Positions 1 to 64,000 of a stretch of 64,000 nt of DNA are shown piece by piece. The stretch is taken from contig JAUIMB010000002.1 of assembly GCA_030432635.1 (NCBI GenBank), positions 124,001-188,000 on the forward strand, written 5' to 3'. The notes beneath the pieces were generated by a model. It was not told the origin of the DNA, ran no database searches, and saw only the letters and a program-made list of their open reading frames with translations. The DNA comes from Bacteroidia bacterium. Its GTDB lineage: Bacteria; Bacteroidota; Bacteroidia; Flavobacteriales; Flavobacteriaceae. A program made the position numbers and the translations under genes. Numbering within the stretch: the stretch's first letter is position 1; the number at the start of each line of letters is the position of its first letter.

Positions 1-1
1 A

Positions 2-442
2 CCGAATGACCAAGCCATAAACCTTTATCCTAGTCTGTGTTTTTTTGAAGGCACTAATGTCAATGCAGGTCGCGGAACGTCAAAACAATTTCAGATATAT
101 GGCAGTCCCTATTTGGACAAGGACTTATATGAATTTAAATACATTCCTATGCCTAATGAAGGTGCAAAACACCCAAAACATGACAACAAATTATGCTATG
201 GTGAAGATTTAAGTTCGAGGGAAAAACTTGGTGGTCTTGATTTGAGTTATTTAATTCGTGCCTATCAAAATTCGGTTGACCAACCGATCTTCTTCAGTGA
301 TTTTTTCACTAAGTTAGCTGGAACGACAGAGCTAAGACAACAAATCGAGCAAGGTATTTCTGAAGCAGATATCAAAGCATCTTGGCAAGACGGTCTTAAC
401 ACCTTTAAGAAAATGAGAACCCAATATTTAATTTATAAATAA
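2..442 (+). CDS. DUF1343/NamZ-like exo-beta-N-acetylmuramidase, C-terminal part
   Basis: The reading frame is open from the window edge, so about 146 C-terminal residues of a longer protein are visible. A TTG near base 113 is internal, not the start. The early segment contains YPSLCFFEGTNVNAGRGT, the signature of the DUF1343 family (NamZ). NamZ enzymes release N-acetylmuramic acid from the non-reducing end of peptidoglycan fragments in cell-wall recycling. The family is about 380-420 residues long, so roughly the last third is seen. It converges on the small exported gene ending at 454, with only 11 bases between. The family assignment is firm; the activity is inferred from the family. Confidence 0.85.
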   Translation, partial: PNDQAINLYPSLCFFEGTNVNAGRGTSKQFQIYGSPYLDKDLYEFKYIPMPNEGAKHPKHDNKLCYGEDLSSREKLGGLDLSYLIRAYQNSVDQPIFFSDFFTKLAGTTELRQQIEQGISEADIKASWQDGLNTFKKMRTQYLIYK

Positions 443-453
443 CTAATCAATAA

Positions 454-855
454 CTAATTCTTGTTCTTGAGAGCCTTTGGTTTTTTTTCGTTAGATGCCA
501 ATAACAGATTATCATTGCCATAAACCTTGACCACAAATACGATACGTCTTTTGTTTTGAACCGTTACAAAAATATGTTTGCCCTTACTCAAAGTTGTGAG
601 CGGAATTTCTACTTCATGATCATTAACAACCATATCGACTTCGCGCTGTTGATCCATACTCACAGAATATACTTTTGATATGAGCCTATCGCTTTTCAAG
701 ACAAGCGTATCCTTAGAAACATTTAGGCTTTGCTTGAGCCCTTTAGCCCTTTCATTTATATTTCGCTCTAGCTTTGCGAAGTCATGTTGCGTTTGGGAAA
801 GTGCAGTGACTGAAGTGAACAATCCAAGTAGAATTACTGAAACTATTGTTTTCAT
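454..855 (-). CDS. small exported protein of unknown function (paralogue 1)
   Basis: A 133-residue protein starting at ATG 855; a longer frame reaches 918 but the sequence from MKTIVSVILLGLF is a normal signal peptide ending near ALSQ, so I chose the later start. The mature part is charged and contains a block (LVLKSDRLISKVYSV ... EIPLTTLSKGKHIFVTV) that recurs in the upstream neighbour 1005-1694. No catalytic motif is visible. It is probably periplasmic or surface-exposed. The shared block is a short beta-rich domain, possibly a small carbohydrate- or protein-binding fold, but I do not recognise a named family. Confidence 0.7.
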   Translation of the reverse strand: MKTIVSVILLGLFTSVTALSQTQHDFAKLERNINERAKGLKQSLNVSKDTLVLKSDRLISKVYSVSMDQQREVDMVVNDHEVEIPLTTLSKGKHIFVTVQNKRRIVFVVKVYGNDNLLLASNEKKPKALKNKN

Positions 856-1004
856 GGTGTGTTTATTATTTGTTGATATCAACAGATAAAGAACAATACA
901 TTTTGTAATCCCGAACACTCAATATATAACCAATTAAGTCTTAAGGCATTAAAAACTCTTTAAACGGTAAAAAAAGACGAAGTAATGTTCTTTATAGATA
1001 AATT

Positions 1005-1694
1005 TTAGTCGTTGTAAGGTTTTCCATTAGGTCTCAAATGGGTTCTTCTGTATTCAGCTCTAGACATCACTTTAGAACGATCTGGCTCAGAGATATTGTA
1101 AGACATTATGGCCTTATCTTCAAGCTTATCTACAACCTGATCAGTGGTATTAGCTGCGACTTTCAGGGTATTTACCGAATCCATTTCCAAATCGATGCTT
1201 TCCACATCAGTTGAAGCCACATCAGCATCTATCCCATAATCTGTGATTGAAGTGTCGGACTTATCATTGATTTCAGAAGTATCATTCATCGCAACAGCAG
1301 TGCCTATATTAGGTTTGTAATCAAATGGCAATACACGATCAATTTGAAAGACAATGATCTTATCCGCTTGATAAAACATTACCGTGTATTTTCCCAGTGG
1401 CAATTCGCTTAACGGAATTTTTGCTTGTTTTACGGCAGGTTTGAAATCAAAAACCTTCTCAAGATTTTTGCTAATGAATCGTACTTTTTTAAATAAAAAC
1501 TTGTTTTCCAAAACCAAGGAATCCTGTTGTTCATTAAGGTCATGATTGAGATCAACCGCTAAAAGATTGATATTTTTTCGAATGGTCGTGAATGTTTCCT
1601 CTTGAGCAAAAGCATTACTGCTACTCATAAGTAGAAAAATCACTATTACGCATAGGCGATATATTGGCACGCCAAGGATAGTTAACTTGTTCAT
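1005..1694 (-). CDS. exported protein of unknown function (paralogue 2)
   Basis: A 229-residue protein; ATG 1694 (MNKLTILGVPIY) precedes a signal sequence cleaved near NAFAQ. An in-frame ATG four codons earlier is possible. Residues of about 55-125 match the downstream small protein 454-855 in order (LVLENKFLFKKVRFI ... IPLSELPLGKYTVMF). The C-terminal half is an acidic, low-complexity Asp/Ser/Thr-rich linker followed by a basic tail (SRAEYRRTHLRPNGKPY). It lies 149 bases upstream of its paralogue on the same strand. Function unknown; an envelope protein is the only safe inference. Confidence 0.7.
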   Translation of the reverse strand: MNKLTILGVPIYRLCVIVIFLLMSSSNAFAQEETFTTIRKNINLLAVDLNHDLNEQQDSLVLENKFLFKKVRFISKNLEKVFDFKPAVKQAKIPLSELPLGKYTVMFYQADKIIVFQIDRVLPFDYKPNIGTAVAMNDTSEINDKSDTSITDYGIDADVASTDVESIDLEMDSVNTLKVAANTTDQVVDKLEDKAIMSYNISEPDRSKVMSRAEYRRTHLRPNGKPYND

Positions 1695-1994
1695 GATTGG
1701 GGTCATTTAAAGGTTAAACTAAAAATACTTCCAACCTCGATAGAGGGAATTGGACTAATTTATGTTTGATTTTACATGAGAGTTGCCATTTAATTTGGAC
1801 AAATACCAATGTAAGCTCTTATTCAAATGTAAAGGAGAGTTTTAAGCCCATCTAAGTTGTTGGCTGAAATCGGGAAAAGAAACGATTAACTGAAAATTAA
1901 GGTCGAAAACATAGATGAACTACAAGAAATAAGACAAAATGTAAAACCGTAAATCCTTGAAAACTAACACTTAAACGATTGTGCTTTTTACTTT

Positions 1995-2858
1995 TTAATG
2001 ATTTAACTCGATGACCCTATTCGGGTAATCTGAAATAATCCCATCAACATTTAAAGCAATTATTTGCTCAATATCTGAGGGTTCATTAACGGTCCACGGT
2101 ATAACTTTAAAACCTTTGGAATGCAGTCTTTTAACTATTTCAGTATTGAGGAGTTTAAAATATGGACTGACTATGCTTGGTTTAAATGATAAATCTGATA
2201 GTTTGCCCTCTATAGATTCAGTCTCATCAACCAACAACGCCAACTGTAATTTAGGGTAACGCAATTTAGTCAGTTCCAAAGCCCTCAGGTCAAAGGATTG
2301 AATAATTGTACGCTTTTCAACACCTTTGGAAACAATAACATTTACCACTAAGTCCACATAGGCATCTAGATGAGGTGTAAATAATCGGTCGAATTCTGGT
2401 TTGCTCTTTATTTCAATATTATAGCATACGCTCTTATTTGAAATGTCCTCTGCCATATCAATGACCTCTTTCAACAAGGGTTTGTATGTTTTTTCTTTTT
2501 CCTGCTCTGGAAACCTCATATGTACCCTACTTCCACAGTCATATTGTTTTATACTATCGTAAGCCATTTGAAACAAGTTGAAAGATGTTTCATTTTGTTT
2601 CTCTATTTCTCTTCCAAAAGCATCTAAAGCGATTTCATGATTCATAAAAGGCTCATGGGAAACGACAACAAGGCTATCTTTTGATATAACAACGTCTAAT
2701 TCTAAAGTATTTACTCCAAGCTCTAATGCCTTTTTAAAACCAAGCAACGTATTTTCTGGGAACAAACCTCTGTACCCACGATGACCCTGTATATCAAGCT
2801 GCCTTGGAGTTTCACAACCCAATAATAAAAGAATGACTATTACATATGCTCTACGCAT
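1995..2858 (-). CDS. glycerophosphodiester phosphodiesterase family lipoprotein
   Basis: This 287-residue protein belongs to the GDPD family, which hydrolyses glycerophosphodiesters to glycerol 3-phosphate and an alcohol. The GDPD TIM-barrel signature is present from the N terminus: GHRGYRG and PENT (about residues 25-37), LELDV (metal ligands) and the acid-base His in VVSHEP, then NIEIK and a C-terminal IISDYP. The start has a lipobox-like LLLLGC, so it is probably anchored in the envelope. Its ATG overlaps the stop of the hydroxylase gene by one base (TAATG), making it the last gene of a four-gene operon. A role in lipid turnover fits the neighbour. Confidence 0.88.
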   Translation of the reverse strand: MRRAYVIVILLLLGCETPRQLDIQGHRGYRGLFPENTLLGFKKALELGVNTLELDVVISKDSLVVVSHEPFMNHEIALDAFGREIEKQNETSFNLFQMAYDSIKQYDCGSRVHMRFPEQEKEKTYKPLLKEVIDMAEDISNKSVCYNIEIKSKPEFDRLFTPHLDAYVDLVVNVIVSKGVEKRTIIQSFDLRALELTKLRYPKLQLALLVDETESIEGKLSDLSFKPSIVSPYFKLLNTEIVKRLHSKGFKVIPWTVNEPSDIEQIIALNVDGIISDYPNRVIELNH

Positions 2859-3697
2859 TACTCAACATTTTCAATATTCGTTGGTTTTCTATACTTATGA
2901 AATGGTTGTTTGAGCAGTACACTAATTTTCCCATTGGCTTCTTCATCGGGAAATGTGTCTACACCATAGGTTAGCTTTTCCCTATCTAAAGTCATGAACG
3001 TTCCAAATAGCCGATCCCAAATTGAAAAAATATTGCCATAGTTAGAATCGGTATAAGGCAACATATAGTGATGATGCACTTTGTGCATATCAGGAGATAC
3101 CAAAACATAGCTTAGTACAGAATCAACTTTTTTGGGTAGTTTGATGTTCGCATGGCTAAACTGGGTCGCGACCAAAGACAAGGATTGATATAAAAACACG
3201 ATGGCAATTGGAGTTCCAACAATAAACACACCAAATAATGTAAACACAAACCTAATAACACTCTCCAACGGATGGTGTCGGTTTGCTGTCGTAGTATCGA
3301 CGTTATGATCGGTATGGTGCACCAAATGAATCATCCAAAGCGGTTTAACTTTATGCTCTACATAATGCGCCAAGTAAGCTCCTATAAAATCCAAGAGTAA
3401 AACACCTAAGAGTACATAGGCCCAAAGTGGTAAATTCGGAATCCAATTAATAATCCCAAACTGATTATCCTTTACCCAATCTGCTGTGTTAATCAATAAA
3501 AAAGCCAGTCCGAAATTCACAACAATGGTAGTTAAGGTAAAGAACAGGTTCGGAATGGCGTGCTGCCATTTTCTGTAATTAAAATTGAACAGTGGCAATG
3601 TCCCTTCCAAAAGCCAAAAAAAGGTTAGTCCACCAACAAGAATCAGACTTCTATGTAGTGAAGGTATAGTTTCAAAATAATTGATGATGGTTTCCAA
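2858..3697 (-). CDS. sterol desaturase / fatty acid hydroxylase family membrane protein
   Basis: A 279-residue integral membrane protein with about four hydrophobic segments. It carries the histidine clusters of the di-iron fatty acid hydroxylase superfamily: HYVEH, HLVHHTDHNVD, RHHPLE and HKVHHH, in the usual order. Family members hydroxylate or desaturate lipids or lipid-like substrates using O2. The substrate here is unknown. It starts 11 bases after the thioredoxin-like gene and overlaps the GDPD gene, so the operon couples it with lipid head-group chemistry. Family is certain, substrate not. Confidence 0.88.
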   Translation of the reverse strand: METIINYFETIPSLHRSLILVGGLTFFWLLEGTLPLFNFNYRKWQHAIPNLFFTLTTIVVNFGLAFLLINTADWVKDNQFGIINWIPNLPLWAYVLLGVLLLDFIGAYLAHYVEHKVKPLWMIHLVHHTDHNVDTTTANRHHPLESVIRFVFTLFGVFIVGTPIAIVFLYQSLSLVATQFSHANIKLPKKVDSVLSYVLVSPDMHKVHHHYMLPYTDSNYGNIFSIWDRLFGTFMTLDREKLTYGVDTFPDEEANGKISVLLKQPFHKYRKPTNIENVE

Positions 3698-3708
3698 TTA
3701 TGATACAG

Positions 3709-4620
3709 TTATTTATTATTATCGATTATTCTTTGTGATATTTCCAATCGATCCAAAGACAGCTTTGGTCTCCATTTACGAGCACTATTTTCATCCTTAA
3801 GTACACGGTAAGCGGTAAGATACAAAAATGCCACTAAAGCCTCGTTTGATTTATGAACCTCTGAAGGTTCCAATCTATTAAGTCGCCTTAATACGCGCTT
3901 AGGTTTATCAAGTACCAATTCCTGTTTAAGTCTTATGAGTTCTAACTTTTGAAGTAGTGCCAATTCATTTTCATAATCTTCTGTACCAAGGAATTGCTCA
4001 GCTTCCTTAAGATAAATTTCAGACAATTTAATGATTTCAGATCGTGCCTTATCATTACTATAAATTGCCATATCAATATATTTTATTCCTAAACGGAATG
4101 CAGTTGTAAAATTTTGCATCTTTCCATAATTACGCAAATCGGGTTGTAGCCCTTGGGTATTGTGGTAATAGATTCGAATCAATTCGGTAATATCCTGAAC
4201 CTCATCATAGTTTGGCTTCACATTCAAAATGTTACCATTGGCATCCATGACTTTTAAACTGCCATCATTAAATTTAGACATGTACATGTAATCGCGTCGA
4301 TCCTTAATGCTATCGTGTATTTCTGGATATAGATCTTCTCCAACAGAAACTGGAACGAAATACTTCCATATCATCCTACTTAGAAAAGGTGCATCAAAAA
4401 GATCTTCGACAAGTGCAGACTTGCCACTTTCATCTTCAACGATAACAGGATATGGCTCAAGTGTAGCACCTTCCCACACCATCAAGATCATTTTATCTTG
4501 AACCATTGCCAAGCGCTTTGCTGCTTCAAAAGAACTCATCCAATCTTGGGATTGTGCTTTTCCAAAAGACAGTATCACCAGTAAAATGAATGCTATGCTA
4601 TGGCGAATAGTCCCATTCAT
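3709..4620 (-). CDS. exported thioredoxin-fold-like protein without the CxxC motif
   Basis: I place the start at ATG 4620 (MNGTIRHSIAFILLVIL), which overlaps the upstream stop as ATGA and yields a clean signal peptide ending near AQSQ; a longer frame to 4671 would lie inside the neighbour. The segment DWMSSFEAAKRLAMVQDKMILMVW resembles the start of exported thioredoxin-like proteins, in which a short helix is followed by a strand and then CxxC. Here the expected cysteines are absent (WEGATLEP). The C-terminal 150 residues are helical and charged. Any redox role therefore looks lost; a binding or scaffold role is possible. The fold assignment is tentative. Confidence 0.6.
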   Translation of the reverse strand: MNGTIRHSIAFILLVILSFGKAQSQDWMSSFEAAKRLAMVQDKMILMVWEGATLEPYPVIVEDESGKSALVEDLFDAPFLSRMIWKYFVPVSVGEDLYPEIHDSIKDRRDYMYMSKFNDGSLKVMDANGNILNVKPNYDEVQDITELIRIYYHNTQGLQPDLRNYGKMQNFTTAFRLGIKYIDMAIYSNDKARSEIIKLSEIYLKEAEQFLGTEDYENELALLQKLELIRLKQELVLDKPKRVLRRLNRLEPSEVHKSNEALVAFLYLTAYRVLKDENSARKWRPKLSLDRLEISQRIIDNNK

Positions 4621-5111
4621 ATTTTTATGTTTTCTTTCATAGCTTCGACAATATTGAATGCTGCGGGACAAATGGCTACATTCTTAAGTGTGAGGTTCGA
4701 AATTTGCTGGAATTTCTTCCTGTCGGTATGCGGAAACTCACGACATGCCTTTGGCCTCACCTCATAAATTGAACAATAGTTATCGGCTCCTAGAAATGTA
4801 CAAGGCACAGATTGCAACACATAATCGTTGTCTTCATCTAAACGTAAGTAGGTATCAATAAAATGCTGTTGCTTCATTTTAAAGAACTTTGAAATCCGAT
4901 CAATATCCTTAGACGTAAATAAAGGACCTGTCGTTTTGCAACAGTTGGCGCATTTGAGGCAATCGGTACGTTCGAATTCAGCCTCATGAAGCTCTTGCAT
5001 GATATAATCCAATTGCTTTGGTGGCTTTTTTTTTAGCTTTCCAAAAAACATCTTATTCTCCTTATGCTTATCTTTGGCACGCTTTGGAAGGTTTTTTATG
5101 ATATCGTCCAT
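4617..5111 (-). CDS. YkgJ-family cysteine cluster protein
   Basis: A 164-residue cytoplasmic protein with the cysteine-cluster signature CLKCANCCK near residue 51, then CTFLGADNYCSIYEVRPKAC and a late ICPAAF. These cysteines form the putative Zn or Fe-S binding site of the YkgJ/UPF0153 family, whose biochemical role is not established. It is the first gene of the operon 5111-1995. The promoter should lie in the 97-base gap shared with the divergent methyltransferase gene, but I see no convincing -7 element there. Confidence 0.85.
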   Translation of the reverse strand: MDDIIKNLPKRAKDKHKENKMFFGKLKKKPPKQLDYIMQELHEAEFERTDCLKCANCCKTTGPLFTSKDIDRISKFFKMKQQHFIDTYLRLDEDNDYVLQSVPCTFLGADNYCSIYEVRPKACREFPHTDRKKFQQISNLTLKNVAICPAAFNIVEAMKENIKI

Positions 5112-5208
5112 AAGGTAAATTTAAAGTAATTTGTGCTCCAAAACAATCCAATGAATTCCAAAATTGGAACCTTAACATAAAAGACTCCCTTTATTTTGGG
5201 CTATATAT

Positions 5209-5916
5209 ATGAAAGATCTTTTCGGAAAAGCGCTTCTCGATTATTTCAACAATAATTATACCGAAGACCTTATTACGGCTACCAATATTTCTAGTGAAGA
5301 TGTACTGCCACTTTCGTATCTTTTTAGGACCTTCCCTGAAATGCCAATACTTGAACAAACGGCATTAGAGTTAGCAGAAGGGTATGTTCTCGATGTAGGT
5401 TGTGGTGCCGGAATTCATAGCTTAACACTTCAGGAGAAAGGCCTCAAAATCAAAGCTATCGATATTTCTGAAGGTGCTGTGAGTGTGGCTAAATCACGTG
5501 GCATCATTGATGTTGAACGGAAACATCTTTTAGATGAAACAGGCACTTTTGACACCATTTTATTATTAATGAATGGTACTGGAATTTTTCAAACCTTAGA
5601 TCAGGTTTCAAAATATTTACATCATCTGAAAAGCTTACTAAATACGAACGGACAAATCCTTATTGATTCTTCTGACATACACTATATGTATGAAGATGAG
5701 GATGGCGGACTTTGGATTGACACCAATGCCAATTATTATGGTGAATTGGATTATTTCTTAAGTTATAAAGGTGAAGATGAAAACCCAATGAAGTGGTTAT
5801 ATCTCGACTTTGAACGTCTAAAATTTGCATGTGAAAGCACAGGTCTTACATGTGAAAAAATCATGGAAGGTGAGCATTTTGACTATTTGGCGCGCATCAC
5901 AAAGCAATCCCATTGA
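5209..5916 (+). CDS. class I SAM-dependent methyltransferase
   Basis: A 235-residue soluble protein with the class I SAM-binding motif VLDVGCGAGIHSL at about residue 62, an acidic residue at the end of strand 2 (IKAIDIS) and a motif similar to post-I/II (FDTILLLMNGTG). These show an AdoMet-dependent methyltransferase. The acceptor is unknown. It is divergent from the YkgJ operon and its last 20 bases overlap the convergent amidohydrolase gene. Sequence between 5156 and 5167 contains a small inverted repeat (TTCCAA-AA-TTGGAA) upstream of the start. Confidence 0.85.
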   Translation: MKDLFGKALLDYFNNNYTEDLITATNISSEDVLPLSYLFRTFPEMPILEQTALELAEGYVLDVGCGAGIHSLTLQEKGLKIKAIDISEGAVSVAKSRGIIDVERKHLLDETGTFDTILLLMNGTGIFQTLDQVSKYLHHLKSLLNTNGQILIDSSDIHYMYEDEDGGLWIDTNANYYGELDYFLSYKGEDENPMKWLYLDFERLKFACESTGLTCEKIMEGEHFDYLARITKQSH

Positions 5917-7513
5917 TAAAGGTACGTTCCACTTTAATATTTGGAATTTCATCAAGTTCAACCGTCATAATGTCCTTGTCCAAAATAATAAAATCGGCAA
6001 ACTTTCCCTTTTCAATACTTCCTTTTTCCTGCTCTTCAAAATTTGAATAGGCAGCCCAAAGGGTCATTCCTTTTAAGGTCTCTTCACGTGTTAACCCGTT
6101 TTCAATTTGAAATCCGTTTTCAGGAAACTGCTCTAAATCCTGGCGAGCCACTGCAGCATAAAACGTTAAAAACGGACTCACTCGTTCCACTGGAAAATCG
6201 GTTCCGAGGGCAACTCTACCATTTGCCTTTAATAACTGTTTGTATGCGTAAGCTCCTTTAACACGCTCGCTTCCCAATCGATCTTCAGCCCAATACATGT
6301 CACTGGTCGCATGCGTAGGTTGAATCGAAGGTATAATGTTTCTATACTGCTTAAAGTCTTCAGCCGATACAACCTGAGCATGTTCAATACGCCATCGTCT
6401 GTTCGGTTTTCCTTCCAACACTTTATTATAAATACTGAGCACTGCATGATTTGCAGAGTCACCAATGGCATGGGTATTCATTTGATAATCAGAATTAGCT
6501 ATCTGTTGTGCCGAACGGTCAAAGGTCTCTAAGTCGGTAACCATCAACCCAAAATGATTGGGTTTATCAGTATAGGCTTCTCGAAGCATTGCACCTCTTG
6601 AACCCAAGGCTCCATCTGCATAAAACTTAAAAGACCTCACGTTTAACCTATCTGTTTTGATGATGCCTTTTTGTGTATAATAATTGACGTTTTCTGGTGA
6701 ATATGATACCATAGCATAAATGCGCATGTTTAAATCACCTGTTTGATGTAAGCTATCGATTATTTCAATATCTTCTGGCCGCAGCCCAGCATCATCAACT
6801 GTCGTCAAGCCGTAGTCTATACAAATATCTTGTGCAGCAAGCAAAGCGTTTGCCTTGTCCTTTCGATTTGGTTTTGGCCAATGCTCCATCACCAACAATT
6901 CAGCATTATCAACCAATACTCCAGTTAGTTGTCCATTTTTCTGTATAATTTCGCCACCATCGATTTTAGAATTACTCGTGACGTTACCCAAATCTAGAGC
7001 TGCTTGATTACACAAAATGGCATGACCATCAATTCTAGTGAGTGCAACAGGAGTAGTTGGAAAAAGTTTGTTTAACAACGCATTGGTTGGAAATTCCTTA
7101 ACTTCCCAATCATTTTGGTCCCATCCTCTTCCGAGAATAAAGTCCATTTTATGTTCATTTTGAAAATCAAGCACACGCTTCATGACATCCTCAAAACTTT
7201 TAGTTCCGACCAGATCCACTGCTTGTTGGTTAAATCCTAGTCCGAGAAAATGGCAATGCGCATCAATCAAACCTGGAACAATGGTTTTTCCTTTGGCATC
7301 GATAGTTTCGACAGATATGTACTTTGAAGTAATCGTTTCTGACGTTCCTATTTCTAGAAACTTGCCATCTTTGACCGCAAACGCTTCTGCCTTGCCGAAG
7401 TCAGGATTTACAGTATAGATATTGGCATTCATAACGATAGCATCAACAGTTTGTTTTTCATCAGAACAGGACAAAGAAATCACAAAAAGTAGAAGAATAG
7501 TGAGTTGTTTCAT
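5897..7513 (-). CDS. amidohydrolase family lipoprotein (YtcJ-like)
   Basis: A 538-residue metal-dependent hydrolase of the amidohydrolase_3/YtcJ group. Visible landmarks are the metal-binding DAHCHFLGLG (about residue 85), the carbamylated-lysine region (VRSFKFYADGALGSRGAML), HAIGD, RIEHAQ and the Asp ligand in ALGTDFPVE, followed by the typical C-terminal GSIEKGKFADFIILD. The N terminus (LFVISLSCSD) is a lipoprotein signal, so the enzyme is exported and lipid-anchored. Substrates of this group are poorly known (imides, amides, cyclic compounds). It overlaps the convergent methyltransferase by 20 bases. Confidence 0.87.
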   Translation of the reverse strand: MKQLTILLLFVISLSCSDEKQTVDAIVMNANIYTVNPDFGKAEAFAVKDGKFLEIGTSETITSKYISVETIDAKGKTIVPGLIDAHCHFLGLGFNQQAVDLVGTKSFEDVMKRVLDFQNEHKMDFILGRGWDQNDWEVKEFPTNALLNKLFPTTPVALTRIDGHAILCNQAALDLGNVTSNSKIDGGEIIQKNGQLTGVLVDNAELLVMEHWPKPNRKDKANALLAAQDICIDYGLTTVDDAGLRPEDIEIIDSLHQTGDLNMRIYAMVSYSPENVNYYTQKGIIKTDRLNVRSFKFYADGALGSRGAMLREAYTDKPNHFGLMVTDLETFDRSAQQIANSDYQMNTHAIGDSANHAVLSIYNKVLEGKPNRRWRIEHAQVVSAEDFKQYRNIIPSIQPTHATSDMYWAEDRLGSERVKGAYAYKQLLKANGRVALGTDFPVERVSPFLTFYAAVARQDLEQFPENGFQIENGLTREETLKGMTLWAAYSNFEEQEKGSIEKGKFADFIILDKDIMTVELDEIPNIKVERTFINGIAL

Positions 7514-7573
7514 TTTATAAATTAAATTTATGAGGTCACGATTACGTTCAATATGAGAAATGATAAAAATACG

Positions 7574-7610
7574 AAAAGCATTCCATCACAAATAAAGACG
7601 GAATGCTTTT
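7574..7610 (-). terminator. Rho-independent-type terminator after the barrel gene
   Basis: An 11-bp perfect stem (AAAAGCATTCC with GGAATGCTTTT) closes a 15-base loop. Read on the minus strand the 3' arm ends in a T run, which suits termination of transcription arriving from the gene ending at 7654. A second small hairpin (7623-7640, TGCACTA/TAGTGCA) lies between this one and the gene. Confidence 0.55.
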
Positions 7611-7653
7611 ATTGATTTTAAGTGCACTATTACTAGTGCATTCTTTTTAGCAA

Positions 7654-9375
7654 TCAAAAATCAAACTGATAAGTTGCTCCCACTAAAAACTGAATACTCT
7701 GAACAGGATAATTTAACCATCGTTGGTAATCCTGATTGGCAATATTGTTGGCCTTAGCAAAGGCAGACAACTGATCATTAATTCTATAGCCTACATGGGC
7801 ATTGGCATCAAAAAAACTATCTAAACTTACGGTTTGACGCATTGGAAAAGCCGTTCCAAAACCAGTTGTAAACTCATCCTTGCGTTCTCCTATTAAAAAC
7901 AGATTAGCTCCAGCGAACCAGTGTTCATCAATTTGATAATCTAAAAACAAGGAGCCTTTGATATCAGGAAGGTTCCAAGCTTCAGCTTCGTCGTCAGAGT
8001 CGTATGCAAAATACTCAGCTTTGAGTCCGAGTTTAAAATTACGGTTTACATCCACGTTCAATTCACCAGCAAAGGAAAAGGTCGTAATATCATCATAGAC
8101 TATTCCGAAGGAATTCCCAACTTGGTAATTCTCTCGACTAACTCCAGAGCCTAAATCTGGATTTGCCTTAAACAATGCCTTGTCATTTTCAGCCATATAG
8201 TGACCACTTACATTATAACTTATGGAATTTGATAATTTACCTTTGATACCTAATGAGGCATTATAAGTTTGATTGGTTGGCATCACCAATAATGTTGGAG
8301 ACACAAACGGATTTTCCTGTGCAAAATCATAATATGAATTTTGAATGAGATCACCTTCAATACCACCATAAGCAATTAATAGTTCATCAACAAGACGATA
8401 GCTTGCAGTGATGTTCGGATAGATATAAATGTCATTATCGTCAAATTCAGTATCATTCTTATACACCAATTTGAGGCCTAAATTAACCGTTAAGTCATCT
8501 TGTTTCATCTGATAACTAGGCGCAATACCGAAATTGATGTTACCGTATCTCAGTTCTGTATCTGTGATATAATTCCGATCGAAAGATCCACCTATATAAT
8601 CCAATTTGATTTCTGTATTGAGACGTTCATCGTTGATTGGAATGTCAAAACCAGATTTCAATACAAATCGGTTTTCACCAGAATCCTGATCATCACCAAA
8701 GCGTCTATACAACACACTACCATCATTAATTATTGCATCGTTAAAACTAATATTCCCTCCAAAATCAACAGTATAAAAGGCATGATCAACATCGAAGGTG
8801 GTGATGTTTTGGTCAGGAAGTCCGTACCAATTGTATCTTTGATACTGAAATCCACCTTCAACTTTCCAAGCATAATCATTTTGCCTATGACTGTAATGTG
8901 CGTTGAGGCCTGTTTCAGAAAAATTATTGTCGAAGTTGATGTCTTCAATATCTCCTGCAGAAGAGTGATGGCTAAAATAACCACCCACACGCTCGTTTCG
9001 ACTTATGGCATGGTTGAGATAAACTTCTCCTAAGATGGTAGTATAAGTTCCAACACCTAAAGACGCGTAATTATCATATAATTTTACAGGTTTCTCTTTG
9101 TCTACTGTAGCAGCCTTTCCTTTTGCTGGAGTAAATGTAGATGCAACCGGAATGGAAAATATATTGTATTTAACGTCTTTCTTTTGACCCGTTGTAGAGT
9201 CGTTTAATGTAGGTGTTTCCTTGATCTTGAATGCATCTGAAATTTTTGGCGAATATGGTTTTACAACATTAACCGTTCCTGCATCAATCGTATCGTTTTC
9301 TCGTTCTTGGGCAAAAGCATGAAAAGCCATTAAGCTTATCAAGGTTAAGCAGATATGTTTTAATGTGTTTGGCAT
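7654..9375 (-). CDS. TonB-receptor-like outer-membrane beta-barrel protein without plug
   Basis: A 573-residue exported protein with a signal peptide ending in FHAFAQ. After a roughly 85-residue linker, the rest consists of alternating aromatic/hydrophobic strands typical of an outer-membrane barrel, with a C terminus of the TonB-receptor type (NNIANQDYQRWLNYP ... GATYQFDF, ending in Phe). There is no plug domain, so it is not a complete TonB-dependent receptor. It lies 60 bases downstream of, and on the same strand as, a 1007-residue TPR protein, and the two are probably co-transcribed. A joint role at the outer membrane is an inference from this arrangement. Confidence 0.8.
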   Translation of the reverse strand: MPNTLKHICLTLISLMAFHAFAQERENDTIDAGTVNVVKPYSPKISDAFKIKETPTLNDSTTGQKKDVKYNIFSIPVASTFTPAKGKAATVDKEKPVKLYDNYASLGVGTYTTILGEVYLNHAISRNERVGGYFSHHSSAGDIEDINFDNNFSETGLNAHYSHRQNDYAWKVEGGFQYQRYNWYGLPDQNITTFDVDHAFYTVDFGGNISFNDAIINDGSVLYRRFGDDQDSGENRFVLKSGFDIPINDERLNTEIKLDYIGGSFDRNYITDTELRYGNINFGIAPSYQMKQDDLTVNLGLKLVYKNDTEFDDNDIYIYPNITASYRLVDELLIAYGGIEGDLIQNSYYDFAQENPFVSPTLLVMPTNQTYNASLGIKGKLSNSISYNVSGHYMAENDKALFKANPDLGSGVSRENYQVGNSFGIVYDDITTFSFAGELNVDVNRNFKLGLKAEYFAYDSDDEAEAWNLPDIKGSLFLDYQIDEHWFAGANLFLIGERKDEFTTGFGTAFPMRQTVSLDSFFDANAHVGYRINDQLSAFAKANNIANQDYQRWLNYPVQSIQFLVGATYQFDF

Positions 9376-9396
9376 AATATTTTATTAAGAAAAACA

Positions 9397-9420
9397 GTCA
9401 CTTCGACTATACTAAGTGAC
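9397..9420 (-). repeat. flavobacterial intergenic palindrome, 24 bp
   Basis: A hairpin (GTCACTT ... AAGTGAC with a 10-base loop) between the TPR gene and the barrel gene. It resembles the short palindromic intergenic repeat often seen in flavobacterial genomes (GTCACTGAGnnTAGTCGAAGTGAC type; recalled, not checked). On the minus strand it is followed by TGTTTTTC, so it could also act as a weak intra-operon terminator or RNA-stability element that lowers barrel expression relative to the TPR protein. Confidence 0.55.
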
Positions 9421-9435
9421 AAACTTAGATTCTAT

Positions 9436-12400
9436 TTAATTGTCTTGGGTTTGTACAGAGGAATTGGTCTTGGCGGCTTCGGTTTTAATTCGGTTCAATT
9501 CTGTTTGGGCCTCGGAAACAACGTCATCAAATTCAGGGAAATTGGAAATCACACTCTCCAATATGTACGTGGCCTGAAACGCATCACCAAGCGCTTCGTA
9601 GTTCTTGGCCATAACGACCAATCCTTTAGCACTGTAATATTTGTAACTACTATAATCCCTAGCCAATTTTTGAACCGTTGTGTTTGAGGACTCATATTTT
9701 CCATCTTTATTTTTGAAATAGGCATTATAGTATAATGCTTCGGCTGCCAATGCTCCAGACGCTATTGTTTCAACTTGTGCGTAAGCCGATTTCGCCTTAG
9801 TATCATCACCAGTTTTAATCGCTGAACGTGCTATGATAATATGCGCATCACTTTTCACCTTGGTATCAATTTTTGAATCCTTAAGCACTTGCTCAGCATA
9901 GCTGACCGCTTCGTTATAATTCTTTTCTTGATAATAGGCATTCATTAAATTCGACTGTGCGTAGGTAATGTTCTGTGGGTAATCGGCTTCAATTTCCAGT
10001 CGTTTTAAGAGAGGAATGGCTTTGTTCCACAGTGACGCATTAAGATATATTTCAGAAAGCTTAACGATGGATTGTTCAGTGAATTCCCCTTTTTGTTTAG
10101 CAACTACATATTCATAATGTGGCTGTGCATTTTCTGGCAGGTCTTTTTTGGAGTATAATTCTGCCAAATAAAAATGGGATTTTAGGGCATGCAAGCCATT
10201 TGGAAATTCATTAATGTATTTATTAAACTGTCGAATTGCGCTATCTGTATTATTATCTAAGTATTGCTTTTCGGCAGCTAGATATGCTGTATTGTCCAGC
10301 TCTACATCTGTAACACTCACATAGTCCAATGTTTTAACCCAAGCTGCATACTCATCCACTCGTCCCAAGTCGATATAGATTAGACGTGCTGTTGAAACGG
10401 CTTGATTAGCGTCTTCCGTTCCTGGAAAATCACCAGCAACTTGTTTAAGCTTGACCAAAGCACGTTCATTATCGTTGGAATTGTAATAAGCCAACCCTTG
10501 ACGCAACAATACTTTAGACACAAAAACACTGTTGGTATACTCAGACAAGAGCCTATCATACAATTGCATGGCACGTTCATTTTCGTTCGTCTTAACATAC
10601 GAATTTGCCAGTTCGTAGATTGCATCGTCTCTTAAGGAAGAACTAGGGTATTGTGATATAAAATTTTCCAAACCTTGCGTCTTTTTTGTATTCTGGCCAA
10701 TATAACCGTAACTCATATGTTTTTGGAATGCCGCATAATCCGTTTCAATCTCACGAATTGAAATGGCCATATCATAGGCTTTAATGGCATTGTTATAATC
10801 GCTAGACACAAAATAACCATCTCCCAATCGAAGATAGGCATCATTCAGCCTTAATTGGTCATCCTTATGATGGTCAATAAACTTCTGAAAGTAAAATGTC
10901 GCTTGATCATAATTTTTCAGTTTGAAATAGGTGTAAGCAATGTTGTAATCAATATTTGTTTGTTCGATGGTGTTTGAAGATTGCTCCTGCTGAACAAATT
11001 GCTTAAACCCAATTAAGGCATCATCAAAGTTACTACGATGGTAGTCGGTTTCAGCTTTCCAAAATGTTCCTCTTGCTGTAAAAACAGGGTCTTTGGCTTC
11101 TCGAATTGATTTATCGAACAAATCTTCGGCTGCATTATAATCACCTTCATTATACAATTCGACACCTCTGTAGAACGCTACTTTTTGGTAGGCCAAACGG
11201 TTTTCAAAACTATTTTTTCCTTCCAATAGCTTGATAGCTTCCTTATAGTTTTTTGAAGTGATATAAGAATCAATGAGCAAAGTTTCTATTTCAGACCTAT
11301 AGCTGGTTTCCGGATAACGATCCAAATAACTGGTCAACACTTGAGGCACCGATTGATATGGATTTCCTATTTCATAACTTATTTTGGCATAGTTTAACCA
11401 AGCATCTTCCTGAATTTTAAGATCATAATCCATTTGTGATGCATTTCTGAAGGCATTTAAAGCTTCCTGTTTTTTATTCAAATTGATATAGCTCTCACCA
11501 AGATGGTAGTAGGCATTCTGGGCAACAGCATTATCACCATCAATGATTTTGTTGAACTCTGAGATTGCAGCTTCAAAGTTATTCTGTTTATAATAGGCAT
11601 AGCCTAATTGGTAGTAATCGACATTGTTCCATTTACCTCGCCTTCCTTTGTAAGCTTTCAAATATGGTAAGGCTTCACTGTACTGCTCAAGGTTGAAGTA
11701 ACTCTCTCCAATGATCTTATTGAGTTCAGAGGTTTCCTGCGGACTACTATTTCCCAATTGTTCCTTGGCGAGCTCAATAGCTTTCCCAAACTTGCCCAAT
11801 TTGAAATTTAAGTCGGCTTGGTAATAGGATAGTTTTTCCTTGTACTTTTCTTCATCACTTACCTGATCAAAATATTCGTTGGCCTTGTCGTAGTCATCAC
11901 CTTCATAAGCCATAAAACCAATATAATACTTGGCTTGGGAACCGTAGGTTTTAGACGTTATCACACGATTCAAATACTTATTGGCTCCAGCGCTATCACC
12001 AGTGGAATATAAGGTGTAGCCATAGTTAAAATTGAACTTTTCACGTTCTGGACGAGCCATGCTGCTCTCATCGACCTTGTCGTACCATTTTCGTGCATAG
12101 GCAAACTTATTATTGGTAAAATAATAATCGGCAACATCCAAAAATGCTGTATTTCTTTTGGTACTTGTCGGATATTTTTCGACAAATTCTTCAACTAGGT
12201 CATCGGCATTTTGTTGATTTAAACGTACCGCACAATTGGCAATGTAGTAGGCACAATCTGATTCCAAGGTTTCATTTGGAGCCTCCTTTTTTATGTTTTC
12301 AAACATGGATTGAGCAGCTTGATACTGCTTACTATTGTACAAGCTAAGTGCCTTTTGATAGTCTACCAAATCACTTGTATAAGCTGCAGATTGTTGTGCT

Positions 12401-12459
12401 TCGGCATAAGTTATTATCAACAAAAAGCATAATAGGACACTTATGTTTCTGAAAGTCAT
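9436..12459 (-). CDS. large exported tetratricopeptide-repeat protein
   Basis: A 1007-residue protein with a signal peptide ending at TYAEAQQ. Nearly the whole mature part is a string of TPR-type helical hairpins (repeated patterns such as YNSKQYQAAQSMFENI, AYYHLGESYINLNKKQEAL and LYDRLLSEYTNS), giving an extended solenoid in the periplasm or on the outer membrane. TPR proteins of this length next to a TonB-like barrel suggest a scaffold for an outer-membrane complex. A good promoter lies directly upstream (12483-12514). No enzymatic domain is present. Confidence 0.85.
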   Translation of the reverse strand: MTFRNISVLLCFLLIITYAEAQQSAAYTSDLVDYQKALSLYNSKQYQAAQSMFENIKKEAPNETLESDCAYYIANCAVRLNQQNADDLVEEFVEKYPTSTKRNTAFLDVADYYFTNNKFAYARKWYDKVDESSMARPEREKFNFNYGYTLYSTGDSAGANKYLNRVITSKTYGSQAKYYIGFMAYEGDDYDKANEYFDQVSDEEKYKEKLSYYQADLNFKLGKFGKAIELAKEQLGNSSPQETSELNKIIGESYFNLEQYSEALPYLKAYKGRRGKWNNVDYYQLGYAYYKQNNFEAAISEFNKIIDGDNAVAQNAYYHLGESYINLNKKQEALNAFRNASQMDYDLKIQEDAWLNYAKISYEIGNPYQSVPQVLTSYLDRYPETSYRSEIETLLIDSYITSKNYKEAIKLLEGKNSFENRLAYQKVAFYRGVELYNEGDYNAAEDLFDKSIREAKDPVFTARGTFWKAETDYHRSNFDDALIGFKQFVQQEQSSNTIEQTNIDYNIAYTYFKLKNYDQATFYFQKFIDHHKDDQLRLNDAYLRLGDGYFVSSDYNNAIKAYDMAISIREIETDYAAFQKHMSYGYIGQNTKKTQGLENFISQYPSSSLRDDAIYELANSYVKTNENERAMQLYDRLLSEYTNSVFVSKVLLRQGLAYYNSNDNERALVKLKQVAGDFPGTEDANQAVSTARLIYIDLGRVDEYAAWVKTLDYVSVTDVELDNTAYLAAEKQYLDNNTDSAIRQFNKYINEFPNGLHALKSHFYLAELYSKKDLPENAQPHYEYVVAKQKGEFTEQSIVKLSEIYLNASLWNKAIPLLKRLEIEADYPQNITYAQSNLMNAYYQEKNYNEAVSYAEQVLKDSKIDTKVKSDAHIIIARSAIKTGDDTKAKSAYAQVETIASGALAAEALYYNAYFKNKDGKYESSNTTVQKLARDYSSYKYYSAKGLVVMAKNYEALGDAFQATYILESVISNFPEFDDVVSEAQTELNRIKTEAAKTNSSVQTQDN

Positions 12460-12482
12460 TAGGTTTGTTTTTTAATTGATGT

Positions 12483-12514
12483 CAAAGATAATTTATCTCT
12501 ATCCCATAACGCAA
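12483..12514 (-). promoter_or_regulatory. promoter of the TPR-barrel operon
   Basis: On the minus strand: TTG (12514-12512), a 21-base spacer, then TATCTTTG (12490-12483), a perfect match to the Bacteroidota sigma consensus TTG-N17..23-TAnnTTTG. The -7 element ends 24 bases before the ATG at 12459, leaving a short leader. Confidence 0.65.
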
Positions 12515-12637
12515 TAATCAACCTATAATTATGTTTAAACCATAGTAATTTATAATTCCGTCTATAAGAATTGCCGTATTTTTGACTTACATTTATCGAC
12601 AAATTGGAATTTCAACTTAAATCTTTACATAACCACT

Positions 12638-13324
12638 ATGTCTGAAACGGTCTTACAACTTAAAAACGTCTCTATTTATCAAGGTGACAGCATGGTTTTA
12701 TCTGATGTGAACTTCGAGATGAAGAAGGGTGATTTTGTTTATCTCATCGGAAAAACAGGCAGTGGAAAAAGTAGTTTTATGAAAACGCTTTATGGTGATT
12801 TACAGTTAACTGAAGGTGAAGGGCATGTTGTGGATTATGATTTGCGTATGATGAAAGAAAAAGACATCCCGTTTTTAAGACGTAAACTGGGAATTGTTTT
12901 TCAAGACTTTAAATTATTACCCGATCGTACCGTTAATGGGAATCTAGAATTTGTATTGAAAGCTACAGGTTGGAAAGACAAAACAAAAATCAGGGAACGT
13001 ATCGAAGTGGTTTTAGACAAAGTCGCTATGAAAACCAAAGGGTTTAAGTTTCCTCATGAACTTTCAGGAGGTGAACAACAGCGTATTGCCATTGCTCGTG
13101 CCTTATTGAATGATCCAGAGTTGATTTTGGCCGATGAACCAACAGGAAATCTCGATCCGCAAACCAGTATTGAAGTCATGGAAGTACTGCGAGATATCAA
13201 TAACAATGGCAACACGATTTTAATGGCCACACATGATTATGCACTACTGTTAAAGTACCCAAGCAAAACCTTAAAGTGTGATGAAAACAAGGTATTTGAA
13301 GTGGTACAAAGAAAGGACTCCTAG
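12638..13324 (+). CDS. ftsE: FtsE, cell-division ABC ATPase
   Basis: A 228-residue ABC ATPase with Walker A GKTGSGKSS, Q-loop VFQDFKLL, signature LSGGEQQR, Walker B LILADEPTGNLD and a switch His (MATHD). The segment LLPDRTVNGNLEFVLKATGW is typical of FtsE. FtsE pairs with the membrane protein FtsX to activate peptidoglycan hydrolases at the division site. ftsX is not adjacent here, which is common in this group. A TATTTTTG box (12577-12584) upstream is a possible -7 element, but no TTG is correctly spaced. The next gene starts 25 bases later. Confidence 0.88.
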   Translation: MSETVLQLKNVSIYQGDSMVLSDVNFEMKKGDFVYLIGKTGSGKSSFMKTLYGDLQLTEGEGHVVDYDLRMMKEKDIPFLRRKLGIVFQDFKLLPDRTVNGNLEFVLKATGWKDKTKIRERIEVVLDKVAMKTKGFKFPHELSGGEQQRIAIARALLNDPELILADEPTGNLDPQTSIEVMEVLRDINNNGNTILMATHDYALLLKYPSKTLKCDENKVFEVVQRKDS

Positions 13325-13348
13325 CACTTACTATACAAACTTAAACCA

Positions 13349-13873
13349 ATGGATTTCGATTTTGATAAAGCACTGGAAATTTTAGAAAACACACCAACAG
13401 TCTTAGAATCCTATTTAAAAACATTATCCGAGGATTGGATAAAAAATAATGAAGGCCATACTACTTGGAGTCCTTATGATGTTATCGGTCATTTAATTCA
13501 TGGTGAAAAAACCGATTGGCTAGTGCGTGCAAAACTTATTTTAGCGCAAGGAAACGTTACCACATTTGAACCTTTTGATCGATTTGCACAATTCAATTCA
13601 GATCAAAGTAAGGGCATTTCAGAATTACTTCTAGAATTTAAAATGCTACGTGAACAAAATATAAAGACGCTGTTATCACTGAATATTTCTAAAAAAGAAC
13701 TGGCACTCAAAGGTATTCATCCAGAATTTGGGAAAGTCACGTTAGAACAACTGTTATCGACTTGGGTGGTTCACGATCTTGGACATATTGCTCAAATATC
13801 AAGAGTTATGGCCAAACAATATAAGGATAATGTTGGTCCGTGGGCAGCTTACTTAGGCATCTTAAAACATTAA
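13349..13873 (+). CDS. DinB-family protein
   Basis: A 174-residue protein with the four-helix DinB/YfiT fold and its three metal-binding histidines: one in HLIHGEK (about residue 50) and two in VVHDLGHIAQISR (about residues 136-141). DinB-like enzymes use a divalent metal and often act as thiol-dependent transferases (for example bacillithiol transferases); the substrate is unknown. It follows ftsE by 25 bases on the same strand and overlaps the convergent beta-helix gene by 4 bases. Confidence 0.82.
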   Translation: MDFDFDKALEILENTPTVLESYLKTLSEDWIKNNEGHTTWSPYDVIGHLIHGEKTDWLVRAKLILAQGNVTTFEPFDRFAQFNSDQSKGISELLLEFKMLREQNIKTLLSLNISKKELALKGIHPEFGKVTLEQLLSTWVVHDLGHIAQISRVMAKQYKDNVGPWAAYLGILKH

Positions 13874-15489
13874 AATCCTAGCCATTTCAGAAAGCGTTCT
13901 AAGGCACTTTCTTGGGTTTCAATTTGAACATCCTGAGTAGCAGTTATTTCAAATTCAATCTTAAATACACCAAAATTTGACGATGTCTTTACGGCTTTTT
14001 CGTTATGCAATGGACCTTCAAAAGCTGTAGACCCCATAGGTATCGTAATTTTATAATCTTCAGGAACGATTCCGGAGATTAAGATGACCGAAGGGTTTTC
14101 AACATCATAAACTTTGTATGGTTGCCCGATTGCAACACCTTCAGCAGAAAAATCGACACTAACATCCTTACCTTCAGCATCAAAAAGCGCCAGATGGAAT
14201 TTACCTATATCCTGACTATGTTGTGACAGATGCAGCACATGTGGTATATCTAATTTACTCCTATCAATAAACTCGCTATCCAAATCCTGTCCGTATGTAT
14301 CTTGCCAAGATGCTAAAGTGTGTTTTTCACCTCGAGATATTCGAAATAATGTTTCATCTTTTGCATAAAAACGATTCCCACTGAAATTCCAATCCTTTAT
14401 AAAATCAGTTGTATTTGGTCCCACTATCATGGCACCATATACTTTATTGTTCATAAAATCTAAAGATTGGGCTATTGATAATCGAACTGCATCGTTTCCT
14501 CCAAAAATGACATTGTCACTCACCACAACATCCTTAATTGGTGCTTTAACTGAATAGCCCAAGGTCAAAGAAGGAGCTTCTCCACGTAATTCTCCATTTG
14601 CCTTATATGTATTATGATACAAAACATTGTTTTTCAATGTGATATCATGCGCATAATTAATTCCATTTTGATCATTGGAAGCAACAATTATATTATCTCT
14701 GGCTGGACCTGAAGGAAATCCATTATTGAACACAATATTTCCTTCGAGTGTAATATTTTTCACAAACTCGAAATCTGAACGCTTTCCAGCCGACCATACT
14801 TCGATACCTTTATAATAATTATTGAAAATAATGTTATTTTTGATAAGTCGTAAGTCTTCACTTTCATTTTGCACATACATCCCTTCTCCACCGCCTCGTC
14901 CTGGTTTCGTTTGTATACCATTATTGTAAATCATACAATTCTCTATAATGGTTCCTCCTGTACGTTTCCATGATCCAAATCCGAGACCTGGATTATCGTG
15001 AATTGTTAAGTTATAATATCTACAGTTTTCACCATTTAGATGTTCTATTCCTATACAATTTTCAAAACCAGCATCGCGCTTATCTCTTGAAAAATCACCA
15101 ATCCAAGTAACTTCAAAGTTTTTAAAAACAACTTGTTTACTTCTTACTTGTAGCACTGAGGTCTGCTTGTGGGACACATTTCCATTTAAAGTCACCTTGT
15201 CGTTTCGATAAGCAGAAACCGTTATATAGTGATCAGCAACTTCACTTTGCAATGTACTTCTGTACCTTCCATTATAAATCCCTTGGTGTATCCATATGGT
15301 ATCACCGGATTTAACAACATCGGTTTTTTTACTCAGCGCAGTTTGTAAATCCCATGGGTTTTCCAATGACCCATCGCCTGTTTTGCTTCCAGGTGAGTTT
15401 ATATCATCTTTTGGAAACACATGAAACTCCTTTTGGGCATTCAAGGATATGCTCAAAAATATTGTCAAGAATAAAAAAATGTACTTCAT
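13870..15489 (-). CDS. exported right-handed parallel beta-helix protein
   Basis: A 539-residue protein with a signal peptide ending at LNAQ. The pattern of the N-terminal domain (STLQSEVADHYITVSAYRN, GDTIWIHQGIYNG) and successive short repeats such as NIIFNNYYKGIEVW, NIVFNNGFPS, NNVLYHNTY and NVIFGGNDAV form a parallel beta-helix like that of polysaccharide lyases or pectate-lyase-fold proteins. The last ~100 residues form a separate beta-sandwich-like end domain. It may bind or cleave a surface or environmental polysaccharide; no family-specific catalytic residues are clear. It borders the polysaccharide island, reading outward from it. Confidence 0.8.
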   Translation of the reverse strand: MKYIFLFLTIFLSISLNAQKEFHVFPKDDINSPGSKTGDGSLENPWDLQTALSKKTDVVKSGDTIWIHQGIYNGRYRSTLQSEVADHYITVSAYRNDKVTLNGNVSHKQTSVLQVRSKQVVFKNFEVTWIGDFSRDKRDAGFENCIGIEHLNGENCRYYNLTIHDNPGLGFGSWKRTGGTIIENCMIYNNGIQTKPGRGGGEGMYVQNESEDLRLIKNNIIFNNYYKGIEVWSAGKRSDFEFVKNITLEGNIVFNNGFPSGPARDNIIVASNDQNGINYAHDITLKNNVLYHNTYKANGELRGEAPSLTLGYSVKAPIKDVVVSDNVIFGGNDAVRLSIAQSLDFMNNKVYGAMIVGPNTTDFIKDWNFSGNRFYAKDETLFRISRGEKHTLASWQDTYGQDLDSEFIDRSKLDIPHVLHLSQHSQDIGKFHLALFDAEGKDVSVDFSAEGVAIGQPYKVYDVENPSVILISGIVPEDYKITIPMGSTAFEGPLHNEKAVKTSSNFGVFKIEFEITATQDVQIETQESALERFLKWLGF

Positions 15490-15533
15490 GTGTTACTAAT
15501 TCCAATTACTGTACCAAATAAAAGTTAGCAAGG

Positions 15534-16352
15534 TCAAGAATCCTTTTTATAAACATGTGGATTTTTACGAATGCCCTTTTTAAATACCTTTCGAAGTAAC
15601 ATTCTAAGTTTAGCATCTAAGCTCAATATGATATTTGTAAAGGTGTCTTTTGGGCGACCCTTGTAGGTTGTTACATGAAAGCTATCATTGGGCATTAAAG
15701 CCTCATCACTGAAGTAGTAATTTGATATGCAACACCTATTGCGATCAGTAGTCACTTTATTTACCGAATGCCAAGATTTATGATGTGTAGCCATAACGAC
15801 CAATCGATTGAACTTACTCTCGACAAGCACAGGTGCCTTTTTTGGACCATTTGGCCAAAGTTCGAGATGGCCTCCATGTTCCTTTTGCCAATCTGGAGAC
15901 ACATAATACAACAGATTCAATACACGCCAACGTTCACGATCGGCATCATGTGAATTATCTAAATGTGGATGCAAAAAATTGTCTTTTGCCATTAATGAAA
16001 TACCTCCTGCATACAAGGATTCATCTGCATACAAACTATCAATACCACAAATTTCTCCAATTAACTGAACAATTTTTTTATCCTGAAACGCATAAATAAC
16101 CTCCTCAAGAAGTTTATGGTGTTGATCCATCTGTGCTGAAATGTATTTGTATTCCCGAATACTTTTTAAGCAGCGCATTTCAGATGTACTTGGAAACACC
16201 TCATAACATCTTTTGGCAAGTTCTGTTGGAAGAAGGTCATCGACATAAAAGTACCCGATATTTTCTTTAGAAGCTTCGTATATGGCTTTTATTTCCTGCT
16301 GATGAGACTTTAATTTTGCGTAAATCAGTGTTGCTATGTCCTGTTTGCCCAA
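15534..16352 (-). CDS. 2OG-Fe(II) oxygenase family protein
   Basis: A 272-residue enzyme with the jelly-roll 2-oxoglutarate dioxygenase motif: iron ligands in HPHLDNSHD (HxD, about residues 132-134), NLLYYVSP, GGHLELWP, the distal His in HKSWHSVNKV, and an Arg/Ser pair for 2-oxoglutarate (DRNRCCISNYYFS). A stop codon lies directly upstream in frame, so the start must be the TTG at 16352, and no ATG is nearby. Family members often hydroxylate sugars, amino acids or proteins linked to surface polysaccharides, which fits the location. Substrate unknown. Confidence 0.82.
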   Translation of the reverse strand: MGKQDIATLIYAKLKSHQQEIKAIYEASKENIGYFYVDDLLPTELAKRCYEVFPSTSEMRCLKSIREYKYISAQMDQHHKLLEEVIYAFQDKKIVQLIGEICGIDSLYADESLYAGGISLMAKDNFLHPHLDNSHDADRERWRVLNLLYYVSPDWQKEHGGHLELWPNGPKKAPVLVESKFNRLVVMATHHKSWHSVNKVTTDRNRCCISNYYFSDEALMPNDSFHVTTYKGRPKDTFTNIILSLDAKLRMLLRKVFKKGIRKNPHVYKKDS

Positions 16353-16536
16353 ACCTTAGATTTCGATGTTATTTTGGTCGTTAAAGGTACGTCTTTATAT
16401 TGAATTTCGATGATGAAACTGATGATCTGTTATCTATAACGTCGTACTTAGATTAATGCTATTTCTAGGTCATTAGAATTTGGGAAAATGATTTCCATCA
16501 CAAAGCATATACAGAATTGCCTCATAGGACATGAAT

Positions 16537-17274
16537 TTAATCTTGACTTTTTTTCAGCAGATACTTTAAAAACGCCAAAACATAGAAGAAAGGACCCAGT
16601 AATGGTGAACTTTGACTGATTTTTAATCGAATCTCCTCCTTGTACATAAGCCATTGGTAGTCCTTAGAGAGACCATTTGCACCACAAAATGCTATGAGCT
16701 CATTACTTAATTTTGCCTGTCTTCCTTGCTTAAAAAGTCTAAGATTGAAATCATAGTCTGCCAGTATTTTATAGCTTAAATCATAGGAAGTGTTTTCAAA
16801 AACCGCTCGCCTGTAGAATACGCCTTGATGATGAACTGAGTTGGTCAACCACAATCGTGACGACCAGTTTGACTTGCGAATACCTCCATCCTTATTGAGG
16901 TGATGTGCACCCTTACCGTTGCTATCGTATTTAATGTTTCCGATAATAAGATCAACTTCAGAACCAAAATCATCTTTAAAAATGTTCATCAAAACATTTG
17001 AATCATATAGCTGATCATCACTTCCCAAAAAGTACAACCATTGACCCTTAGATTTTTCAATACCCTTATTCATGGCATCATAAACACCTTCATCTGTCTC
17101 ACTTATATAATGAAAAGGAGGTTGCAGGCTTTCTAAATACTGTTGGGTACCATCCTTGGAATTTCCATCGACAATGATCACCTCATAACTTTTGAACGCT
17201 TGGTTTTGAATACTCAACACACAGGCCTTTAGTTGCGTCAAGGCATTAAAGCAAGGAATTATTATGGTAACCAA
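16537..17274 (-). CDS. glycosyltransferase family 2
   Basis: A 245-residue GT-A fold transferase: MVTIIIPCFNALTQLKACV, IIVDGNSKDGTQQYLES, and SETDEGVYDAMNKGIEKSKG followed by the DxD-like LGSDDQLYD. This profile (SE.D.GVYDAMNKGI) is common to GT2 enzymes in colanic-acid- and O-antigen-type loci. It transfers a sugar to a lipid-linked oligosaccharide; the sugar is unknown. The gene is divergent from the GT2 gene at 17387. The 184 bases between it and the oxygenase contain no gene. Confidence 0.88.
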   Translation of the reverse strand: MVTIIIPCFNALTQLKACVLSIQNQAFKSYEVIIVDGNSKDGTQQYLESLQPPFHYISETDEGVYDAMNKGIEKSKGQWLYFLGSDDQLYDSNVLMNIFKDDFGSEVDLIIGNIKYDSNGKGAHHLNKDGGIRKSNWSSRLWLTNSVHHQGVFYRRAVFENTSYDLSYKILADYDFNLRLFKQGRQAKLSNELIAFCGANGLSKDYQWLMYKEEIRLKISQSSPLLGPFFYVLAFLKYLLKKSQD

Positions 17275-17386
17275 AGGATCTATAATCGAAGTTTTAGGGT
17301 TAAGCAGTGAAATATCTCAGGTATTTATGGAGTTTTATATCTTTACGGCAATCGAACTTACAAACGTCAAATCTACAAAATTAGTA

Positions 17387-18319
17387 ATGAAACCATACTT
17401 TTCTGTCGTTATTCCTGTTTACAATAAGGAGCAACATGTAAAAGCTACAATTGAGAGTGTCTTAGCTCAAGGATTTGATGATTTTGAGGTCATTGTCGTT
17501 AATGATGGTTCGACAGATGATAGTCTGAACGTATTGCATTCAATTTCAGATGCCAGAATCAAAGTCTTTACCACAGAAAACCAAGGCGCATCGTCAGCTC
17601 GAAATTTTGGTATTGAAAACGCTTCTGCCGACTATATTGCCTTGTTGGATGCTGATGATCATTGGTACGATTTCTATTTGGAAGAGCAAAAACGACTTAT
17701 AGAATCTTATCAAGAACAATCCGTATTTGCTACGGCTCAAAAAATTTGCAAATACGGCAAGCGTTATCCTTGCACCTATTCTATTGATTTTAAAAAAGAC
17801 ACTGAAGGCATCGTCAATTATTTTAAGGCAAGTATGATTAGCTCAATTATCCACACTTCTGCAGTGGTGATCCATAAGACTGTGTTTAGTCTTGCTGGAA
17901 AATTTGATCCAAAAATACAAAGTGGCCAGGATACTGATCTATGGATTAGAATTGGGTTGAAGTATCCAGTGGTATTCAGTAAAAAGGTATGCTCTGAATA
18001 TAATTTTATTCCGGAAGGCTTATACAAATCGACATATTCGATGACCCAAAAAATCGATTTGTCGCCATACGAGCAGTTTGAAAAGGAGAATTTGGATTTA
18101 AAACGGTTTTTAGATCTCAATCGCTATACCTTGGCCATTCAATCACGTCTTTGGGATGATGAAGACAGCTATAAATCCTTGGTTTCTAAAATTGAATTGC
18201 ATCATCTTAACAAAAAACAACGTTTTTTGCTCAAACAAAGTAAAACTGTTATCCTTAATTTTATTAAGGTTAAAGAAGGGTTGTCTAGATTGGGAATTCA
18301 ATTAAGTGCTTACAAATGA
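17387..18319 (+). CDS. glycosyltransferase family 2
   Basis: A 310-residue GT2 protein starting at ATG 17387 (MKPYFSVVIPVYNKEQ); the longer frame from 17264 would add a non-homologous stretch overlapping the divergent neighbour, so I reject it. GT-A motifs are FSVVIPVYN, VIVVNDGSTDDS, GASSARNFGIENA and the DxD LLDADDHWYD. The C-terminal 100 residues are charged and helical. It runs against the surrounding minus-strand genes and overlaps the 3' end of fdtA by 18 bases. Donor and acceptor unknown. Confidence 0.86.
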   Translation: MKPYFSVVIPVYNKEQHVKATIESVLAQGFDDFEVIVVNDGSTDDSLNVLHSISDARIKVFTTENQGASSARNFGIENASADYIALLDADDHWYDFYLEEQKRLIESYQEQSVFATAQKICKYGKRYPCTYSIDFKKDTEGIVNYFKASMISSIIHTSAVVIHKTVFSLAGKFDPKIQSGQDTDLWIRIGLKYPVVFSKKVCSEYNFIPEGLYKSTYSMTQKIDLSPYEQFEKENLDLKRFLDLNRYTLAIQSRLWDDEDSYKSLVSKIELHHLNKKQRFLLKQSKTVILNFIKVKEGLSRLGIQLSAYK

Positions 18320-18709
18320 TTTAAATGCCTTATAATCCCTTATATAGTCATTTTCATCAAACTCATCAGAAGCCAACACTAGACATACTGCTCCTGAAGA
18401 AAAATTTTCTAATTCCCTCCATGTTCTTGTCGGAATAAGCAGCCCTTTATCTGGCTTATTTAACATGACTTTTTGTACGGTTTCGCCATCGTCAAGTACA
18501 ACTTCAAAACTTCCGCTTAAAGCGACTAACAACTCTGTTTGTTCCTTATGTGCATGACCACCTCTAAACGCATCACTAGGCACATCATACAAGTAGTATA
18601 TACGCTTGATTTTGAATGGAATGGTGTTTTTTTCAACAACTGCCAGATTACCTCTTGGATCAGTTATTTTAGGTATATCAATAATTTTAATAGTATTAAA
18701 CTGCATCAT
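18302..18709 (-). CDS. fdtA: dTDP-4-keto-6-deoxyglucose 3,4-ketoisomerase
   Basis: A 135-residue cupin of the FdtA/QdtA/WxcM family. The sequence has the family core: DPRGNLAVVE, IKRIYYLYDVP, RGGHAHKEQTELLVALSGSFEVVLDDG and PTRTWRELENF. It isomerises dTDP-4-keto-6-deoxyglucose to the 3-keto sugar, the substrate of an aminotransferase. FdtB is encoded 7.2 kb further along on the same strand. Its start overlaps the upstream GT4 stop by 4 bases. The epimer made (Fuc3N or Qui3N type) cannot be told from sequence alone. Confidence 0.88.
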   Translation of the reverse strand: MMQFNTIKIIDIPKITDPRGNLAVVEKNTIPFKIKRIYYLYDVPSDAFRGGHAHKEQTELLVALSGSFEVVLDDGETVQKVMLNKPDKGLLIPTRTWRELENFSSGAVCLVLASDEFDENDYIRDYKAFKSFVST

Positions 18710-19812
18710 TTGCTAACGGTTTGTATGAGTTGCTCCCAGGACTGCATCACTTCCTTTAATGAAAATGCCTTGACACTGGATTCTGCATTGGCAACACAGG
18801 TGTTATATAATTGATCGTTTGAAATCATTTTACCAAATGCTTCAGCTAATTTTTGAGCATCATGATTTTGCACTAAAATACCATTTTCACCTGTAACGAT
18901 TACTTCATTGGGACCAGATTGACAGTCAACCGAAACCACAGGAACACTTAAAGACAAACTTTCTGGTATAACCATGGGAAAACCTTCAAACCGACTTGTA
19001 AGCACTGTAAATTTCGCATTTTTAACATAGGGATAGGGATTTTTAGTAAACCCTTTAAGCATAACGCTATCATTCAAATCTAATTGTGTCACTAGAGTTT
19101 TTAGCATATTAAGGTCAGGACCATCTCCCAATATAACCAAAGCAATATCACTTGAGGGCAAATCAGATGATTTATAAGCTTTTAATAGTAGCTTCAAATT
19201 TTTATGATGATCGTCTATCCTTCCATAAAACAAAATATAATCGTTTGGTAATTTGAGATCAATATCTTCTTTTGCCAAGGTTTGTATTCGGTCATAATCA
19301 AAACCGTTATAAATTGTTGTGATACAATTTAAACCATACAAGATTCGGAATTTTTCTTCAGAAGCTCTAGAGACGGTCACCATTTGCTCATTCTTATATA
19401 GCCACTGATTTAAACGTTTGTATTTGGTGAATACCTTATCTTGATTAAAGTTATGGATTACATAAATGGTAGGCCATCTATAAATGAGTTTTGATACAAT
19501 AAACTCACGATAGGCTTGAACACGTGATCTATTATCAATAATTATGTCAAAATCATGCTTCCTAAGATACTTTTTAAAAGTGAGCAATCTCTTAACACGA
19601 CCCATTTTTGTATCGTTTGCTTGCTTTATTGCACCTAGATCAAAAAGTTTTCCTCGATAGTCATAATCAATGCCAGATAATACTGTAACAAGATGAATCT
19701 CGTGTCCTAAATCGCATAACATTTTAGAGAGGTTGGCAGAAGAACGCTCGGCTCCACCAACTGAGAGCGACGTTGCTACAATACAGATTTTCTTTTTTTT
19801 GGTGTTTACCAT
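18706..19812 (-). CDS. glycosyltransferase family 4
   Basis: A 368-residue GT-B transferase. The N-terminal domain has the glycine-rich acceptor loop (TSLSVGGAERSSANLS). The C-terminal domain has YNGFDYDRI, ILFYGRIDDHHKNLKLLLKA and the nucleotide-sugar binding motif EGFPMVIPESLSLSVPVV (E-x7-E). Such retaining transferases build polysaccharide repeat units. It is translationally coupled to fdtA (4-base overlap), suggesting that it transfers the FdtA/FdtB-derived sugar; that is inference. It is divergent from the gene at 19848. Confidence 0.9.
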   Translation of the reverse strand: MVNTKKKKICIVATSLSVGGAERSSANLSKMLCDLGHEIHLVTVLSGIDYDYRGKLFDLGAIKQANDTKMGRVKRLLTFKKYLRKHDFDIIIDNRSRVQAYREFIVSKLIYRWPTIYVIHNFNQDKVFTKYKRLNQWLYKNEQMVTVSRASEEKFRILYGLNCITTIYNGFDYDRIQTLAKEDIDLKLPNDYILFYGRIDDHHKNLKLLLKAYKSSDLPSSDIALVILGDGPDLNMLKTLVTQLDLNDSVMLKGFTKNPYPYVKNAKFTVLTSRFEGFPMVIPESLSLSVPVVSVDCQSGPNEVIVTGENGILVQNHDAQKLAEAFGKMISNDQLYNTCVANAESSVKAFSLKEVMQSWEQLIQTVSK

Positions 19813-19827
19813 TAAAGCCTATCTTTG
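19799..19827 (+). promoter_or_regulatory. promoter of the 19848-22354 gene pair
   Basis: TTG (19799-19801), an 18-base spacer and TATCTTTG (19820-19827), a perfect Bacteroidota promoter. The -7 element ends 20 bases before the ATG at 19848, and the -33 element overlaps the start of the divergent GT4 gene. Confidence 0.68.
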
Positions 19828-19847
19828 AAGCAAATGTACTAATATAA

Positions 19848-20999
19848 ATGAAGATTCTTTTAATTGGCGAATATAGCAGATTACACAATTCCTTAAAAGA
19901 AGGTTTGGTACAATTGGGTCACGATGTTACACTTGTTGGTGATGGTGATGGATTTAAGAATTTCCCTGTTGATATAAGGTTTGTTCATACACATAGATCG
20001 GGATTCAAGGGCTTTTTAAAAAAAGTTTGGTATCGATTATTCAAAATTGATTTAAACTCTTTATCGATACAGCGTCAGTTCAATGCACAGAAACATAATT
20101 TAGCAGGTTACGATGTAGTACAGTTAATAAACGAAATCACTTTTGGCACAGTACCAAAAGTTGAACAGGTATTAATGGAATATCTTTTTAGACTCAACAA
20201 CAATGTATTTCTGTTATCAAGCGGTACAGATGTCCCAAGTGTTGATTTTGCATATCAAAAAAAATTCAAGTATTCTATACTAACTCCTTTTAATGAACAA
20301 AAAGTCTCCAAAAAAAGCTACCAACCTATATTAAAATATCTTGAAAATGCCTATGTCGATCTACATCATTACATCTACGATCACATCAAAGGTGTCATTT
20401 CTACAGATATAGATTACCATTTACCTTTAGTAGGCCATTCTAAATATTTGGGAATGATTCCCAACCCAATCAATACTGACCGTATTTCTTACATTGAGAA
20501 CAAAATAAAAGGAAAGATTATCATTTTCCACGGTATTAACCGTGTTAATTATTTCAAAAAAGGAAACGATTTATTTGAAGCTGCCCTTAAGGTCATTGCA
20601 AGCAAATTTCCCGATAAGGTTGAGATCATAACAACAGCCGACTGTCCTTATGACCAATACATCAACCTCTATAACCAAGCTCATATTCTAATGGATCAAG
20701 TATATGCCTACGACCAAGGTTACAATGCCCTAGAAGCCATGGCAAAAGGGAAGGTTGTGTTTACTGGTGCCGAACAAGAATGGTTGGATTATTACCATCT
20801 CGAAAAGGACACTGTTGCCATCAATGCTGAACCTGATATTCAAGCCATTATTGAAAAATTGGAATGGCTTATCTCAAATCCGGATAGGATTATTGAAATT
20901 TCAAAAAACGCCAGGGCATTTATTGAGAAAGAGCACCATTACCTTAAGATTGCGAATCGCTATTTAAACACTTGGAAAACTAACAGTTTATGCGAATAA
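19848..20999 (+). CDS. GT-B type glycosyltransferase
   Basis: A 383-residue protein that begins with a Rossmann-like strand (MKILLIGEYSRLHNSLKEGL) and a loop similar to GT4 acceptor domains. The C-terminal half has IIFHGINRVNYFKKGNDLF, LMDQVYAYDQGYNALEAMAKGKVVF and a terminal helix segment, resembling the donor domain with its E at NALEAMAKG. It lacks the classic EGFG motif, so it is a divergent GT4-like enzyme. It has its own promoter and overlaps the following HTTM gene by 10 bases. Sugar specificity unknown. Confidence 0.8.
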   Translation: MKILLIGEYSRLHNSLKEGLVQLGHDVTLVGDGDGFKNFPVDIRFVHTHRSGFKGFLKKVWYRLFKIDLNSLSIQRQFNAQKHNLAGYDVVQLINEITFGTVPKVEQVLMEYLFRLNNNVFLLSSGTDVPSVDFAYQKKFKYSILTPFNEQKVSKKSYQPILKYLENAYVDLHHYIYDHIKGVISTDIDYHLPLVGHSKYLGMIPNPINTDRISYIENKIKGKIIIFHGINRVNYFKKGNDLFEAALKVIASKFPDKVEIITTADCPYDQYINLYNQAHILMDQVYAYDQGYNALEAMAKGKVVFTGAEQEWLDYYHLEKDTVAINAEPDIQAIIEKLEWLISNPDRIIEISKNARAFIEKEHHYLKIANRYLNTWKTNSLCE

Positions 21000-22354
21000 T
21001 AAACAAGGCTCTTACTCGAATACCTGACAGCTATTATATACTTTTGACTTTATTTAATTGCTCTTTTCTCTTAAGCTTGGGAGCTGGCTATTGGAAGTAT
21101 CAAAAAACCACGGCCTTTATAATTGTGATGATTGCACTACAATTTTTGAGTAGAAGGTTTTGGTTTACAACTTTCCTGTCGTTTATACCATTTTATTGTA
21201 TTAAACTCCCACTATTTCCTAGACTCACCAATCATGGAAACTTACAAATATTCATAGGCATTCTATTGTTGATTTGTATCATTTCAGCTTTGAGGAAAAA
21301 CCATAGCATTATAAGCAAACCACCTGTAATACAGAATTTGTTTATCTATCCTTTGGTCACCGTATACGTTCTGGCAGGAATTCATAAATTAAACAGTGAT
21401 TTTTTTGACTTAAACTTTAGCTGCACTAACTATGTGAGTTTTAAACTCAATAACTTTTTGTTTGGTGATGGATTTGAACCCTCATCCTTAGTAACCAGAA
21501 TATCACAGATACTTACCATTTTTTTTGAGCTCATCGTTCCAATAGGATTATTATTTCAAAAGACTAGGAAAGCATCTGTTTGGTTTATGGTCGTTTTTCA
21601 TGCAGGCATGAGTGTCTTCGGCTTTTCAAATTTTAGTGCGCTTGCTGGTTTTCTGCTTTGTGGTTGTATTATTGACTTCAATGGAGATCGCATGTATTAC
21701 GATGTTATTATTAAAGGTCTAAAACGCTACATTGCAATAGCAATTGTTTCTGTCGTTGTGTCATACATGATTACGCGATTTAGTATCTTGAATGCCCAAC
21801 ATGTAAGGGTCTATAACGGGTTGATTTTTAACATAGGATGGTTTGCGTTCTTCGCCATTTTGATTTCGAAAACAAAGGTCAAAAAACAGACTCGTAGGCT
21901 TAACGTTCTTTCTGCAACATTGGTAATATTTATAATTTTTTGGGGAGGACAATCTTATTTAGGTTTATCCAATGCAGGAAACTTAACCATGTTCAGTAAT
22001 TTAAAAACCGAAAAGAGTAGATCAAATCACTATGTATTCAACACCAATACGACAAAAATTTGGTCTTTTGAAGAAGACCTAGTGACAATGTTGAGCATTC
22101 CAAAGGAACTCAAATGGCAAGGTTCAATACCACTAGATTCATTATGCCAGTTACCCTTGATTGAATTTAAATCCCAAGCCAATGTTTGGATTGAAAAATT
22201 TGATTATCCATTAGAGTTAACCATTAAATATAAAGGCGACATTATACATATCAAAAATCTGAAAAACTCAAAATGGAGTGAGGTTGAATGGTGGTACCAT
22301 TACATTTATTTTAGAAAAATAACCCAAGCTGGCACGAATCAATGCTTGTGGTAA
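20990..22354 (+). CDS. HTTM-domain polytopic membrane protein
   Basis: A 454-residue protein with about eight hydrophobic segments followed by a soluble C-terminal domain of roughly 130 residues. YVLAGIHKLNSDFFDL in the first half and NLTMFSNLKTEKSRSNHYVF in the second are typical of the HTTM/vitamin K-dependent gamma-carboxylase-like family, whose bacterial members have no settled function. It is translationally coupled to a glycosyltransferase inside a polysaccharide locus. It might modify or move a lipid-linked sugar, but this is only context. It is not a Wzy polymerase by sequence. Confidence 0.75.
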   Translation: MRIINKALTRIPDSYYILLTLFNCSFLLSLGAGYWKYQKTTAFIIVMIALQFLSRRFWFTTFLSFIPFYCIKLPLFPRLTNHGNLQIFIGILLLICIISALRKNHSIISKPPVIQNLFIYPLVTVYVLAGIHKLNSDFFDLNFSCTNYVSFKLNNFLFGDGFEPSSLVTRISQILTIFFELIVPIGLLFQKTRKASVWFMVVFHAGMSVFGFSNFSALAGFLLCGCIIDFNGDRMYYDVIIKGLKRYIAIAIVSVVVSYMITRFSILNAQHVRVYNGLIFNIGWFAFFAILISKTKVKKQTRRLNVLSATLVIFIIFWGGQSYLGLSNAGNLTMFSNLKTEKSRSNHYVFNTNTTKIWSFEEDLVTMLSIPKELKWQGSIPLDSLCQLPLIEFKSQANVWIEKFDYPLELTIKYKGDIIHIKNLKNSKWSEVEWWYHYIYFRKITQAGTNQCLW

Positions 22355-22376
22355 TTACTACTTTAGATAAATATTA

Positions 22377-23150
22377 TTAATGATATTGACGCTTTTGAAG
22401 TATTAAATTTCGCTCCATCATATCATTTTCGCTTTCCCAATCGCGAGAAATATTTTGTTTCAGAAGTTTTGCAGGAATACCTCCAATCAGGATATTTTCT
22501 CCAAAACTCGTATAATCCTTATTACACAACGTATTTGAGGCAATCGTACAATAGTTTGGTGTAATGGTATTCTTCATTATGGACGACCATCGACTTACAT
22601 AATTATAGGCTCCTATGATTATAGGCTTGGACATTTCGAACTTCTCCTTTGTAACGGTATCAATCATTTGATGAAAATCTGTATCTATTACTTGGCACTC
22701 TGAGCCAACTCTCGCATAGGTCTTAAACGTAATATGATTGGTACAAATAAGTTTGCCATCACTTGCCATACCTGACATATTTCCCATATCCAAAACAGCG
22801 TTTTCACCAACCAAAACAAAACAGTCTTTTCCAAACTGTACATAACCTCTTAAGATGAGTTGGCCTTTTAGAATTAACTCAGCCGTTCGTTTGGAACGTG
22901 TTGTTTGTTCATATTGCAGACCAAAACCTACCATTCCCCTTTTCACAGGTGCGTCAATAATTACTTTGCCATTGAGCTGTGAGAACTTCACGCTACCATA
23001 AAAATAGAATGGTAATTGTCTTGCTTGTGAAAATGGCAACATCTTAAAATTAAAGTAAAGGGTTTTTAGCCAATTCACGGCAAAGAAAAACTTCAACCGT
23101 TTTACTATTGGACGAAAAGGTGCATATAGAACTTTTAAGATTTTAATCAT
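22377..23150 (-). CDS. hexapeptide-repeat acyltransferase (WbbJ-like)
   Basis: A 257-residue protein. The central and C-terminal part is a left-handed beta-helix built of hexapeptides (LVGENAVLDMGNMSG, IGAYNYVSRWSSIMKNTITPNYCTIASNT) with the catalytic His region DTDFHQMID and the typical end GGIPAKLLKQNI. Such enzymes O- or N-acetylate sugars with acetyl-CoA. It overlaps the upstream flippase by 8 bases. It could be the acetylase that completes the 3-amino sugar (as FdtC does), but it looks more like a general O-acetyltransferase. Confidence 0.85.
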   Translation of the reverse strand: MIKILKVLYAPFRPIVKRLKFFFAVNWLKTLYFNFKMLPFSQARQLPFYFYGSVKFSQLNGKVIIDAPVKRGMVGFGLQYEQTTRSKRTAELILKGQLILRGYVQFGKDCFVLVGENAVLDMGNMSGMASDGKLICTNHITFKTYARVGSECQVIDTDFHQMIDTVTKEKFEMSKPIIIGAYNYVSRWSSIMKNTITPNYCTIASNTLCNKDYTSFGENILIGGIPAKLLKQNISRDWESENDMMERNLILQKRQYH

Positions 23151-24630
23151 TATTTCTATTTAAAAAACGCTTCCATAAGGCCTGAAAGTTAACCCTTTTG
23201 TTCAGTTGATAGTAGGAATAAACTAAAGATATTAAAAGTAACGAGACAGACAATACCATTTTGAGTCTTACAGCTCCTATATAGGAGACGCCAAATACCG
23301 CAATCATTAAACATAATAAAAACACAAAAATTGTATTCACTTCGCTACGGAGCTTTAACTTATAGAAACTTGACGTTATCCATTTTATTCCTACAAAATG
23401 AATGATATAATATACCAAGAAACTAACTCCCAATCCTTCCAAGCCCAAAAAATAATAGCCTAAAACATTCAAAATGAGCAGTAAGGCATTAAAGAACAAG
23501 CCTGTCTTAATAAATAATTTAGAATCTCCTTTAGCTAAAATAACATATCCCATCGACCATGACAAGGTTTTGAACAGCATCCCCAAAATCGCCCAAGACA
23601 CAAAACTCAATATCACCAAAAACTCCATAGAGTACAACAACCTAATAATCAATGGCAAAAATGTAATAAAGCCTACAACCAATGGTCCTACAATCAAAAT
23701 CCCTATCACTGATTGTTCGCTAACAATTTTATTGACCTCCTTAGTATCATTCGCTATGGCTGAAAGCCTAGGAAAATAATCTGTTCGCATGGCATTAAAC
23801 ACAATATCTACATATGAATTGATAATCATGAAACCTGCAACATAGTAACCCACTTGCTCTATACCTCCAACATGACTTAGATACAGCTGAAATACATATG
23901 CTACAAGTAAATTCATAGAGCCTTTTAAACTTAACATCAAACCCAAATTCAACATGCTTTTGGATTTTCTGAAAGCTACTTTATTGGGAATTTCGACATG
24001 TTTGTATTTGACCTTTTTCGCATATCGCCAGCTCATCAGTAAGGCAGAAATCGACGAGACAACTATAACTGGAGCAATCGCATCCAACCTAAAATAGTAA
24101 TATAGTGGTAGACATATGACGAGTGCAATCAAATTTCCGAAAAGATTGGCTTTTGCTAATCGTTTTAACTTTCGGAACCCTTGCAGCACTGCCAGTTGAC
24201 CAGCAGACAATTGATTAAAAAGTAGCGAAATTGAAATCCATATGAAAATCAAGGTATAGTCATAATTCTCGAAGGCGAGGTAACTTAATAAAGGTGACAA
24301 AACAATAGTCACAACAGCACCTAATAGACCTGTAAACCAAACTACCTTTTTTACTGTTGCCAATACTTGTGCTATCTCATTTTCGTCATTTTTATGACGT
24401 GACAAGGCAATTTCACGAACAGCTGTAGTATCAAGGCCTAATCGAGTTAACTCACCAACAAACTTCATCGTGGATGTTAGAAGTCCTATAATTCCCATTC
24501 CCATAGGACCAATAAACATTGCAACGGCCTTGGATCGTACGATTGAAATCAAAATATTAAATACTTGTACTGCTCCAAAAATGGAAGTGGATTTTAAAAT
24601 ACTGGTATAATCGTTGCTCTGTTTAGACAT
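23143..24630 (-). CDS. Wzx-type polysaccharide flippase (copy A)
   Basis: A 495-residue protein with about 12-14 transmembrane helices of the MOP/polysaccharide-transporter superfamily. The N terminus (SIVRSKAVAMFIGPMGMGIIGLL) is typical for O-antigen translocases. Such proteins flip undecaprenyl-linked repeat units to the periplasmic face. The next gene upstream (24647) encodes a second, related flippase. It overlaps the acyltransferase gene by 8 bases. Confidence 0.88.
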   Translation of the reverse strand: MSKQSNDYTSILKSTSIFGAVQVFNILISIVRSKAVAMFIGPMGMGIIGLLTSTMKFVGELTRLGLDTTAVREIALSRHKNDENEIAQVLATVKKVVWFTGLLGAVVTIVLSPLLSYLAFENYDYTLIFIWISISLLFNQLSAGQLAVLQGFRKLKRLAKANLFGNLIALVICLPLYYYFRLDAIAPVIVVSSISALLMSWRYAKKVKYKHVEIPNKVAFRKSKSMLNLGLMLSLKGSMNLLVAYVFQLYLSHVGGIEQVGYYVAGFMIINSYVDIVFNAMRTDYFPRLSAIANDTKEVNKIVSEQSVIGILIVGPLVVGFITFLPLIIRLLYSMEFLVILSFVSWAILGMLFKTLSWSMGYVILAKGDSKLFIKTGLFFNALLLILNVLGYYFLGLEGLGVSFLVYYIIHFVGIKWITSSFYKLKLRSEVNTIFVFLLCLMIAVFGVSYIGAVRLKMVLSVSLLLISLVYSYYQLNKRVNFQALWKRFLNRNND

Positions 24631-24646
24631 TCAACGGTAATCTAAT

Positions 24647-25957
24647 TTATTCTTCTTGGGTTGTATTGTCTGGAATCACTCCAAAAAGTGATGTTCCAAA
24701 AATAAGCAACACGATACCATAATGCATTACATAACTCACGAAATGTCCAATAACAGCACCCTTCACTCCAAATTCATCAATAAGATAAATGCTCGAGAAA
24801 TATAAAACGATCACCAAGAAAACTTCAATAATGATAAAGTGCGCAAACATTTTTTTTGCTAAAAATTGGTAGGCAATCACTATTGACAACACTTTTACAA
24901 AATCACCCAACAGTTGCCACAGGAACAAATCTTCAACTGGCTGGAAGTTCTTATCAAATATGAGTAGTACGACATAAGGTTTTAAAATGTAGAGTAAAAC
25001 TAACGCCAATCCAAACATGGGCATAACCGATTTATAAAAACCGAAAACCTCTTTTCTAAATTCAGTTTTAGTTTCAATTTCACTAAATCGTGGAACAATA
25101 TACAAGGTGATAATTGACGTAATGAACATTAAATAATAATTGGAAATTCGATTCATGGCTTCCCAATAGCCTGCTTCAGTAATACCAACTTCGGAAATGA
25201 TATAATTGCGAATGCATATGGATATCATCGGTAAAGCAATGGCAGACACCAAAGCCATGGCAGCATAAGGTCCGAATGATGCCAAAATATCTAAATTGAT
25301 ACGATCTACACGTATATAACTCATTAAGCTTCTTCGATTAACTATACCAACCAAAGTGATGAGGAATATCAGTGAAGGCGCAACAACAGCAGCAATCATG
25401 GCGCCATCAATATGATGTAAATAGATTAATAGTAAGGTCACCAACAATCCTAAAATCTGACCTATAATATTGATAATAAGCAACATCCTATAATTCGAAA
25501 AGCCATTCATGATGGCAAAACTCATCATATTCAACCCATAAAAAGGAAGTGCCAATGCCAAAATTTTTATAATATATGCATAACTGTAGTTGGATGAAAA
25601 AAGCACATCGTTTATAAATTGAGCATTATAATAGCAAATTAACGATACGATGATTGTTGAGAAAAACCCAAGATAATATGATGTGGATAAGGTTTCACTC
25701 AATTTGAGACTATCATTTCTAAATTTAGCTATGGTTTTGACGACACCATTGTAAAACCCTAATATGGAAACAGATTGTATGGCACTCAAAAAGTTCCGAA
25801 TATTTCCGATAAGCGCCATGCCTTCCACACCAATAAAAACAGCAATGGCCTTAGACGTTAATATACCAGCTATAATTTTGGTGATAATGGTTGCCGAATT
25901 TAAATGCGCAACCTTAAACAATACATTAGTATTAATGTAATTGATAAAGTTCTTCAA
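24647..25957 (-). CDS. Wzx-type polysaccharide flippase (copy B)
   Basis: A 436-residue integral membrane protein of the same superfamily as its neighbour. It shares the N-terminal signature (TSKAIAVFIGVEGMALIGN versus RSKAVAMFIGPMGMGIIGL) and about 12 transmembrane helices. It directly follows fdtB with no spacing, so the 3-amino sugar enzyme and this transporter are coupled. Two flippases side by side in one locus is unusual (see findings). Confidence 0.87.
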   Translation of the reverse strand: MKNFINYINTNVLFKVAHLNSATIITKIIAGILTSKAIAVFIGVEGMALIGNIRNFLSAIQSVSILGFYNGVVKTIAKFRNDSLKLSETLSTSYYLGFFSTIIVSLICYYNAQFINDVLFSSNYSYAYIIKILALALPFYGLNMMSFAIMNGFSNYRMLLIINIIGQILGLLVTLLLIYLHHIDGAMIAAVVAPSLIFLITLVGIVNRRSLMSYIRVDRINLDILASFGPYAAMALVSAIALPMISICIRNYIISEVGITEAGYWEAMNRISNYYLMFITSIITLYIVPRFSEIETKTEFRKEVFGFYKSVMPMFGLALVLLYILKPYVVLLIFDKNFQPVEDLFLWQLLGDFVKVLSIVIAYQFLAKKMFAHFIIIEVFLVIVLYFSSIYLIDEFGVKGAVIGHFVSYVMHYGIVLLIFGTSLFGVIPDNTTQEE

Positions 25958-27061
25958 TCAATAGTTATTTAGGGCATTAGTAACGATTTCAATATCCTCA
26001 TCGGTCAACACAGGACTCATTGGAATACTCACAACTGTATCATGAATGGCCTCTGTGATTGGCAAAGATAGCGAATTATATGGCAACAGTGCCTTTTGGC
26101 GGTGTGGTGCAATAGGGTAATAAATTAAGCTACCTATTTCATTTTGATCGAGATAGGCTATAAAATCATCGCGATTCTCAACACGAATAACAAATACATG
26201 AAACACATGGTTTTTGGTAAAATCATAAAAAGGCAAGGTGATTTTCGGATTTTTGATGTTTGTCAAATAATAAGTTGCAATGGCTCGCCTTTTGACATTA
26301 TCATGATCAAGATGCTTCAATTTGACATTCAAAATTGAGGCTTGGAATTCGTCCAATCGACTGTTTATTCCTAGTTTTTCATTGACATACTTTTTAGAAC
26401 TTCCATAGTTATGCAATAAGGAAATACATTGTGCCAATTCAGGGTCATTTGTTGTCACTGCACCTGCATCGCCCAATGCACCAAGGTTTTTGGTTGGATA
26501 AAAGCTGAACCCAGCCGCATGGGATAAATTCCCTGCTTTTTTGCCATCTGAAGACAACTCAGCTCCATGCGCTTGAGCAGCATCTTCTATGACAAGTAAG
26601 TCGTGCTTTTCCGCAATGACATTGATTGACTTCATATCAGCCAATTGACCGTATAAGTGTACAGCCATAATAGCTTTTGTTCGAGAAGTGATATGCTTTT
26701 CAATCGCTTTAGGTGAAATATTGAAAGTCCTTTCATCAGGCTCTACCAAGATGGGTTTTAGTCCTGAATTGATAACGGCCAATATACTTGCGATATATGT
26801 ATTAGCAGGCACAATAACTTCATCATCGGGATCAAGCTTCCCTAGTTCTATATAAGCTTTAAAAATTAAGGTTAAGGCATCTAAACCATTGGCTACGCCA
26901 ACACAATAGCGTGTTCCACAATAATTTGCAAAATCCTGCTCAAAACGTTTAACTTGAGAGCCTTTGATATAATACCCTGAATCTAAAAACGCCTTGAATT
27001 CCGCATTGAATTCCTCTTCAAAACGTGCATTCATTTTATGTAAATCCAAGAATTGTATCAT
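25958..27061 (-). CDS. fdtB: PLP-dependent dTDP-3-keto-sugar aminotransferase
   Basis: A 367-residue enzyme of the DegT/DnrJ/EryC1/StrS family. Motifs are [55 protein letters not shown] and the PLP lysine in [17 protein letters not shown], then [10 protein letters not shown]. The sequence closely follows FdtB/QdtB enzymes, which aminate the 3-keto intermediate made by FdtA to yield dTDP-Fuc3N or dTDP-Qui3N. It overlaps the FemAB-like gene by 4 bases and abuts the flippase gene. fdtA lies 7.2 kb downstream on the same strand. Confidence 0.88.
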
Positions 27062-28029
27062 AGCATTACGGTCTCCAACAACTTGAAATTTTCGGTATCA
27101 ACAGTATAAAAATCTTGAGTAATGGTTCTTGCACCAAAACCTTCTTTCCAATATTGCAGTCCTTCATTAACGTGCTTTCCATTATTTTCATTGGATATAC
27201 CAAAGTCAAAATAAGTCTTGTTTGCAAATACATTTTCTATGAGGTACATATGCAAAACATCCAAACTGCCCAGTTTATTCTTATCTGCATTGGCTGAAAT
27301 ATATTGCGAATGTGCCACATTTTTGGTTTCAAAAATGGTCGTACCAGCAACAATGGTATTGTCCTTGTAAACGTTGAATTGTCTAATTTGTTTTGGAAAG
27401 CTTTGTTTTAATCGTGTAATCTCATCTAACGAATGCACAGGTCTCGCCTGATGCTTTTGCTTAAGGTTAGGCTCCAGAATTTGCGTCCAAAACTCATCGA
27501 AGGCATCTACTTCCTTCACTTGAAGATTGTTCTTCAATCCACGTTTATATCCATCAATACGGTCTTTGGCATACTTAGGCCTCTCATTTAATGCCAATAC
27601 AGCTAAGGCATCCCTTCGTGTAAGTCTGGCTTCGGTAAGAAACATAAGATAAAGCATTTCATCACTTGGCAGACTGTTATATATGGAAGGTAATTGTTTA
27701 TAGTACAAGCTTAGAATACCATTCGAATTCATAAATTCCAATGCTGCCTTCCAAACTTCCAAAATGGTTCTAAACTTTGTTTGAGATGCCATTACTAGTC
27801 CACCATAGGTTAACCCTTGATGGGAATACAAGCACTTTTCAACTTTATTGGCTGGAAATATGGCAATGAGCTTGTCTTTTTTATAAATCATCAATGAATG
27901 ATCATCAAATCGATCTTGATGGTACTCCATGAAATCACGATGGAATAAAAACGTCCCATTTTTAGACTGTTTTACAAATGCGTCCCATACTTCCTTGTGG
28001 CTTGTTTGATATGTTAAAACCTTATAAAT
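27058..28029 (-). CDS. FemAB/GNAT-like acyl or aminoacyl transferase; start codon unclear
   Basis: The first ATG (27930) gives 290 residues, but the frame is open 33 codons further upstream, and that extension ([17 protein letters not shown] and [15 protein letters not shown]) reads like the conserved start of FemAB-like proteins. No ATG, GTG or TTG occurs in it; the best candidate is ATT at 28029, just inside a stop codon. The rest has FemAB features: [21 protein letters not shown] and [19 protein letters not shown]. Such proteins transfer acyl or aminoacyl groups to cell-wall or surface components. The gene overlaps fdtB by 4 bases. Either a rare ATT start or an N-terminally damaged gene. 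Confidence 0.65.
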
Positions 28030-28079
28030 ACTGCTAGAATTTGTTTATTGCACAATTTAGGAAGTAAATTACTCATTTG

Positions 28080-29579
28080 CTAATCCACACGCTTCTCAAA
28101 TACAAAAGTTCCTTCAGCATCTATCATTTCATAAACCCCTTTAGGAGCGCCTTTTTTTATAATAATATAACTTTTATCCTCCTGAAGATTAGCTAAATAA
28201 GACTCATCCTCAGCAAGATAGGCATACAGGATTCTAAATACATTGACATTCGACTTGAGTTTATCATGGAAACCTGGCGGATTACCATTAGGCCATTTAA
28301 TAGCTAAAGCTGAACTAAAGGCAGAGTTAATTAATGTCTTGTCTTCTTGCTTGATGGTACTTTCTAAAGAGTATTCATAACCAACGAACCCACCATGATC
28401 AGCAACAATGACAATAATTGCCTCCTTATCATGTGATGTAATTGTTTTGATGATATCCTTAAGCCAATCGTTTGCATATCCTAATTTTTGGATATAGGAC
28501 AACCGCTCTTCCTCTTTTCCATTTGAATCCCTTTTGAAGGTTGGAATGTGACCTGGTGATATCTGTTCAATGAAATAGAATCCATGCTGGGCATCGTTGT
28601 TTGCTATCGCATTTTCCAAATCAATTTCCGTTTCCTTTTTAACCCTAAACCCTCGAGCCATATAAGGCACTTCATCATAGTCAATATTACAATAGTCGTA
28701 TTTGATATCTGATCGGTTTACCAACAAATAAGAGTTTTCAAGAATCAAATTGGTTTTATAGCCATTATTTTTAAATATTGATACGACAGGATTATCACCA
28801 ATTATGATTTTTCTGGCATTATAGAACTCATGGGACTGTCCTTTCACATTATTGTAGTAGTGATGGTTCATTGCAAACATGGAACTATTGGAACTTAAGG
28901 TTGAAAAATAATTGCTCCTGAAATCAGGATACAAGGTAAATCCGTTAGTTTGCAAATAGGACTCAAATTCTGAATTATCAATATTGTAATGTTTGCCTTT
29001 TAGTTCTGAAAAACCCGTATACCCATCAGGTTGAACGATATATATATTCGGTTTCTTTTTAAATTTCACTGAAGTAATATCGTCTGAAGACACCATCCAC
29101 TGATTAGAATAGTTTAGGGGAATCATCAATTTTGGAATCAAATTATAAATTCCAATGAAAGCCATGATGAGCTGAAGTACAATGATTTTCTTAAAATGTT
29201 TGTGTAAAATGATTGCCAAAACAACAACAATCAAAACAGCCACGGCAATCATCTTTTTTTTGGGACCATAAGTACTCAATATGCTCAAAATAGTCATAGT
29301 TGACAATCCCAAAATTGGCAGAACATACTTACCATATGGCTTAAAAAAATCTATGCGCTTAAATACTTCATTCACCAAACTAAACACAAGTATTGGCAAT
29401 CCAATGAAAACAGCGAGAAAAAACAACAACTGCGCTTTAGAGTTCACCAATGTAAAATTAGAACTGTAATTATGTAATAGCGGAAAGCTTCCAGCTGCTA
29501 TAGCAGCAATTATTGGGTATTCTTTTTTGCTATCCACAAAAGACCGTATCTTCGATTTAATTGTTCCGAATAATCCCAC
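28080..29579 (-). CDS. sulfatase-fold membrane enzyme (alkaline phosphatase superfamily)
   Basis: A 499-residue protein with about four transmembrane helices in the first 160 residues and a periplasmic domain of the sulfatase/phosphoethanolamine-transferase type. Clear landmarks are NIYIVQPDGYTGF and VIVADHGGFVGYEY (metal ligands DH). A catalytic Thr/Ser lies probably in the FRSNYFSTLSSNSSMFAM region. It may add or remove a charged group on the surface glycan. The start is GTG at 29579, overlapping the stop of the methyltransferase gene by one base (TAGTG), so the genes are coupled. Confidence 0.8.
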   Translation of the reverse strand: MGLFGTIKSKIRSFVDSKKEYPIIAAIAAGSFPLLHNYSSNFTLVNSKAQLLFFLAVFIGLPILVFSLVNEVFKRIDFFKPYGKYVLPILGLSTMTILSILSTYGPKKKMIAVAVLIVVVLAIILHKHFKKIIVLQLIMAFIGIYNLIPKLMIPLNYSNQWMVSSDDITSVKFKKKPNIYIVQPDGYTGFSELKGKHYNIDNSEFESYLQTNGFTLYPDFRSNYFSTLSSNSSMFAMNHHYYNNVKGQSHEFYNARKIIIGDNPVVSIFKNNGYKTNLILENSYLLVNRSDIKYDYCNIDYDEVPYMARGFRVKKETEIDLENAIANNDAQHGFYFIEQISPGHIPTFKRDSNGKEEERLSYIQKLGYANDWLKDIIKTITSHDKEAIIVIVADHGGFVGYEYSLESTIKQEDKTLINSAFSSALAIKWPNGNPPGFHDKLKSNVNVFRILYAYLAEDESYLANLQEDKSYIIIKKGAPKGVYEMIDAEGTFVFEKRVD

Positions 29580-30964
29580 TACAACTTCGATTTAAACAAA
29601 TACATGACACGTTCAGAATGGTCTATGGCTTTCTCTTCCACTAAGGTAAAATAAGACTGATAACATTTCTCAAAATGCGCAATGGAATAGAAATCAAAAT
29701 GCGATTTAAATTCTCCCTTGGTATTGAGTAAACGCTGCACCCAGGAATCTTCTCGTTTTGGAAACTCAATGATCAAGTATTTGGAAAAACTACTGAAAAA
29801 TTCAGCCGACATTTCAAAAGGGATATTTCCACTCAAACTCATATGATGAATTACCGCAAGTGCCATGGTAACATCTGGCGCAAAACCTTGTATTCGCTTT
29901 AAAAACGAATCGCGTTCTTGATGGTTAAATCCTATGTTTGCCGAAGGATTCAATACGTCAAACACAAATGGTAACATATAGGCCTCCTTATGCTTTTTGG
30001 TCAATCTATAATTGACATCCACTGCATTATAATCGATATCGCACACCAAAGCCTGATCGAGATCATGCTCAATTTTTCTCACAAAGGTACCATCATTCCC
30101 ACCAACATCTATCAGTGTTCTGGTATTAAGGGTCTTGATCCAACGTTCTATAATATCTGATTTTTGGTCGAAGGCATCCACTGCATAATTAGTCTTGTCA
30201 TAATAATTTCCCCATTCGCTGGATGTCGAATTCAAAGACATTTTCTTGATGTAATCGTAGAGACCTTCCACGATATTCAATTGTCCTTTTTTCGACAATC
30301 TTGCCTGCTTTGTTTGTCCGTCATAATCTTCACTATGTCTTTCTTCAAATTTGGCAAGCAAATGCACATTAGAATATAAGAACGGATTAAGCTTAGTCTT
30401 AAACGGAAGCATTGATGACAACATCTTAATTGGAATGCCATCGATAAAGGTATTCATCAATTTTAAGGACTCCGATCCATGGTATTTTGCCAGCAAAAGA
30501 GGTCCAAAAAAATGCGACACGAATTGCTTAAATGCTCGCCATGGTGTGTTCTCCTCATAGAAGTCAAAGGATAAGGTATCTATAAAGACCATTCGTCCTT
30601 TGTGGAAAGTGATATTAAATGCTGAAGCATCCTTTAGGGAAAAATCGTGTTCTAAAGCGAACTTTTGGATTCTTAAGGTTAACAATGCTGCAGCTTTATA
30701 TTGGTCAAAACTCCATTCATAAGGGTAGGTGAAAAACGGAATTTGCTCAGGTTCAATTATGATTTCTGAAGGAGAATTTGAACATTCCTTATGTGCTATC
30801 AATAATCCTGCGTGTTGCAATTTTTCAAATACACCAGATGATTTTAGTGCTTCGTATTGCTTAAAATACAACTTGGAAATGGAACGTTTGACCACGCCTT
30901 GGTCTTCAAAAATGAACCCTGAAGGATCTCTAAACGAAGAAGAATGTCTGTTATTTTCGGTCAC
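29579..30964 (-). CDS. NoeA-like class I methyltransferase with N-terminal kinase-like domain
   Basis: A 461-residue protein in two parts. Residues of about 1-270 hold a NoeA-type region: PYEWSFDQYKAAALLTL, SLKDASAFNITFHKGRMVFIDTLSF and WRAFKQFVSHFFGPLL. The DASAFN...IDTLSF motif recalls the HGDxxxxN...IDF catalytic loop of small-molecule kinases, but this is my inference. Residues of about 270-461 form a SAM-binding domain (LIDVGGNDGTFVRKIE, ALVCDIDY). NoeA is a nodulation protein modifying lipochitooligosaccharides. Here it probably decorates the surface polysaccharide. Flanked by a 14-base overlap with the small membrane gene and a one-base overlap with the sulfatase gene. Confidence 0.78.
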   Translation of the reverse strand: MTENNRHSSSFRDPSGFIFEDQGVVKRSISKLYFKQYEALKSSGVFEKLQHAGLLIAHKECSNSPSEIIIEPEQIPFFTYPYEWSFDQYKAAALLTLRIQKFALEHDFSLKDASAFNITFHKGRMVFIDTLSFDFYEENTPWRAFKQFVSHFFGPLLLAKYHGSESLKLMNTFIDGIPIKMLSSMLPFKTKLNPFLYSNVHLLAKFEERHSEDYDGQTKQARLSKKGQLNIVEGLYDYIKKMSLNSTSSEWGNYYDKTNYAVDAFDQKSDIIERWIKTLNTRTLIDVGGNDGTFVRKIEHDLDQALVCDIDYNAVDVNYRLTKKHKEAYMLPFVFDVLNPSANIGFNHQERDSFLKRIQGFAPDVTMALAVIHHMSLSGNIPFEMSAEFFSSFSKYLIIEFPKREDSWVQRLLNTKGEFKSHFDFYSIAHFEKCYQSYFTLVEEKAIDHSERVMYLFKSKL

Positions 30965-31172
30965 TATGTGATGCGTTGTCTATATCAGAATCCTCAATGT
31001 CGATATCATCAAAGACCTCATCCTGAGGCTTTGAAAGTCCTAGGAAGGTTTTGATCTTATACATCAAGTTTTTAGAAAACAATACGACTCCAGCAACAGC
31101 AGCTACAATAGCCTGTATGATCATAGCTCCCAATCCTGGATCAAAATAAAGAAAATGTATCATTTGTAACAT
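30951..31172 (-). CDS. small single-pass membrane protein with an FDPGLG motif
   Basis: A 73-residue protein. It has one transmembrane helix (QAIVAAVAGVVLFSKN), preceded by a short N terminus with the motif YFDPGLGAMI, and a charged, acidic C-terminal tail of about 35 residues. Small proteins with a DPGxG motif followed by a single helix recur in bacterial exopolysaccharide loci. Its first gene position and 14-base overlap with the methyltransferase gene point to coupled expression. Function unknown; it may recruit or anchor the methyltransferase to the membrane. Confidence 0.78.
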   Translation of the reverse strand: MLQMIHFLYFDPGLGAMIIQAIVAAVAGVVLFSKNLMYKIKTFLGLSKPQDEVFDDIDIEDSDIDNASHSDRK

Positions 31173-31192
31173 GCTGTAAATATAGAAAACAA

Positions 31193-31218
31193 AAAGGAAT
31201 CAAATATATGATTCCTTT
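31193..31218 (-). terminator. terminator of typA
   Basis: A 9-bp perfect stem (AAAGGAATC with GATTCCTTT) around an 8-base loop. On the minus strand it is followed by a T-rich run. It lies between typA, ending at 31238, and the polysaccharide island, so typA is transcribed on its own. Confidence 0.72.
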
Positions 31219-31237
31219 CTAATTAACGGTATTAGAA

Positions 31238-33037
31238 TTAAATACTCTTATTTCGCTTGCGTTCTACTTCCTTTAGGAAAATTTTTCGTAATCGAAGATG
31301 GTTAGGTGTTACTTCGACATATTCGTCTTTTTGGATATACTCCAATGCCTCTTCCAAGGAAAACTTAATCGCAGGCACAATCTTCGCCTTATCATCAGCT
31401 CCAGCACTACGCACATTACTCAACTTTTTGGTCTTTGTGACATTCACGGTCATATCGTCACCACGTGAATTCTCTCCAATCACCTGACCTTCATAAATAT
31501 CCTCGCCTGGATCAATGAAGAATTTTCCTCGTTCCTGAAGTTTATCTATTGAATATGGAATGGCTTGGCCATTTTCCATAGACACCAAACTTCCATTTTG
31601 GCGCTCAGGAATACCACCTTTCAAGGGTTGATATTCCTTGAAGCGATGCGCCATAATTGCTTCACCTGCCGTAGCCGTCAATAATTGGTTACGCAGCCCA
31701 ATAATACCTCGTGATGGGACGATAAATTCGCAAACCATACGATCTCCTTTCGCTTCCATGCTTAACATTTCACCTTTACGCATCGTGACCATTTCAATGG
31801 CCTTTCCCGATACTTCTTCTGGCAAATCTATGGTCATCTCTTCAACAGGTTCGCACTTAACACCATCAATCTCCTTTATGATAACTTGTGGCTGACCAAT
31901 TTGTAGTTCATAGCCTTCACGTCGCATGGTTTCGATGAGTACCGATAAATGCAAGACACCTCTACCATAAACCATGAACTTATCTGCACTATCGGTATCT
32001 TCAACACGTAGTGCAAGATTCTTTTCCAATTCCTTGGTCAATCGTTCCTTGATATGACGAGAAGTGACATACTTTCCGTCCTTTCCAAAAAATGGCGAAT
32101 CATTAATCGTAAATAACATGCTCATTGTTGGCTCATCAATAGCGATGGTTTTTAGACCTTCAGGCTGTTCTAAATCGGCAACGGTATCACCAATTTCAAA
32201 ACCTTCCAAACCAACTAGTGCGCAAATATCTCCAGCTTCCACCTCATCTACTTTTTTACGACCCAGACCTTCAAAGACGTGGAGTTCCTTTATTTTAGAT
32301 TTCACAATGCTTCCATCACGCTTTACCAGAGATACTTGTTGCCCTGACTTCAACTCACCACGTGTTAAACGTCCAATAGCGATTCGTCCTGTAAATGATG
32401 AGAAGTCCAAGGAAGTAATAAGCATTTGGGTTGTACCTTGCTCAATCTTTGGCGAAGGAATATGTTCAATTACCATATCCAACAGAGGCTCAATATTTTC
32501 AGTTTCATTTTGCCAATCCTCACTCATCCAATTGTTCTTAGCTGAACCGTATACCGTTGGAAAATCCAATTGCCACTCCTCTGCTCCAAGTTCGAACATC
32601 AAATCAAACACCTTTTCATGAACCTCATCTGGCGTGCAGTTTTCCTTATCAACTTTATTGATCACCACACAAGGTTTTAAGCCTAAATCTATGGCTTTTT
32701 GCAATACGAAACGTGTTTGCGGCATCGGACCTTCAAAAGCATCGACCAATAGCAATACACCATCAGCCATATTCAATACACGTTCGACCTCACCACCAAA
32801 ATCGGCGTGACCAGGCGTATCAATGATATTGATTTTCGTGTCCTTGTAGGTCACCGAAACATTTTTAGAGGTAATTGTAATTCCACGTTCACGCTCTAAG
32901 TCATTATTATCCAAAATCAAATCGCCTGTATTCTCGTTTTCACGGAATAACTGGCAATGATACATGATTTTATCAACCAAGGTCGTTTTACCATGATCGA
33001 CGTGTGCGATAATCGCAATGTTTTTAATCGTAGCCAT
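31238..33037 (-). CDS. typA: GTP-binding protein TypA/BipA
   Basis: A 599-residue translational GTPase of normal family length. N-terminal G domain: G1 [10 protein letters not shown], switch [11 protein letters not shown]3 [10 protein letters not shown] and G4 NKVD. Then the EF-G-like domains II, III and V, and the C-terminal segment [15 protein letters not shown] typical for BipA. It acts on ribosomes in 50S assembly, stress and cold adaptation. It is flanked by its own terminator and by a -7 element at 33061-33068, and is not part of the neighbouring island. Confidence 0.95.
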
Positions 33038-33397
33038 AATGATGCCTTTTTTAAAGCGTGCAAATGTACGTTAAATTCCGCTTAAAAAAGCGTATAATGA
33101 CAATTAATATGTTTGGAAGGTTTATTCGTGATTTTTACACATGGATTTTACCTTAACCCAATGACAAACAAACCAATAAACATCAATAGTATGTTATTAA
33201 AAAACAGCAATCAACGGTTCAGGGTGTGGAACAAATACGGTTTGTTAAAAAGCCTAAACTTTTCGTTAATTATATGTTATACTCACTTTAGGTTATAATT
33301 TCCGGTCGTAACTTTCGTTTAAATAATGATTAATAGTAAATAGCCCCTTTCTTTAGTTCGAGTCATTGGGCGATTTACATCTGAATTATAGCAACAG
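33038..33397. other. intergenic region between typA and a small membrane gene
   Basis: A 360-base gene-free stretch between divergent genes. It holds the typA promoter (-7 box TACATTTG on the minus strand, 33068-33061) and a small inverted repeat (CGCTT-AAAA-AAGCG, 33080-33093). A 61-codon open frame at 33113-33298 has no coding features and I do not accept it. No other promoter is clear. Confidence 0.6.
33061..33068 (-). promoter_or_regulatory. -7 promoter element of typA
   Basis: On the minus strand the box reads TACATTTG, a perfect TAnnTTTG, 24 bases before the start codon of typA. No properly spaced TTG is found, so only the -7 half is supported. Confidence 0.5.
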
Positions 33398-33757
33398 ATG
33401 GAAACGATTAGTAAATACTCTAAATTTATACCCTACCTTTATTTTTTAACGGTGATTGCCTTTTGGTTTACCGATGTCAACAAATCGTTTGGTATTGGTG
33501 CATTCCCAATTCTGTTATTCGCGATTCCGTTTTTGTGGCAACTTTTAAAACCCAACAGGAAACTTAATTTCACCCTTGGAATCACTTTTGTCTGTTTATC
33601 TTCTTATATGATTTTGGCATACCTTTCAGACCTGTTCAATATCGTAAATGTTTCCTACCAGATCAAACAGTTTATCTGGTTTAGTGGCTTATTGATCATC
33701 AGTAATTTCATCATGGCATTGTGGATGATTAAAAATAGTCTCAATCGAAAATTTTAA
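33398..33757 (+). CDS. small polytopic membrane protein
   Basis: A 119-residue protein with about four hydrophobic helices (FIPYLYFLTVIAFWF, IGAFPILLFAIPFLWQLL, LGITFVCLSSYMILAYL, FIWFSGLLIISNFIMALWM). No named motif is visible. It lies upstream of kdsA by 39 bases on the same strand, but kdsA has its own -7 box, so coupling is unclear. Function unknown. Confidence 0.65.
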   Translation: METISKYSKFIPYLYFLTVIAFWFTDVNKSFGIGAFPILLFAIPFLWQLLKPNRKLNFTLGITFVCLSSYMILAYLSDLFNIVNVSYQIKQFIWFSGLLIISNFIMALWMIKNSLNRKF

Positions 33758-33761
33758 TCAG

Positions 33762-33769
33762 TATCTTTG
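33762..33769 (+). promoter_or_regulatory. -7 promoter element of kdsA
   Basis: TATCTTTG, a perfect TAnnTTTG, starting 5 bases after the stop of the preceding gene and 28 bases before the kdsA start codon. No TTG at the right distance. Confidence 0.5.
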
Positions 33770-33796
33770 CTGCTGAAACTTGAAATCTGAAAATCA

Positions 33797-34615
33797 ATGC
33801 AGCTCTCTGAAGTACCTAAACTTAAACATACCGATTCGGATAACTTCTTTTTGCTTTGTGGTCCATGCGCCATTGAAAGCGAGGATATGGCCTTGAGAAT
33901 TGCCGAAAAAGTTGTTTCTATAACCAATACCTTAGAAATACCCTATGTTTTCAAGGGCAGTTTCAAGAAAGCCAATCGCAGCCGTATCGATAGTTTTACT
34001 GGAATTGGTGATGAAAAGGCTTTAAGAATCCTGAAGAAAGTGTCCGATACTTTTGATATCCCAACCGTAACCGATATTCATGAAACCAGTGATGCCGAAA
34101 AAGCTGCCGAATATGTTGATGTACTGCAAATTCCAGCGTTTTTGGTTCGGCAAACAGATTTGGTTGTTGCTGCAGCTAAAACTGGAAAAGTCGTGAATCT
34201 CAAAAAAGGTCAGTTTATGAGTCCGGAATCCATGAAACATGCTGTTCAAAAAGTAAAGGATTCTGGAAGCGACAAGGCATGGATTACCGATCGTGGAACC
34301 ATGTTTGGCTATCAGGACATGATTGTTGATTTTAGGGGAATTCCTACCATGAGAGCCATAGCTCCTACGGTTTTGGATGTCACACATTCGCTACAGCAAC
34401 CCAATCAAAGTGCTGGTGTTACGGGTGGACGACCAGATATGATCGAAACCATTGCTAGAGCAGGTGTGGTCAATAAGGTTGATGGTTTGTTTATTGAAAC
34501 ACATTTCGATCCTGCCAATGCCAAAAGCGATGGTGCCAATATGTTACATCTTGATAATCTAGAGCGTTTACTTTCAAACTTAACTGCAATAAGAAAAACC
34601 GTCAATAGTTTATGA
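33797..34615 (+). CDS. kdsA: 3-deoxy-8-phosphooctulonate synthase
   Basis: A 272-residue TIM-barrel enzyme that condenses arabinose 5-phosphate and phosphoenolpyruvate to Kdo 8-phosphate, a step of lipopolysaccharide core synthesis. Landmarks are LLCGPCAIES, YVFKGSFKKANRSRIDSF, VTDIHE, LQIPAFLVRQTDL, NLKKGQFMSPE, DRGTMFGYQDMIVDF and VFDATHS-like LDVTHSLQQP. The length is normal. Its stop overlaps the start of the next small gene by 4 bases. Presence implies an LPS-containing outer membrane. Confidence 0.95.
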   Translation: MQLSEVPKLKHTDSDNFFLLCGPCAIESEDMALRIAEKVVSITNTLEIPYVFKGSFKKANRSRIDSFTGIGDEKALRILKKVSDTFDIPTVTDIHETSDAEKAAEYVDVLQIPAFLVRQTDLVVAAAKTGKVVNLKKGQFMSPESMKHAVQKVKDSGSDKAWITDRGTMFGYQDMIVDFRGIPTMRAIAPTVLDVTHSLQQPNQSAGVTGGRPDMIETIARAGVVNKVDGLFIETHFDPANAKSDGANMLHLDNLERLLSNLTAIRKTVNSL

Positions 34616-34803
34616 TTGATATACTGTTGTATACAGTAGGTTGGATAATTCTCAGAGTAACATACCCTAATAAAGACAAACGAGATACGGTTTTAAAACA
34701 TAAGTATGAGAATGACCTTGTAGTGGTTGCCATGGAATATCCATTAAAAATTTTCGCAGTGGTGTTCATTGTTGTACTTATTTTCTTATTGAACTCATCT
34801 TGA
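34612..34803 (+). CDS. small membrane protein coupled to kdsA
   Basis: A 63-residue protein with an N-terminal hydrophobic segment, a charged middle (NKDKRDTVLKHKYENDL) and a C-terminal transmembrane helix (FAVVFIVVLIFLL). It starts within the kdsA stop (ATGA overlap), so it is translationally coupled to Kdo synthesis. No family recognised. Confidence 0.7.
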   Translation: MIDILLYTVGWIILRVTYPNKDKRDTVLKHKYENDLVVVAMEYPLKIFAVVFIVVLIFLLNSS

Positions 34804-34831
34804 CTTTTTGTTTTTAACCGAAAATAAGGTG

Positions 34832-34911
34832 AAATTTGTTCAGATAAGGCACTTTTTGAAAGACATAGCCATAGCTACGGCTAAAAAAAGTAACGAAATA
34901 TGAGCGAATTT
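34832..34911. repeat. 80-bp imperfect inverted repeat
   Basis: The two arms (34832-34857 and 34885-34911) are complementary over about 19 of 27 positions (AAATT..G.TCA.AT ... ACTTTTT), with further G-U pairs in RNA. The centre has a second small stem (TAGCC/GGCTA). The whole could fold into one long hairpin. It lies in the gap between the kdsA unit and the GNAT gene. It looks like a mobile-derived intergenic palindrome; I see no other copy in the window. Confidence 0.5.
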
Positions 34912-34993
34912 GAACTATTTTTTAGGAAATGGAAAAAATCAAGATAAGTTCATTATTATCAATGCTATTATAAGCCCTATTCCACAAAACATC

Positions 34994-35467
34994 ATGATAG
35001 ACGAAATCGAAATTAGAGAGGCAACCTTGGATGATATTCCTGAAATCACTACAGTGTTTAGAGACACTATACGTACAGTAAATAGCCGTGACTACAATGA
35101 AAAGCAAATACAGGTATGGGCTTCAGGTGCTGATGACATTGACAAATGGAAAAAACGTATTGAAAAGCACTATTTCATTGTGGCAGTAATAGGTGATGTT
35201 ATTGTTGGTTTTTCATACTTAACCAATGGCAATTATCTCGACGGATTATTTGTTCACAAAGATTACCAACGGAAAACAATCGCTTCCAAATTACTTCGGA
35301 TTATGGAATCACGAGTGTCCATCAATGGGTTTGACACGATTAGATCTGACGTCAGCATTACGGCTTTACCTTTTTTTGATTCTCATTTCTACGAAGTCGA
35401 AAAGAAACAAAAGAAATCGTTTAAAGGCTTGGTCTTTGAAAACTACATTGTATATAAAGACTTATAG
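34994..35467 (+). CDS. GNAT-family N-acetyltransferase
   Basis: A 157-residue protein from ATG 34994 (MIDEIEIREATLDDIPEI); the frame continues upstream to 34910 but that part overlaps the inverted repeat. GNAT core motifs are FIVAVIGDVIVGFSYLTN and LFVHKDYQRKTIASKLLRIME (acetyl-CoA loop, V-x-x-x-x-Q-R-x-x-x-x-x-L-L). The substrate is unknown. It converges on the DUF1801 gene, which begins one base later. Confidence 0.82.
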   Translation: MIDEIEIREATLDDIPEITTVFRDTIRTVNSRDYNEKQIQVWASGADDIDKWKKRIEKHYFIVAVIGDVIVGFSYLTNGNYLDGLFVHKDYQRKTIASKLLRIMESRVSINGFDTIRSDVSITALPFFDSHFYEVEKKQKKSFKGLVFENYIVYKDL

Positions 35468-35468
35468 T

Positions 35469-35846
35469 TTAAGACCTTTGTTTTCTGATAAGCTTAAACG
35501 GGTTGGTATTGAGTTCTAATTGGTGATTGAGTACATATACAATAGGTTCATCCAGAATATCCTGAACCGACTTATAACGCAAGGATGTTACCGTTTTTCT
35601 ATTGGAGTTCTCGAATAATTCAGTGAACTCCATCATTTCATCACGATGCCAAAACCCCAAATCGACATAATCCTTGGATTGATTTAAGAAACATAAGGGA
35701 ATTCCATTGTAAAAATAGAAAGGGATTTTCCATTTGAATAATAATTCAGCTTCAGGAACTACTGCTTCAATGATTGATTTAAGATGCAAGAGTATGGACC
35801 TGTAAGGTTCATCTTGATTTATGATATAGGCTTCGGCTGGATTCAC
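35469..35846 (-). CDS. DUF1801-family protein
   Basis: A 125-residue cytoplasmic protein with the DUF1801 outline: AYIINQDEPYRSILLHLKSII, PEAELLFKWKIPFYFYNG, LGFWHRDEMM and RYKSVQDILDEPIVYVL. The family is small, widespread and of unknown function. It is convergent with the GNAT gene, with one base between them, and divergent from the membrane-protein operon whose operator lies 69 bases away. Confidence 0.82.
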   Translation of the reverse strand: MNPAEAYIINQDEPYRSILLHLKSIIEAVVPEAELLFKWKIPFYFYNGIPLCFLNQSKDYVDLGFWHRDEMMEFTELFENSNRKTVTSLRYKSVQDILDEPIVYVLNHQLELNTNPFKLIRKQRS

Positions 35847-35914
35847 AATTTTTAATTAGCGATTAATGTAAAATTAATAAAAAATTATAGCGTAAAATTA
35901 AAATAAAATTATTT

Positions 35915-35937
35915 ACTTTGTATTTCAAAGTACTTTA
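35915..35937 (+). promoter_or_regulatory. 23-bp operator-like element, copy 1
   Basis: The element is ACTTTG-N5-CAAAGT followed by ACTTTA: a perfect 6-bp inverted repeat with 5-base spacer plus a third half-site. It ends 5 bases before the ATG at 35943. An identical 23-bp copy lies at 37048-37070, upstream of the next operon. Perfect identity over 23 bp next to a winged-helix regulator gene supports an operator. It would overlap or follow a -7-like ACTTTG box. Confidence 0.65.
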
Positions 35938-35942
35938 TTATT

Positions 35943-36554
35943 ATGAGCAATGAAGATTATTTAAAAGACATCAGTGAGATCAAGAACCTAATGAATAAAT
36001 CCTCGCGCTTTATTTCACTTAGTGGTTTATCTGGAATTTTAGCAGGAATCTATGCACTTATAGGTGCGGCAGTCACCTATTGGCTTGTTATGACATACAG
36101 TGGAGGCACATTGTTTATATTTCATGGTTGGGTGTTTTGGGTGAGCATGGGAATTCTTTTTTTGGTTGCTCTACTTAGTGTTCTTACAGGTGCTTTCCTC
36201 ACTATGCGAAAAGCAAAAAAGAATAGCGAGCATATTTGGGATAACTCGTCACGTCGGTTGCTTTTTAACTTTTTGGTACCCTTGGTTGTAGGTGGCATTT
36301 ATTGTCTTATCATTTTATATCAAGGAAGATATGGACAGACAGCTGGATTGATGCTTATATTTTACGGTTTGGCCTTGGTAAGCGCCTCAAAATATAGTTT
36401 AGGTGATATTAGATATTTGGGATATATTGAAATAATTCTTGGGCTTATTGCAAGTTATTATGTAGGCTACGGATTTTGGCTTTGGGTTTTGGGATTTGGC
36501 ATTATGCACATAGTCTATGGAACCTGGATGCACTTTAAATACGATAGGCAATAG
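35943..36554 (+). CDS. polytopic membrane protein (regulator-linked)
   Basis: A 203-residue protein with a 30-residue polar N terminus (SNEDYLKDISEIKNLMN) and six hydrophobic segments. The sequence contains LSGLSGILAGIYALIGA and later GFGIMHIVYGTWMHFKYD. I recognise no named domain. The gene precedes the winged-helix regulator gene by 48 bases on the same strand, and both lie under the operator copy 1. A membrane sensor for the regulator is possible but is inference. Confidence 0.72.
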   Translation: MSNEDYLKDISEIKNLMNKSSRFISLSGLSGILAGIYALIGAAVTYWLVMTYSGGTLFIFHGWVFWVSMGILFLVALLSVLTGAFLTMRKAKKNSEHIWDNSSRRLLFNFLVPLVVGGIYCLIILYQGRYGQTAGLMLIFYGLALVSASKYSLGDIRYLGYIEIILGLIASYYVGYGFWLWVLGFGIMHIVYGTWMHFKYDRQ

Positions 36555-36602
36555 CATATAGCATGCCTTGTCATTTTAGTAATTTAAACTAAACAGTAAA
36601 TC

Positions 36603-36893
36603 TTGAGTATCATCAACAACATAAATAAAGTCTTTGACCATCGTATTCGGTTGGGCATTATGTCGATTTTAATGGTGAACGAATATGCCGATTTTAATAC
36701 GCTGAAGGAATTACTAGGTGCTACAGATGGCAACTTGGCCAGTCATTCCAAAGCGCTTGAAAAAGCTGAATACATTAAAGTTGAAAAACAGTTTATCGGC
36801 AGAAAACCTAATACACGTTACGCTACCACAAAGTTAGGTAGAGCTGAATTTAAAAAACATATTGAAGCATTGGAAAAGTTAATTGGTGGCTAG
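36603..36893 (+). CDS. winged-helix (HTH_34-type) transcriptional regulator
   Basis: A 96-residue DNA-binding protein. The sequence FDHRIRLGIMSILMVNEYADFNTLKELLGATDGNLASHSKALEKAEYIKV fits the HTH_34 winged-helix family, followed by a wing (RKPNTRYATTKLGRAEFKKHI). The start is TTG 36603, since the upstream in-frame stop at 36597 leaves no ATG. It is the natural candidate to bind the two 23-bp elements that flank it. Such small regulators commonly control the adjacent membrane genes. Confidence 0.85.
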   Translation: MSIINNINKVFDHRIRLGIMSILMVNEYADFNTLKELLGATDGNLASHSKALEKAEYIKVEKQFIGRKPNTRYATTKLGRAEFKKHIEALEKLIGG

Positions 36894-37047
36894 TGGAAAA
36901 AAAGAAAATTTTCAAAACCTAATAAATATCCGTTTCAAAAACTTTAAACAGAAACAAACGATTAAACCGAAAATCATGACAAATACTAAATCATGTCTAA
37001 CAGATGATAGTCTTAACTAAAACAAGGAACATTTTTTTTATAATTTC

Positions 37048-37070
37048 ACTTTGTATTTCAAAGTACTTTA
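37048..37070 (+). promoter_or_regulatory. 23-bp operator-like element, copy 2
   Basis: Identical to the element at 35915-35937 over all 23 bases (ACTTTG-N5-CAAAGT, then ACTTTA). It ends 12 bases before the ATG at 37083, the first gene of a six-gene membrane-protein operon, so both operons probably answer to the same factor. Confidence 0.65.
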
Positions 37071-37082
37071 AATCTTAACCAT

Positions 37083-38492
37083 ATGAAACGAATCGCTATT
37101 ATTATTGCCTCTTTCCTCTTCAGTATGCTTTTTTTTGAAAAACATATCGGACTAAACCTATCGCTCTTTTCCATCATCTCAGTGGTACTACTCTACATCT
37201 ATAACCCAAAACAGTTTCGTCATAAACCTACCATACTTTACGCACTCGTTTATCTAATCACTGCTGCATTTGTTTTTGTAAACCATTCGGTGTTATCAAT
37301 AATTGCCAATTGTGCCGCATTTTTAAACTTAATAGGTGTTGTCTCCCAGAATAAGACATCAATATATGTGCAATGGTTAAATGGAATATTTAGTGCCATC
37401 GCAGGATTATTGTATAGAACTTTCGAAAAGGACAGCCATAAAAATACTACTCATTGGAAAAAAGACATTGACATACTTCACCTCAGCAAACTCATAGGTA
37501 TTCCGTTGGTATTTATGGTCGTGTTTGTATTGCTTTATAAAAATGGAAATCCGATTTTTGAGACCCTTATTTCAAAAATCAATTTCGATTTCATCAACCT
37601 TCAATGGTTGCTTTTTACAGTTTTGGGTTACTTCCTCTTCAGCAATATCTCACAGCCTGTCGTTGTGGAACCTGCAACTTCAAACGACTTGAACACACCA
37701 AATCATCTTTTTAAATCCGAGCACTTTTCCGTAGATCTTCTGAAAAAGGAACAGCAAATCGGCATTACGTTACTAGGACTTCTAAATCTATTGCTTCTCC
37801 TCTACATAGCAACAGACATTATGTTTATGGTTAACACTACAACAACTGCTGCTTCAGCAATGTCGAACCAAGTGCACAATGGTATAAATACCCTCATTGC
37901 CTCCATTGTAATTGCAATTGTCATAATCCTATTTGTGTTTAGAGGCGATCTCAATTTCTATAAACACAACAGGCATCTTAGGTTACTCACATACCTGTGG
38001 ATTGCCCTTAATGTTGTATTAATTGCATTAATAGCCCTTAAAAACCAAACTTACATTACCTCATTTGGCCTTACCTACAAACGTATTGGTGTTCATGTAT
38101 ATATTTTATTGACCTTGGTTGGTTTAATCACCACCTTTTTAAAGGTTATGAACATAAAAAACCTTGCGTATTTGTTCAGGCAGAATTCAAAAATCGCATT
38201 TATTGCACTTATCATCCTTAGTACCATAAACTGGGATTATCAAATCACAAAATACAACTTGACCAGTGCCAAGGAATTTGACATTGATTATCTCATTAGG
38301 CTTTCCGATCGCAATACCATTTTGTTATATGACATTAAGGAAACACTCCAAATTTCCCAACAGCACAAGAATAGAATTGACACAAAATACTGGTTATATA
38401 TTGAAGATATGTTACAAAGTGATTGGCAAGAATACGCATACGAAACATTTGAAATTGACAACAGACATCCTAGTTATGAATTTACCGAGTAA
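37083..38492 (+). CDS. polytopic membrane protein (DUF4153/DUF4173-like)
   Basis: A 469-residue protein with about ten to twelve transmembrane helices and a soluble C-terminal tail of about 100 residues (NTILLYDIKETLQISQQHK...). GLTYKRIGVHVYILLTLVGLITT is similar to the conserved stretch of DUF4153/DUF4173 proteins. Function of these domains is unknown. It is the first gene of the operon under operator copy 2 and overlaps the next gene by 17 bases. Confidence 0.7.
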   Translation: MKRIAIIIASFLFSMLFFEKHIGLNLSLFSIISVVLLYIYNPKQFRHKPTILYALVYLITAAFVFVNHSVLSIIANCAAFLNLIGVVSQNKTSIYVQWLNGIFSAIAGLLYRTFEKDSHKNTTHWKKDIDILHLSKLIGIPLVFMVVFVLLYKNGNPIFETLISKINFDFINLQWLLFTVLGYFLFSNISQPVVVEPATSNDLNTPNHLFKSEHFSVDLLKKEQQIGITLLGLLNLLLLLYIATDIMFMVNTTTTAASAMSNQVHNGINTLIASIVIAIVIILFVFRGDLNFYKHNRHLRLLTYLWIALNVVLIALIALKNQTYITSFGLTYKRIGVHVYILLTLVGLITTFLKVMNIKNLAYLFRQNSKIAFIALIILSTINWDYQITKYNLTSAKEFDIDYLIRLSDRNTILLYDIKETLQISQQHKNRIDTKYWLYIEDMLQSDWQEYAYETFEIDNRHPSYEFTE

Positions 38493-38859
38493 TCTTTCCA
38501 AATCAAGCGTATTGGCGGCAGTTGTGTTTTGGGTCATCATTGGTGTAAAGGATTTCAACAGCGACATGATACCGTTTATGCTTTTGTCCTTTATTCCAAT
38601 ATTCCTCATGGTTACTGTTGTGATATTGCTTACTATTTGTCCGTTTTTCTGGTTAAAGGAAAACCCAAATTTCAATAAGAAAAATGTTTTCAAAACATAT
38701 TTTCCGTTCTATTCGATCATCATATTTTCCATTTGCATCTATGGAATTATTTGCTCTGGATATGATACTTATCTCATCGCATTTTTTTCATCGGTTTATA
38801 TCACTACGACTCAATCTTGGTTTTGGCTCGCAAAAGAAAAAACACATGCAAGCACTTAG
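38476..38859 (+). CDS. small polytopic membrane protein
   Basis: A 127-residue protein from ATG 38476 (MNLPSNLSKSSVLAAVVFWVII); longer frames upstream lie within the preceding gene. About four hydrophobic segments are visible. It overlaps the preceding gene by 17 bases and the following Coq4-like gene by 14, so it belongs to the same operon. No family recognised. Confidence 0.7.
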   Translation: MNLPSNLSKSSVLAAVVFWVIIGVKDFNSDMIPFMLLSFIPIFLMVTVVILLTICPFFWLKENPNFNKKNVFKTYFPFYSIIIFSICIYGIICSGYDTYLIAFFSSVYITTTQSWFWLAKEKTHAST

Positions 38860-39337
38860 GAAACGATTTATCGAATGGCTTTTTGAGCACTCTCAAAACC
38901 TATATACAAAGCTTTTCAAAGCTCATAATTCTTGGGGAATTTCCCGTCGAGAACTGCTCGCTTATCCAAGAGCGTCATTTGGTTGGCATTTGGGAAAATT
39001 TTTGGATGACAATGGGTTTGAACTCATACCAAAAGTTGAGCGACACGACGCTTACCATACCTTAACAGGCTATGGAACCAAAGTACAAGACGAAATTGCC
39101 TTGCAATGTTTGTGCTTCGGAAATGGTAAACGCAGCTTGTATTTATATGGCGCAATGACTCTTGGCATCTTAATCTTACCAGACTATTTAAGGTATTATT
39201 ACAAATCATTTCTCATCGGAAAGCAGGCCAATCCGTTTCATCATTTTGACTATAGTAAATTACTGAAGGTAAATTTTGAAACCTTTAGACATACCATTTT
39301 TTCACAAAAAACCATCCATAACATAGTTCTAAAATGA
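38846..39337 (+). CDS. Coq4-like protein with the HDxxH-x11-E metal motif
   Basis: A 163-residue protein from ATG 38846. The segment RHDAYHTLTGYGTKVQDEIALQCL has the spacing HDxxH-x11-E, the metal-binding signature of Coq4, including the LTGxxTxV core. Eukaryotic and proteobacterial Coq4 acts in ubiquinone synthesis. Flavobacteria normally use menaquinone, so a ubiquinone role would be unexpected. The rest (LYLYGAMTLGILILPDYLRYYYKSFL) is amphipathic or hydrophobic, suggesting membrane association. Overlaps the preceding gene by 14 bases. Confidence 0.7.
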   Translation: MQALRKRFIEWLFEHSQNLYTKLFKAHNSWGISRRELLAYPRASFGWHLGKFLDDNGFELIPKVERHDAYHTLTGYGTKVQDEIALQCLCFGNGKRSLYLYGAMTLGILILPDYLRYYYKSFLIGKQANPFHHFDYSKLLKVNFETFRHTIFSQKTIHNIVLK

Positions 39338-39389
39338 AGATATTTCTCGACACATACCATATAAATTGTATTCTAAAAATAGCTTCAGC

Positions 39390-40019
39390 ATGAAACACTT
39401 AAAACGTCTAACATTGATTATCGCACTAGGTATCACACTTATTCTGTTGATTAATTATAAAATTAGTCATCAAGCGAAAAACCATATATACAATACAGTA
39501 AGTGACATTCCTGAAAACAAGGTTGGCTTACTATTGGGTACAATTAAATACTTGTCCAATGGCAATGTGAACTTATATTACACCTACCGAATTGAAGCCA
39601 CTGTAGCACTCTACAAGGCTGGAAAGATAGAATTTGTACTAGTAAGTGGTGACAATAGTAGAAAATCATATGATGAACCAACGGCATTTAAGGATGATCT
39701 AATAGCGCAAGGCATACCAGAGGAAAACATCTTCCTCGACTATGCTGGTTTCCGAACTTTAGATTCGGTCATAAGGGCAAAACACATATTCGGACAAGAT
39801 TCGGTAACCATAATTTCCCAGCAATTTCATAACGAACGTGCCTTATATCTAGCCAAATACAACAAAATCAAAGCTATTGCATTTAATGCAAAGGATGTAC
39901 AAGGTCGCTACGGACTTAAAGTCCGATTACGAGAATATTTAGCAAGATCAAAAGCCGCCTTAGATGTATTATGTAACACACAACCCAAATTTTTGGGAAA
40001 ACCCATTGAAATCAAATGA
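39390..40019 (+). CDS. SanA/YdcF/ElyC-family membrane-linked protein
   Basis: A 209-residue protein from ATG 39390 (MKHLKRLTLIIALGIT), with an N-terminal transmembrane helix followed by a DUF218/YdcF-type domain: KVGLLLGTIKYLSNGNVNLYYTYRIEA, FVLVSGDNSRKSYDEPTAFKDDL, IFLDYAGFRTLDSVIRAK and ISQQFHNERALYLAKY. SanA-type proteins are linked to envelope barrier function and vancomycin sensitivity in enterobacteria; the activity is unknown. Overlaps the next gene by 4 bases. Confidence 0.83.
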   Translation: MKHLKRLTLIIALGITLILLINYKISHQAKNHIYNTVSDIPENKVGLLLGTIKYLSNGNVNLYYTYRIEATVALYKAGKIEFVLVSGDNSRKSYDEPTAFKDDLIAQGIPEENIFLDYAGFRTLDSVIRAKHIFGQDSVTIISQQFHNERALYLAKYNKIKAIAFNAKDVQGRYGLKVRLREYLARSKAALDVLCNTQPKFLGKPIEIK

Positions 40020-40423
40020 CCATCAAATTCAACAAGCCCTTTTTTGCAACAAGTCTGGTGCTGCTCTCAACAGAAATTTGCATAGCAGCATTTTTAACCG
40101 AAGGTTTCATTAGGCATACCTTTGGCGATTTTTTGGTGGTCATTTTAATCTATTGTGGACTGCGAAGTTTTTTAAACCTAAAACCTTTATATCTAGCCAT
40201 AGGTGTTTTATCATTTGCATTTCTTATAGAATTCCTTCAGAAATACAATCTGTTGGAATATTTGGGCTTGAGTCACAATAAGCTAGCCATTGTTGTGTTG
40301 GGAAGCACTTTTGAAATCACCGACCTTATTGCTTACACCTTAGGAGTTATCACCGTTTTTTTGATTGACACCATGTTTGGTAATTCCCGAACCATAAAAC
40401 AAACAGAAACCCATAAATCATAA
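40016..40423 (+). CDS. DUF2809-family membrane protein
   Basis: A 135-residue protein with four hydrophobic helices and DUF2809 features: FGDFLVVILIYCGLRSF and GSTFEITDLIAYTLGVITV. It is coupled to the preceding gene (ATGA overlap at 40016). Function unknown. Confidence 0.8.
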   Translation: MTIKFNKPFFATSLVLLSTEICIAAFLTEGFIRHTFGDFLVVILIYCGLRSFLNLKPLYLAIGVLSFAFLIEFLQKYNLLEYLGLSHNKLAIVVLGSTFEITDLIAYTLGVITVFLIDTMFGNSRTIKQTETHKS

Positions 40424-40438
40424 AAACACACTACAGTT

Positions 40439-41101
40439 ATGGACACTTTTAAAACTTTGGTATTACATAGATTCAAATTATTATCCCTATTGACCATTTC
40501 AATGGTATTGAGTATCACTTTACTCATGATACGCATGAAACTTCATCAATCCTATTATTTACTGTTTTTAGTATGGAATCTATTCTTGGCCGTGATACCA
40601 TTTACTATCACGACAATATTAATGAGTAAGCAAAGATTGCATGCGATAAGTTTTGCAGTGGTCTTTTTCTTTTGGCTATTGTTCTTGCCCAATGCTCCTT
40701 ATATCATCACAGATTTGTTGCATTTAACACGTACCAATCAACATTTTTTATGGTTGGATATTTTAGTGATCATGTCTTTTGCCTTCAACGGCTTGGTACT
40801 GTTTTTCTTGTCGCTTTCTGATATGGAAAAACTACTAAGACTTCGATTTAAGGCACACTATGTATTCGCAATGCTTCTAATCATTTTTGGACTTACAGCC
40901 TTCGGAATTTACCTTGGCAGATTTTTGAGATACAATTCCTGGGAAATCATAGATCAACCTTTTGCCTTATTTTCTGATATTTTTGACATTATTTTCAAGC
41001 CACAGGTTGAAGCTTGGATATTCACGTTAACATTTGGAAGTTTCCTGGCAGTTTCCTATTGGATACTCAAAGCCCAAAAAGAAAAAACAATTGAGGATTA
41101 A
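40439..41101 (+). CDS. DUF1361-family membrane protein
   Basis: A 220-residue protein with about seven hydrophobic segments. FWLLFLPNAPYIITDLLHL is the DUF1361 signature, followed by GIYLGRFLRYNSWEI. It is the last gene of the operon and ends immediately next to the convergent dehydrogenase gene, with stop codons abutting. Function unknown. Confidence 0.83.
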   Translation: MDTFKTLVLHRFKLLSLLTISMVLSITLLMIRMKLHQSYYLLFLVWNLFLAVIPFTITTILMSKQRLHAISFAVVFFFWLLFLPNAPYIITDLLHLTRTNQHFLWLDILVIMSFAFNGLVLFFLSLSDMEKLLRLRFKAHYVFAMLLIIFGLTAFGIYLGRFLRYNSWEIIDQPFALFSDIFDIIFKPQVEAWIFTLTFGSFLAVSYWILKAQKEKTIED

Positions 41102-42310
41102 CTACTCCAAACCATCAACATAATCCTTTAGATAAGCAAATCTTTCGGTAAGCTTTCCTTCAGAAGTTGTAATCTTAGCGCGCTTGAGAATACCACGCTC
41201 ATCACCATTGAAGAAGGCAGGAATCACATGTTCCAAAAACATGTCTCCGAAACCTTCACTGGCATCTTTTGGTAATTCGCAAGGGAGATTATCCACTGCC
41301 ATTACAGTGATGGCTTCATCAGCATCAAAACCCACTTCAGATTCAGAATGTGGATCATAACCATAAAACGGATCGGCTATGGTAGACGGTCGAATGGTAC
41401 TTGCTACGGGTCCATCGATATCACATGAAATATCAGCCACAAGATTTATTCTAAACTCTGGATGTTTGGCATCTTCCCTTGTAAAAATAAAAGGCGCACC
41501 ATCACCATAAAAATGACCAGCAATAAACACATCTGACTCCTTGGCATAAGGCATGAAATTACTTTCGTAGCCACTAGGATCTTTATAGAATTCCCACTTA
41601 TTACCCACTTTACCATCTGAACGCTTTGCGTATTCCATAACATCTGCCATGACATAAACTGGTTCGGTGAACTGTGATGTTAAATATAAGGCATCACTAA
41701 CTTGCTTAATTTGCAGGTGATCTAGTATTTCCTTAGCTCCCATGGCAACTTTACCAGTTCCTGACAGGACAATCTTAATATTTGGCAATGTAATTTTATC
41801 CAGTTCGGCCTTGACCTCATCTAAATCGGCCAAGTGTTCAACCTTCGGCAGTTCGAACAATTTATCCCTAAGTCCTAGTGCACGAAATCCATTGTAAGCA
41901 CCAACCAATCCTGCATATCGGCCAAAACCGATCAATCGAGAACCGCTTTTTTTAACGATAGTTTCATGGTCGTACATCTCTATACACTTATTGAGCATCT
42001 CAACCAATAGCTTCCGATTATAGGGTTGCTTTTTGATGGTATGTGAGAAGTAGAAGTATTTTTTATTCGGAATTAAATGCTCAAGTGGCACTTCTTTAAC
42101 ACCTAGTAGCACATCACAATCGGAAACATCGTCGGTTACCGTAAAACCCATTTGGCGATAGGCCTCATCTGGAAATACCCGAATATCTGAAGACTCAACA
42201 ATAAATTCTGCCTGTGGAAACTTTGTTCTGGCTTCGGCCAGTTTTTCTGGAGAAAACACCACACGTCTATCTGGTGGGTTTTTGCGTTCTTTGATGATTC
42301 CGAATTTCAT
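41102..42310 (-). CDS. NAD(P)-dependent dehydrogenase of the alanine dehydrogenase/saccharopine dehydrogenase group
   Basis: A 402-residue protein from ATG 42310 (MKFGIIKERKNPPDRRVVFSPE), the AlaDH/PNT N-terminal pattern. A Rossmann motif appears near residue 165 in KIVLSGTGKVAMGAKEIL, and the C-terminal half contains INLVADISCDIDGPVASTIRP and AITVMAVDNLPCELP. This last part resembles lysine-forming saccharopine dehydrogenase and alanine dehydrogenase; the exact substrate cannot be fixed. It could use NAD to oxidise an amino-acid derivative. Promoter at 42329-42359. Confidence 0.8.
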   Translation of the reverse strand: MKFGIIKERKNPPDRRVVFSPEKLAEARTKFPQAEFIVESSDIRVFPDEAYRQMGFTVTDDVSDCDVLLGVKEVPLEHLIPNKKYFYFSHTIKKQPYNRKLLVEMLNKCIEMYDHETIVKKSGSRLIGFGRYAGLVGAYNGFRALGLRDKLFELPKVEHLADLDEVKAELDKITLPNIKIVLSGTGKVAMGAKEILDHLQIKQVSDALYLTSQFTEPVYVMADVMEYAKRSDGKVGNKWEFYKDPSGYESNFMPYAKESDVFIAGHFYGDGAPFIFTREDAKHPEFRINLVADISCDIDGPVASTIRPSTIADPFYGYDPHSESEVGFDADEAITVMAVDNLPCELPKDASEGFGDMFLEHVIPAFFNGDERGILKRAKITTSEGKLTERFAYLKDYVDGLE

Positions 42311-42328
42311 AGAGAATGTAAATTTCAA

Positions 42329-42359
42329 CGAAAATAAGTCGATTTATTCCTATTTCCAA
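42329..42359 (-). promoter_or_regulatory. promoter of the dehydrogenase gene
   Basis: On the minus strand: TTG (42359-42357), 20-base spacer, TATTTTCG (42336-42329), one mismatch from TAnnTTTG. It ends 19 bases before the ATG at 42310. Confidence 0.45.
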
Positions 42360-42458
42360 AGGTTTAAGATTATCTCTATCAAACCTCAAAAGAATACGAC
42401 AAATTACGTATTGCTTTTTTTGCGAAAATTGGTGTACTTCGTTTAAAAACTTAGTATC

Positions 42459-43928
42459 ATGAAAACCATACTGACAACTCTGTTTTTTATTGCTTTTATG
42501 TTGTTCTTTGTAAATGCACAAGACGGACATTATTGGCAAAATGGAACTGGCTTACCTAAAATATTACCTAATTCAGACAATTCAAAATTAGCGGTACTTA
42601 CTTATGATCGTCTTACTATTTTCGATTTAAAAAATGGACAACCACTTACCACACATAATTTTGTATATAATAATGGTCCCTTATTTGATCAAGGCACTCG
42701 TATATCTTCCAATACTGATGATTTTAATTTCCTTACCATTCAAAACACTAAGGGTTCATGGTGGCACTTAAACACTTACAAAAATAGTTTTGACAAATTA
42801 AATTATAACAAGACCCATTTTATATATGGCTTGGATTACAAAAACCGTGTCATTGCCTATGATTATAAATCAAAGGAGGTATATATTCAGGAGAATGGCG
42901 AAAACAAAATAATTGATACGATCGATAAGCCTGCTGACATCTATATTTTCCCACAAGGAAGAACGGCATATTACTTAAAAGGAAAAAGGTTATACTATTA
43001 CAATTTCACTACTGATACAACCGAAAAGTTTCCAAAGAATGCCAATTTTTCAACTGGAAACACAGTACATTCATCTATGCCCAACTGGATATTTTATAAA
43101 ATGGGCCACAACATCGTGCAACATAACATATTAACTAATGATGAGGAATTAATCCCAGAGTCTAATCAGAAAAAATTCTTCCCAAAACCTTATCACAAAT
43201 GTATCAAGAACCTTGTCCAATCAAAACGTGCTTTGGGCAATGGTAAATTCTTTTATGCCTTGCAAGTCGACACCACTTTAACAATGTCAGCACCTGAAAC
43301 TATAAAAGAGAAACCTTATATGGTGGTGCAATACAATACAGAAACTTGTCAAAAGGAGCAGGATATCCATTTTAGCATGAATACTGAAGCATTTTTAGCA
43401 AAACAATCACAGATAATTGCTGACCTAGAGGCAAAGAAAGTAGAAGAGGAAGCCAAAAAGAGCCAAGCAGCTTTGGACGCTAAAAAAGCAGATCAGGACA
43501 TTAAAGAGTTCTTTATGAATTTCAGTCAAATATCAACAAACAATGAAATTGACATGGGTTCAGTACAAGGACGGAATATCTCAAATCTTGCCCTTACCAA
43601 AAAGTTATTGGGAAATGTGAACGGTCAAGTACATGCAATTGGCTGGATAAAGGATTGCTATGGAGAGTCCAAACTATTGCTCATTGCCATAAATAGCAAC
43701 AATAATACAGATTTTAGGATTTTGCGTATTAGCAACAAAGGGCAAAATTGGGGACATAAACACATTGTTAGCGTACCGATAGTAAATGGAAAAATTGGTG
43801 CATATACCTCTATAAGTTTTCAGGAATTTGGTAATCTGTTCTATGTAAAATACACAAAGAAGGACATACGCACTAACAAAACCACAAGTAATAAAATTGA
43901 AGCCCATTGTGGTGGTAAATGGAACTAA
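42459..43928 (+). CDS. exported beta-propeller-like protein with coiled coil, partner of the TPR-CHAT gene
   Basis: A 489-residue protein with a signal peptide ending at FVNAQ. Residues of about 30-310 repeat short strands with Asp/Asn turns (NSKLAVLTYDRLTIFDLKNGQPL, NRVIAYDYKSKEVYIQ), suggesting a beta-propeller. Residues of about 310-360 form a charged coiled coil (KQSQIIADLEAKKVEEEAKKSQ). A small C-terminal domain follows. It sits 14 bases upstream of the TPR-CHAT gene on the same strand and is very likely in the same operon. No family recognised; a substrate or regulator of the CHAT protein is conceivable. Confidence 0.65.
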   Translation: MKTILTTLFFIAFMLFFVNAQDGHYWQNGTGLPKILPNSDNSKLAVLTYDRLTIFDLKNGQPLTTHNFVYNNGPLFDQGTRISSNTDDFNFLTIQNTKGSWWHLNTYKNSFDKLNYNKTHFIYGLDYKNRVIAYDYKSKEVYIQENGENKIIDTIDKPADIYIFPQGRTAYYLKGKRLYYYNFTTDTTEKFPKNANFSTGNTVHSSMPNWIFYKMGHNIVQHNILTNDEELIPESNQKKFFPKPYHKCIKNLVQSKRALGNGKFFYALQVDTTLTMSAPETIKEKPYMVVQYNTETCQKEQDIHFSMNTEAFLAKQSQIIADLEAKKVEEEAKKSQAALDAKKADQDIKEFFMNFSQISTNNEIDMGSVQGRNISNLALTKKLLGNVNGQVHAIGWIKDCYGESKLLLIAINSNNNTDFRILRISNKGQNWGHKHIVSVPIVNGKIGAYTSISFQEFGNLFYVKYTKKDIRTNKTTSNKIEAHCGGKWN

Positions 43929-43942
43929 AAAAACCCAATCTT

Positions 43943-46774
43943 ATGAAGACCTATATTCTATCTATCTTATTTATATTTACAACATTGATTTCTTTTAGTC
44001 AGGACAGTAATTCAGCCATTAAAAAATTCGGTGCTGCATACAATGATCGAGACATCTCAAAGATGGAAGCTGCCGCAGACGAATATTTGAGCTATGAATC
44101 TGAAAATTCCTGGCCATACATCTATAAGGCTTTTGTCCTTATTTTAAAGAATGATATCACCAATGCCAAAAAATATAGTCAAGCAGCACATCATCTCTAT
44201 CCCATTTTAGACAGTAACTATGCCATACAAAGCTATATTGCATTTTTGGAAGGAAATCTGGCAGAAGCTCAACGTACCATGAATTTTGCCTATCAGCTTA
44301 GCTTCGAGGAAAACGCTGTACAAAACACCATAGATGAACTCAATATGATGGAGCAAGTGATGAGCAAGGATTTTTCCACTTTAAAAACGTATGCCCAAGA
44401 AGCAAATGCCGCATCTAAGAATTCGTCAGTAATGATAAAACAATACAATGATTGTATAAATATGCGTTTTGAAGCCAAAAGCTGTGATATGGATGCAGCT
44501 TTAAAATACTACAATGGCTTTCAAACACAAAACCCAACAATAACTCTAAACGCAATATATTTCAAAGGATTGGCACACTATAAAAATGCCCAATGGAATG
44601 ATGCTAGAACAGCACTTGAAACGTTTGTCAATCATCCTGATGCCAGTAAATATGCCTCTGCTTACGCATTAGCCACTGCATATGAACGTTTGTCTTGGTA
44701 TGACGATTTTGATGCCAACAGATTGTATTTAATGACAAGTAAAGGCCTTGAGGCATTAAAAAAGTTTCCGTTTTCAACATACATTAAATGCGATCTTTTA
44801 TTTAGGAATGTCCTTGCCTTAAGGAATATGGGTAAAGAAAAGGAAGCTTTAGCTGCGACAGAGCAACTCTTGAAACTAGCTACCCAGCTCAATTATACAC
44901 GGAAGATTATTGAGGCGAATAATAGTATTGGTGTGTATTACATAAATAATTTTAGCTCTAACTCATCATCACTAGCCAATCAATACTTGAGCAAAGCTTA
45001 CAGTGATGCCATTCGATTTGGTGACAAACATCTTGAAAACAATGTAGCAATTAATTATGCCTTTGCGTTATGGAAACTAGGCAACAAAAATAGAGCAATC
45101 GAACTTACCAACAAGGCCTATGATTACAGAGTAAACAACGAACAATATGATGAAGCTCAAAATGCCGCTAACAATTTAGCTTTTATGCTTTTTGCAACCA
45201 ATGATTACACCAATGCCGCAAACTTCTTTAGGAAAGCTGTCAGTATAACCGAAGATCACATAAAAAACATGTCAGCCTCACAGCGTTTGGTAACCATGAA
45301 CAACCATAGCAGTGCCTATTCAGGTTTAATCATGTCACTCCAAAAACTCAACGACGCCAAAGCACTCTTTAGAGTTCAAGATATGAATAGAAGTAGATTG
45401 TTACGTACAAAATTAGACAAAAACCTACCTAGCGCAAGCTTAGTTCAAGTACAGCAAAATCTTAGCGATGATGACGTGTTATTATATTACTCGCAAGCCA
45501 CTCCTGGTGAAATGATCGTGAACGTAATCACGAAAACTTCTGCTTCAATAGGATACAATTTTCCGGTAGACGATTGGCTGTTGATCAAGAAAAAATTCAT
45601 TAATGCCGTCAACAAACAACCAAACTCACTTAACGGTTATGTGACCAAACTCAATGAGGAAATTATAGATGGTGTTGTGTATAGGCACCAAAGCAAGGAA
45701 AATGCTTTCAAGGCCAAGGATTTTGACCAATTTATCTCGTTATCGAGGGAACTACTACAGAGTAGTGATGGCGCAATGAAAAACCTTCAGGACACTTTTT
45801 TAAAACATTGGTATACCTTCCTCATTAGACCAATCGAGAGTAAAATAGCTGGAAAGAAACGCCTAATAATTAGCGCAGAAGGCGAGCTCAACACCATGCC
45901 ATTTGAAGCATTTATGGATAGCAACAACAACTATCTTATTCAAAAATACGATATCAAATACATTCCTTCAGCAACAGTTTGGTTATCACTTCGGAATCGA
46001 ACCTACTCTAACAGTAGAAAATCCTTACTCGCTATGGGTGGTGCTACTTATCAACCACAGGGAAGTATGGAAGGCTCTATTAGAAATGCTAACAGCCTAT
46101 ACGAATTGCAAGATGCAATAACAACAAAAATAAATACAAAAAACACCAACCTGTCTACCGAACTTAGTGCATTGGGTTTTGGTGGTGCCAATTACTTACC
46201 AGGTACTTTACGAGAAGTTGAAAATTTAAAGCAGATAGTACCTGAAGCAAAAATATTGGTCGGTGAACAAATGAAAGAAAGTGACATTAAGCGTCTCAAT
46301 ACATCAAACGAACTAGCCAATTATAAGTGGTTGCACATCGCAACGCATGGTTTTGCATTGAACAATATTCCAGAATTATCAGGCGTAATGATGACACAAC
46401 CTACACATGGTGATGGAAATGAAGATATGTTTTTGTTGGCTCATGAAATTGAAGGTTTAAATCTCAATGCAGACCTGGCTGTGCTAAGTGCATGTGAAAC
46501 AGCGTTAGGTAAGAGTTATGGAGGTGAAGGCATTAATGGCTTAAATTCTGCTCTGCTAACTGCTGGTGCCAACAATACTTTATTGAGCCTTTGGCCTGTA
46601 AATGATTCAGGAACAATGATATTTATGACAGAAGTCTACAACAATCTACATAATGGAAATATGAGCGTTGAAGATGCCACAAACCAAGCTAAGCGCAAAA
46701 TGCTCTCTGGTGTTTATGGTGCTGAGTTTGCCACTCCTGTGATTTGGGCTCCTTTTGTTTTAAATGGAAAATAA
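43943..46774 (+). CDS. exported TPR-CHAT protein (caspase-like peptidase)
   Basis: A 943-residue protein from ATG 43943, with a signal peptide ending at SFSQ. Residues of about 25-480 are TPR helices. The C-terminal 300 residues form a CHAT (caspase-fold) domain: the catalytic His (residue 802) in HIATHGF and Cys (residue 851) in VLSACETALGKSYGGEG are both present, with the usual GINGLNSALLTAGA tail. CHAT enzymes are proteases in gasdermin-, CRISPR- and cell-death-related systems, but this one is exported, so it acts in the envelope or outside. It follows its beta-propeller partner by 14 bases. Confidence 0.86.
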   Translation: MKTYILSILFIFTTLISFSQDSNSAIKKFGAAYNDRDISKMEAAADEYLSYESENSWPYIYKAFVLILKNDITNAKKYSQAAHHLYPILDSNYAIQSYIAFLEGNLAEAQRTMNFAYQLSFEENAVQNTIDELNMMEQVMSKDFSTLKTYAQEANAASKNSSVMIKQYNDCINMRFEAKSCDMDAALKYYNGFQTQNPTITLNAIYFKGLAHYKNAQWNDARTALETFVNHPDASKYASAYALATAYERLSWYDDFDANRLYLMTSKGLEALKKFPFSTYIKCDLLFRNVLALRNMGKEKEALAATEQLLKLATQLNYTRKIIEANNSIGVYYINNFSSNSSSLANQYLSKAYSDAIRFGDKHLENNVAINYAFALWKLGNKNRAIELTNKAYDYRVNNEQYDEAQNAANNLAFMLFATNDYTNAANFFRKAVSITEDHIKNMSASQRLVTMNNHSSAYSGLIMSLQKLNDAKALFRVQDMNRSRLLRTKLDKNLPSASLVQVQQNLSDDDVLLYYSQATPGEMIVNVITKTSASIGYNFPVDDWLLIKKKFINAVNKQPNSLNGYVTKLNEEIIDGVVYRHQSKENAFKAKDFDQFISLSRELLQSSDGAMKNLQDTFLKHWYTFLIRPIESKIAGKKRLIISAEGELNTMPFEAFMDSNNNYLIQKYDIKYIPSATVWLSLRNRTYSNSRKSLLAMGGATYQPQGSMEGSIRNANSLYELQDAITTKINTKNTNLSTELSALGFGGANYLPGTLREVENLKQIVPEAKILVGEQMKESDIKRLNTSNELANYKWLHIATHGFALNNIPELSGVMMTQPTHGDGNEDMFLLAHEIEGLNLNADLAVLSACETALGKSYGGEGINGLNSALLTAGANNTLLSLWPVNDSGTMIFMTEVYNNLHNGNMSVEDATNQAKRKMLSGVYGAEFATPVIWAPFVLNGK

Positions 46775-46899
46775 GAACAAAAACTGACATTTTTTCTGAA
46801 TGTCTTGATGAAACCATATTGGTATGACTTTTGAATAATTTTTTAGTACTTTCGTACTCCTCTTGACGTTTTGGAACTGCAATGTTTATAGTTTCAGAA

Positions 46900-47058
46900 A
46901 ACGAAAGGATTAATGCGGAGCAAATTGCGTTAAGGATTGATGCGGCATCCTTTTTGCTTGAGATAGACCTTTTCGACTGCGATTAAGGTGACAAAGCAAA
47001 AAGATACAGCGGAAAGCCTGACCCTCTGTAGTCTTTACGAAAGAGGGTAACGCCCAAA
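46900..47058 (+). ncRNA. structured non-coding RNA element upstream of ssrA
   Basis: Predicted from sequence pairing: a 10-bp perfect stem (CTTTTTGCTT 46950-46959 with AAGCAAAAAG 46994-47003), and a 7-bp hairpin (ACCCTCT 47021-47027 with AGAGGGT 47042-47048) followed by AACGCCC. A 12-base unit GGATTrATGCGG occurs twice (46907-46918, 46934-46945). The CAGCGGAAAGCCTGACCCTC segment is familiar from conserved intergenic RNAs of Flavobacteriia, possibly the Rfam Flavo-1 motif, recalled but unverified. No coding potential. It ends 15 bases before the tmRNA, so it may lie in the same transcript. Confidence 0.6.
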
Positions 47059-47073
47059 AAATAATTACTGAAA

Positions 47074-47467
47074 GGGGTCGACTGGTTTTGACAGCGAGAC
47101 TTATTAAACAGTAAGCACGTCGTGTAATGGCATTGATACACGTAAAAGGCTAGACCACATTTTAAACGGCGAGAATAACTACGCTTTAGCTGCCTAATCT
47201 GAATTATAGTAAGATTAAGCCTCGGCTCACTAGGTGAGCAAGCTTTATGTCTCCTGAAAGCCTTGGTTAATGGCGTTCTAATTAGAGGCATCGTAAATAT
47301 TGACTAAGATCGTGTAGCGCTTTGATGCACTTTCGAGATTAAAAAGCTAAGTGATGGATAGGTTGTCTTTTACCAGCCCATCATCGAAAACCCAAGAATA
47401 GACTAAGCGTGTAGAAAGCTCTTTGGTAGCTTGTTTGGACGAGAGTTCGATTCTCTCCGACTCCACA
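47074..47467 (+). ncRNA. ssrA: transfer-messenger RNA (tmRNA)
   Basis: The 5' end GGGGTCG pairs with CGACTCC at the 3' end (acceptor stem, one G-U), and GAGAGTTCGATTCTCTC forms the T stem-loop. The tag reading frame at 47168-47197 encodes GENNYALAA followed by TAA, a typical bacteroidetal tag for rescue of stalled ribosomes and degradation of the tagged protein. The terminal CCA is not encoded (ACA follows the stem), so it must be added. A terminator follows at once. A structured RNA precedes it by 15 bases. The 102-codon antisense frame over this region is spurious. Confidence 0.95.
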
Positions 47468-47472
47468 TAAAA

Positions 47473-47505
47473 CCCTTGTATTACCAATAAATACAAGGGC
47501 TTTTA
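47473..47505 (+). terminator. Rho-independent terminator of ssrA
   Basis: A 10-bp perfect stem (CCCTTGTATT with AATACAAGGG) around a 7-base loop, followed by C and a T-rich run, 6 bases after the tmRNA 3' end. Confidence 0.85.
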
Positions 47506-47836
47506 TTTTGGTTAATAATTTCGTTGGTTTTTTGTTTTAATTAGAAAATATTAATTACAAATTATATTTATTATGGATATTGAAAATCAGACTTTTCACA
47601 CGAGAATACATGTCTTAGATTTGGTAAAATACTATTCGTTTTTTTGATAAATTAATGAAATATACAGCTATTCTTGTCTTATTCTTTTAGTACATCTAAA
47701 ACAAAACAGTAGATTGTTGTCGAAATTTAATTAAAAATATCAAAATAGTTTGACTTTTTCCTTAACACCACCCACACGTTCTGAAGCTTTGTGTGCCTAG
47801 CCCATAAGTAGACAGAATGGACCACTTTTATTTCCC
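47506..47836. other. intergenic region between the ssrA terminator and the PBP gene
   Basis: About 330 AT-rich bases without a convincing gene. It lies between two transcripts that converge. I see no promoter, repeat or known RNA in it. Confidence 0.5.
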
Positions 47837-50149
47837 TTAACCTTTTTTATTTTGGTTCTTTTTCAAAAACGAAAATATCCCTTTTTTCTTTTTGGTTTTA
47901 TCGTCAGTGTCGGTTTCAAATTCACGCTCTTTTTTATCCTTTGTAAACAAACGTTTTAAAAACCCATCACGCTTTTCATCTTCGCACTCCAATGCTGCCA
48001 TAACCTCTTTTGAAGGAGTCTCAAATTTGGCTTGGGTTAGGGTAGCAAATTGTTGATTTTGATTTAGCTGTTTTAAAAACTGGGCCACAATTGGCAATGC
48101 AGAGTTGGCACCTTGTCCAATGGATGTATGACTAAATCCAATACGATGATCGTCATTTCCAACCCAAGACAACATAACTAATTTAGGACTTATACCAAGA
48201 AACCAACCATCCTTATTGTTTTGTGTTGTCCCAGTTTTTCCTGCAAGGTCATTTTGCAATCCGTATTGCGTTCTTAGACGCTGTGCAGTTCCAGAATTGA
48301 CGGTAGACTTCATCATCTCGATCATGGTTTGCCTTGTATCATTTGAGAAGACTTCAACCAAATTTTGCTTCTTTTCATCTTCATAGATAACATTACCCAT
48401 TTTATCTTCAATTTTTGTGATGTAATGAGGTTTGGAAATCTTACCATCATTCACATAACTTGTATAAGCACCAATGAGTTCGAGCATTGACACCTGTCCG
48501 GTTCCCAAAGCCAAAGAAGGTACTTCGGGTAATTCTGAAGAAATTCCCATCAATCTTGCCTGTGCGATAACTGTGTCAATTCCTACATCTTCCAATACCT
48601 TCACAGCTATGGTATTCACAGATTCGCTGATTGCCTTTTCAATTGAATAGTTTAGATGTCGATCGGTTTCTTCCTTTCCACCATTCGTTGGCGTCCAACC
48701 TTTTTGATTGGTATAGGTGATTTCCTTAACAGGATAATATGTACAAGGCGCCATCCCTTGTTCGAGTGCTGCAGTATATACAATTGGCTTAAACGTCGAT
48801 CCAACTTGTCGTTTCGAATCTGATACATGATCATATTTAAAATGGTCAAAGTTGATGCCTCCAACATAGGCTTTAATTGCTCCACTACTAGGATCTACAG
48901 CCACAAAACCAGCATTCAAAAATTTCATAGTGTGTTCTAAGCTGTCTATGATGGAGGCATTCCTTACCTCGTCTCCTTCCCATGAAAACAGCTTGAATTT
49001 ACTCTTAGCATTCAAGCTATCCATGATCTGCTTATCTGTCCATTGCTTCTTTTTTAGGGATTTATAAACATCCAACTCCTTGATGCGTTGATCCATCAAC
49101 GCTTTATGTTTTAGCCAAGGTGCATTTGCACCATAAGCCTTTTCAAATTGGGACTGCAAGGTCTTCATGTGACTCTTCATGGCGTTTTCGGCATAGCGCT
49201 GCATGTCAATGTCTAAAGTGGTATAAATCCTCAACCCATCCTTGTAAAGGTTATACGTTGATTGATTTGCCTTGTTCAAACTGTCCAATACGGTCTTGAC
49301 TTCCAAACGAATCTTTTCTCTAAAATAGGGTGCAATACCATTATTATGGCTAAACGTTCTGTAATCAACTTCGAGAGGCAACTGACTTGCTTTTACTTTC
49401 GTCGCTTCATCGATGTAACTATACTTTTCCATTTGCTGAAGCACAACGTCTCGACGTAATTGACTTCGCTCTGGAAAAAGTCTGGGATTATAACTATGTG
49501 TTGCTTTTAATGTTCCGACCAATGTTGCAGCTTGAGACAGGCTTAAGTCTGTTGCTTTGGTATTGAAAAACTTTTGGGAGGCACTTTCAATGCCGAAAGT
49601 ATTTTCACTGAAAGGTACTGTATTTAAGTATAATGCAATGATGTCTTCCTTTGTGTAAATACTTTCAAAGCGTTTGGCGATGATCATTTCCTTTAACTTA
49701 TTCACTGGCATTGAAAACCAACCAAAATCTTGTCTTCCATAGATATTTTTAGCCAATTGCTGACTAATCGTACTTCCGCCACCTGCTGATGTATCCTGCA
49801 TTAGAATGGATTTAAAAAACACCCGAAAAAAACTGCGGTAATCTACACCAGAATGTTCATAAAACCTTGAATCTTCTGTAGCTACCAACGCATTGACTAA
49901 ATGTTGTGGTAGTTGATCATAGGGCACAACTTGACGATCAAAAATAAAGTACTTTCCGAGTATTTCGGTATTTGCGTCCAAGACAACAGTGGCTTCAGCC
50001 TGTTTAATGGATTTCAATTCGTCGGTTGATGGTAACTTTCCCCAAAGTCCGATATACACCGAACACCAGAATAACAACATCAAGGTTAAACCCAATACAA
50101 TACCCTTTAACACACGTTTTAACCAAATTGATTTTAGGGAAATGCTCAT
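47837..50149 (-). CDS. class A penicillin-binding protein 1A
   Basis: A 770-residue bifunctional enzyme from ATG 50149 (MSISLKSIWLKRVLKGI); an ATG eight codons upstream is an alternative. One N-terminal transmembrane helix is followed by the GT51 glycosyltransferase domain (ATEDSRFYEHSGVDYRS, GGSTISQQLAKN, EDIIALYLNT) and a transpeptidase domain with SxxK (GSTFKP), SVN and KTGTT. The Lys/Glu-rich C-terminal tail is extra. It polymerises and cross-links peptidoglycan in the periplasm. The gene is transcribed away from the divergent small membrane gene. Confidence 0.93.
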   Translation of the reverse strand: MSISLKSIWLKRVLKGIVLGLTLMLLFWCSVYIGLWGKLPSTDELKSIKQAEATVVLDANTEILGKYFIFDRQVVPYDQLPQHLVNALVATEDSRFYEHSGVDYRSFFRVFFKSILMQDTSAGGGSTISQQLAKNIYGRQDFGWFSMPVNKLKEMIIAKRFESIYTKEDIIALYLNTVPFSENTFGIESASQKFFNTKATDLSLSQAATLVGTLKATHSYNPRLFPERSQLRRDVVLQQMEKYSYIDEATKVKASQLPLEVDYRTFSHNNGIAPYFREKIRLEVKTVLDSLNKANQSTYNLYKDGLRIYTTLDIDMQRYAENAMKSHMKTLQSQFEKAYGANAPWLKHKALMDQRIKELDVYKSLKKKQWTDKQIMDSLNAKSKFKLFSWEGDEVRNASIIDSLEHTMKFLNAGFVAVDPSSGAIKAYVGGINFDHFKYDHVSDSKRQVGSTFKPIVYTAALEQGMAPCTYYPVKEITYTNQKGWTPTNGGKEETDRHLNYSIEKAISESVNTIAVKVLEDVGIDTVIAQARLMGISSELPEVPSLALGTGQVSMLELIGAYTSYVNDGKISKPHYITKIEDKMGNVIYEDEKKQNLVEVFSNDTRQTMIEMMKSTVNSGTAQRLRTQYGLQNDLAGKTGTTQNNKDGWFLGISPKLVMLSWVGNDDHRIGFSHTSIGQGANSALPIVAQFLKQLNQNQQFATLTQAKFETPSKEVMAALECEDEKRDGFLKRLFTKDKKEREFETDTDDKTKKKKGIFSFLKKNQNKKG

Positions 50150-50273
50150 AAGTTGTAGTTTCTGATTGATCATTATGCCTTATATACGCTCTAAATGGCA
50201 CAATAGACGTTACGATTTGAATGCCATTTACATAATGATTATATTACAACAACGAATTACAATTCACTCTATT

Positions 50274-50513
50274 ATGCTAAGACTTTATCTTATAGGTATA
50301 TGTATTTTGATCATTGCCATTTTAGCCAATACCATCATTGTGAAGCTCGGACTGAAATCTTGGTATGATTTTATTGAAATGCTAAATTCAGAAGGCACAT
50401 CTACCCTCTCAAAAACTCGAGCTATAGATTATTTATGGTTATTTTTAGGCTATCCTTTGGTGTTGAGTTTAGGGTATCTGATAGGAGATAAATTATATCG
50501 TGCCCTACTGTAA
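50274..50513 (+). CDS. small membrane protein
   Basis: A 79-residue protein from ATG 50274 (MLRLYLIGICILIIAILANTI); a longer frame begins at 50166 but its first 36 codons look non-coding. Two hydrophobic segments are joined by a loop (KSWYDFIEMLNSEG). It lies between the divergent PBP gene and the Msr genes. No known family. Confidence 0.65.
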   Translation: MLRLYLIGICILIIAILANTIIVKLGLKSWYDFIEMLNSEGTSTLSKTRAIDYLWLFLGYPLVLSLGYLIGDKLYRALL

Positions 50514-50587
50514 GACAATGCAACGATTATCGACAAAAAAGAGATAAATTTCAATAATACATATAAAAACAGAAAGGACAATTAACT

Positions 50588-51043
50588 ATGCTCACCTGGA
50601 AAGATGTTATCAATTTTTCCGTAAACGGAAATCCAAAACCTGATATACGCGTTGAAAAAACAGAAACCGAATGGCAAGCACAATTAACACCTGAACAATT
50701 TCGTATTACACGACTTAAAGGTACAGAAAGAGCTCACAGTGGTGAACTTTGTAGTATTTATGATGCAGGCAAATACAATTGCGTGTGCTGTAACACTCCC
50801 TTGTTTGACTCTACTATTAAATTCAGCTCTGGTACAGGTTGGCCAAGTTTTACACAACCTATTAAGGTTAATGCCATTAAATATGATAGAGACACATCCT
50901 ACGGAATGGTTCGTGTGGAAGTGATGTGCAATACTTGTGATGCACATTTAGGTCATGTGTTTCCTGATGGACCAGAACCTAGCGGATTACGTTATTGTAT
51001 CAATTCAGAATCCATGATTTTAGAAAAGGAGACAGCCTTATGA
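50588..51043 (+). CDS. msrB: peptide-methionine (R)-S-oxide reductase
   Basis: A 151-residue MsrB. Zinc-binding cysteine pairs are visible (CVCCNTPLF and [12 protein letters not shown]), with [11 protein letters not shown], and the catalytic Cys in [10 protein letters not shown]. It reduces the R-epimer of methionine sulfoxide in oxidised proteins. No signal peptide is evident, so it is probably cytoplasmic. Its stop overlaps the msrA start by 4 bases (ATGA), so the two are translationally coupled. Confidence 0.95.
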
Positions 51044-51579
51044 CCTCTAAAAATTTACAAATTGCCACCTTAGGCGGAGGTTGTTTCTGGTGTACAGAAG
51101 CTGTATTCCAAGAAGTTAAAGGCGTGGAAAACGTGGTTTCTGGTTATTCTGGCGGAAATGTTCCCGGAAAACCCACATACAGGGAAGTATGCTCTGGATT
51201 GACTGGTCATGCCGAAGTGATTCAAATTACTTTTGACGCTAATGTGATATCGTATGAGGATATTCTGGTAATTTTTATGACAACCCACGATCCAACTACA
51301 TTGAACCAACAAGGTGCAGATCGTGGCACGCAATATCGTTCTGTTATTTTTTACCACAATAATATTCAAAAAGAAACTGCCGAAACTGTTCTCAAGGAAC
51401 TGGCTGCATATTATGAAAATCCGATAGTCACTGAAATTTCAGAAGCTGTAATATTTTACGACGCTGAAAAAGAGCATCAAGACTATTATCGAAATCACCA
51501 ATCGCAAGGCTATTGTAGTTTTGTAATTACGCCAAAACTGATGAAACTTAGAAAGCTTCATGCCGATAAATTGAAGTAA
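51040..51579 (+). CDS. msrA: peptide-methionine (S)-S-oxide reductase
   Basis: A 179-residue MsrA from ATG 51040 ([18 protein letters not shown]), preferred over a frame that begins inside msrB. The catalytic motif [36 protein letters not shown] and SQGYC are all present. It reduces the S-epimer of methionine sulfoxide. Overlaps msrB by 4 bases; together they cover both epimers. Confidence 0.95.
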
Positions 51580-51759
51580 ACCCAATCTCAACATATGTCT
51601 ATTATGTGAGATAGAACCCATGATTTCGCAAGTATAAATAGGTGTCGACTGCGCCTGTATACACGACAAAAACATGCTCAACCTGACTTATTTTGGTAGA
51701 AATCGAAAGCTCAATAATGAAGGTATTTATCCAATCGCAATTAAAAAAGACGCGTTGGG

Positions 51760-53121
51760 TTATTTCTTAATAAAAACAGTTTTTGGATTAACAAATTCCA
51801 TGATGCCTTCTTTGGACAGCTCTCTGCCATAACCGGATGCTTTAGTCCCTCCAAACGGCAACCTTGGATCGGATTTTACCATTTCATTTACAAAAAACGC
51901 ACCATCTTCTATAGCGTTAATCTTCATTTTGGCTTTTTTCACATCCTTTGTAAAAACCATTGTTCCCAAACCAAAATTAGTTTCCGATGCCAAGCGATAA
52001 GCTTCCTCTTCATCTTTAACCTTAACTACAGCAGCCACTGGGCCAAATACTTCTTCATCAAACAGTGGCATTCCTGGCTGAACATGCTCAACAATAGTAG
52101 GTTGGTATTGAGCTCCATTCCTTTGGTTTCCTAGTGTAATACTAGCTCCTTTTTCTAAGGATTTATGAACTTGTTCTTCTACTTCCTTAGCGAGAGTTTC
52201 AGAGGCCATGGATGCAATTTCAGTAGCTTCAAGCATAGGATTACCAAAGGTATATTTAGAAACATGAGATTTAAATTGACTCATGAAATCGTCATAGATT
52301 GCCTCTTCTACAATAAAGCGCTTTGCAGCTATACAACTTTGTCCAGCATTTTGCATGCGTGCCCAAGACATGGTTTTGATGTATTTCTTCAACTGAGCAT
52401 CCCTCAACACAATACAAGCATTATTGCCACCAAGCTCCAAAACGGTTTTCTTTAAATGCTTGCCAGACACTTCAGCAATTTTCCGTCCTGCAGCTTCACT
52501 TCCTGTTAAGCTAACCGCTTTAACAATTGGATGACCTATGACATCTTCGACTTGATCATGTGTAATCAATAGCGTCTGAAAACAGCCTTTAGGATAGCCT
52601 GCATCAAGGAACAGCTGTTCAATTTCCAAGGCACAACCAGTTGTTATGGAAGAATGTTTCAAAATTGCGGTATTTCCAGCTGTAAGCGTTGGTACCGCAA
52701 AACGCATCACTTGCCAAAACGGATAATTCCAAGGCATGATGGCCAAAATGGTTCCTAATGGGTCATAGCTTATAAAACTCTCCTCAGTGTCTGCTTCTAT
52801 CAATTGATCTGCTAAGAAATCTTCTGCATTCTTGATATAAAAGTCACAAACCCAAGCGCATTTTTCTATTTCCGCTACGCCTTGGGTAATTGGCTTACCC
52901 ATTTCCTTTGCCATAAGCTCAGCATAGCTGCGCTTTCGCTCTAAAAGTAATTCAGCTACATTTGACAACAGTTTACAACGCTTGTTTATGGATTTAGCTT
53001 TCCATTGTAGGAATTGATGCTTTGCAAGGATCAGTTTCTGTTCTAATTCACTATCAGAAATCAAGCTATAGGCTTTTAATTCTTCTTGGGTATAGGGATT
53101 CTTAGTGGTGATTGTGCTCAT
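51760..53121 (-). CDS. NAD(P)-dependent succinate-semialdehyde dehydrogenase type aldehyde dehydrogenase
   Basis: A 453-residue aldehyde dehydrogenase. It shows ILAIMPWNYPFWQVMRFA, AVSLTGSEAAGRKIAE, the catalytic Glu in LELGGNNACIVL and the catalytic Cys in NAGQSCIAAKRF, then PLFDEEVFGPVAAV. The overall length and motifs resemble the succinate-semialdehyde dehydrogenase Sad group. It oxidises short aldehydes to acids, in the cytoplasm. It is divergent from the nitroreductase gene. Confidence 0.88.
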   Translation of the reverse strand: MSTITTKNPYTQEELKAYSLISDSELEQKLILAKHQFLQWKAKSINKRCKLLSNVAELLLERKRSYAELMAKEMGKPITQGVAEIEKCAWVCDFYIKNAEDFLADQLIEADTEESFISYDPLGTILAIMPWNYPFWQVMRFAVPTLTAGNTAILKHSSITTGCALEIEQLFLDAGYPKGCFQTLLITHDQVEDVIGHPIVKAVSLTGSEAAGRKIAEVSGKHLKKTVLELGGNNACIVLRDAQLKKYIKTMSWARMQNAGQSCIAAKRFIVEEAIYDDFMSQFKSHVSKYTFGNPMLEATEIASMASETLAKEVEEQVHKSLEKGASITLGNQRNGAQYQPTIVEHVQPGMPLFDEEVFGPVAAVVKVKDEEEAYRLASETNFGLGTMVFTKDVKKAKMKINAIEDGAFFVNEMVKSDPRLPFGGTKASGYGRELSKEGIMEFVNPKTVFIKK

Positions 53122-53210
53122 TTTTTCTTATTAAAATAAAAGATTTTAAGTTTTTAAAAGGACAATTATTGACATTTAATATAATTTTAGGAATTATAAA
53201 ACATTGATAA

Positions 53211-53939
53211 ATGGAGAAAACCGTTTCTGATGCCATAGCATATAGACGTTCAACACGAGTTTACAAAAATGAACCCATTGACACTGAAAAAGTAAAACAA
53301 TGCTTGTTCAATGCGTCATTAGCACCAACGAGCAGTAATTTACAGTTATGGGAATTTTACCATGTTACTTCGGAATCTTTACTTAAAGAATTAGCTAAAG
53401 CGTGTTTTAATCAGAATGCGGCAAAAACAGCTCAACAATTAGTTGTTATAGTGACTCGAAAAGACCTTTGGAAAAAACGTGCAAAAGCAAACATTGAATT
53501 TCTAGACAAAGCATTTGACAAACCCGATTTAGAGCCAAGACTTTTAAAACGTAAAAAACAAGCAACTGATTATTATAACAAATTGATCCCAACGATTTAC
53601 ACTGACGTTTTTGGGATTTTAGGGTTTATCAAATATTGGATATTTCAGATCATAGGACTATTTAGACCTATTTACAGACAGACCAGACAAAGTGATATGC
53701 GTATCGTTGCCCATAAAAGTGCTGGACTTGCAGCTCAAAATTTCATGATTAGTATGGCTGCTATTGGTTATGACACTTGTCCGATGGAAGGTAGCGATAC
53801 ATTACGTGTTAAACAAGTATTGAAACTACCTCGAGGTGCAGAAATTAATATGGTCATTGGATGTGGTATACGAGATGAAAAGGGCATTTATGGACCACGT
53901 TTTCGCGTTCCTTTTGAAGAGGTTTACTTTGAAAGCTAG
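53211..53939 (+). CDS. nitroreductase-family flavoprotein
   Basis: A 242-residue protein of the FMN-dependent nitroreductase family: AIAYRRSTRVYKNEPI, LAPTSSNLQLWEF, AGLAAQNFMISMAAIGYDTCPMEG and MVIGCGIRDEKG. A central hydrophobic insertion (FGILGFIKYWIFQIIGLF) is larger than usual and may associate with a membrane. The natural substrate is unknown. It converges on dsbD, with its stop next to the dsbD stop. Confidence 0.86.
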   Translation: MEKTVSDAIAYRRSTRVYKNEPIDTEKVKQCLFNASLAPTSSNLQLWEFYHVTSESLLKELAKACFNQNAAKTAQQLVVIVTRKDLWKKRAKANIEFLDKAFDKPDLEPRLLKRKKQATDYYNKLIPTIYTDVFGILGFIKYWIFQIIGLFRPIYRQTRQSDMRIVAHKSAGLAAQNFMISMAAIGYDTCPMEGSDTLRVKQVLKLPRGAEINMVIGCGIRDEKGIYGPRFRVPFEEVYFES

Positions 53940-56357
53940 TTATCGTTCAAAATTCGCAATCCCTTCCGACAACCAATCTAAATACTCATCAACATTTGGA
54001 GTATATCCCACGGGATCAATAAGATTATTTTCATCGAGATCCATCAAGACATAGTAAGGTTGGGTATTCGTTTTATATTTTATGGTTTGTAGTTCGCTCC
54101 ACTTCTGACCAATATACTTCAGTTTTTTCCCTGGTTTAAGTTTCGAATCCATCACTTCGCTTTCTGGTAGTTTCCGCTTATCGTCAACATACAGGGAAAT
54201 CAATACTACTTCATTTTTCAACTTTGACAACACATTAGGTTTAACCCAAACATTCTGCTCCATTTTTCTACAATTCACGCAAGCCCAACCTGTAAAATCA
54301 ATCATTATAGGTTTACCAACTTTTTTAGCATAGGCCAAACCTTTATCATAATCATTAAAAGCCAAAATATCATGAGGTGCCAGCAAATGACCGCCATCTG
54401 GCAAATCACCATGATCGGCATTACTCGATCCGCCACCAATTTTGGTGTATCCAACACCATATGGCGATTCACTATAATCTAGAGGTGGTGGAAAAGCGCT
54501 TATCAAATTTAGTGGTGCTCCCCAAAGTCCAGGAATCATGTAAATGGTAAACGATAGCGTGAGTAAACCCAATAACAGACGTCCTACGGAAATGTTCTTC
54601 AGTGGAGAATCGTGAGGCAACTGTATTTTTCCGAAAAGGTACAAGGATAAGGCTCCAAAAATAGCTATCCATATTGCTATAAACACTTCACGTTCTAGGA
54701 TATGCCATTGTGAAACCAAATCGGCATTGGATAAAAACTTGAAAGCAAGTGCCAATTCTAAAAATCCTAGCACAACCTTAACGGTATTCAACCATCCACC
54801 AGATTTCGGCAAGGAGTTCATCCAACCAGGAAAAGCAGCAAACAGTGCAAACGGCAAAGCCAATGCTAAAGAAAACCCTAGCATCCCAATCATTGGCGCT
54901 ATACCACCTTCAGAAGCTGAAAGCACAATGATATTACCAACAAATGGACCAGTACAAGAAAACGAAACAATCGCCAAGGCCAAGGCCATGAAAAAAATTC
55001 CTGTATAACCTCCTCTATCAGCTTTACGATCAATTTTATTTGCCCAAGAATTTGGTAACATGATCTCAAAAGCACCTAAAAAAGAGATAGCAAAAACCAT
55101 AAGGATAGCAAAAAATACCAGATTAAAAGTAACACCAGTTGAGAATTCATTAATTGCACTTGCCCCAAAAATTGCTACCACAGCAGTACCTAACACTACA
55201 TAGATTACAATTATGGATATACCATAAATTATTGCATTTTTAATCCCTTCAGACTTATTTTTACTTTGCTTGGTAAAGAAACTGACTGTCATAGGTATCA
55301 ATGGAAACACACATGGTGTAAACAATGCGATAAATCCTGCACCTAGACCTAGAATAAAAATCGTCCAAAGACCTTCTTTTTTCTGTTTTTTTTCATCCTC
55401 ATCAGAAGTAACACTATTCGCATCAGCTTTTATATAGTTTCTTAAATCAAAATTCAAATCGACATAACTTGGTGTTAGGCATTTTTCGTCATCACAAGCC
55501 ATAAATCCGACTTCTCCTGAAATTGACTTTACAGCATCACTCGTCACTTTTATCTGTTGTCTGAATTCGGCTTTATTCTTGAAGAACTTGATCTTCATTT
55601 GAAAGACCTTATCATCAACTTCTTTTCCTTTCTCTTCTGAAGTTATACCAACAAGTTCAACTCCTTCTGGAAGGTTATAAATAAACTCCGTTGGGATTGG
55701 ACCATCTTCAGGTACACTTTGGGAATAGAGCTTCCAACCTTTATCTATTGACGCTTTAGACACCAAAATATAACTAGAATCTGATATCTTTTCTACAACT
55801 GTCTGCCATTTTACGGGTTCTAAAATCTGCGAGACTTCATTAGCGTCTTCAGATTGAAAAGGATTATCATATATGTCATCTGTGACAGACTGTGGATTTT
55901 TCGTCTCGTTTAATTTAAAATTGAGATCCACATAATCAGGAGGCAGGCATTTTTCGTCATCACAGGCCATATATTCGACCTCACCTTTAACCAAGGACAA
56001 CTCATTGTTTAAGATTTTAATCCGTTGTCTGAATTCTGCCTTATCCTCAAAGAACTTAATTTTCATTTGAAAAACAGGATCATCGACAGTGTGTCCTTTT
56101 TCTTCAACCGTTGTTCCGTTCAACTCATAGTCTGAACTTTTGGTATAGGTAAAGGTCGTTGGAATTGGACCATCATCTGGTACATTTTGGGAGTACAAAT
56201 GCCAGCCACTATCAATTGTAGCCGTAGCAATTAAATCATATTCGTTATCTGAAACTTTCTCGACAGAAGTTTGCCATTTTACAGGTTCAAAAACTTGGGC
56301 TTTTACCGTGAATACAATCAGCAGAGAACTACACAGCGTTAAGAAAAGATGCTTCAT
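53940..56357 (-). CDS. dsbD: thiol:disulfide interchange protein DsbD with duplicated N-terminal domain
   Basis: An 805-residue membrane protein from ATG 56357 ([16 protein letters not shown]; an ATG three codons earlier is possible), signal peptide ending at TVKAQ. Two DsbD-alpha-like domains, residues 24-149 and 180-305, align without gaps with about 81 identities in 126; each has ACDDEKCL. Then about eight helices with [13 protein letters not shown] and [10 protein letters not shown], and a C-terminal thioredoxin domain with [10 protein letters not shown]. DsbD passes electrons from cytoplasmic thioredoxin to periplasmic partners. The duplication adds about 156 residues over the usual form. 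Confidence 0.9.
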
Positions 56358-56382
56358 CAAAAACATTTTGGGTTGTAAAACC

Positions 56383-56415
56383 CAAATGTATAAAAAACCA
56401 AGAGATTAAGCACAA
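56383..56415 (-). promoter_or_regulatory. promoter of dsbD
   Basis: On the minus strand: TTG (56415-56413), 22-base spacer, TACATTTG (56390-56383), a perfect -7. It ends 25 bases before the ATG at 56357. It suggests that dsbD is expressed independently of the rhodanese genes, whose terminator lies just upstream. Confidence 0.55.
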
Positions 56416-56449
56416 GGTTTAAGATACCATTAGGAATGCTTATGATAAT

Positions 56450-56478
56450 AAAAAACCGAGCAAAATGCTCGGTTTTTT
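56450..56478 (-). terminator. bidirectional-looking terminator after the rhodanese lipoprotein gene
   Basis: A perfect 7-bp stem (CCGAGCA with TGCTCGG) around an AAA loop, flanked by an A run on one side and a T run on the other. On the minus strand the hairpin is followed by Ts, 2 bases after the gene ending at 56480. It separates the rhodanese genes from dsbD. Confidence 0.85.
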
Positions 56479-56479
56479 A

Positions 56480-56878
56480 TTATTCGATTGTCTTGATTTC
56501 ATTACCGGAAAACTTCCATTTTTCGAGTCCTCCTTCTAAATCGTAGATCTTGACAAAACCTGCGGCTTTGAGTTTTTTTGTGCATTTAGCACTTCGACCA
56601 CCTGATTTACAATACACAATTACAGGTTTCGACTTATCCAACTTTAAAATATCCTCTTCAAAAGTTGGTGACAAAATATCAATGTTTTGTGACTTCTCAA
56701 TAAATCCGTTTGCGTACTCCTGTTGTGTTCTTACGTCAACAAGTTGTACATCTTCCTGTTCTAGAAGCGACTGCATCTCTTCTGGAGTTACCATTTTAAC
56801 TTCTGTTTGCGGTTCACTCTTGCAACTCATTACCAAAGCAACAAATACAAGTGAACAAATGATCAGTTTGTGTTTCAT
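56480..56878 (-). CDS. rhodanese-domain lipoprotein
   Basis: A 132-residue protein with a lipobox (FVALVMSCKS), so it is envelope-anchored. The rhodanese domain has VQLVDVRTQQEYANGFI and the active-site loop YCKSGGRSAKC, with catalytic Cys at the start of the loop. Rhodaneses transfer sulfane sulfur or act as thiol carriers. It lies 13 bases downstream of another rhodanese gene. Together with DsbD and TlpA this suggests extracytoplasmic sulfur or disulfide handling. Confidence 0.88.
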   Translation of the reverse strand: MKHKLIICSLVFVALVMSCKSEPQTEVKMVTPEEMQSLLEQEDVQLVDVRTQQEYANGFIEKSQNIDILSPTFEEDILKLDKSKPVIVYCKSGGRSAKCTKKLKAAGFVKIYDLEGGLEKWKFSGNEIKTIE

Positions 56879-56891
56879 TTTGATTGATTGT

Positions 56892-57206
56892 TTAGATTGA
56901 AGTTACTTCACCTTTCCATTTGCTGAAGCCTCCAATGAGATTATACGTATCCTTAAATCCTAGCTGATTCATGACACTACACGCTTGAGCACTTCGACCA
57001 CCAGCCTTACAATAGACATAATAGGTTTTGGATTTGTCTAACTTTTCAATTTCAGAAATGAATCCCTGACCTTTATATATGTCAATAACAATAGCATTTG
57101 GAATGATTCCAAGTGCTACTTCCTCTGGTGTCCTAACATCCAAAACTACTGCATTTTTATCTGCGGAAAGTCTTGACATCCATTCGTGTTGTGTTAAATC
57201 TGCCAT
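56892..57206 (-). CDS. rhodanese-like protein
   Basis: A 104-residue single-domain rhodanese: NAVVLDVRTPEEVALGIIP and the active-site loop YCKAGGRSAQAC with catalytic Cys. No signal peptide, so cytoplasmic. The loop is almost identical to that of its exported neighbour. The start is at 57206; the terminator at 57261-57292 lies upstream, so a promoter in the short gap is needed. Confidence 0.88.
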   Translation of the reverse strand: MADLTQHEWMSRLSADKNAVVLDVRTPEEVALGIIPNAIVIDIYKGQGFISEIEKLDKSKTYYVYCKAGGRSAQACSVMNQLGFKDTYNLIGGFSKWKGEVTSI

Positions 57207-57260
57207 AATTTTAGTTACATCAAGAATCGTGCAAATTTAACGTTTCCTTATGATAAAGAC

Positions 57261-57292
57261 GAAAAAAAATCCGAAGTGTTACACTCCGGATT
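57261..57292 (-). terminator. terminator after the AhpC/TSA-like gene
   Basis: Hairpin AATCCG-A-AGTG ... CACT-C-CGGATT (57268-57292), one internal mismatch. On the minus strand it is followed by a run of eight Ts. It ends the TlpA-AhpC transcript before the rhodanese genes. Confidence 0.75.
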
Positions 57293-57315
57293 CTTAAAAT
57301 TTCATTTTTTTTTCG

Positions 57316-57930
57316 CTAGACCTTTATTGAGCATCCAATTGCTCTTGTAGTCTCAACAGGCACATCTTCACCTTGCAACAAGGCATCAACTGCGTCCTCT
57401 ACATATCGCTTGTTCACGGCACTCGCATCTTGATAGTTATCATCGATCGCACCTATATATTTTACCTGAGGTCCTTTTTTGGTGCGCTGCAACACATAAA
57501 CATGAGGTGTTTTCGTAGCACCATATTGTGGATATATTTTTTGACCTTTATCCATCAAATAAGGAAAAGTAAACCCTTTTGCCTTTGCTCGTGCTTGCAT
57601 TGCTTCCATATTATCACCTGGCTTCACATCGGTATTATTTGGCATAATCGCAATTACTGGGTAACCTTGATCTGCATACTTCTTATTAAGGGCTTCTACC
57701 CTATCTTCATAGGCTACTGCATACGGACACGTATTACAGGTGAAGACGACTATGAAACCTTTGGCATCCTTGAAATCTGCCATGGAAACCATTTTTCCAT
57801 CTATATTTTCCAACTTAAAATCTGTAGCAATATCACCAACGTGATAGCCATGTCCTCCACCTACATTGGTAAATGAGGCCAAAGCCAAAAATGCTATTAA
57901 TGCAAGGCATATTTTAATCGTATTTTTCAT
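57316..57930 (-). CDS. exported AhpC/TSA-like thioredoxin-fold protein
   Basis: A 204-residue protein with a signal peptide ending around ALASFTN. The thioredoxin fold contains CNTCPYA (Cys-x-x-Cys, in the usual place for redoxin-type proteins), DFKLENIDGKMVSMADF and GATKTPHVYVLQ. It is probably a periplasmic thioredoxin-like or peroxiredoxin-like enzyme. It lies 7 bases downstream of the TlpA-like gene and ends before its own terminator. Confidence 0.85.
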   Translation of the reverse strand: MKNTIKICLALIAFLALASFTNVGGGHGYHVGDIATDFKLENIDGKMVSMADFKDAKGFIVVFTCNTCPYAVAYEDRVEALNKKYADQGYPVIAIMPNNTDVKPGDNMEAMQARAKAKGFTFPYLMDKGQKIYPQYGATKTPHVYVLQRTKKGPQVKYIGAIDDNYQDASAVNKRYVEDAVDALLQGEDVPVETTRAIGCSIKV

Positions 57931-57937
57931 AATTGAG

Positions 57938-58462
57938 TTATTTAATGAATTGTTGCAATTCGGTTTCTAATTCTGCATAGTTAAACGAACGTTCATAAAA
58001 TTGTCGCCTACTTTTATTGTAAATTATTGTTGCAGGAATAGCTCCTGACCAGTTTTTATCAACCTTGGGAATCCAAGTATTCGAATCTATATCATCAAGT
58101 AAGATCACCTCACTATTGAGTGCGTTTTTTTTCAAAAAAGGCTTTAGCTTACTATCAATATGTTTGGGAAAGTCCAAACTTACCAATATAACTTCAACAT
58201 CAGCATTGCTATAATTAGTATTCAATTGTTCAAAATAAGGTAATTCCTTTACACAAGGAGCGCACCAAGTAGCCCAAAAATTTACCACATATGTTTTTTT
58301 TGCTTCCTTGGAGTTCAGATAACTTTGAAGCTCTTCAAAGTTGAGCACCTTCAACTCCTCCTCAGCAGTTCCCATAGCATTGGCTGTAACAGAATTGGAA
58401 GATGTTGTTCCATTTCCGAGGGATAAAAAAATAAGGATAACAAGTTTGACCAATTGATTCAT
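57938..58462 (-). CDS. TlpA-family exported thioredoxin
   Basis: A 174-residue protein with a signal peptide (LVILIFLSLGNGTT) and the TlpA core VVNFWATWCAPCVKELPYF with the active-site WCAPC, followed by GAIPATIIYNK (cis-Pro loop). TlpA-type enzymes reduce extracytoplasmic disulfides, in cytochrome c maturation or protein repair. It starts the minus-strand redox cluster, upstream of the AhpC/TSA-like gene. It is divergent from the trp operon control region. Confidence 0.88.
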   Translation of the reverse strand: MNQLVKLVILIFLSLGNGTTSSNSVTANAMGTAEEELKVLNFEELQSYLNSKEAKKTYVVNFWATWCAPCVKELPYFEQLNTNYSNADVEVILVSLDFPKHIDSKLKPFLKKNALNSEVILLDDIDSNTWIPKVDKNWSGAIPATIIYNKSRRQFYERSFNYAELETELQQFIK

Positions 58463-58549
58463 GATTTAAAATTACTATTTATTCGACTTATTTTATTGCA
58501 TTTAACAAATAATTAATCATAGATAAGGGTTCAAAACAATAAAAATGAT

Positions 58550-58579
58550 TTGGAAACTAAAATTTGATTTCTATCTTTG
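58550..58579 (+). promoter_or_regulatory. promoter of the trp operon
   Basis: TTG (58550-58552), a 19-base spacer and TATCTTTG (58572-58579), a perfect Bacteroidota promoter. Expected transcription start is near 58585, about 24 bases before the leader frame and about 160 bases before trpE. Confidence 0.75.
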
Positions 58580-58608
58580 GAGCTGTAAAATCTTATTAGA
58601 CTATAATT

Positions 58609-58671
58609 TTGAACTCATATTTAAATACTACTTGGTGGTGGATGTCTCGAAACGAAACGATCGTGAACTAA
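58609..58671 (+). CDS. trp operon leader peptide with three consecutive Trp codons
   Basis: A short frame of 20 codons beginning with TTG 58609 (an in-frame TAG at 58597 lies upstream, and no ATG is available) and ending at TAA 58669-58671. It has three consecutive Trp codons at codons 9-11 (58633-58641). Downstream sit a 6-base antiterminator-type pairing and a terminator that ends just before trpE. Tandem Trp codons in a leader with this architecture are the hallmark of attenuation control. Start codon choice is inferred; too short for normal ORF calling. Confidence 0.65.
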   Translation: MNSYLNTTWWWMSRNETIVN

Positions 58672-58701
58672 TCCTATAAGTATATTTTAAAACATCATAT
58701 C

Positions 58702-58734
58702 AAAAAGGCTTGTCAATCACGACAAGCCTTTTTT
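58702..58734 (+). terminator. attenuator terminator of the trp operon
   Basis: A 13-bp perfect stem (AAAAAGGCTTGTC with GACAAGCCTTTTT) around the loop AATCAC, ending in a run of six Ts, only 12 bases before the trpE start. The segment 58661-58666 (TCGTGA) can pair with 58717-58722 (TCACGA), invading the loop and 3' arm, so the two structures are mutually exclusive: the expected antiterminator. Confidence 0.85.
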
Positions 58735-58746
58735 AATTTTACATCA

Positions 58747-60147
58747 ATGAAAACATTTAGCTTATATACCCATTACAAAAAAATACTTGCAGACACCATT
58801 ACACCTGTGAGCATCTATTTGAAAATTCGTGACAAATACCCAAATAGCATACTGCTTGAAAGTAGCGATTACCATGCTAACGACAATAGTTTTTCATACA
58901 TCTGTTTCAACCCTATCGCCACAATAACAGTTGAAAATGACGTGATCTCACAGCAATATCCTGATGGTAGCTCAAAAATCAATAATGCCTTAAATGTTTC
59001 GGTGACCGAAGAAATCCATCGCTTCACAAAGCGATTTAAAGTCAATTCAGACACCGATTTTAAGTTTATCAATAATGGTATATTTGGTTATACGGCTTAT
59101 GATGCTGTACGCTATTTTGAAGACATCCAAATAAGTAAAAAACCAAACTCGATAGATATTCCTGATATTCATTATGCGGTTTACCAAAACATTATAGCCA
59201 TTAACCACTTTAAAAATGAAGCCTATGTTTTTGCCCATTGTTTTGAGGCAGAAAACAACATCAATGAGGTATTACAACTCATTGCATCCAATAATTTTGC
59301 CTCCTATGGTTTTAAAACCGATTCTGAAATTACTTCAAACCTGAGTGATGATGACTATAAAAACCATGTAGAAGTGGCAAGGCAACATTGTGTTCGTGGT
59401 GATGTGTTTCAACTTGTACTTTCGAAAAAGTTCGCTCAAAGCTTTAAAGGTGACGAATTCAATGTATATAGAGCCTTACGCAGCATTAATCCTTCTCCTT
59501 ATTTGTTCTATTTTGACTATGGGAATTTTAAGATCTTCGGAAGTTCGCCAGAAGCCCAATTGGTCATTAACCAAGGTCTTGCCGAAATTCATCCCATTGC
59601 TGGTACGTTCAGACGTACAGGACATGATGAAGAAGACCAGAAGCTTGCCAAAAAACTAGCCAATGATGACAAGGAAAATGCCGAACATGTCATGCTCGTT
59701 GACTTGGCACGAAATGATTTAAGTCGTCATGGTAGTCAGGTCACTGTAGAAACGTATAGAGAAGCTCAGTTCTTTTCCCATGTTATCCACTTGGTAAGTA
59801 AGGTTACTGGTAAAATACATGATAACACCTCAACCATGCAAGTTGTTGCCGACACCTTTCCTGCAGGCACATTGAGTGGTGCTCCGAAGCATATGGCAAT
59901 GCAGCTTATAGAAAAGTACGAAAAAACAAATCGGACGTTTTATGGTGGTGCTATTGGGTTTATGGATTTCAACGGAAACTACAATCACGCCATAATGATT
60001 AGAACTTTTTTGAGCAAAAACCACAAATTACATTGGCAAGCAGGAGCTGGATTGGTCTCAAAATCAAATCCTGATCACGAATTACAAGAAGTTTATAATA
60101 AATTGGGAGCGCTGACAAAAGCAATCGAATTAGCACAAGACATATAA
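58747..60147 (+). CDS. trpE: anthranilate synthase component I
   Basis: A 466-residue chorismate-using enzyme that with TrpG makes anthranilate, the first step of tryptophan synthesis. The C-terminal chorismate-binding domain shows QLVLSKKF, RSINPSPYLFYFDYG, GSSPEAQLVI, HPIAGTFRRTG, AEHVMLVDLARNDLSR, FPAGTLSGAPKHMAMQLI and GAIGFMDFNGN. The N-terminal domain has LLESSDYHANDNSFSYI, matching the feedback site element of TrpE. Expression is controlled by the leader attenuator. trpG follows after 79 bases. Confidence 0.95.
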   Translation: MKTFSLYTHYKKILADTITPVSIYLKIRDKYPNSILLESSDYHANDNSFSYICFNPIATITVENDVISQQYPDGSSKINNALNVSVTEEIHRFTKRFKVNSDTDFKFINNGIFGYTAYDAVRYFEDIQISKKPNSIDIPDIHYAVYQNIIAINHFKNEAYVFAHCFEAENNINEVLQLIASNNFASYGFKTDSEITSNLSDDDYKNHVEVARQHCVRGDVFQLVLSKKFAQSFKGDEFNVYRALRSINPSPYLFYFDYGNFKIFGSSPEAQLVINQGLAEIHPIAGTFRRTGHDEEDQKLAKKLANDDKENAEHVMLVDLARNDLSRHGSQVTVETYREAQFFSHVIHLVSKVTGKIHDNTSTMQVVADTFPAGTLSGAPKHMAMQLIEKYEKTNRTFYGGAIGFMDFNGNYNHAIMIRTFLSKNHKLHWQAGAGLVSKSNPDHELQEVYNKLGALTKAIELAQDI

Positions 60148-60155
60148 GAATTGTC

Positions 60156-60176
60156 GTTCCGTACTTGATATGGAAC
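60156..60176. repeat. intergenic palindrome in trpE-trpG gap
   Basis: GTTCC and GGAAC enclose GTACTTGATAT. It matches the palindrome at the trpF end in 17 of 19 core positions (TTCCGTACTTrATmTGGAA). It resembles a short palindromic repeat common in flavobacterial intergenic regions (recalled, unverified). Confidence 0.55.
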
Positions 60177-60226
60177 TCAAAATAAATTAAAAACATTTCT
60201 ACCTTCAAAAGCATAATATCATAGCA

Positions 60227-60793
60227 ATGACAAACGTATTAGTAATAGACAATTATGACAGCTTTACCTACAATTTAGTCCATTATTTGGAAGATCTGAA
60301 TTGCAAGGTTATTGTCAAGCGAAATGACAAACTGAATTTGGATGAGGTCAATGCCTATACCAAGATCCTCCTATCTCCTGGACCAGGAATCCCAGATGAA
60401 GCCGGACTTTTAAAAGCCATTATTAAGACCTATGCAGAAACCAAAAGCATACTAGGAATTTGCCTTGGACAACAAGCAATCGCTGAAGTATTTGGTGGCA
60501 CGCTTATCAACCTTGACGAAGTCTATCATGGTGTTGCTACAAAAGTCGATATAACTGTCGATGATGAATGTTTATTCAAAAATATGGATAAGCAAATTGA
60601 AGTTGGTCGCTATCATTCATGGGTTGTTGATCCTAATTTACCTGACGTGCTTGAAGCAACATCCTACGATCAAAGCGGACAGGTGATGTCATTACGACAT
60701 AAACTATATGATGTTAAAGGCGTTCAATATCATCCAGAATCGGTATTGACACCCAACGGAAAACAAATTTTAGATAATTGGATTAATCAATAG
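60227..60793 (+). CDS. trpG: anthranilate synthase component II (glutamine amidotransferase)
   Basis: A 188-residue class I glutamine amidotransferase that gives ammonia to TrpE. Motifs: DNYDSFTYNLVHYL, LSPGPGIPDEAG, the nucleophilic Cys in ILGICLGQQAIAE, and His-Glu in VQYHPESVLT. It follows trpE by 79 bases, with a small palindrome in the gap, and precedes trpD by 38 bases. Confidence 0.95.
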   Translation: MTNVLVIDNYDSFTYNLVHYLEDLNCKVIVKRNDKLNLDEVNAYTKILLSPGPGIPDEAGLLKAIIKTYAETKSILGICLGQQAIAEVFGGTLINLDEVYHGVATKVDITVDDECLFKNMDKQIEVGRYHSWVVDPNLPDVLEATSYDQSGQVMSLRHKLYDVKGVQYHPESVLTPNGKQILDNWINQ

Positions 60794-60831
60794 ATAATGT
60801 ATAATGAACAATTGAAAAACATTAAGTCATA

Positions 60832-61824
60832 ATGAAAGCACTGTTAAACAGACTCATCAATCATGAAACTATCTCTCGAGAAGAAGCAAAAGAAGTTTTG
60901 GTCAATATTTCCAACGGACACTATAACCAAAGTCAGATTGCGTCATTTTTAACTACCTACATGATGCGCAGCATTACGCTTGAAGAATTGCAAGGTTTTC
61001 GTGATGCACTTTTGGAACTTTGTGTTCCTGTAGATCTATCCGATTTTAATGCCATAGACCTATGTGGTACTGGTGGTGATGGAAAAAACACATTCAATAT
61101 CTCAACACTGTCCTCATTTGTAACAGCAGGAGCTGGAGTAAAAGTGGCCAAACATGGTAATTATGGTGTGTCTTCAGCATCAGGATCTTCAAATGTCATG
61201 GAAGCTCTAGGTGTTAAGTTCACCAATGATCTCAACCAATTGAAACAGCATATCGACAAAGCAGGCATTTGCGTTATGCACGCGCCTCTGTTCCACCCAG
61301 CCATGAAAAATGTAGCACCAATACGACGTGAACTTGGTGTAAAAACCTTCTTCAATATGTTGGGACCTATGGTAAACCCATCATTCCCAAAGTATCAAAT
61401 GGTTGGTGTGTTCAATTTAGAGTTACAACGCATTTATGGTTATCTCTACCAAAACACCAATAAAAACTACAGCATTGTTCACGCTTTGGATGGTTATGAT
61501 GAAATTTCCCTTACAGGCAACACAAAAATAGTGTCCAATACGTCTGAGCATATATTAAGTCCGACCGATATTGGTCTGAAAGCTGTAGAAGCGTCTCAAA
61601 TATATGGTGGCGAATCTGTTTCTGAAGCCACTGAAATTTTTAAACGAATCATAAATGGAAATGGAACTAAGGCTCAAAATGACGTCGTTTATGCCAATGC
61701 TGGTTTAGCTATTGCAACCGTAAAGCAAATTTCTCATGAAGAAGGGATTTCGGAAGCAAAGGACAGTTTAAAAAGTGGGCGAGCGAAGACCTGTCTAAAA
61801 ACATTAATCGACTTAAGCAATTAG
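60832..61824 (+). CDS. trpD: anthranilate phosphoribosyltransferase
   Basis: A 330-residue enzyme joining anthranilate to phosphoribosyl pyrophosphate. Motifs: DLCGTGGDGKNTFNISTLSSF, KHGNYGVSSASGSSNVMEALG, APLFHPAMKNVAPIRRELG and NMLGPMVNPS. Length is normal for the family. The next gene starts 6 bases after its stop, so the coupling is tight. Confidence 0.96.
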   Translation: MKALLNRLINHETISREEAKEVLVNISNGHYNQSQIASFLTTYMMRSITLEELQGFRDALLELCVPVDLSDFNAIDLCGTGGDGKNTFNISTLSSFVTAGAGVKVAKHGNYGVSSASGSSNVMEALGVKFTNDLNQLKQHIDKAGICVMHAPLFHPAMKNVAPIRRELGVKTFFNMLGPMVNPSFPKYQMVGVFNLELQRIYGYLYQNTNKNYSIVHALDGYDEISLTGNTKIVSNTSEHILSPTDIGLKAVEASQIYGGESVSEATEIFKRIINGNGTKAQNDVVYANAGLAIATVKQISHEEGISEAKDSLKSGRAKTCLKTLIDLSN

Positions 61825-61830
61825 CAAAAT

Positions 61831-62619
61831 ATGAACATTTTAGACAACATCGCAAGAGACAAGCATATTGAGGTCAAACTAAGAAAACAACTTATTCCAA
61901 TTGAGCAATTGGAATGCTCTGTTCTGTTTGAGCGCAAAACAGTGTCACTACAAAATCGACTTAAAACAAGTCAATCAGGCATAATAGCAGAACACAAACG
62001 TCGCTCACCATCAAAATCAACGATCAATAACGGTTTGAATGTTCAGGATGTAGCTTCAGGATATCAAAAGGCTGGTGTTTGCGGAATGTCTGTATTAACA
62101 GACACAAAGTATTTTGGAGGCAGTCTAGATGATCTAATCATCGCAAGAGCAAGTTGCAACCTACCAATTTTACGTAAAGAGTTTATCATTGACGAATACC
62201 AAATCATTGAGGCAAAAGCTCATGGAGCTGATGTTATCTTGCTCATTGCAGCCCTTTTATCAAAATCTCAAATAAAGCAGTTTTCAGAGTTGGCAAAACA
62301 CCTAAATCTGAATGTGCTCTTGGAAGTACACGACCGCTCTGAATTGGAAAAATCAATCATGCCTAGCTTGGACATGATAGGCGTAAACAATAGAAACTTA
62401 AAAACCTTTAAAGTCAATTTAGAAACTAGTAAAAGTCTAAGCCAATATATTCCTGAAGAGTTTGTTAAAGTTTCTGAAAGTGGCATCAGCACAGTAAACG
62501 CAATTAAAGATTTGCAATCTTATGGCTATCAAGGGTTTTTAATTGGAGAAAATTTTATGAAAACGGATCATCCAGGAGAAAATGCCCTTAGGTTTATAAA
62601 TGAATTAGAAAATAAATGA
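61831..62619 (+). CDS. trpC: indole-3-glycerol phosphate synthase
   Basis: A 262-residue TIM-barrel enzyme closing the indole ring. Landmarks are GIIAEHKRRSPSKSTIN, LTDTKYFGGSLDDL, LPILRKEFIIDEYQI, LEVHDRSEL and VGVNNRNLKTFKV-like IGVNNRNLKTFKV. It is a single-domain TrpC, separate from TrpF. It lies 6 bases after trpD. Confidence 0.95.
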   Translation: MNILDNIARDKHIEVKLRKQLIPIEQLECSVLFERKTVSLQNRLKTSQSGIIAEHKRRSPSKSTINNGLNVQDVASGYQKAGVCGMSVLTDTKYFGGSLDDLIIARASCNLPILRKEFIIDEYQIIEAKAHGADVILLIAALLSKSQIKQFSELAKHLNLNVLLEVHDRSELEKSIMPSLDMIGVNNRNLKTFKVNLETSKSLSQYIPEEFVKVSESGISTVNAIKDLQSYGYQGFLIGENFMKTDHPGENALRFINELENK

Positions 62620-62652
62620 TACGCTCAGGAGAAAGCACTTTAAAACGATAGT

Positions 62653-63318
62653 ATGAAACTAAAAATCTGTGGAATGAAACACAATACAGCCGAAGTTGCA
62701 AAGCTGCAACCAGACTATTTGGGCTTTATATTCCATGAAGCATCACCTAGATATTTTACTGGCAAAATCCCAGAATTACCTAAAAAAATAAAAAGGGTTG
62801 GTGTTTTTGTCAATGAAAAGATAGACATTGTCATCAAAAGAACTGAAGAATATCAGCTTGATGTAATTCAGCTCCATGGACAAGAAACTCCAGATTATTG
62901 TAAAGCGTTGCAATCCATTTGTCATTCCATTAATAAACAGGAGTCCGTGAGCACGAATGAGACTACAATTGAGATTATTAAAGTGTTCTCTATAAAAGAT
63001 GAGTTTGATGTTTCAGTTTTAACACCTTATGAAGAGGTTTGTGATTACTTTCTTTTTGATACCAAAGGACAATTGCCTGGTGGAAATGGTTATGTATTTG
63101 ATTGGAAAACACTTGGAGATTATACGTCAACAAAACCCTTTTTTTTAAGTGGTGGTATTGGCTTGGACACATTGGACCAACTTAGTGCATTTATGAAAAC
63201 GCCTGCATCAAAACAGTGTTATGCAGTTGATGTTAATAGTAAATTTGAAATAGAACCTGGATTGAAACATATTGAAGATTTAAAGAATTTTAATAAGCAT
63301 TTGACATTCCGTACTTAA
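62653..63318 (+). CDS. trpF: phosphoribosylanthranilate isomerase
   Basis: A 221-residue TIM-barrel isomerase: KLKICGMKHNTAEVA (catalytic Cys), GFIFHEASPRYF, VIQLHGQETPDYC, FLFDTKGQLPGGNG (catalytic Asp) and FFLSGGIGLDT. The last three residues (FRT) and the stop codon lie within a palindrome. The gap to trpB is 59 bases with a second hairpin. Confidence 0.94.
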   Translation: MKLKICGMKHNTAEVAKLQPDYLGFIFHEASPRYFTGKIPELPKKIKRVGVFVNEKIDIVIKRTEEYQLDVIQLHGQETPDYCKALQSICHSINKQESVSTNETTIEIIKVFSIKDEFDVSVLTPYEEVCDYFLFDTKGQLPGGNGYVFDWKTLGDYTSTKPFFLSGGIGLDTLDQLSAFMKTPASKQCYAVDVNSKFEIEPGLKHIEDLKNFNKHLTFRT

Positions 63319-63368
63319 TCTGGAATCCAAATGGACTAAAACGATAGATTCCTGCCTTAACAGGAACG
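63306..63368. repeat. two palindromes at the trpF-trpB junction
   Basis: First palindrome: ATTCC-N11-GGAAT (63306-63326), which includes the last codons and stop of trpF and resembles the one after trpE. Second: TTCCTG-CCTTAA-CAGGAA (hairpin near 63349-63366). The pair resembles short palindromes often found joined in flavobacterial intergenic regions (recalled, unverified). They could trim or stabilise mRNA between trpF and trpB. Confidence 0.6.
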
Positions 63369-63377
63369 ATAAAAACC

Positions 63378-64000
63378 ATGAAAAAAACATACAACATAGA
63401 CAACAAAGGCTATTACGGCGAATTTGGTGGTGCATATATTCCTGAAATGCTTTATCCAAATGTGGAAGAACTACGTCAAAATTACTTAAACATCATGGCA
63501 GAAACTTCGTTTCAGGACGAGTTTGATCAATTACTGAAAGACTATGTTGGTCGACCTTCTCCACTCTATTTCGCCAAACGTTTATCTGAAAAGCACAATA
63601 CTAAAGTATATCTAAAACGTGAAGATCTCAATCATACTGGAGCTCATAAGGTCAATAATACTATCGGGCAAATTCTAATGGCAAAGCGATTGGGAAAGAC
63701 CAGGATTATTGCCGAAACAGGTGCAGGTCAGCATGGTGTTGCTACGGCAACGGTTTGTGCCTTGATGGGAATGGAATGTATTGTTTACATGGGTGAAATT
63801 GATATTGCTCGACAAGCACCAAATGTGGCACGAATGAAAATGCTTGGTGCCGAAGTTCGTCCAGCCTTATCAGGAAGCAAAACCCTAAAGGACGCTACTA
63901 ATGAAGCCATACGCGATTGGATTAACAATCCTGTTAAAACGCATTATATTATAGGCTCAGCAATTGGACCTCATCCCTATCCTGATATGGTCACACGGTT
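63378..64000 (+). CDS. trpB: tryptophan synthase beta subunit, N-terminal part
   Basis: About 207 residues before the window ends. TrpB makes L-tryptophan from indole and serine with PLP. Visible motifs are [45 protein letters not shown] (PLP lysine) and [17 protein letters not shown], near-identical to TrpB. The full enzyme has about 395 residues; the rest is beyond the window. Last gene of the visible operon; trpA would be expected next. Confidence 0.95.

Follow-up and report, generated by a model that had tools for sequence, protein, structure and literature searches.

In enterobacteria the CreBC two-component system controls creD. HAAS-PadR-like dyads, as the passages of PMC11237479 that concern them describe, comprise a stand-alone winged-helix regulator that is always found beside its partner, often a multi-span membrane protein, and are proposed there to carry out membrane-stress signalling in place of a two-component system. 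According to PMC6193735, LytTR regulatory systems pair a DNA-binding regulator with a membrane protein and have conserved sites ahead of the operon that encodes them. The locus described here lies in a 64,000-nt window (the whole stretch of DNA that was analysed). Similar to the HAAS-PadR dyads, it contains a stand-alone winged-helix gene beside a membrane-protein gene, an arrangement seen in 80/80 of the loci compared below. As in LytTR systems, two proteins are accompanied by conserved sites before their own operon, and creD would be a target gene of this kind of locus, as it is of CreBC. We consider it probable, from sequence comparison, that both sites are operators of the winged-helix protein, a member of the HTH_34 family, which would repress its own operon (membrane protein and regulator) and the operon behind it.

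The two sites and their predicted promoters

The 23-base sequence ACTTTGTATTTCAAAGTACTTTA is present at 35915-35937 and again at 37048-37070 of the window, and both coordinates of the original prediction, which described a 23-mer unchanged at two places, were confirmed. The features of the locus are as follows.

35913-35920, forward strand: predicted -7 box of promoter 1, TTACTTTG, matching TAnnTTTG at 7/8 positions and overlapping the first half-site
35915-35937, forward strand: operator 1, ACTTTG-N5-CAAAGT with a third half-site ACTTT at 35932-35936 (from sequence and relatives)
35943-36554, forward strand: 203-aa membrane protein, candidate sensor, with no family above cut-off (profile searches, model)
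36603-36893, forward strand: HTH_34 winged-helix regulator, 96 aa, TTG start (PF13601 profile, model)
37032-37039, forward strand: T8 tract upstream of operator 2, at a fixed distance from the operator, with which it stays in relatives (from sequence)
37048-37070, forward strand: operator 2, the same 23 bases as operator 1 (from sequence and relatives)
37083-38492, forward strand: DUF4153 membrane protein, first gene of operon 2 (profile)
38476-38859, forward strand: small membrane protein with no family above cut-off (profile)
38846-39337, forward strand: Coq4-like protein, part of the profile matched (profile)
39390-40019, forward strand: DUF218 protein, SanA-like (below the NCBIfam cut-off; profile)
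40016-40423, forward strand: DUF2809 membrane protein (profile)
40439-41101, forward strand: DUF1361 membrane protein (profile)

The sites had been described as ACTTTG half-sites, an inverted pair with 5-base spacing and a third copy. The inverted pair stands, its half-site centres 11 bases apart, but the third copy is ACTTT, not ACTTTG, the next base being A or T in nearly all relatives. Both copies do lie shortly before the start of a first gene, as had been claimed, the ATG of the membrane-protein gene coming 6 bases after ACTTT at operator 1 and that of the DUF4153 gene 13 bases after it at operator 2. The regulator gene indeed lies between the two sites; it had, however, been placed between two operons, and is probably the second gene of operon 1, as it begins only 48 bases after the gene at 35943-36554. 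Upstream of the locus lie conserved genes for a TypA/BipA-like GTPase and a KdsA-like enzyme (both assigned by eye) and a divergent DUF1801 gene (31238-33037, 33797-34615 and 35469-35846 of the window); of 80 loci, 37 have a member of the first gene's cluster, and 52 each have one of the second and third.

A search of the whole genome (3,508,160 bases, ~3.5 Mb) for ACTTTG-N5-CAAAGT-ACTTT, which the original prediction had proposed, found exactly two occurrences, operators 1 and 2; the element might have turned up at many unrelated sites, and it did not. The 17-base palindrome with a free N5 spacer occurs at three places in the genome, the two operators and a third place within a coding ORF of a different contig, and its reversed control at one. 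At relaxed stringency, palindromes with up to two mismatches number 8 in the window against 5.84 expected, a count reached in 21/100 shuffles and hence no signal. The full pattern with up to three mismatches has 40 matches in the genome and its reversed control 29, which leaves no convincing third site above the control, and thus the regulon looks local in this genome.

The anatomy of the sites was derived from the best 80 of 587 relatives in a scan of named genomes; these are 74-93% identical and mostly Flavobacteriaceae by title, with some genera represented by more than one species. ACTTTG, CAAAGT and ACTTT are near-fixed in logos of 80 site-1 and 75 site-2 copies, and because the mirror position on the far side of the palindrome is not conserved, the third half-site is one-sided, on the gene side. 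It reads exactly ACTTT in 75/80 site-1 and 72/83 site-2 copies and is missing in some downstream copies, while the start codon follows 2-5 bases past ACTTT in 78/80 site-1 copies. Three loci (L120, L123 and L188) have two downstream sites, of which the first lacks the third half-site and the second has it, or nearly so.

The primary-sigma promoter of Bacteroidota is given, in the relevant passages of PMC9723704 and PMC7366714, as a -33 TTG and a -7 TAnnTTTG. Against this promoter, TTACTTTG in the site-1 logo is an imperfect match; TACTTTGT also fits the TAnnTTGY variant of the -7 box, as that variant is given in PMC9723704. In 43/80 site-1 copies a TTG starts at -25, which fits a first half-site inside the -7 box. 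This prediction, which leans on the promoter passages just cited, would put the first half-site within the -7 box, and transcription would start inside the operator. At site 1 of the window the usual TTG near -25 is lacking, and a TTG at -25 is also absent at site 2 in relatives, where a T tract stands instead. A run of at least 6 T between -20 and -6 is present in 68/75 site-2 copies, and most copies that lack it have an A-tract followed by T (AAAAAAATTT or similar). Where the regulator stop codon is more than 45 bases away, 16/18 copies have the T run at the operator; among nearer copies the figure is 58/65. It could be argued that the tract is the terminator of the regulator gene, but this was rejected since it stays at the operator in those 16/18 distant copies; a DNA A-tract fits better, although in Flavobacterium-like YiiX cases the T run comes after what resembles, by eye, a terminator hairpin, which argues against the A-tract reading. 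The gap between regulator stop and operator 2 (36894-37047) is 154 bases in the window and about 15-20 in most relatives, the T tract going with the operator.

With a site that shares bases with the predicted -7 box and lies right against the start codon, autorepression is the best reading of the locus; we infer repression from position alone. The main rival, which we regard as unlikely, is that the regulator acts as an activator that aids RNA polymerase at the same sites and is inhibited by the membrane protein, the arrangement found in LytTR systems. The promoters do look imperfect, as activated promoters often do. The layout, with a membrane protein, a stand-alone DNA-binding protein and sites before their own operon, also resembles that of LytTR systems; in the LytTR systems of PMC6193735, however, the sites described lie upstream of the promoter, whereas the site here covers the predicted -7 box near the start codon.

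Conservation of the sites with the regulator

In a family sample of 149 genomes the full pattern, defined as ACTTTG-N5-CAAAGT-ACTTT, is present in 71, with at least two copies in 57 of those 71 rows. Regulator matches were found in 80/149; four weak ones (G046, G052, G095 and G137) and a fragment (G121) were set aside, leaving 75. Motif and regulator are then both present in 71 genomes, the motif only in 0, the regulator only in 4 and neither in 74 (Fisher p 3e-38, to be read with the genomes being related, so that it is no strict probability and the counts are not independent). All four genomes with a regulator and no exact site (G024, G028, G119 and G122) have near matches beside the regulator. 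The reversed control of the full pattern gave 0 in the family and phylum scan rows. The membrane protein occurs in 75/149 genomes, 74 of them among the 75 with a clear regulator. The exceptions are G119, in which regulator and sites persist without the membrane gene and a site lies 59 bases before the regulator match, and G121, a decayed locus (L211, about 2150-2900) with a membrane gene containing stops, a regulator cut short and no exact operators. In the kilobase before the membrane-gene remnant of G121 there is no site with up to two mismatches; between the two remnants there is a palindrome with two mismatches that lacks the third half.

Among the 80 named regulator loci the upstream site is present in 80/80 and the downstream site, behind the regulator, in 79/80; sites with at most one mismatch number 166 in the 947,161 bases of these loci, just 3 of them elsewhere. 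The membrane gene stands behind site 1, and the winged-helix gene adjoins it, in all 80. Further out, in a phylum sample, the strict pattern occurs in 47/247 genomes and a regulator match at 1e-8, often distant, in 145/247, so that only among nearer relatives is the strict form common. Twenty distant orthologues (49-59% identity), hand-picked from the 145 phylum matches, were judged by sites with at most two mismatches and at least 3/5 third-half bases. An upstream site was found in 20/20 of those picked and a downstream site also in 11/20 (one weak), with 19 matches on one strand where shuffles averaged 0.55. Many of these orthologues have AAAAGT as the second half, with the third half still ACTTT.

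The sites thus behave as operators of the winged-helix protein would, as had been predicted, in view of the co-occurrence and of places beside the regulator that are kept down to 49-59% identity as well as in the 80 nearest loci. The element was also open to being absent from orthologous loci, and the upstream site is instead retained throughout the near and the picked distant ones. Comparison of these genomes shows a three-part candidate operator that is conserved beside the regulator and whose exact form is absent where the regulator is missing, and shows operator, regulator and membrane gene to be a single evolutionary unit. Chance similarity of the sites was rejected on the genome counts, the family co-occurrence and the positions in the nearest loci.

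Binding of the HTH_34 protein to the sites is something we infer, and it could be argued that a different protein binds them, with the HTH_34 gene a bystander. We hold this to be very unlikely: the full pattern is found in 0/74 genomes that lack a regulator match or have a weak or partial one, and G119, which lacks the membrane gene, still has a site directly ahead of the regulator. That the palindrome serves not as a protein site but as an RNA hairpin in the 5' leader, with a 6-base stem and a 5-base loop, appears extremely unlikely. The 23-mer can fold (-4.3 kcal/mol), and four sites are changed on both sides at the last pair. These, however, are the only compensated changes, against 38 cells that break a pair (in 306 sites that had been chosen for few mismatches and are not independent), and with so few compensated changes a hairpin as the main function was rejected. 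Moreover, the unpaired third half-site is conserved as much as the stem, and regulator and sites stand and fall together.

The original prediction had placed weight on the perfect identity of the two copies. This did not hold up, as full 23-base identity is found in 1/75 pairs in relatives and each site class has its own spacers (TATTT and TAATT in one, AAATT and AATTT in the other), so that the identity in the window is incidental and partly luck; the constraint on the 17 specified bases, as judged from relatives, is real. A recent functionless duplication, which the 23 identical bases in the window would suit, has a negligible chance of being correct, being contradicted by these same spacers and pairs and by positions that are kept in near and distant loci, other families included.

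Cargo of operon 2 and unlinked sites

Operon 2 comprises six same-strand genes, from 37083 to 41101. In relatives the first gene behind 83 downstream sites is Coq4-like in 33, CreD in 26, DUF4153 in 15 and other or none in 9. By locus (n=80, L112-L191), CreD is present in 45, DUF4153 in 26, both in 0 and neither in 9, and the fact that the two are never in one locus suggests that they do a similar job. In the family sample CreD occurs in 47/149 genomes, 44 of which have the regulator; in the three with CreD and no regulator (G016, G053 and G109) no site was found upstream of creD in the stretches read. One DUF4153 gene, in G130 (G130:C1:330756-331892), is far from the regulator locus and has no exact operator; it is possibly a regulon member that lost its operator, or a different paralogue.

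The family and phylum listings also yielded 22 distinct sites in other genomes that are not linked to the regulator (24 rows, less one linked and one duplicate). None of the 22 lies inside a same-strand ATG-started ORF of at least 80 aa, and 21/22 have a gene start within 250 bases. Pfam searches on one member each identified a YiiX-type C92 amidase and a DoxX-like protein among the genes at these sites; the other assignments (Coq4-like, small membrane proteins) were made by eye. In five genomes (L103, L111, L193, L195 and L205) a YiiX-type C92 amidase gene begins 12 bases after an unlinked full operator, which itself directly follows what resembles, by eye, an intrinsic terminator hairpin. 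That such unlinked sites can be found shows the operator to be specific enough for locating further target genes elsewhere, in genomes other than this one. With this system DUF4153, DUF2809, DUF1361, Coq4-like proteins and CreD, which are, to our knowledge, membrane-protein families of unclear role, also gain a defined operator together with a regulator and a candidate sensor.

A proposed mechanism and its relation to known systems

The regulator matches HTH_34 (PF13601) with E 2.2e-30 and 105.1 bits (curated cut-off 27), its only Pfam match at E <= 0.001. Its model (pLDDT 92) is a winged helix alone, with a recognition helix at 42-54, a wing at 58-75 and a C-terminal helix at 77-94, and across 17 diverse regulators the recognition-helix region carries an almost invariant TDGNLASH. 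A search for viral copies of the regulator gave 7 pattern matches, none confirmed. In the model of the membrane protein (pLDDT 85.5) an N-terminal helix is followed by six more long helices; its fold search against solved structures gave no match at E <= 0.001, and 27 relatives gave scattered weak matches among the 25 of 48 families listed.

In the repression model that we favour, a winged-helix dimer would cover the inverted pair, while the third half-site would be occupied by an additional subunit or dimer. Bound protein would block RNA polymerase, given a site that includes part of the predicted -7 box and extends in the direction of the start codon. Since the regulator is a DNA-binding fold alone, without a ligand domain, the signal would probably come from the membrane protein encoded just before it, which is the simplest guess for the input. 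The state of the inner membrane may decide whether the membrane protein retains the regulator or lets it go, and release would switch on a local, exchangeable set of membrane proteins. It should be emphasized that some findings count against this model, namely the imperfect -7 match, the TTG absent in the window and at site 2, the third half-sites missing from some downstream copies, the regulator and sites of G119 without a membrane gene, and the DUF4153 gene of G130 without an exact site.

Searches of the open-licence PMC literature (DUF4153 or CreD in Flavobacteri, PF13601, HTH_34) found no description of the operator. Likewise, HTH_34 appeared in none of the 20 of 35 matches listed for winged-helix proteins of Bacteroidetes, and nothing relevant by title was seen among the 15 of 39 matches listed for CreD, Bacteroidetes, envelope and MarR; CAAAGTACTTT gave, by title and start of abstract, matches only on human disease genes. 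The best match of the regulator, both by sequence profile (E 2e-12) and by fold (TM-score 0.88), is PH1061 of Pyrococcus horikoshii (1ub9), followed among fold neighbours by YusO, PadR and MarR-like structures; PH1061 is archaeal, unlike the bacterial regulator here, and no operator or function for it was found in the open-licence PMC literature.

Currently described systems differ from this locus in their components. In contrast with the CreBC two-component system, a one-domain winged-helix protein and an unrelated site are present here. The regulator has no LytTR domain, and whereas LytTR sites are, as PMC6193735 describes them, direct repeats upstream of -35, the site here is an inverted pair over the predicted -7 box. 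Unlike the regulators of HAAS-PadR dyads, the regulator is HTH_34 and not PadR by Pfam, PadR structures being fold neighbours only, and the HAAS domain was not seen in the membrane protein of the window or among the families listed (25 of 48) for its 27 relatives. As neither defining domain was seen, the locus may work like the HAAS-PadR dyads, by analogy, but would not be a member of them. More tentatively, and with the balance of our judgement slightly against it, a multi-span membrane protein and a one-domain HTH_34 protein could form a widespread two-protein signalling unit of the phylum, separate from two-component, LytTR and HAAS-PadR systems, which senses the condition of the inner membrane and uses a three-part operator to drive an exchangeable membrane-protein cargo in which CreD and DUF4153 replace one another.
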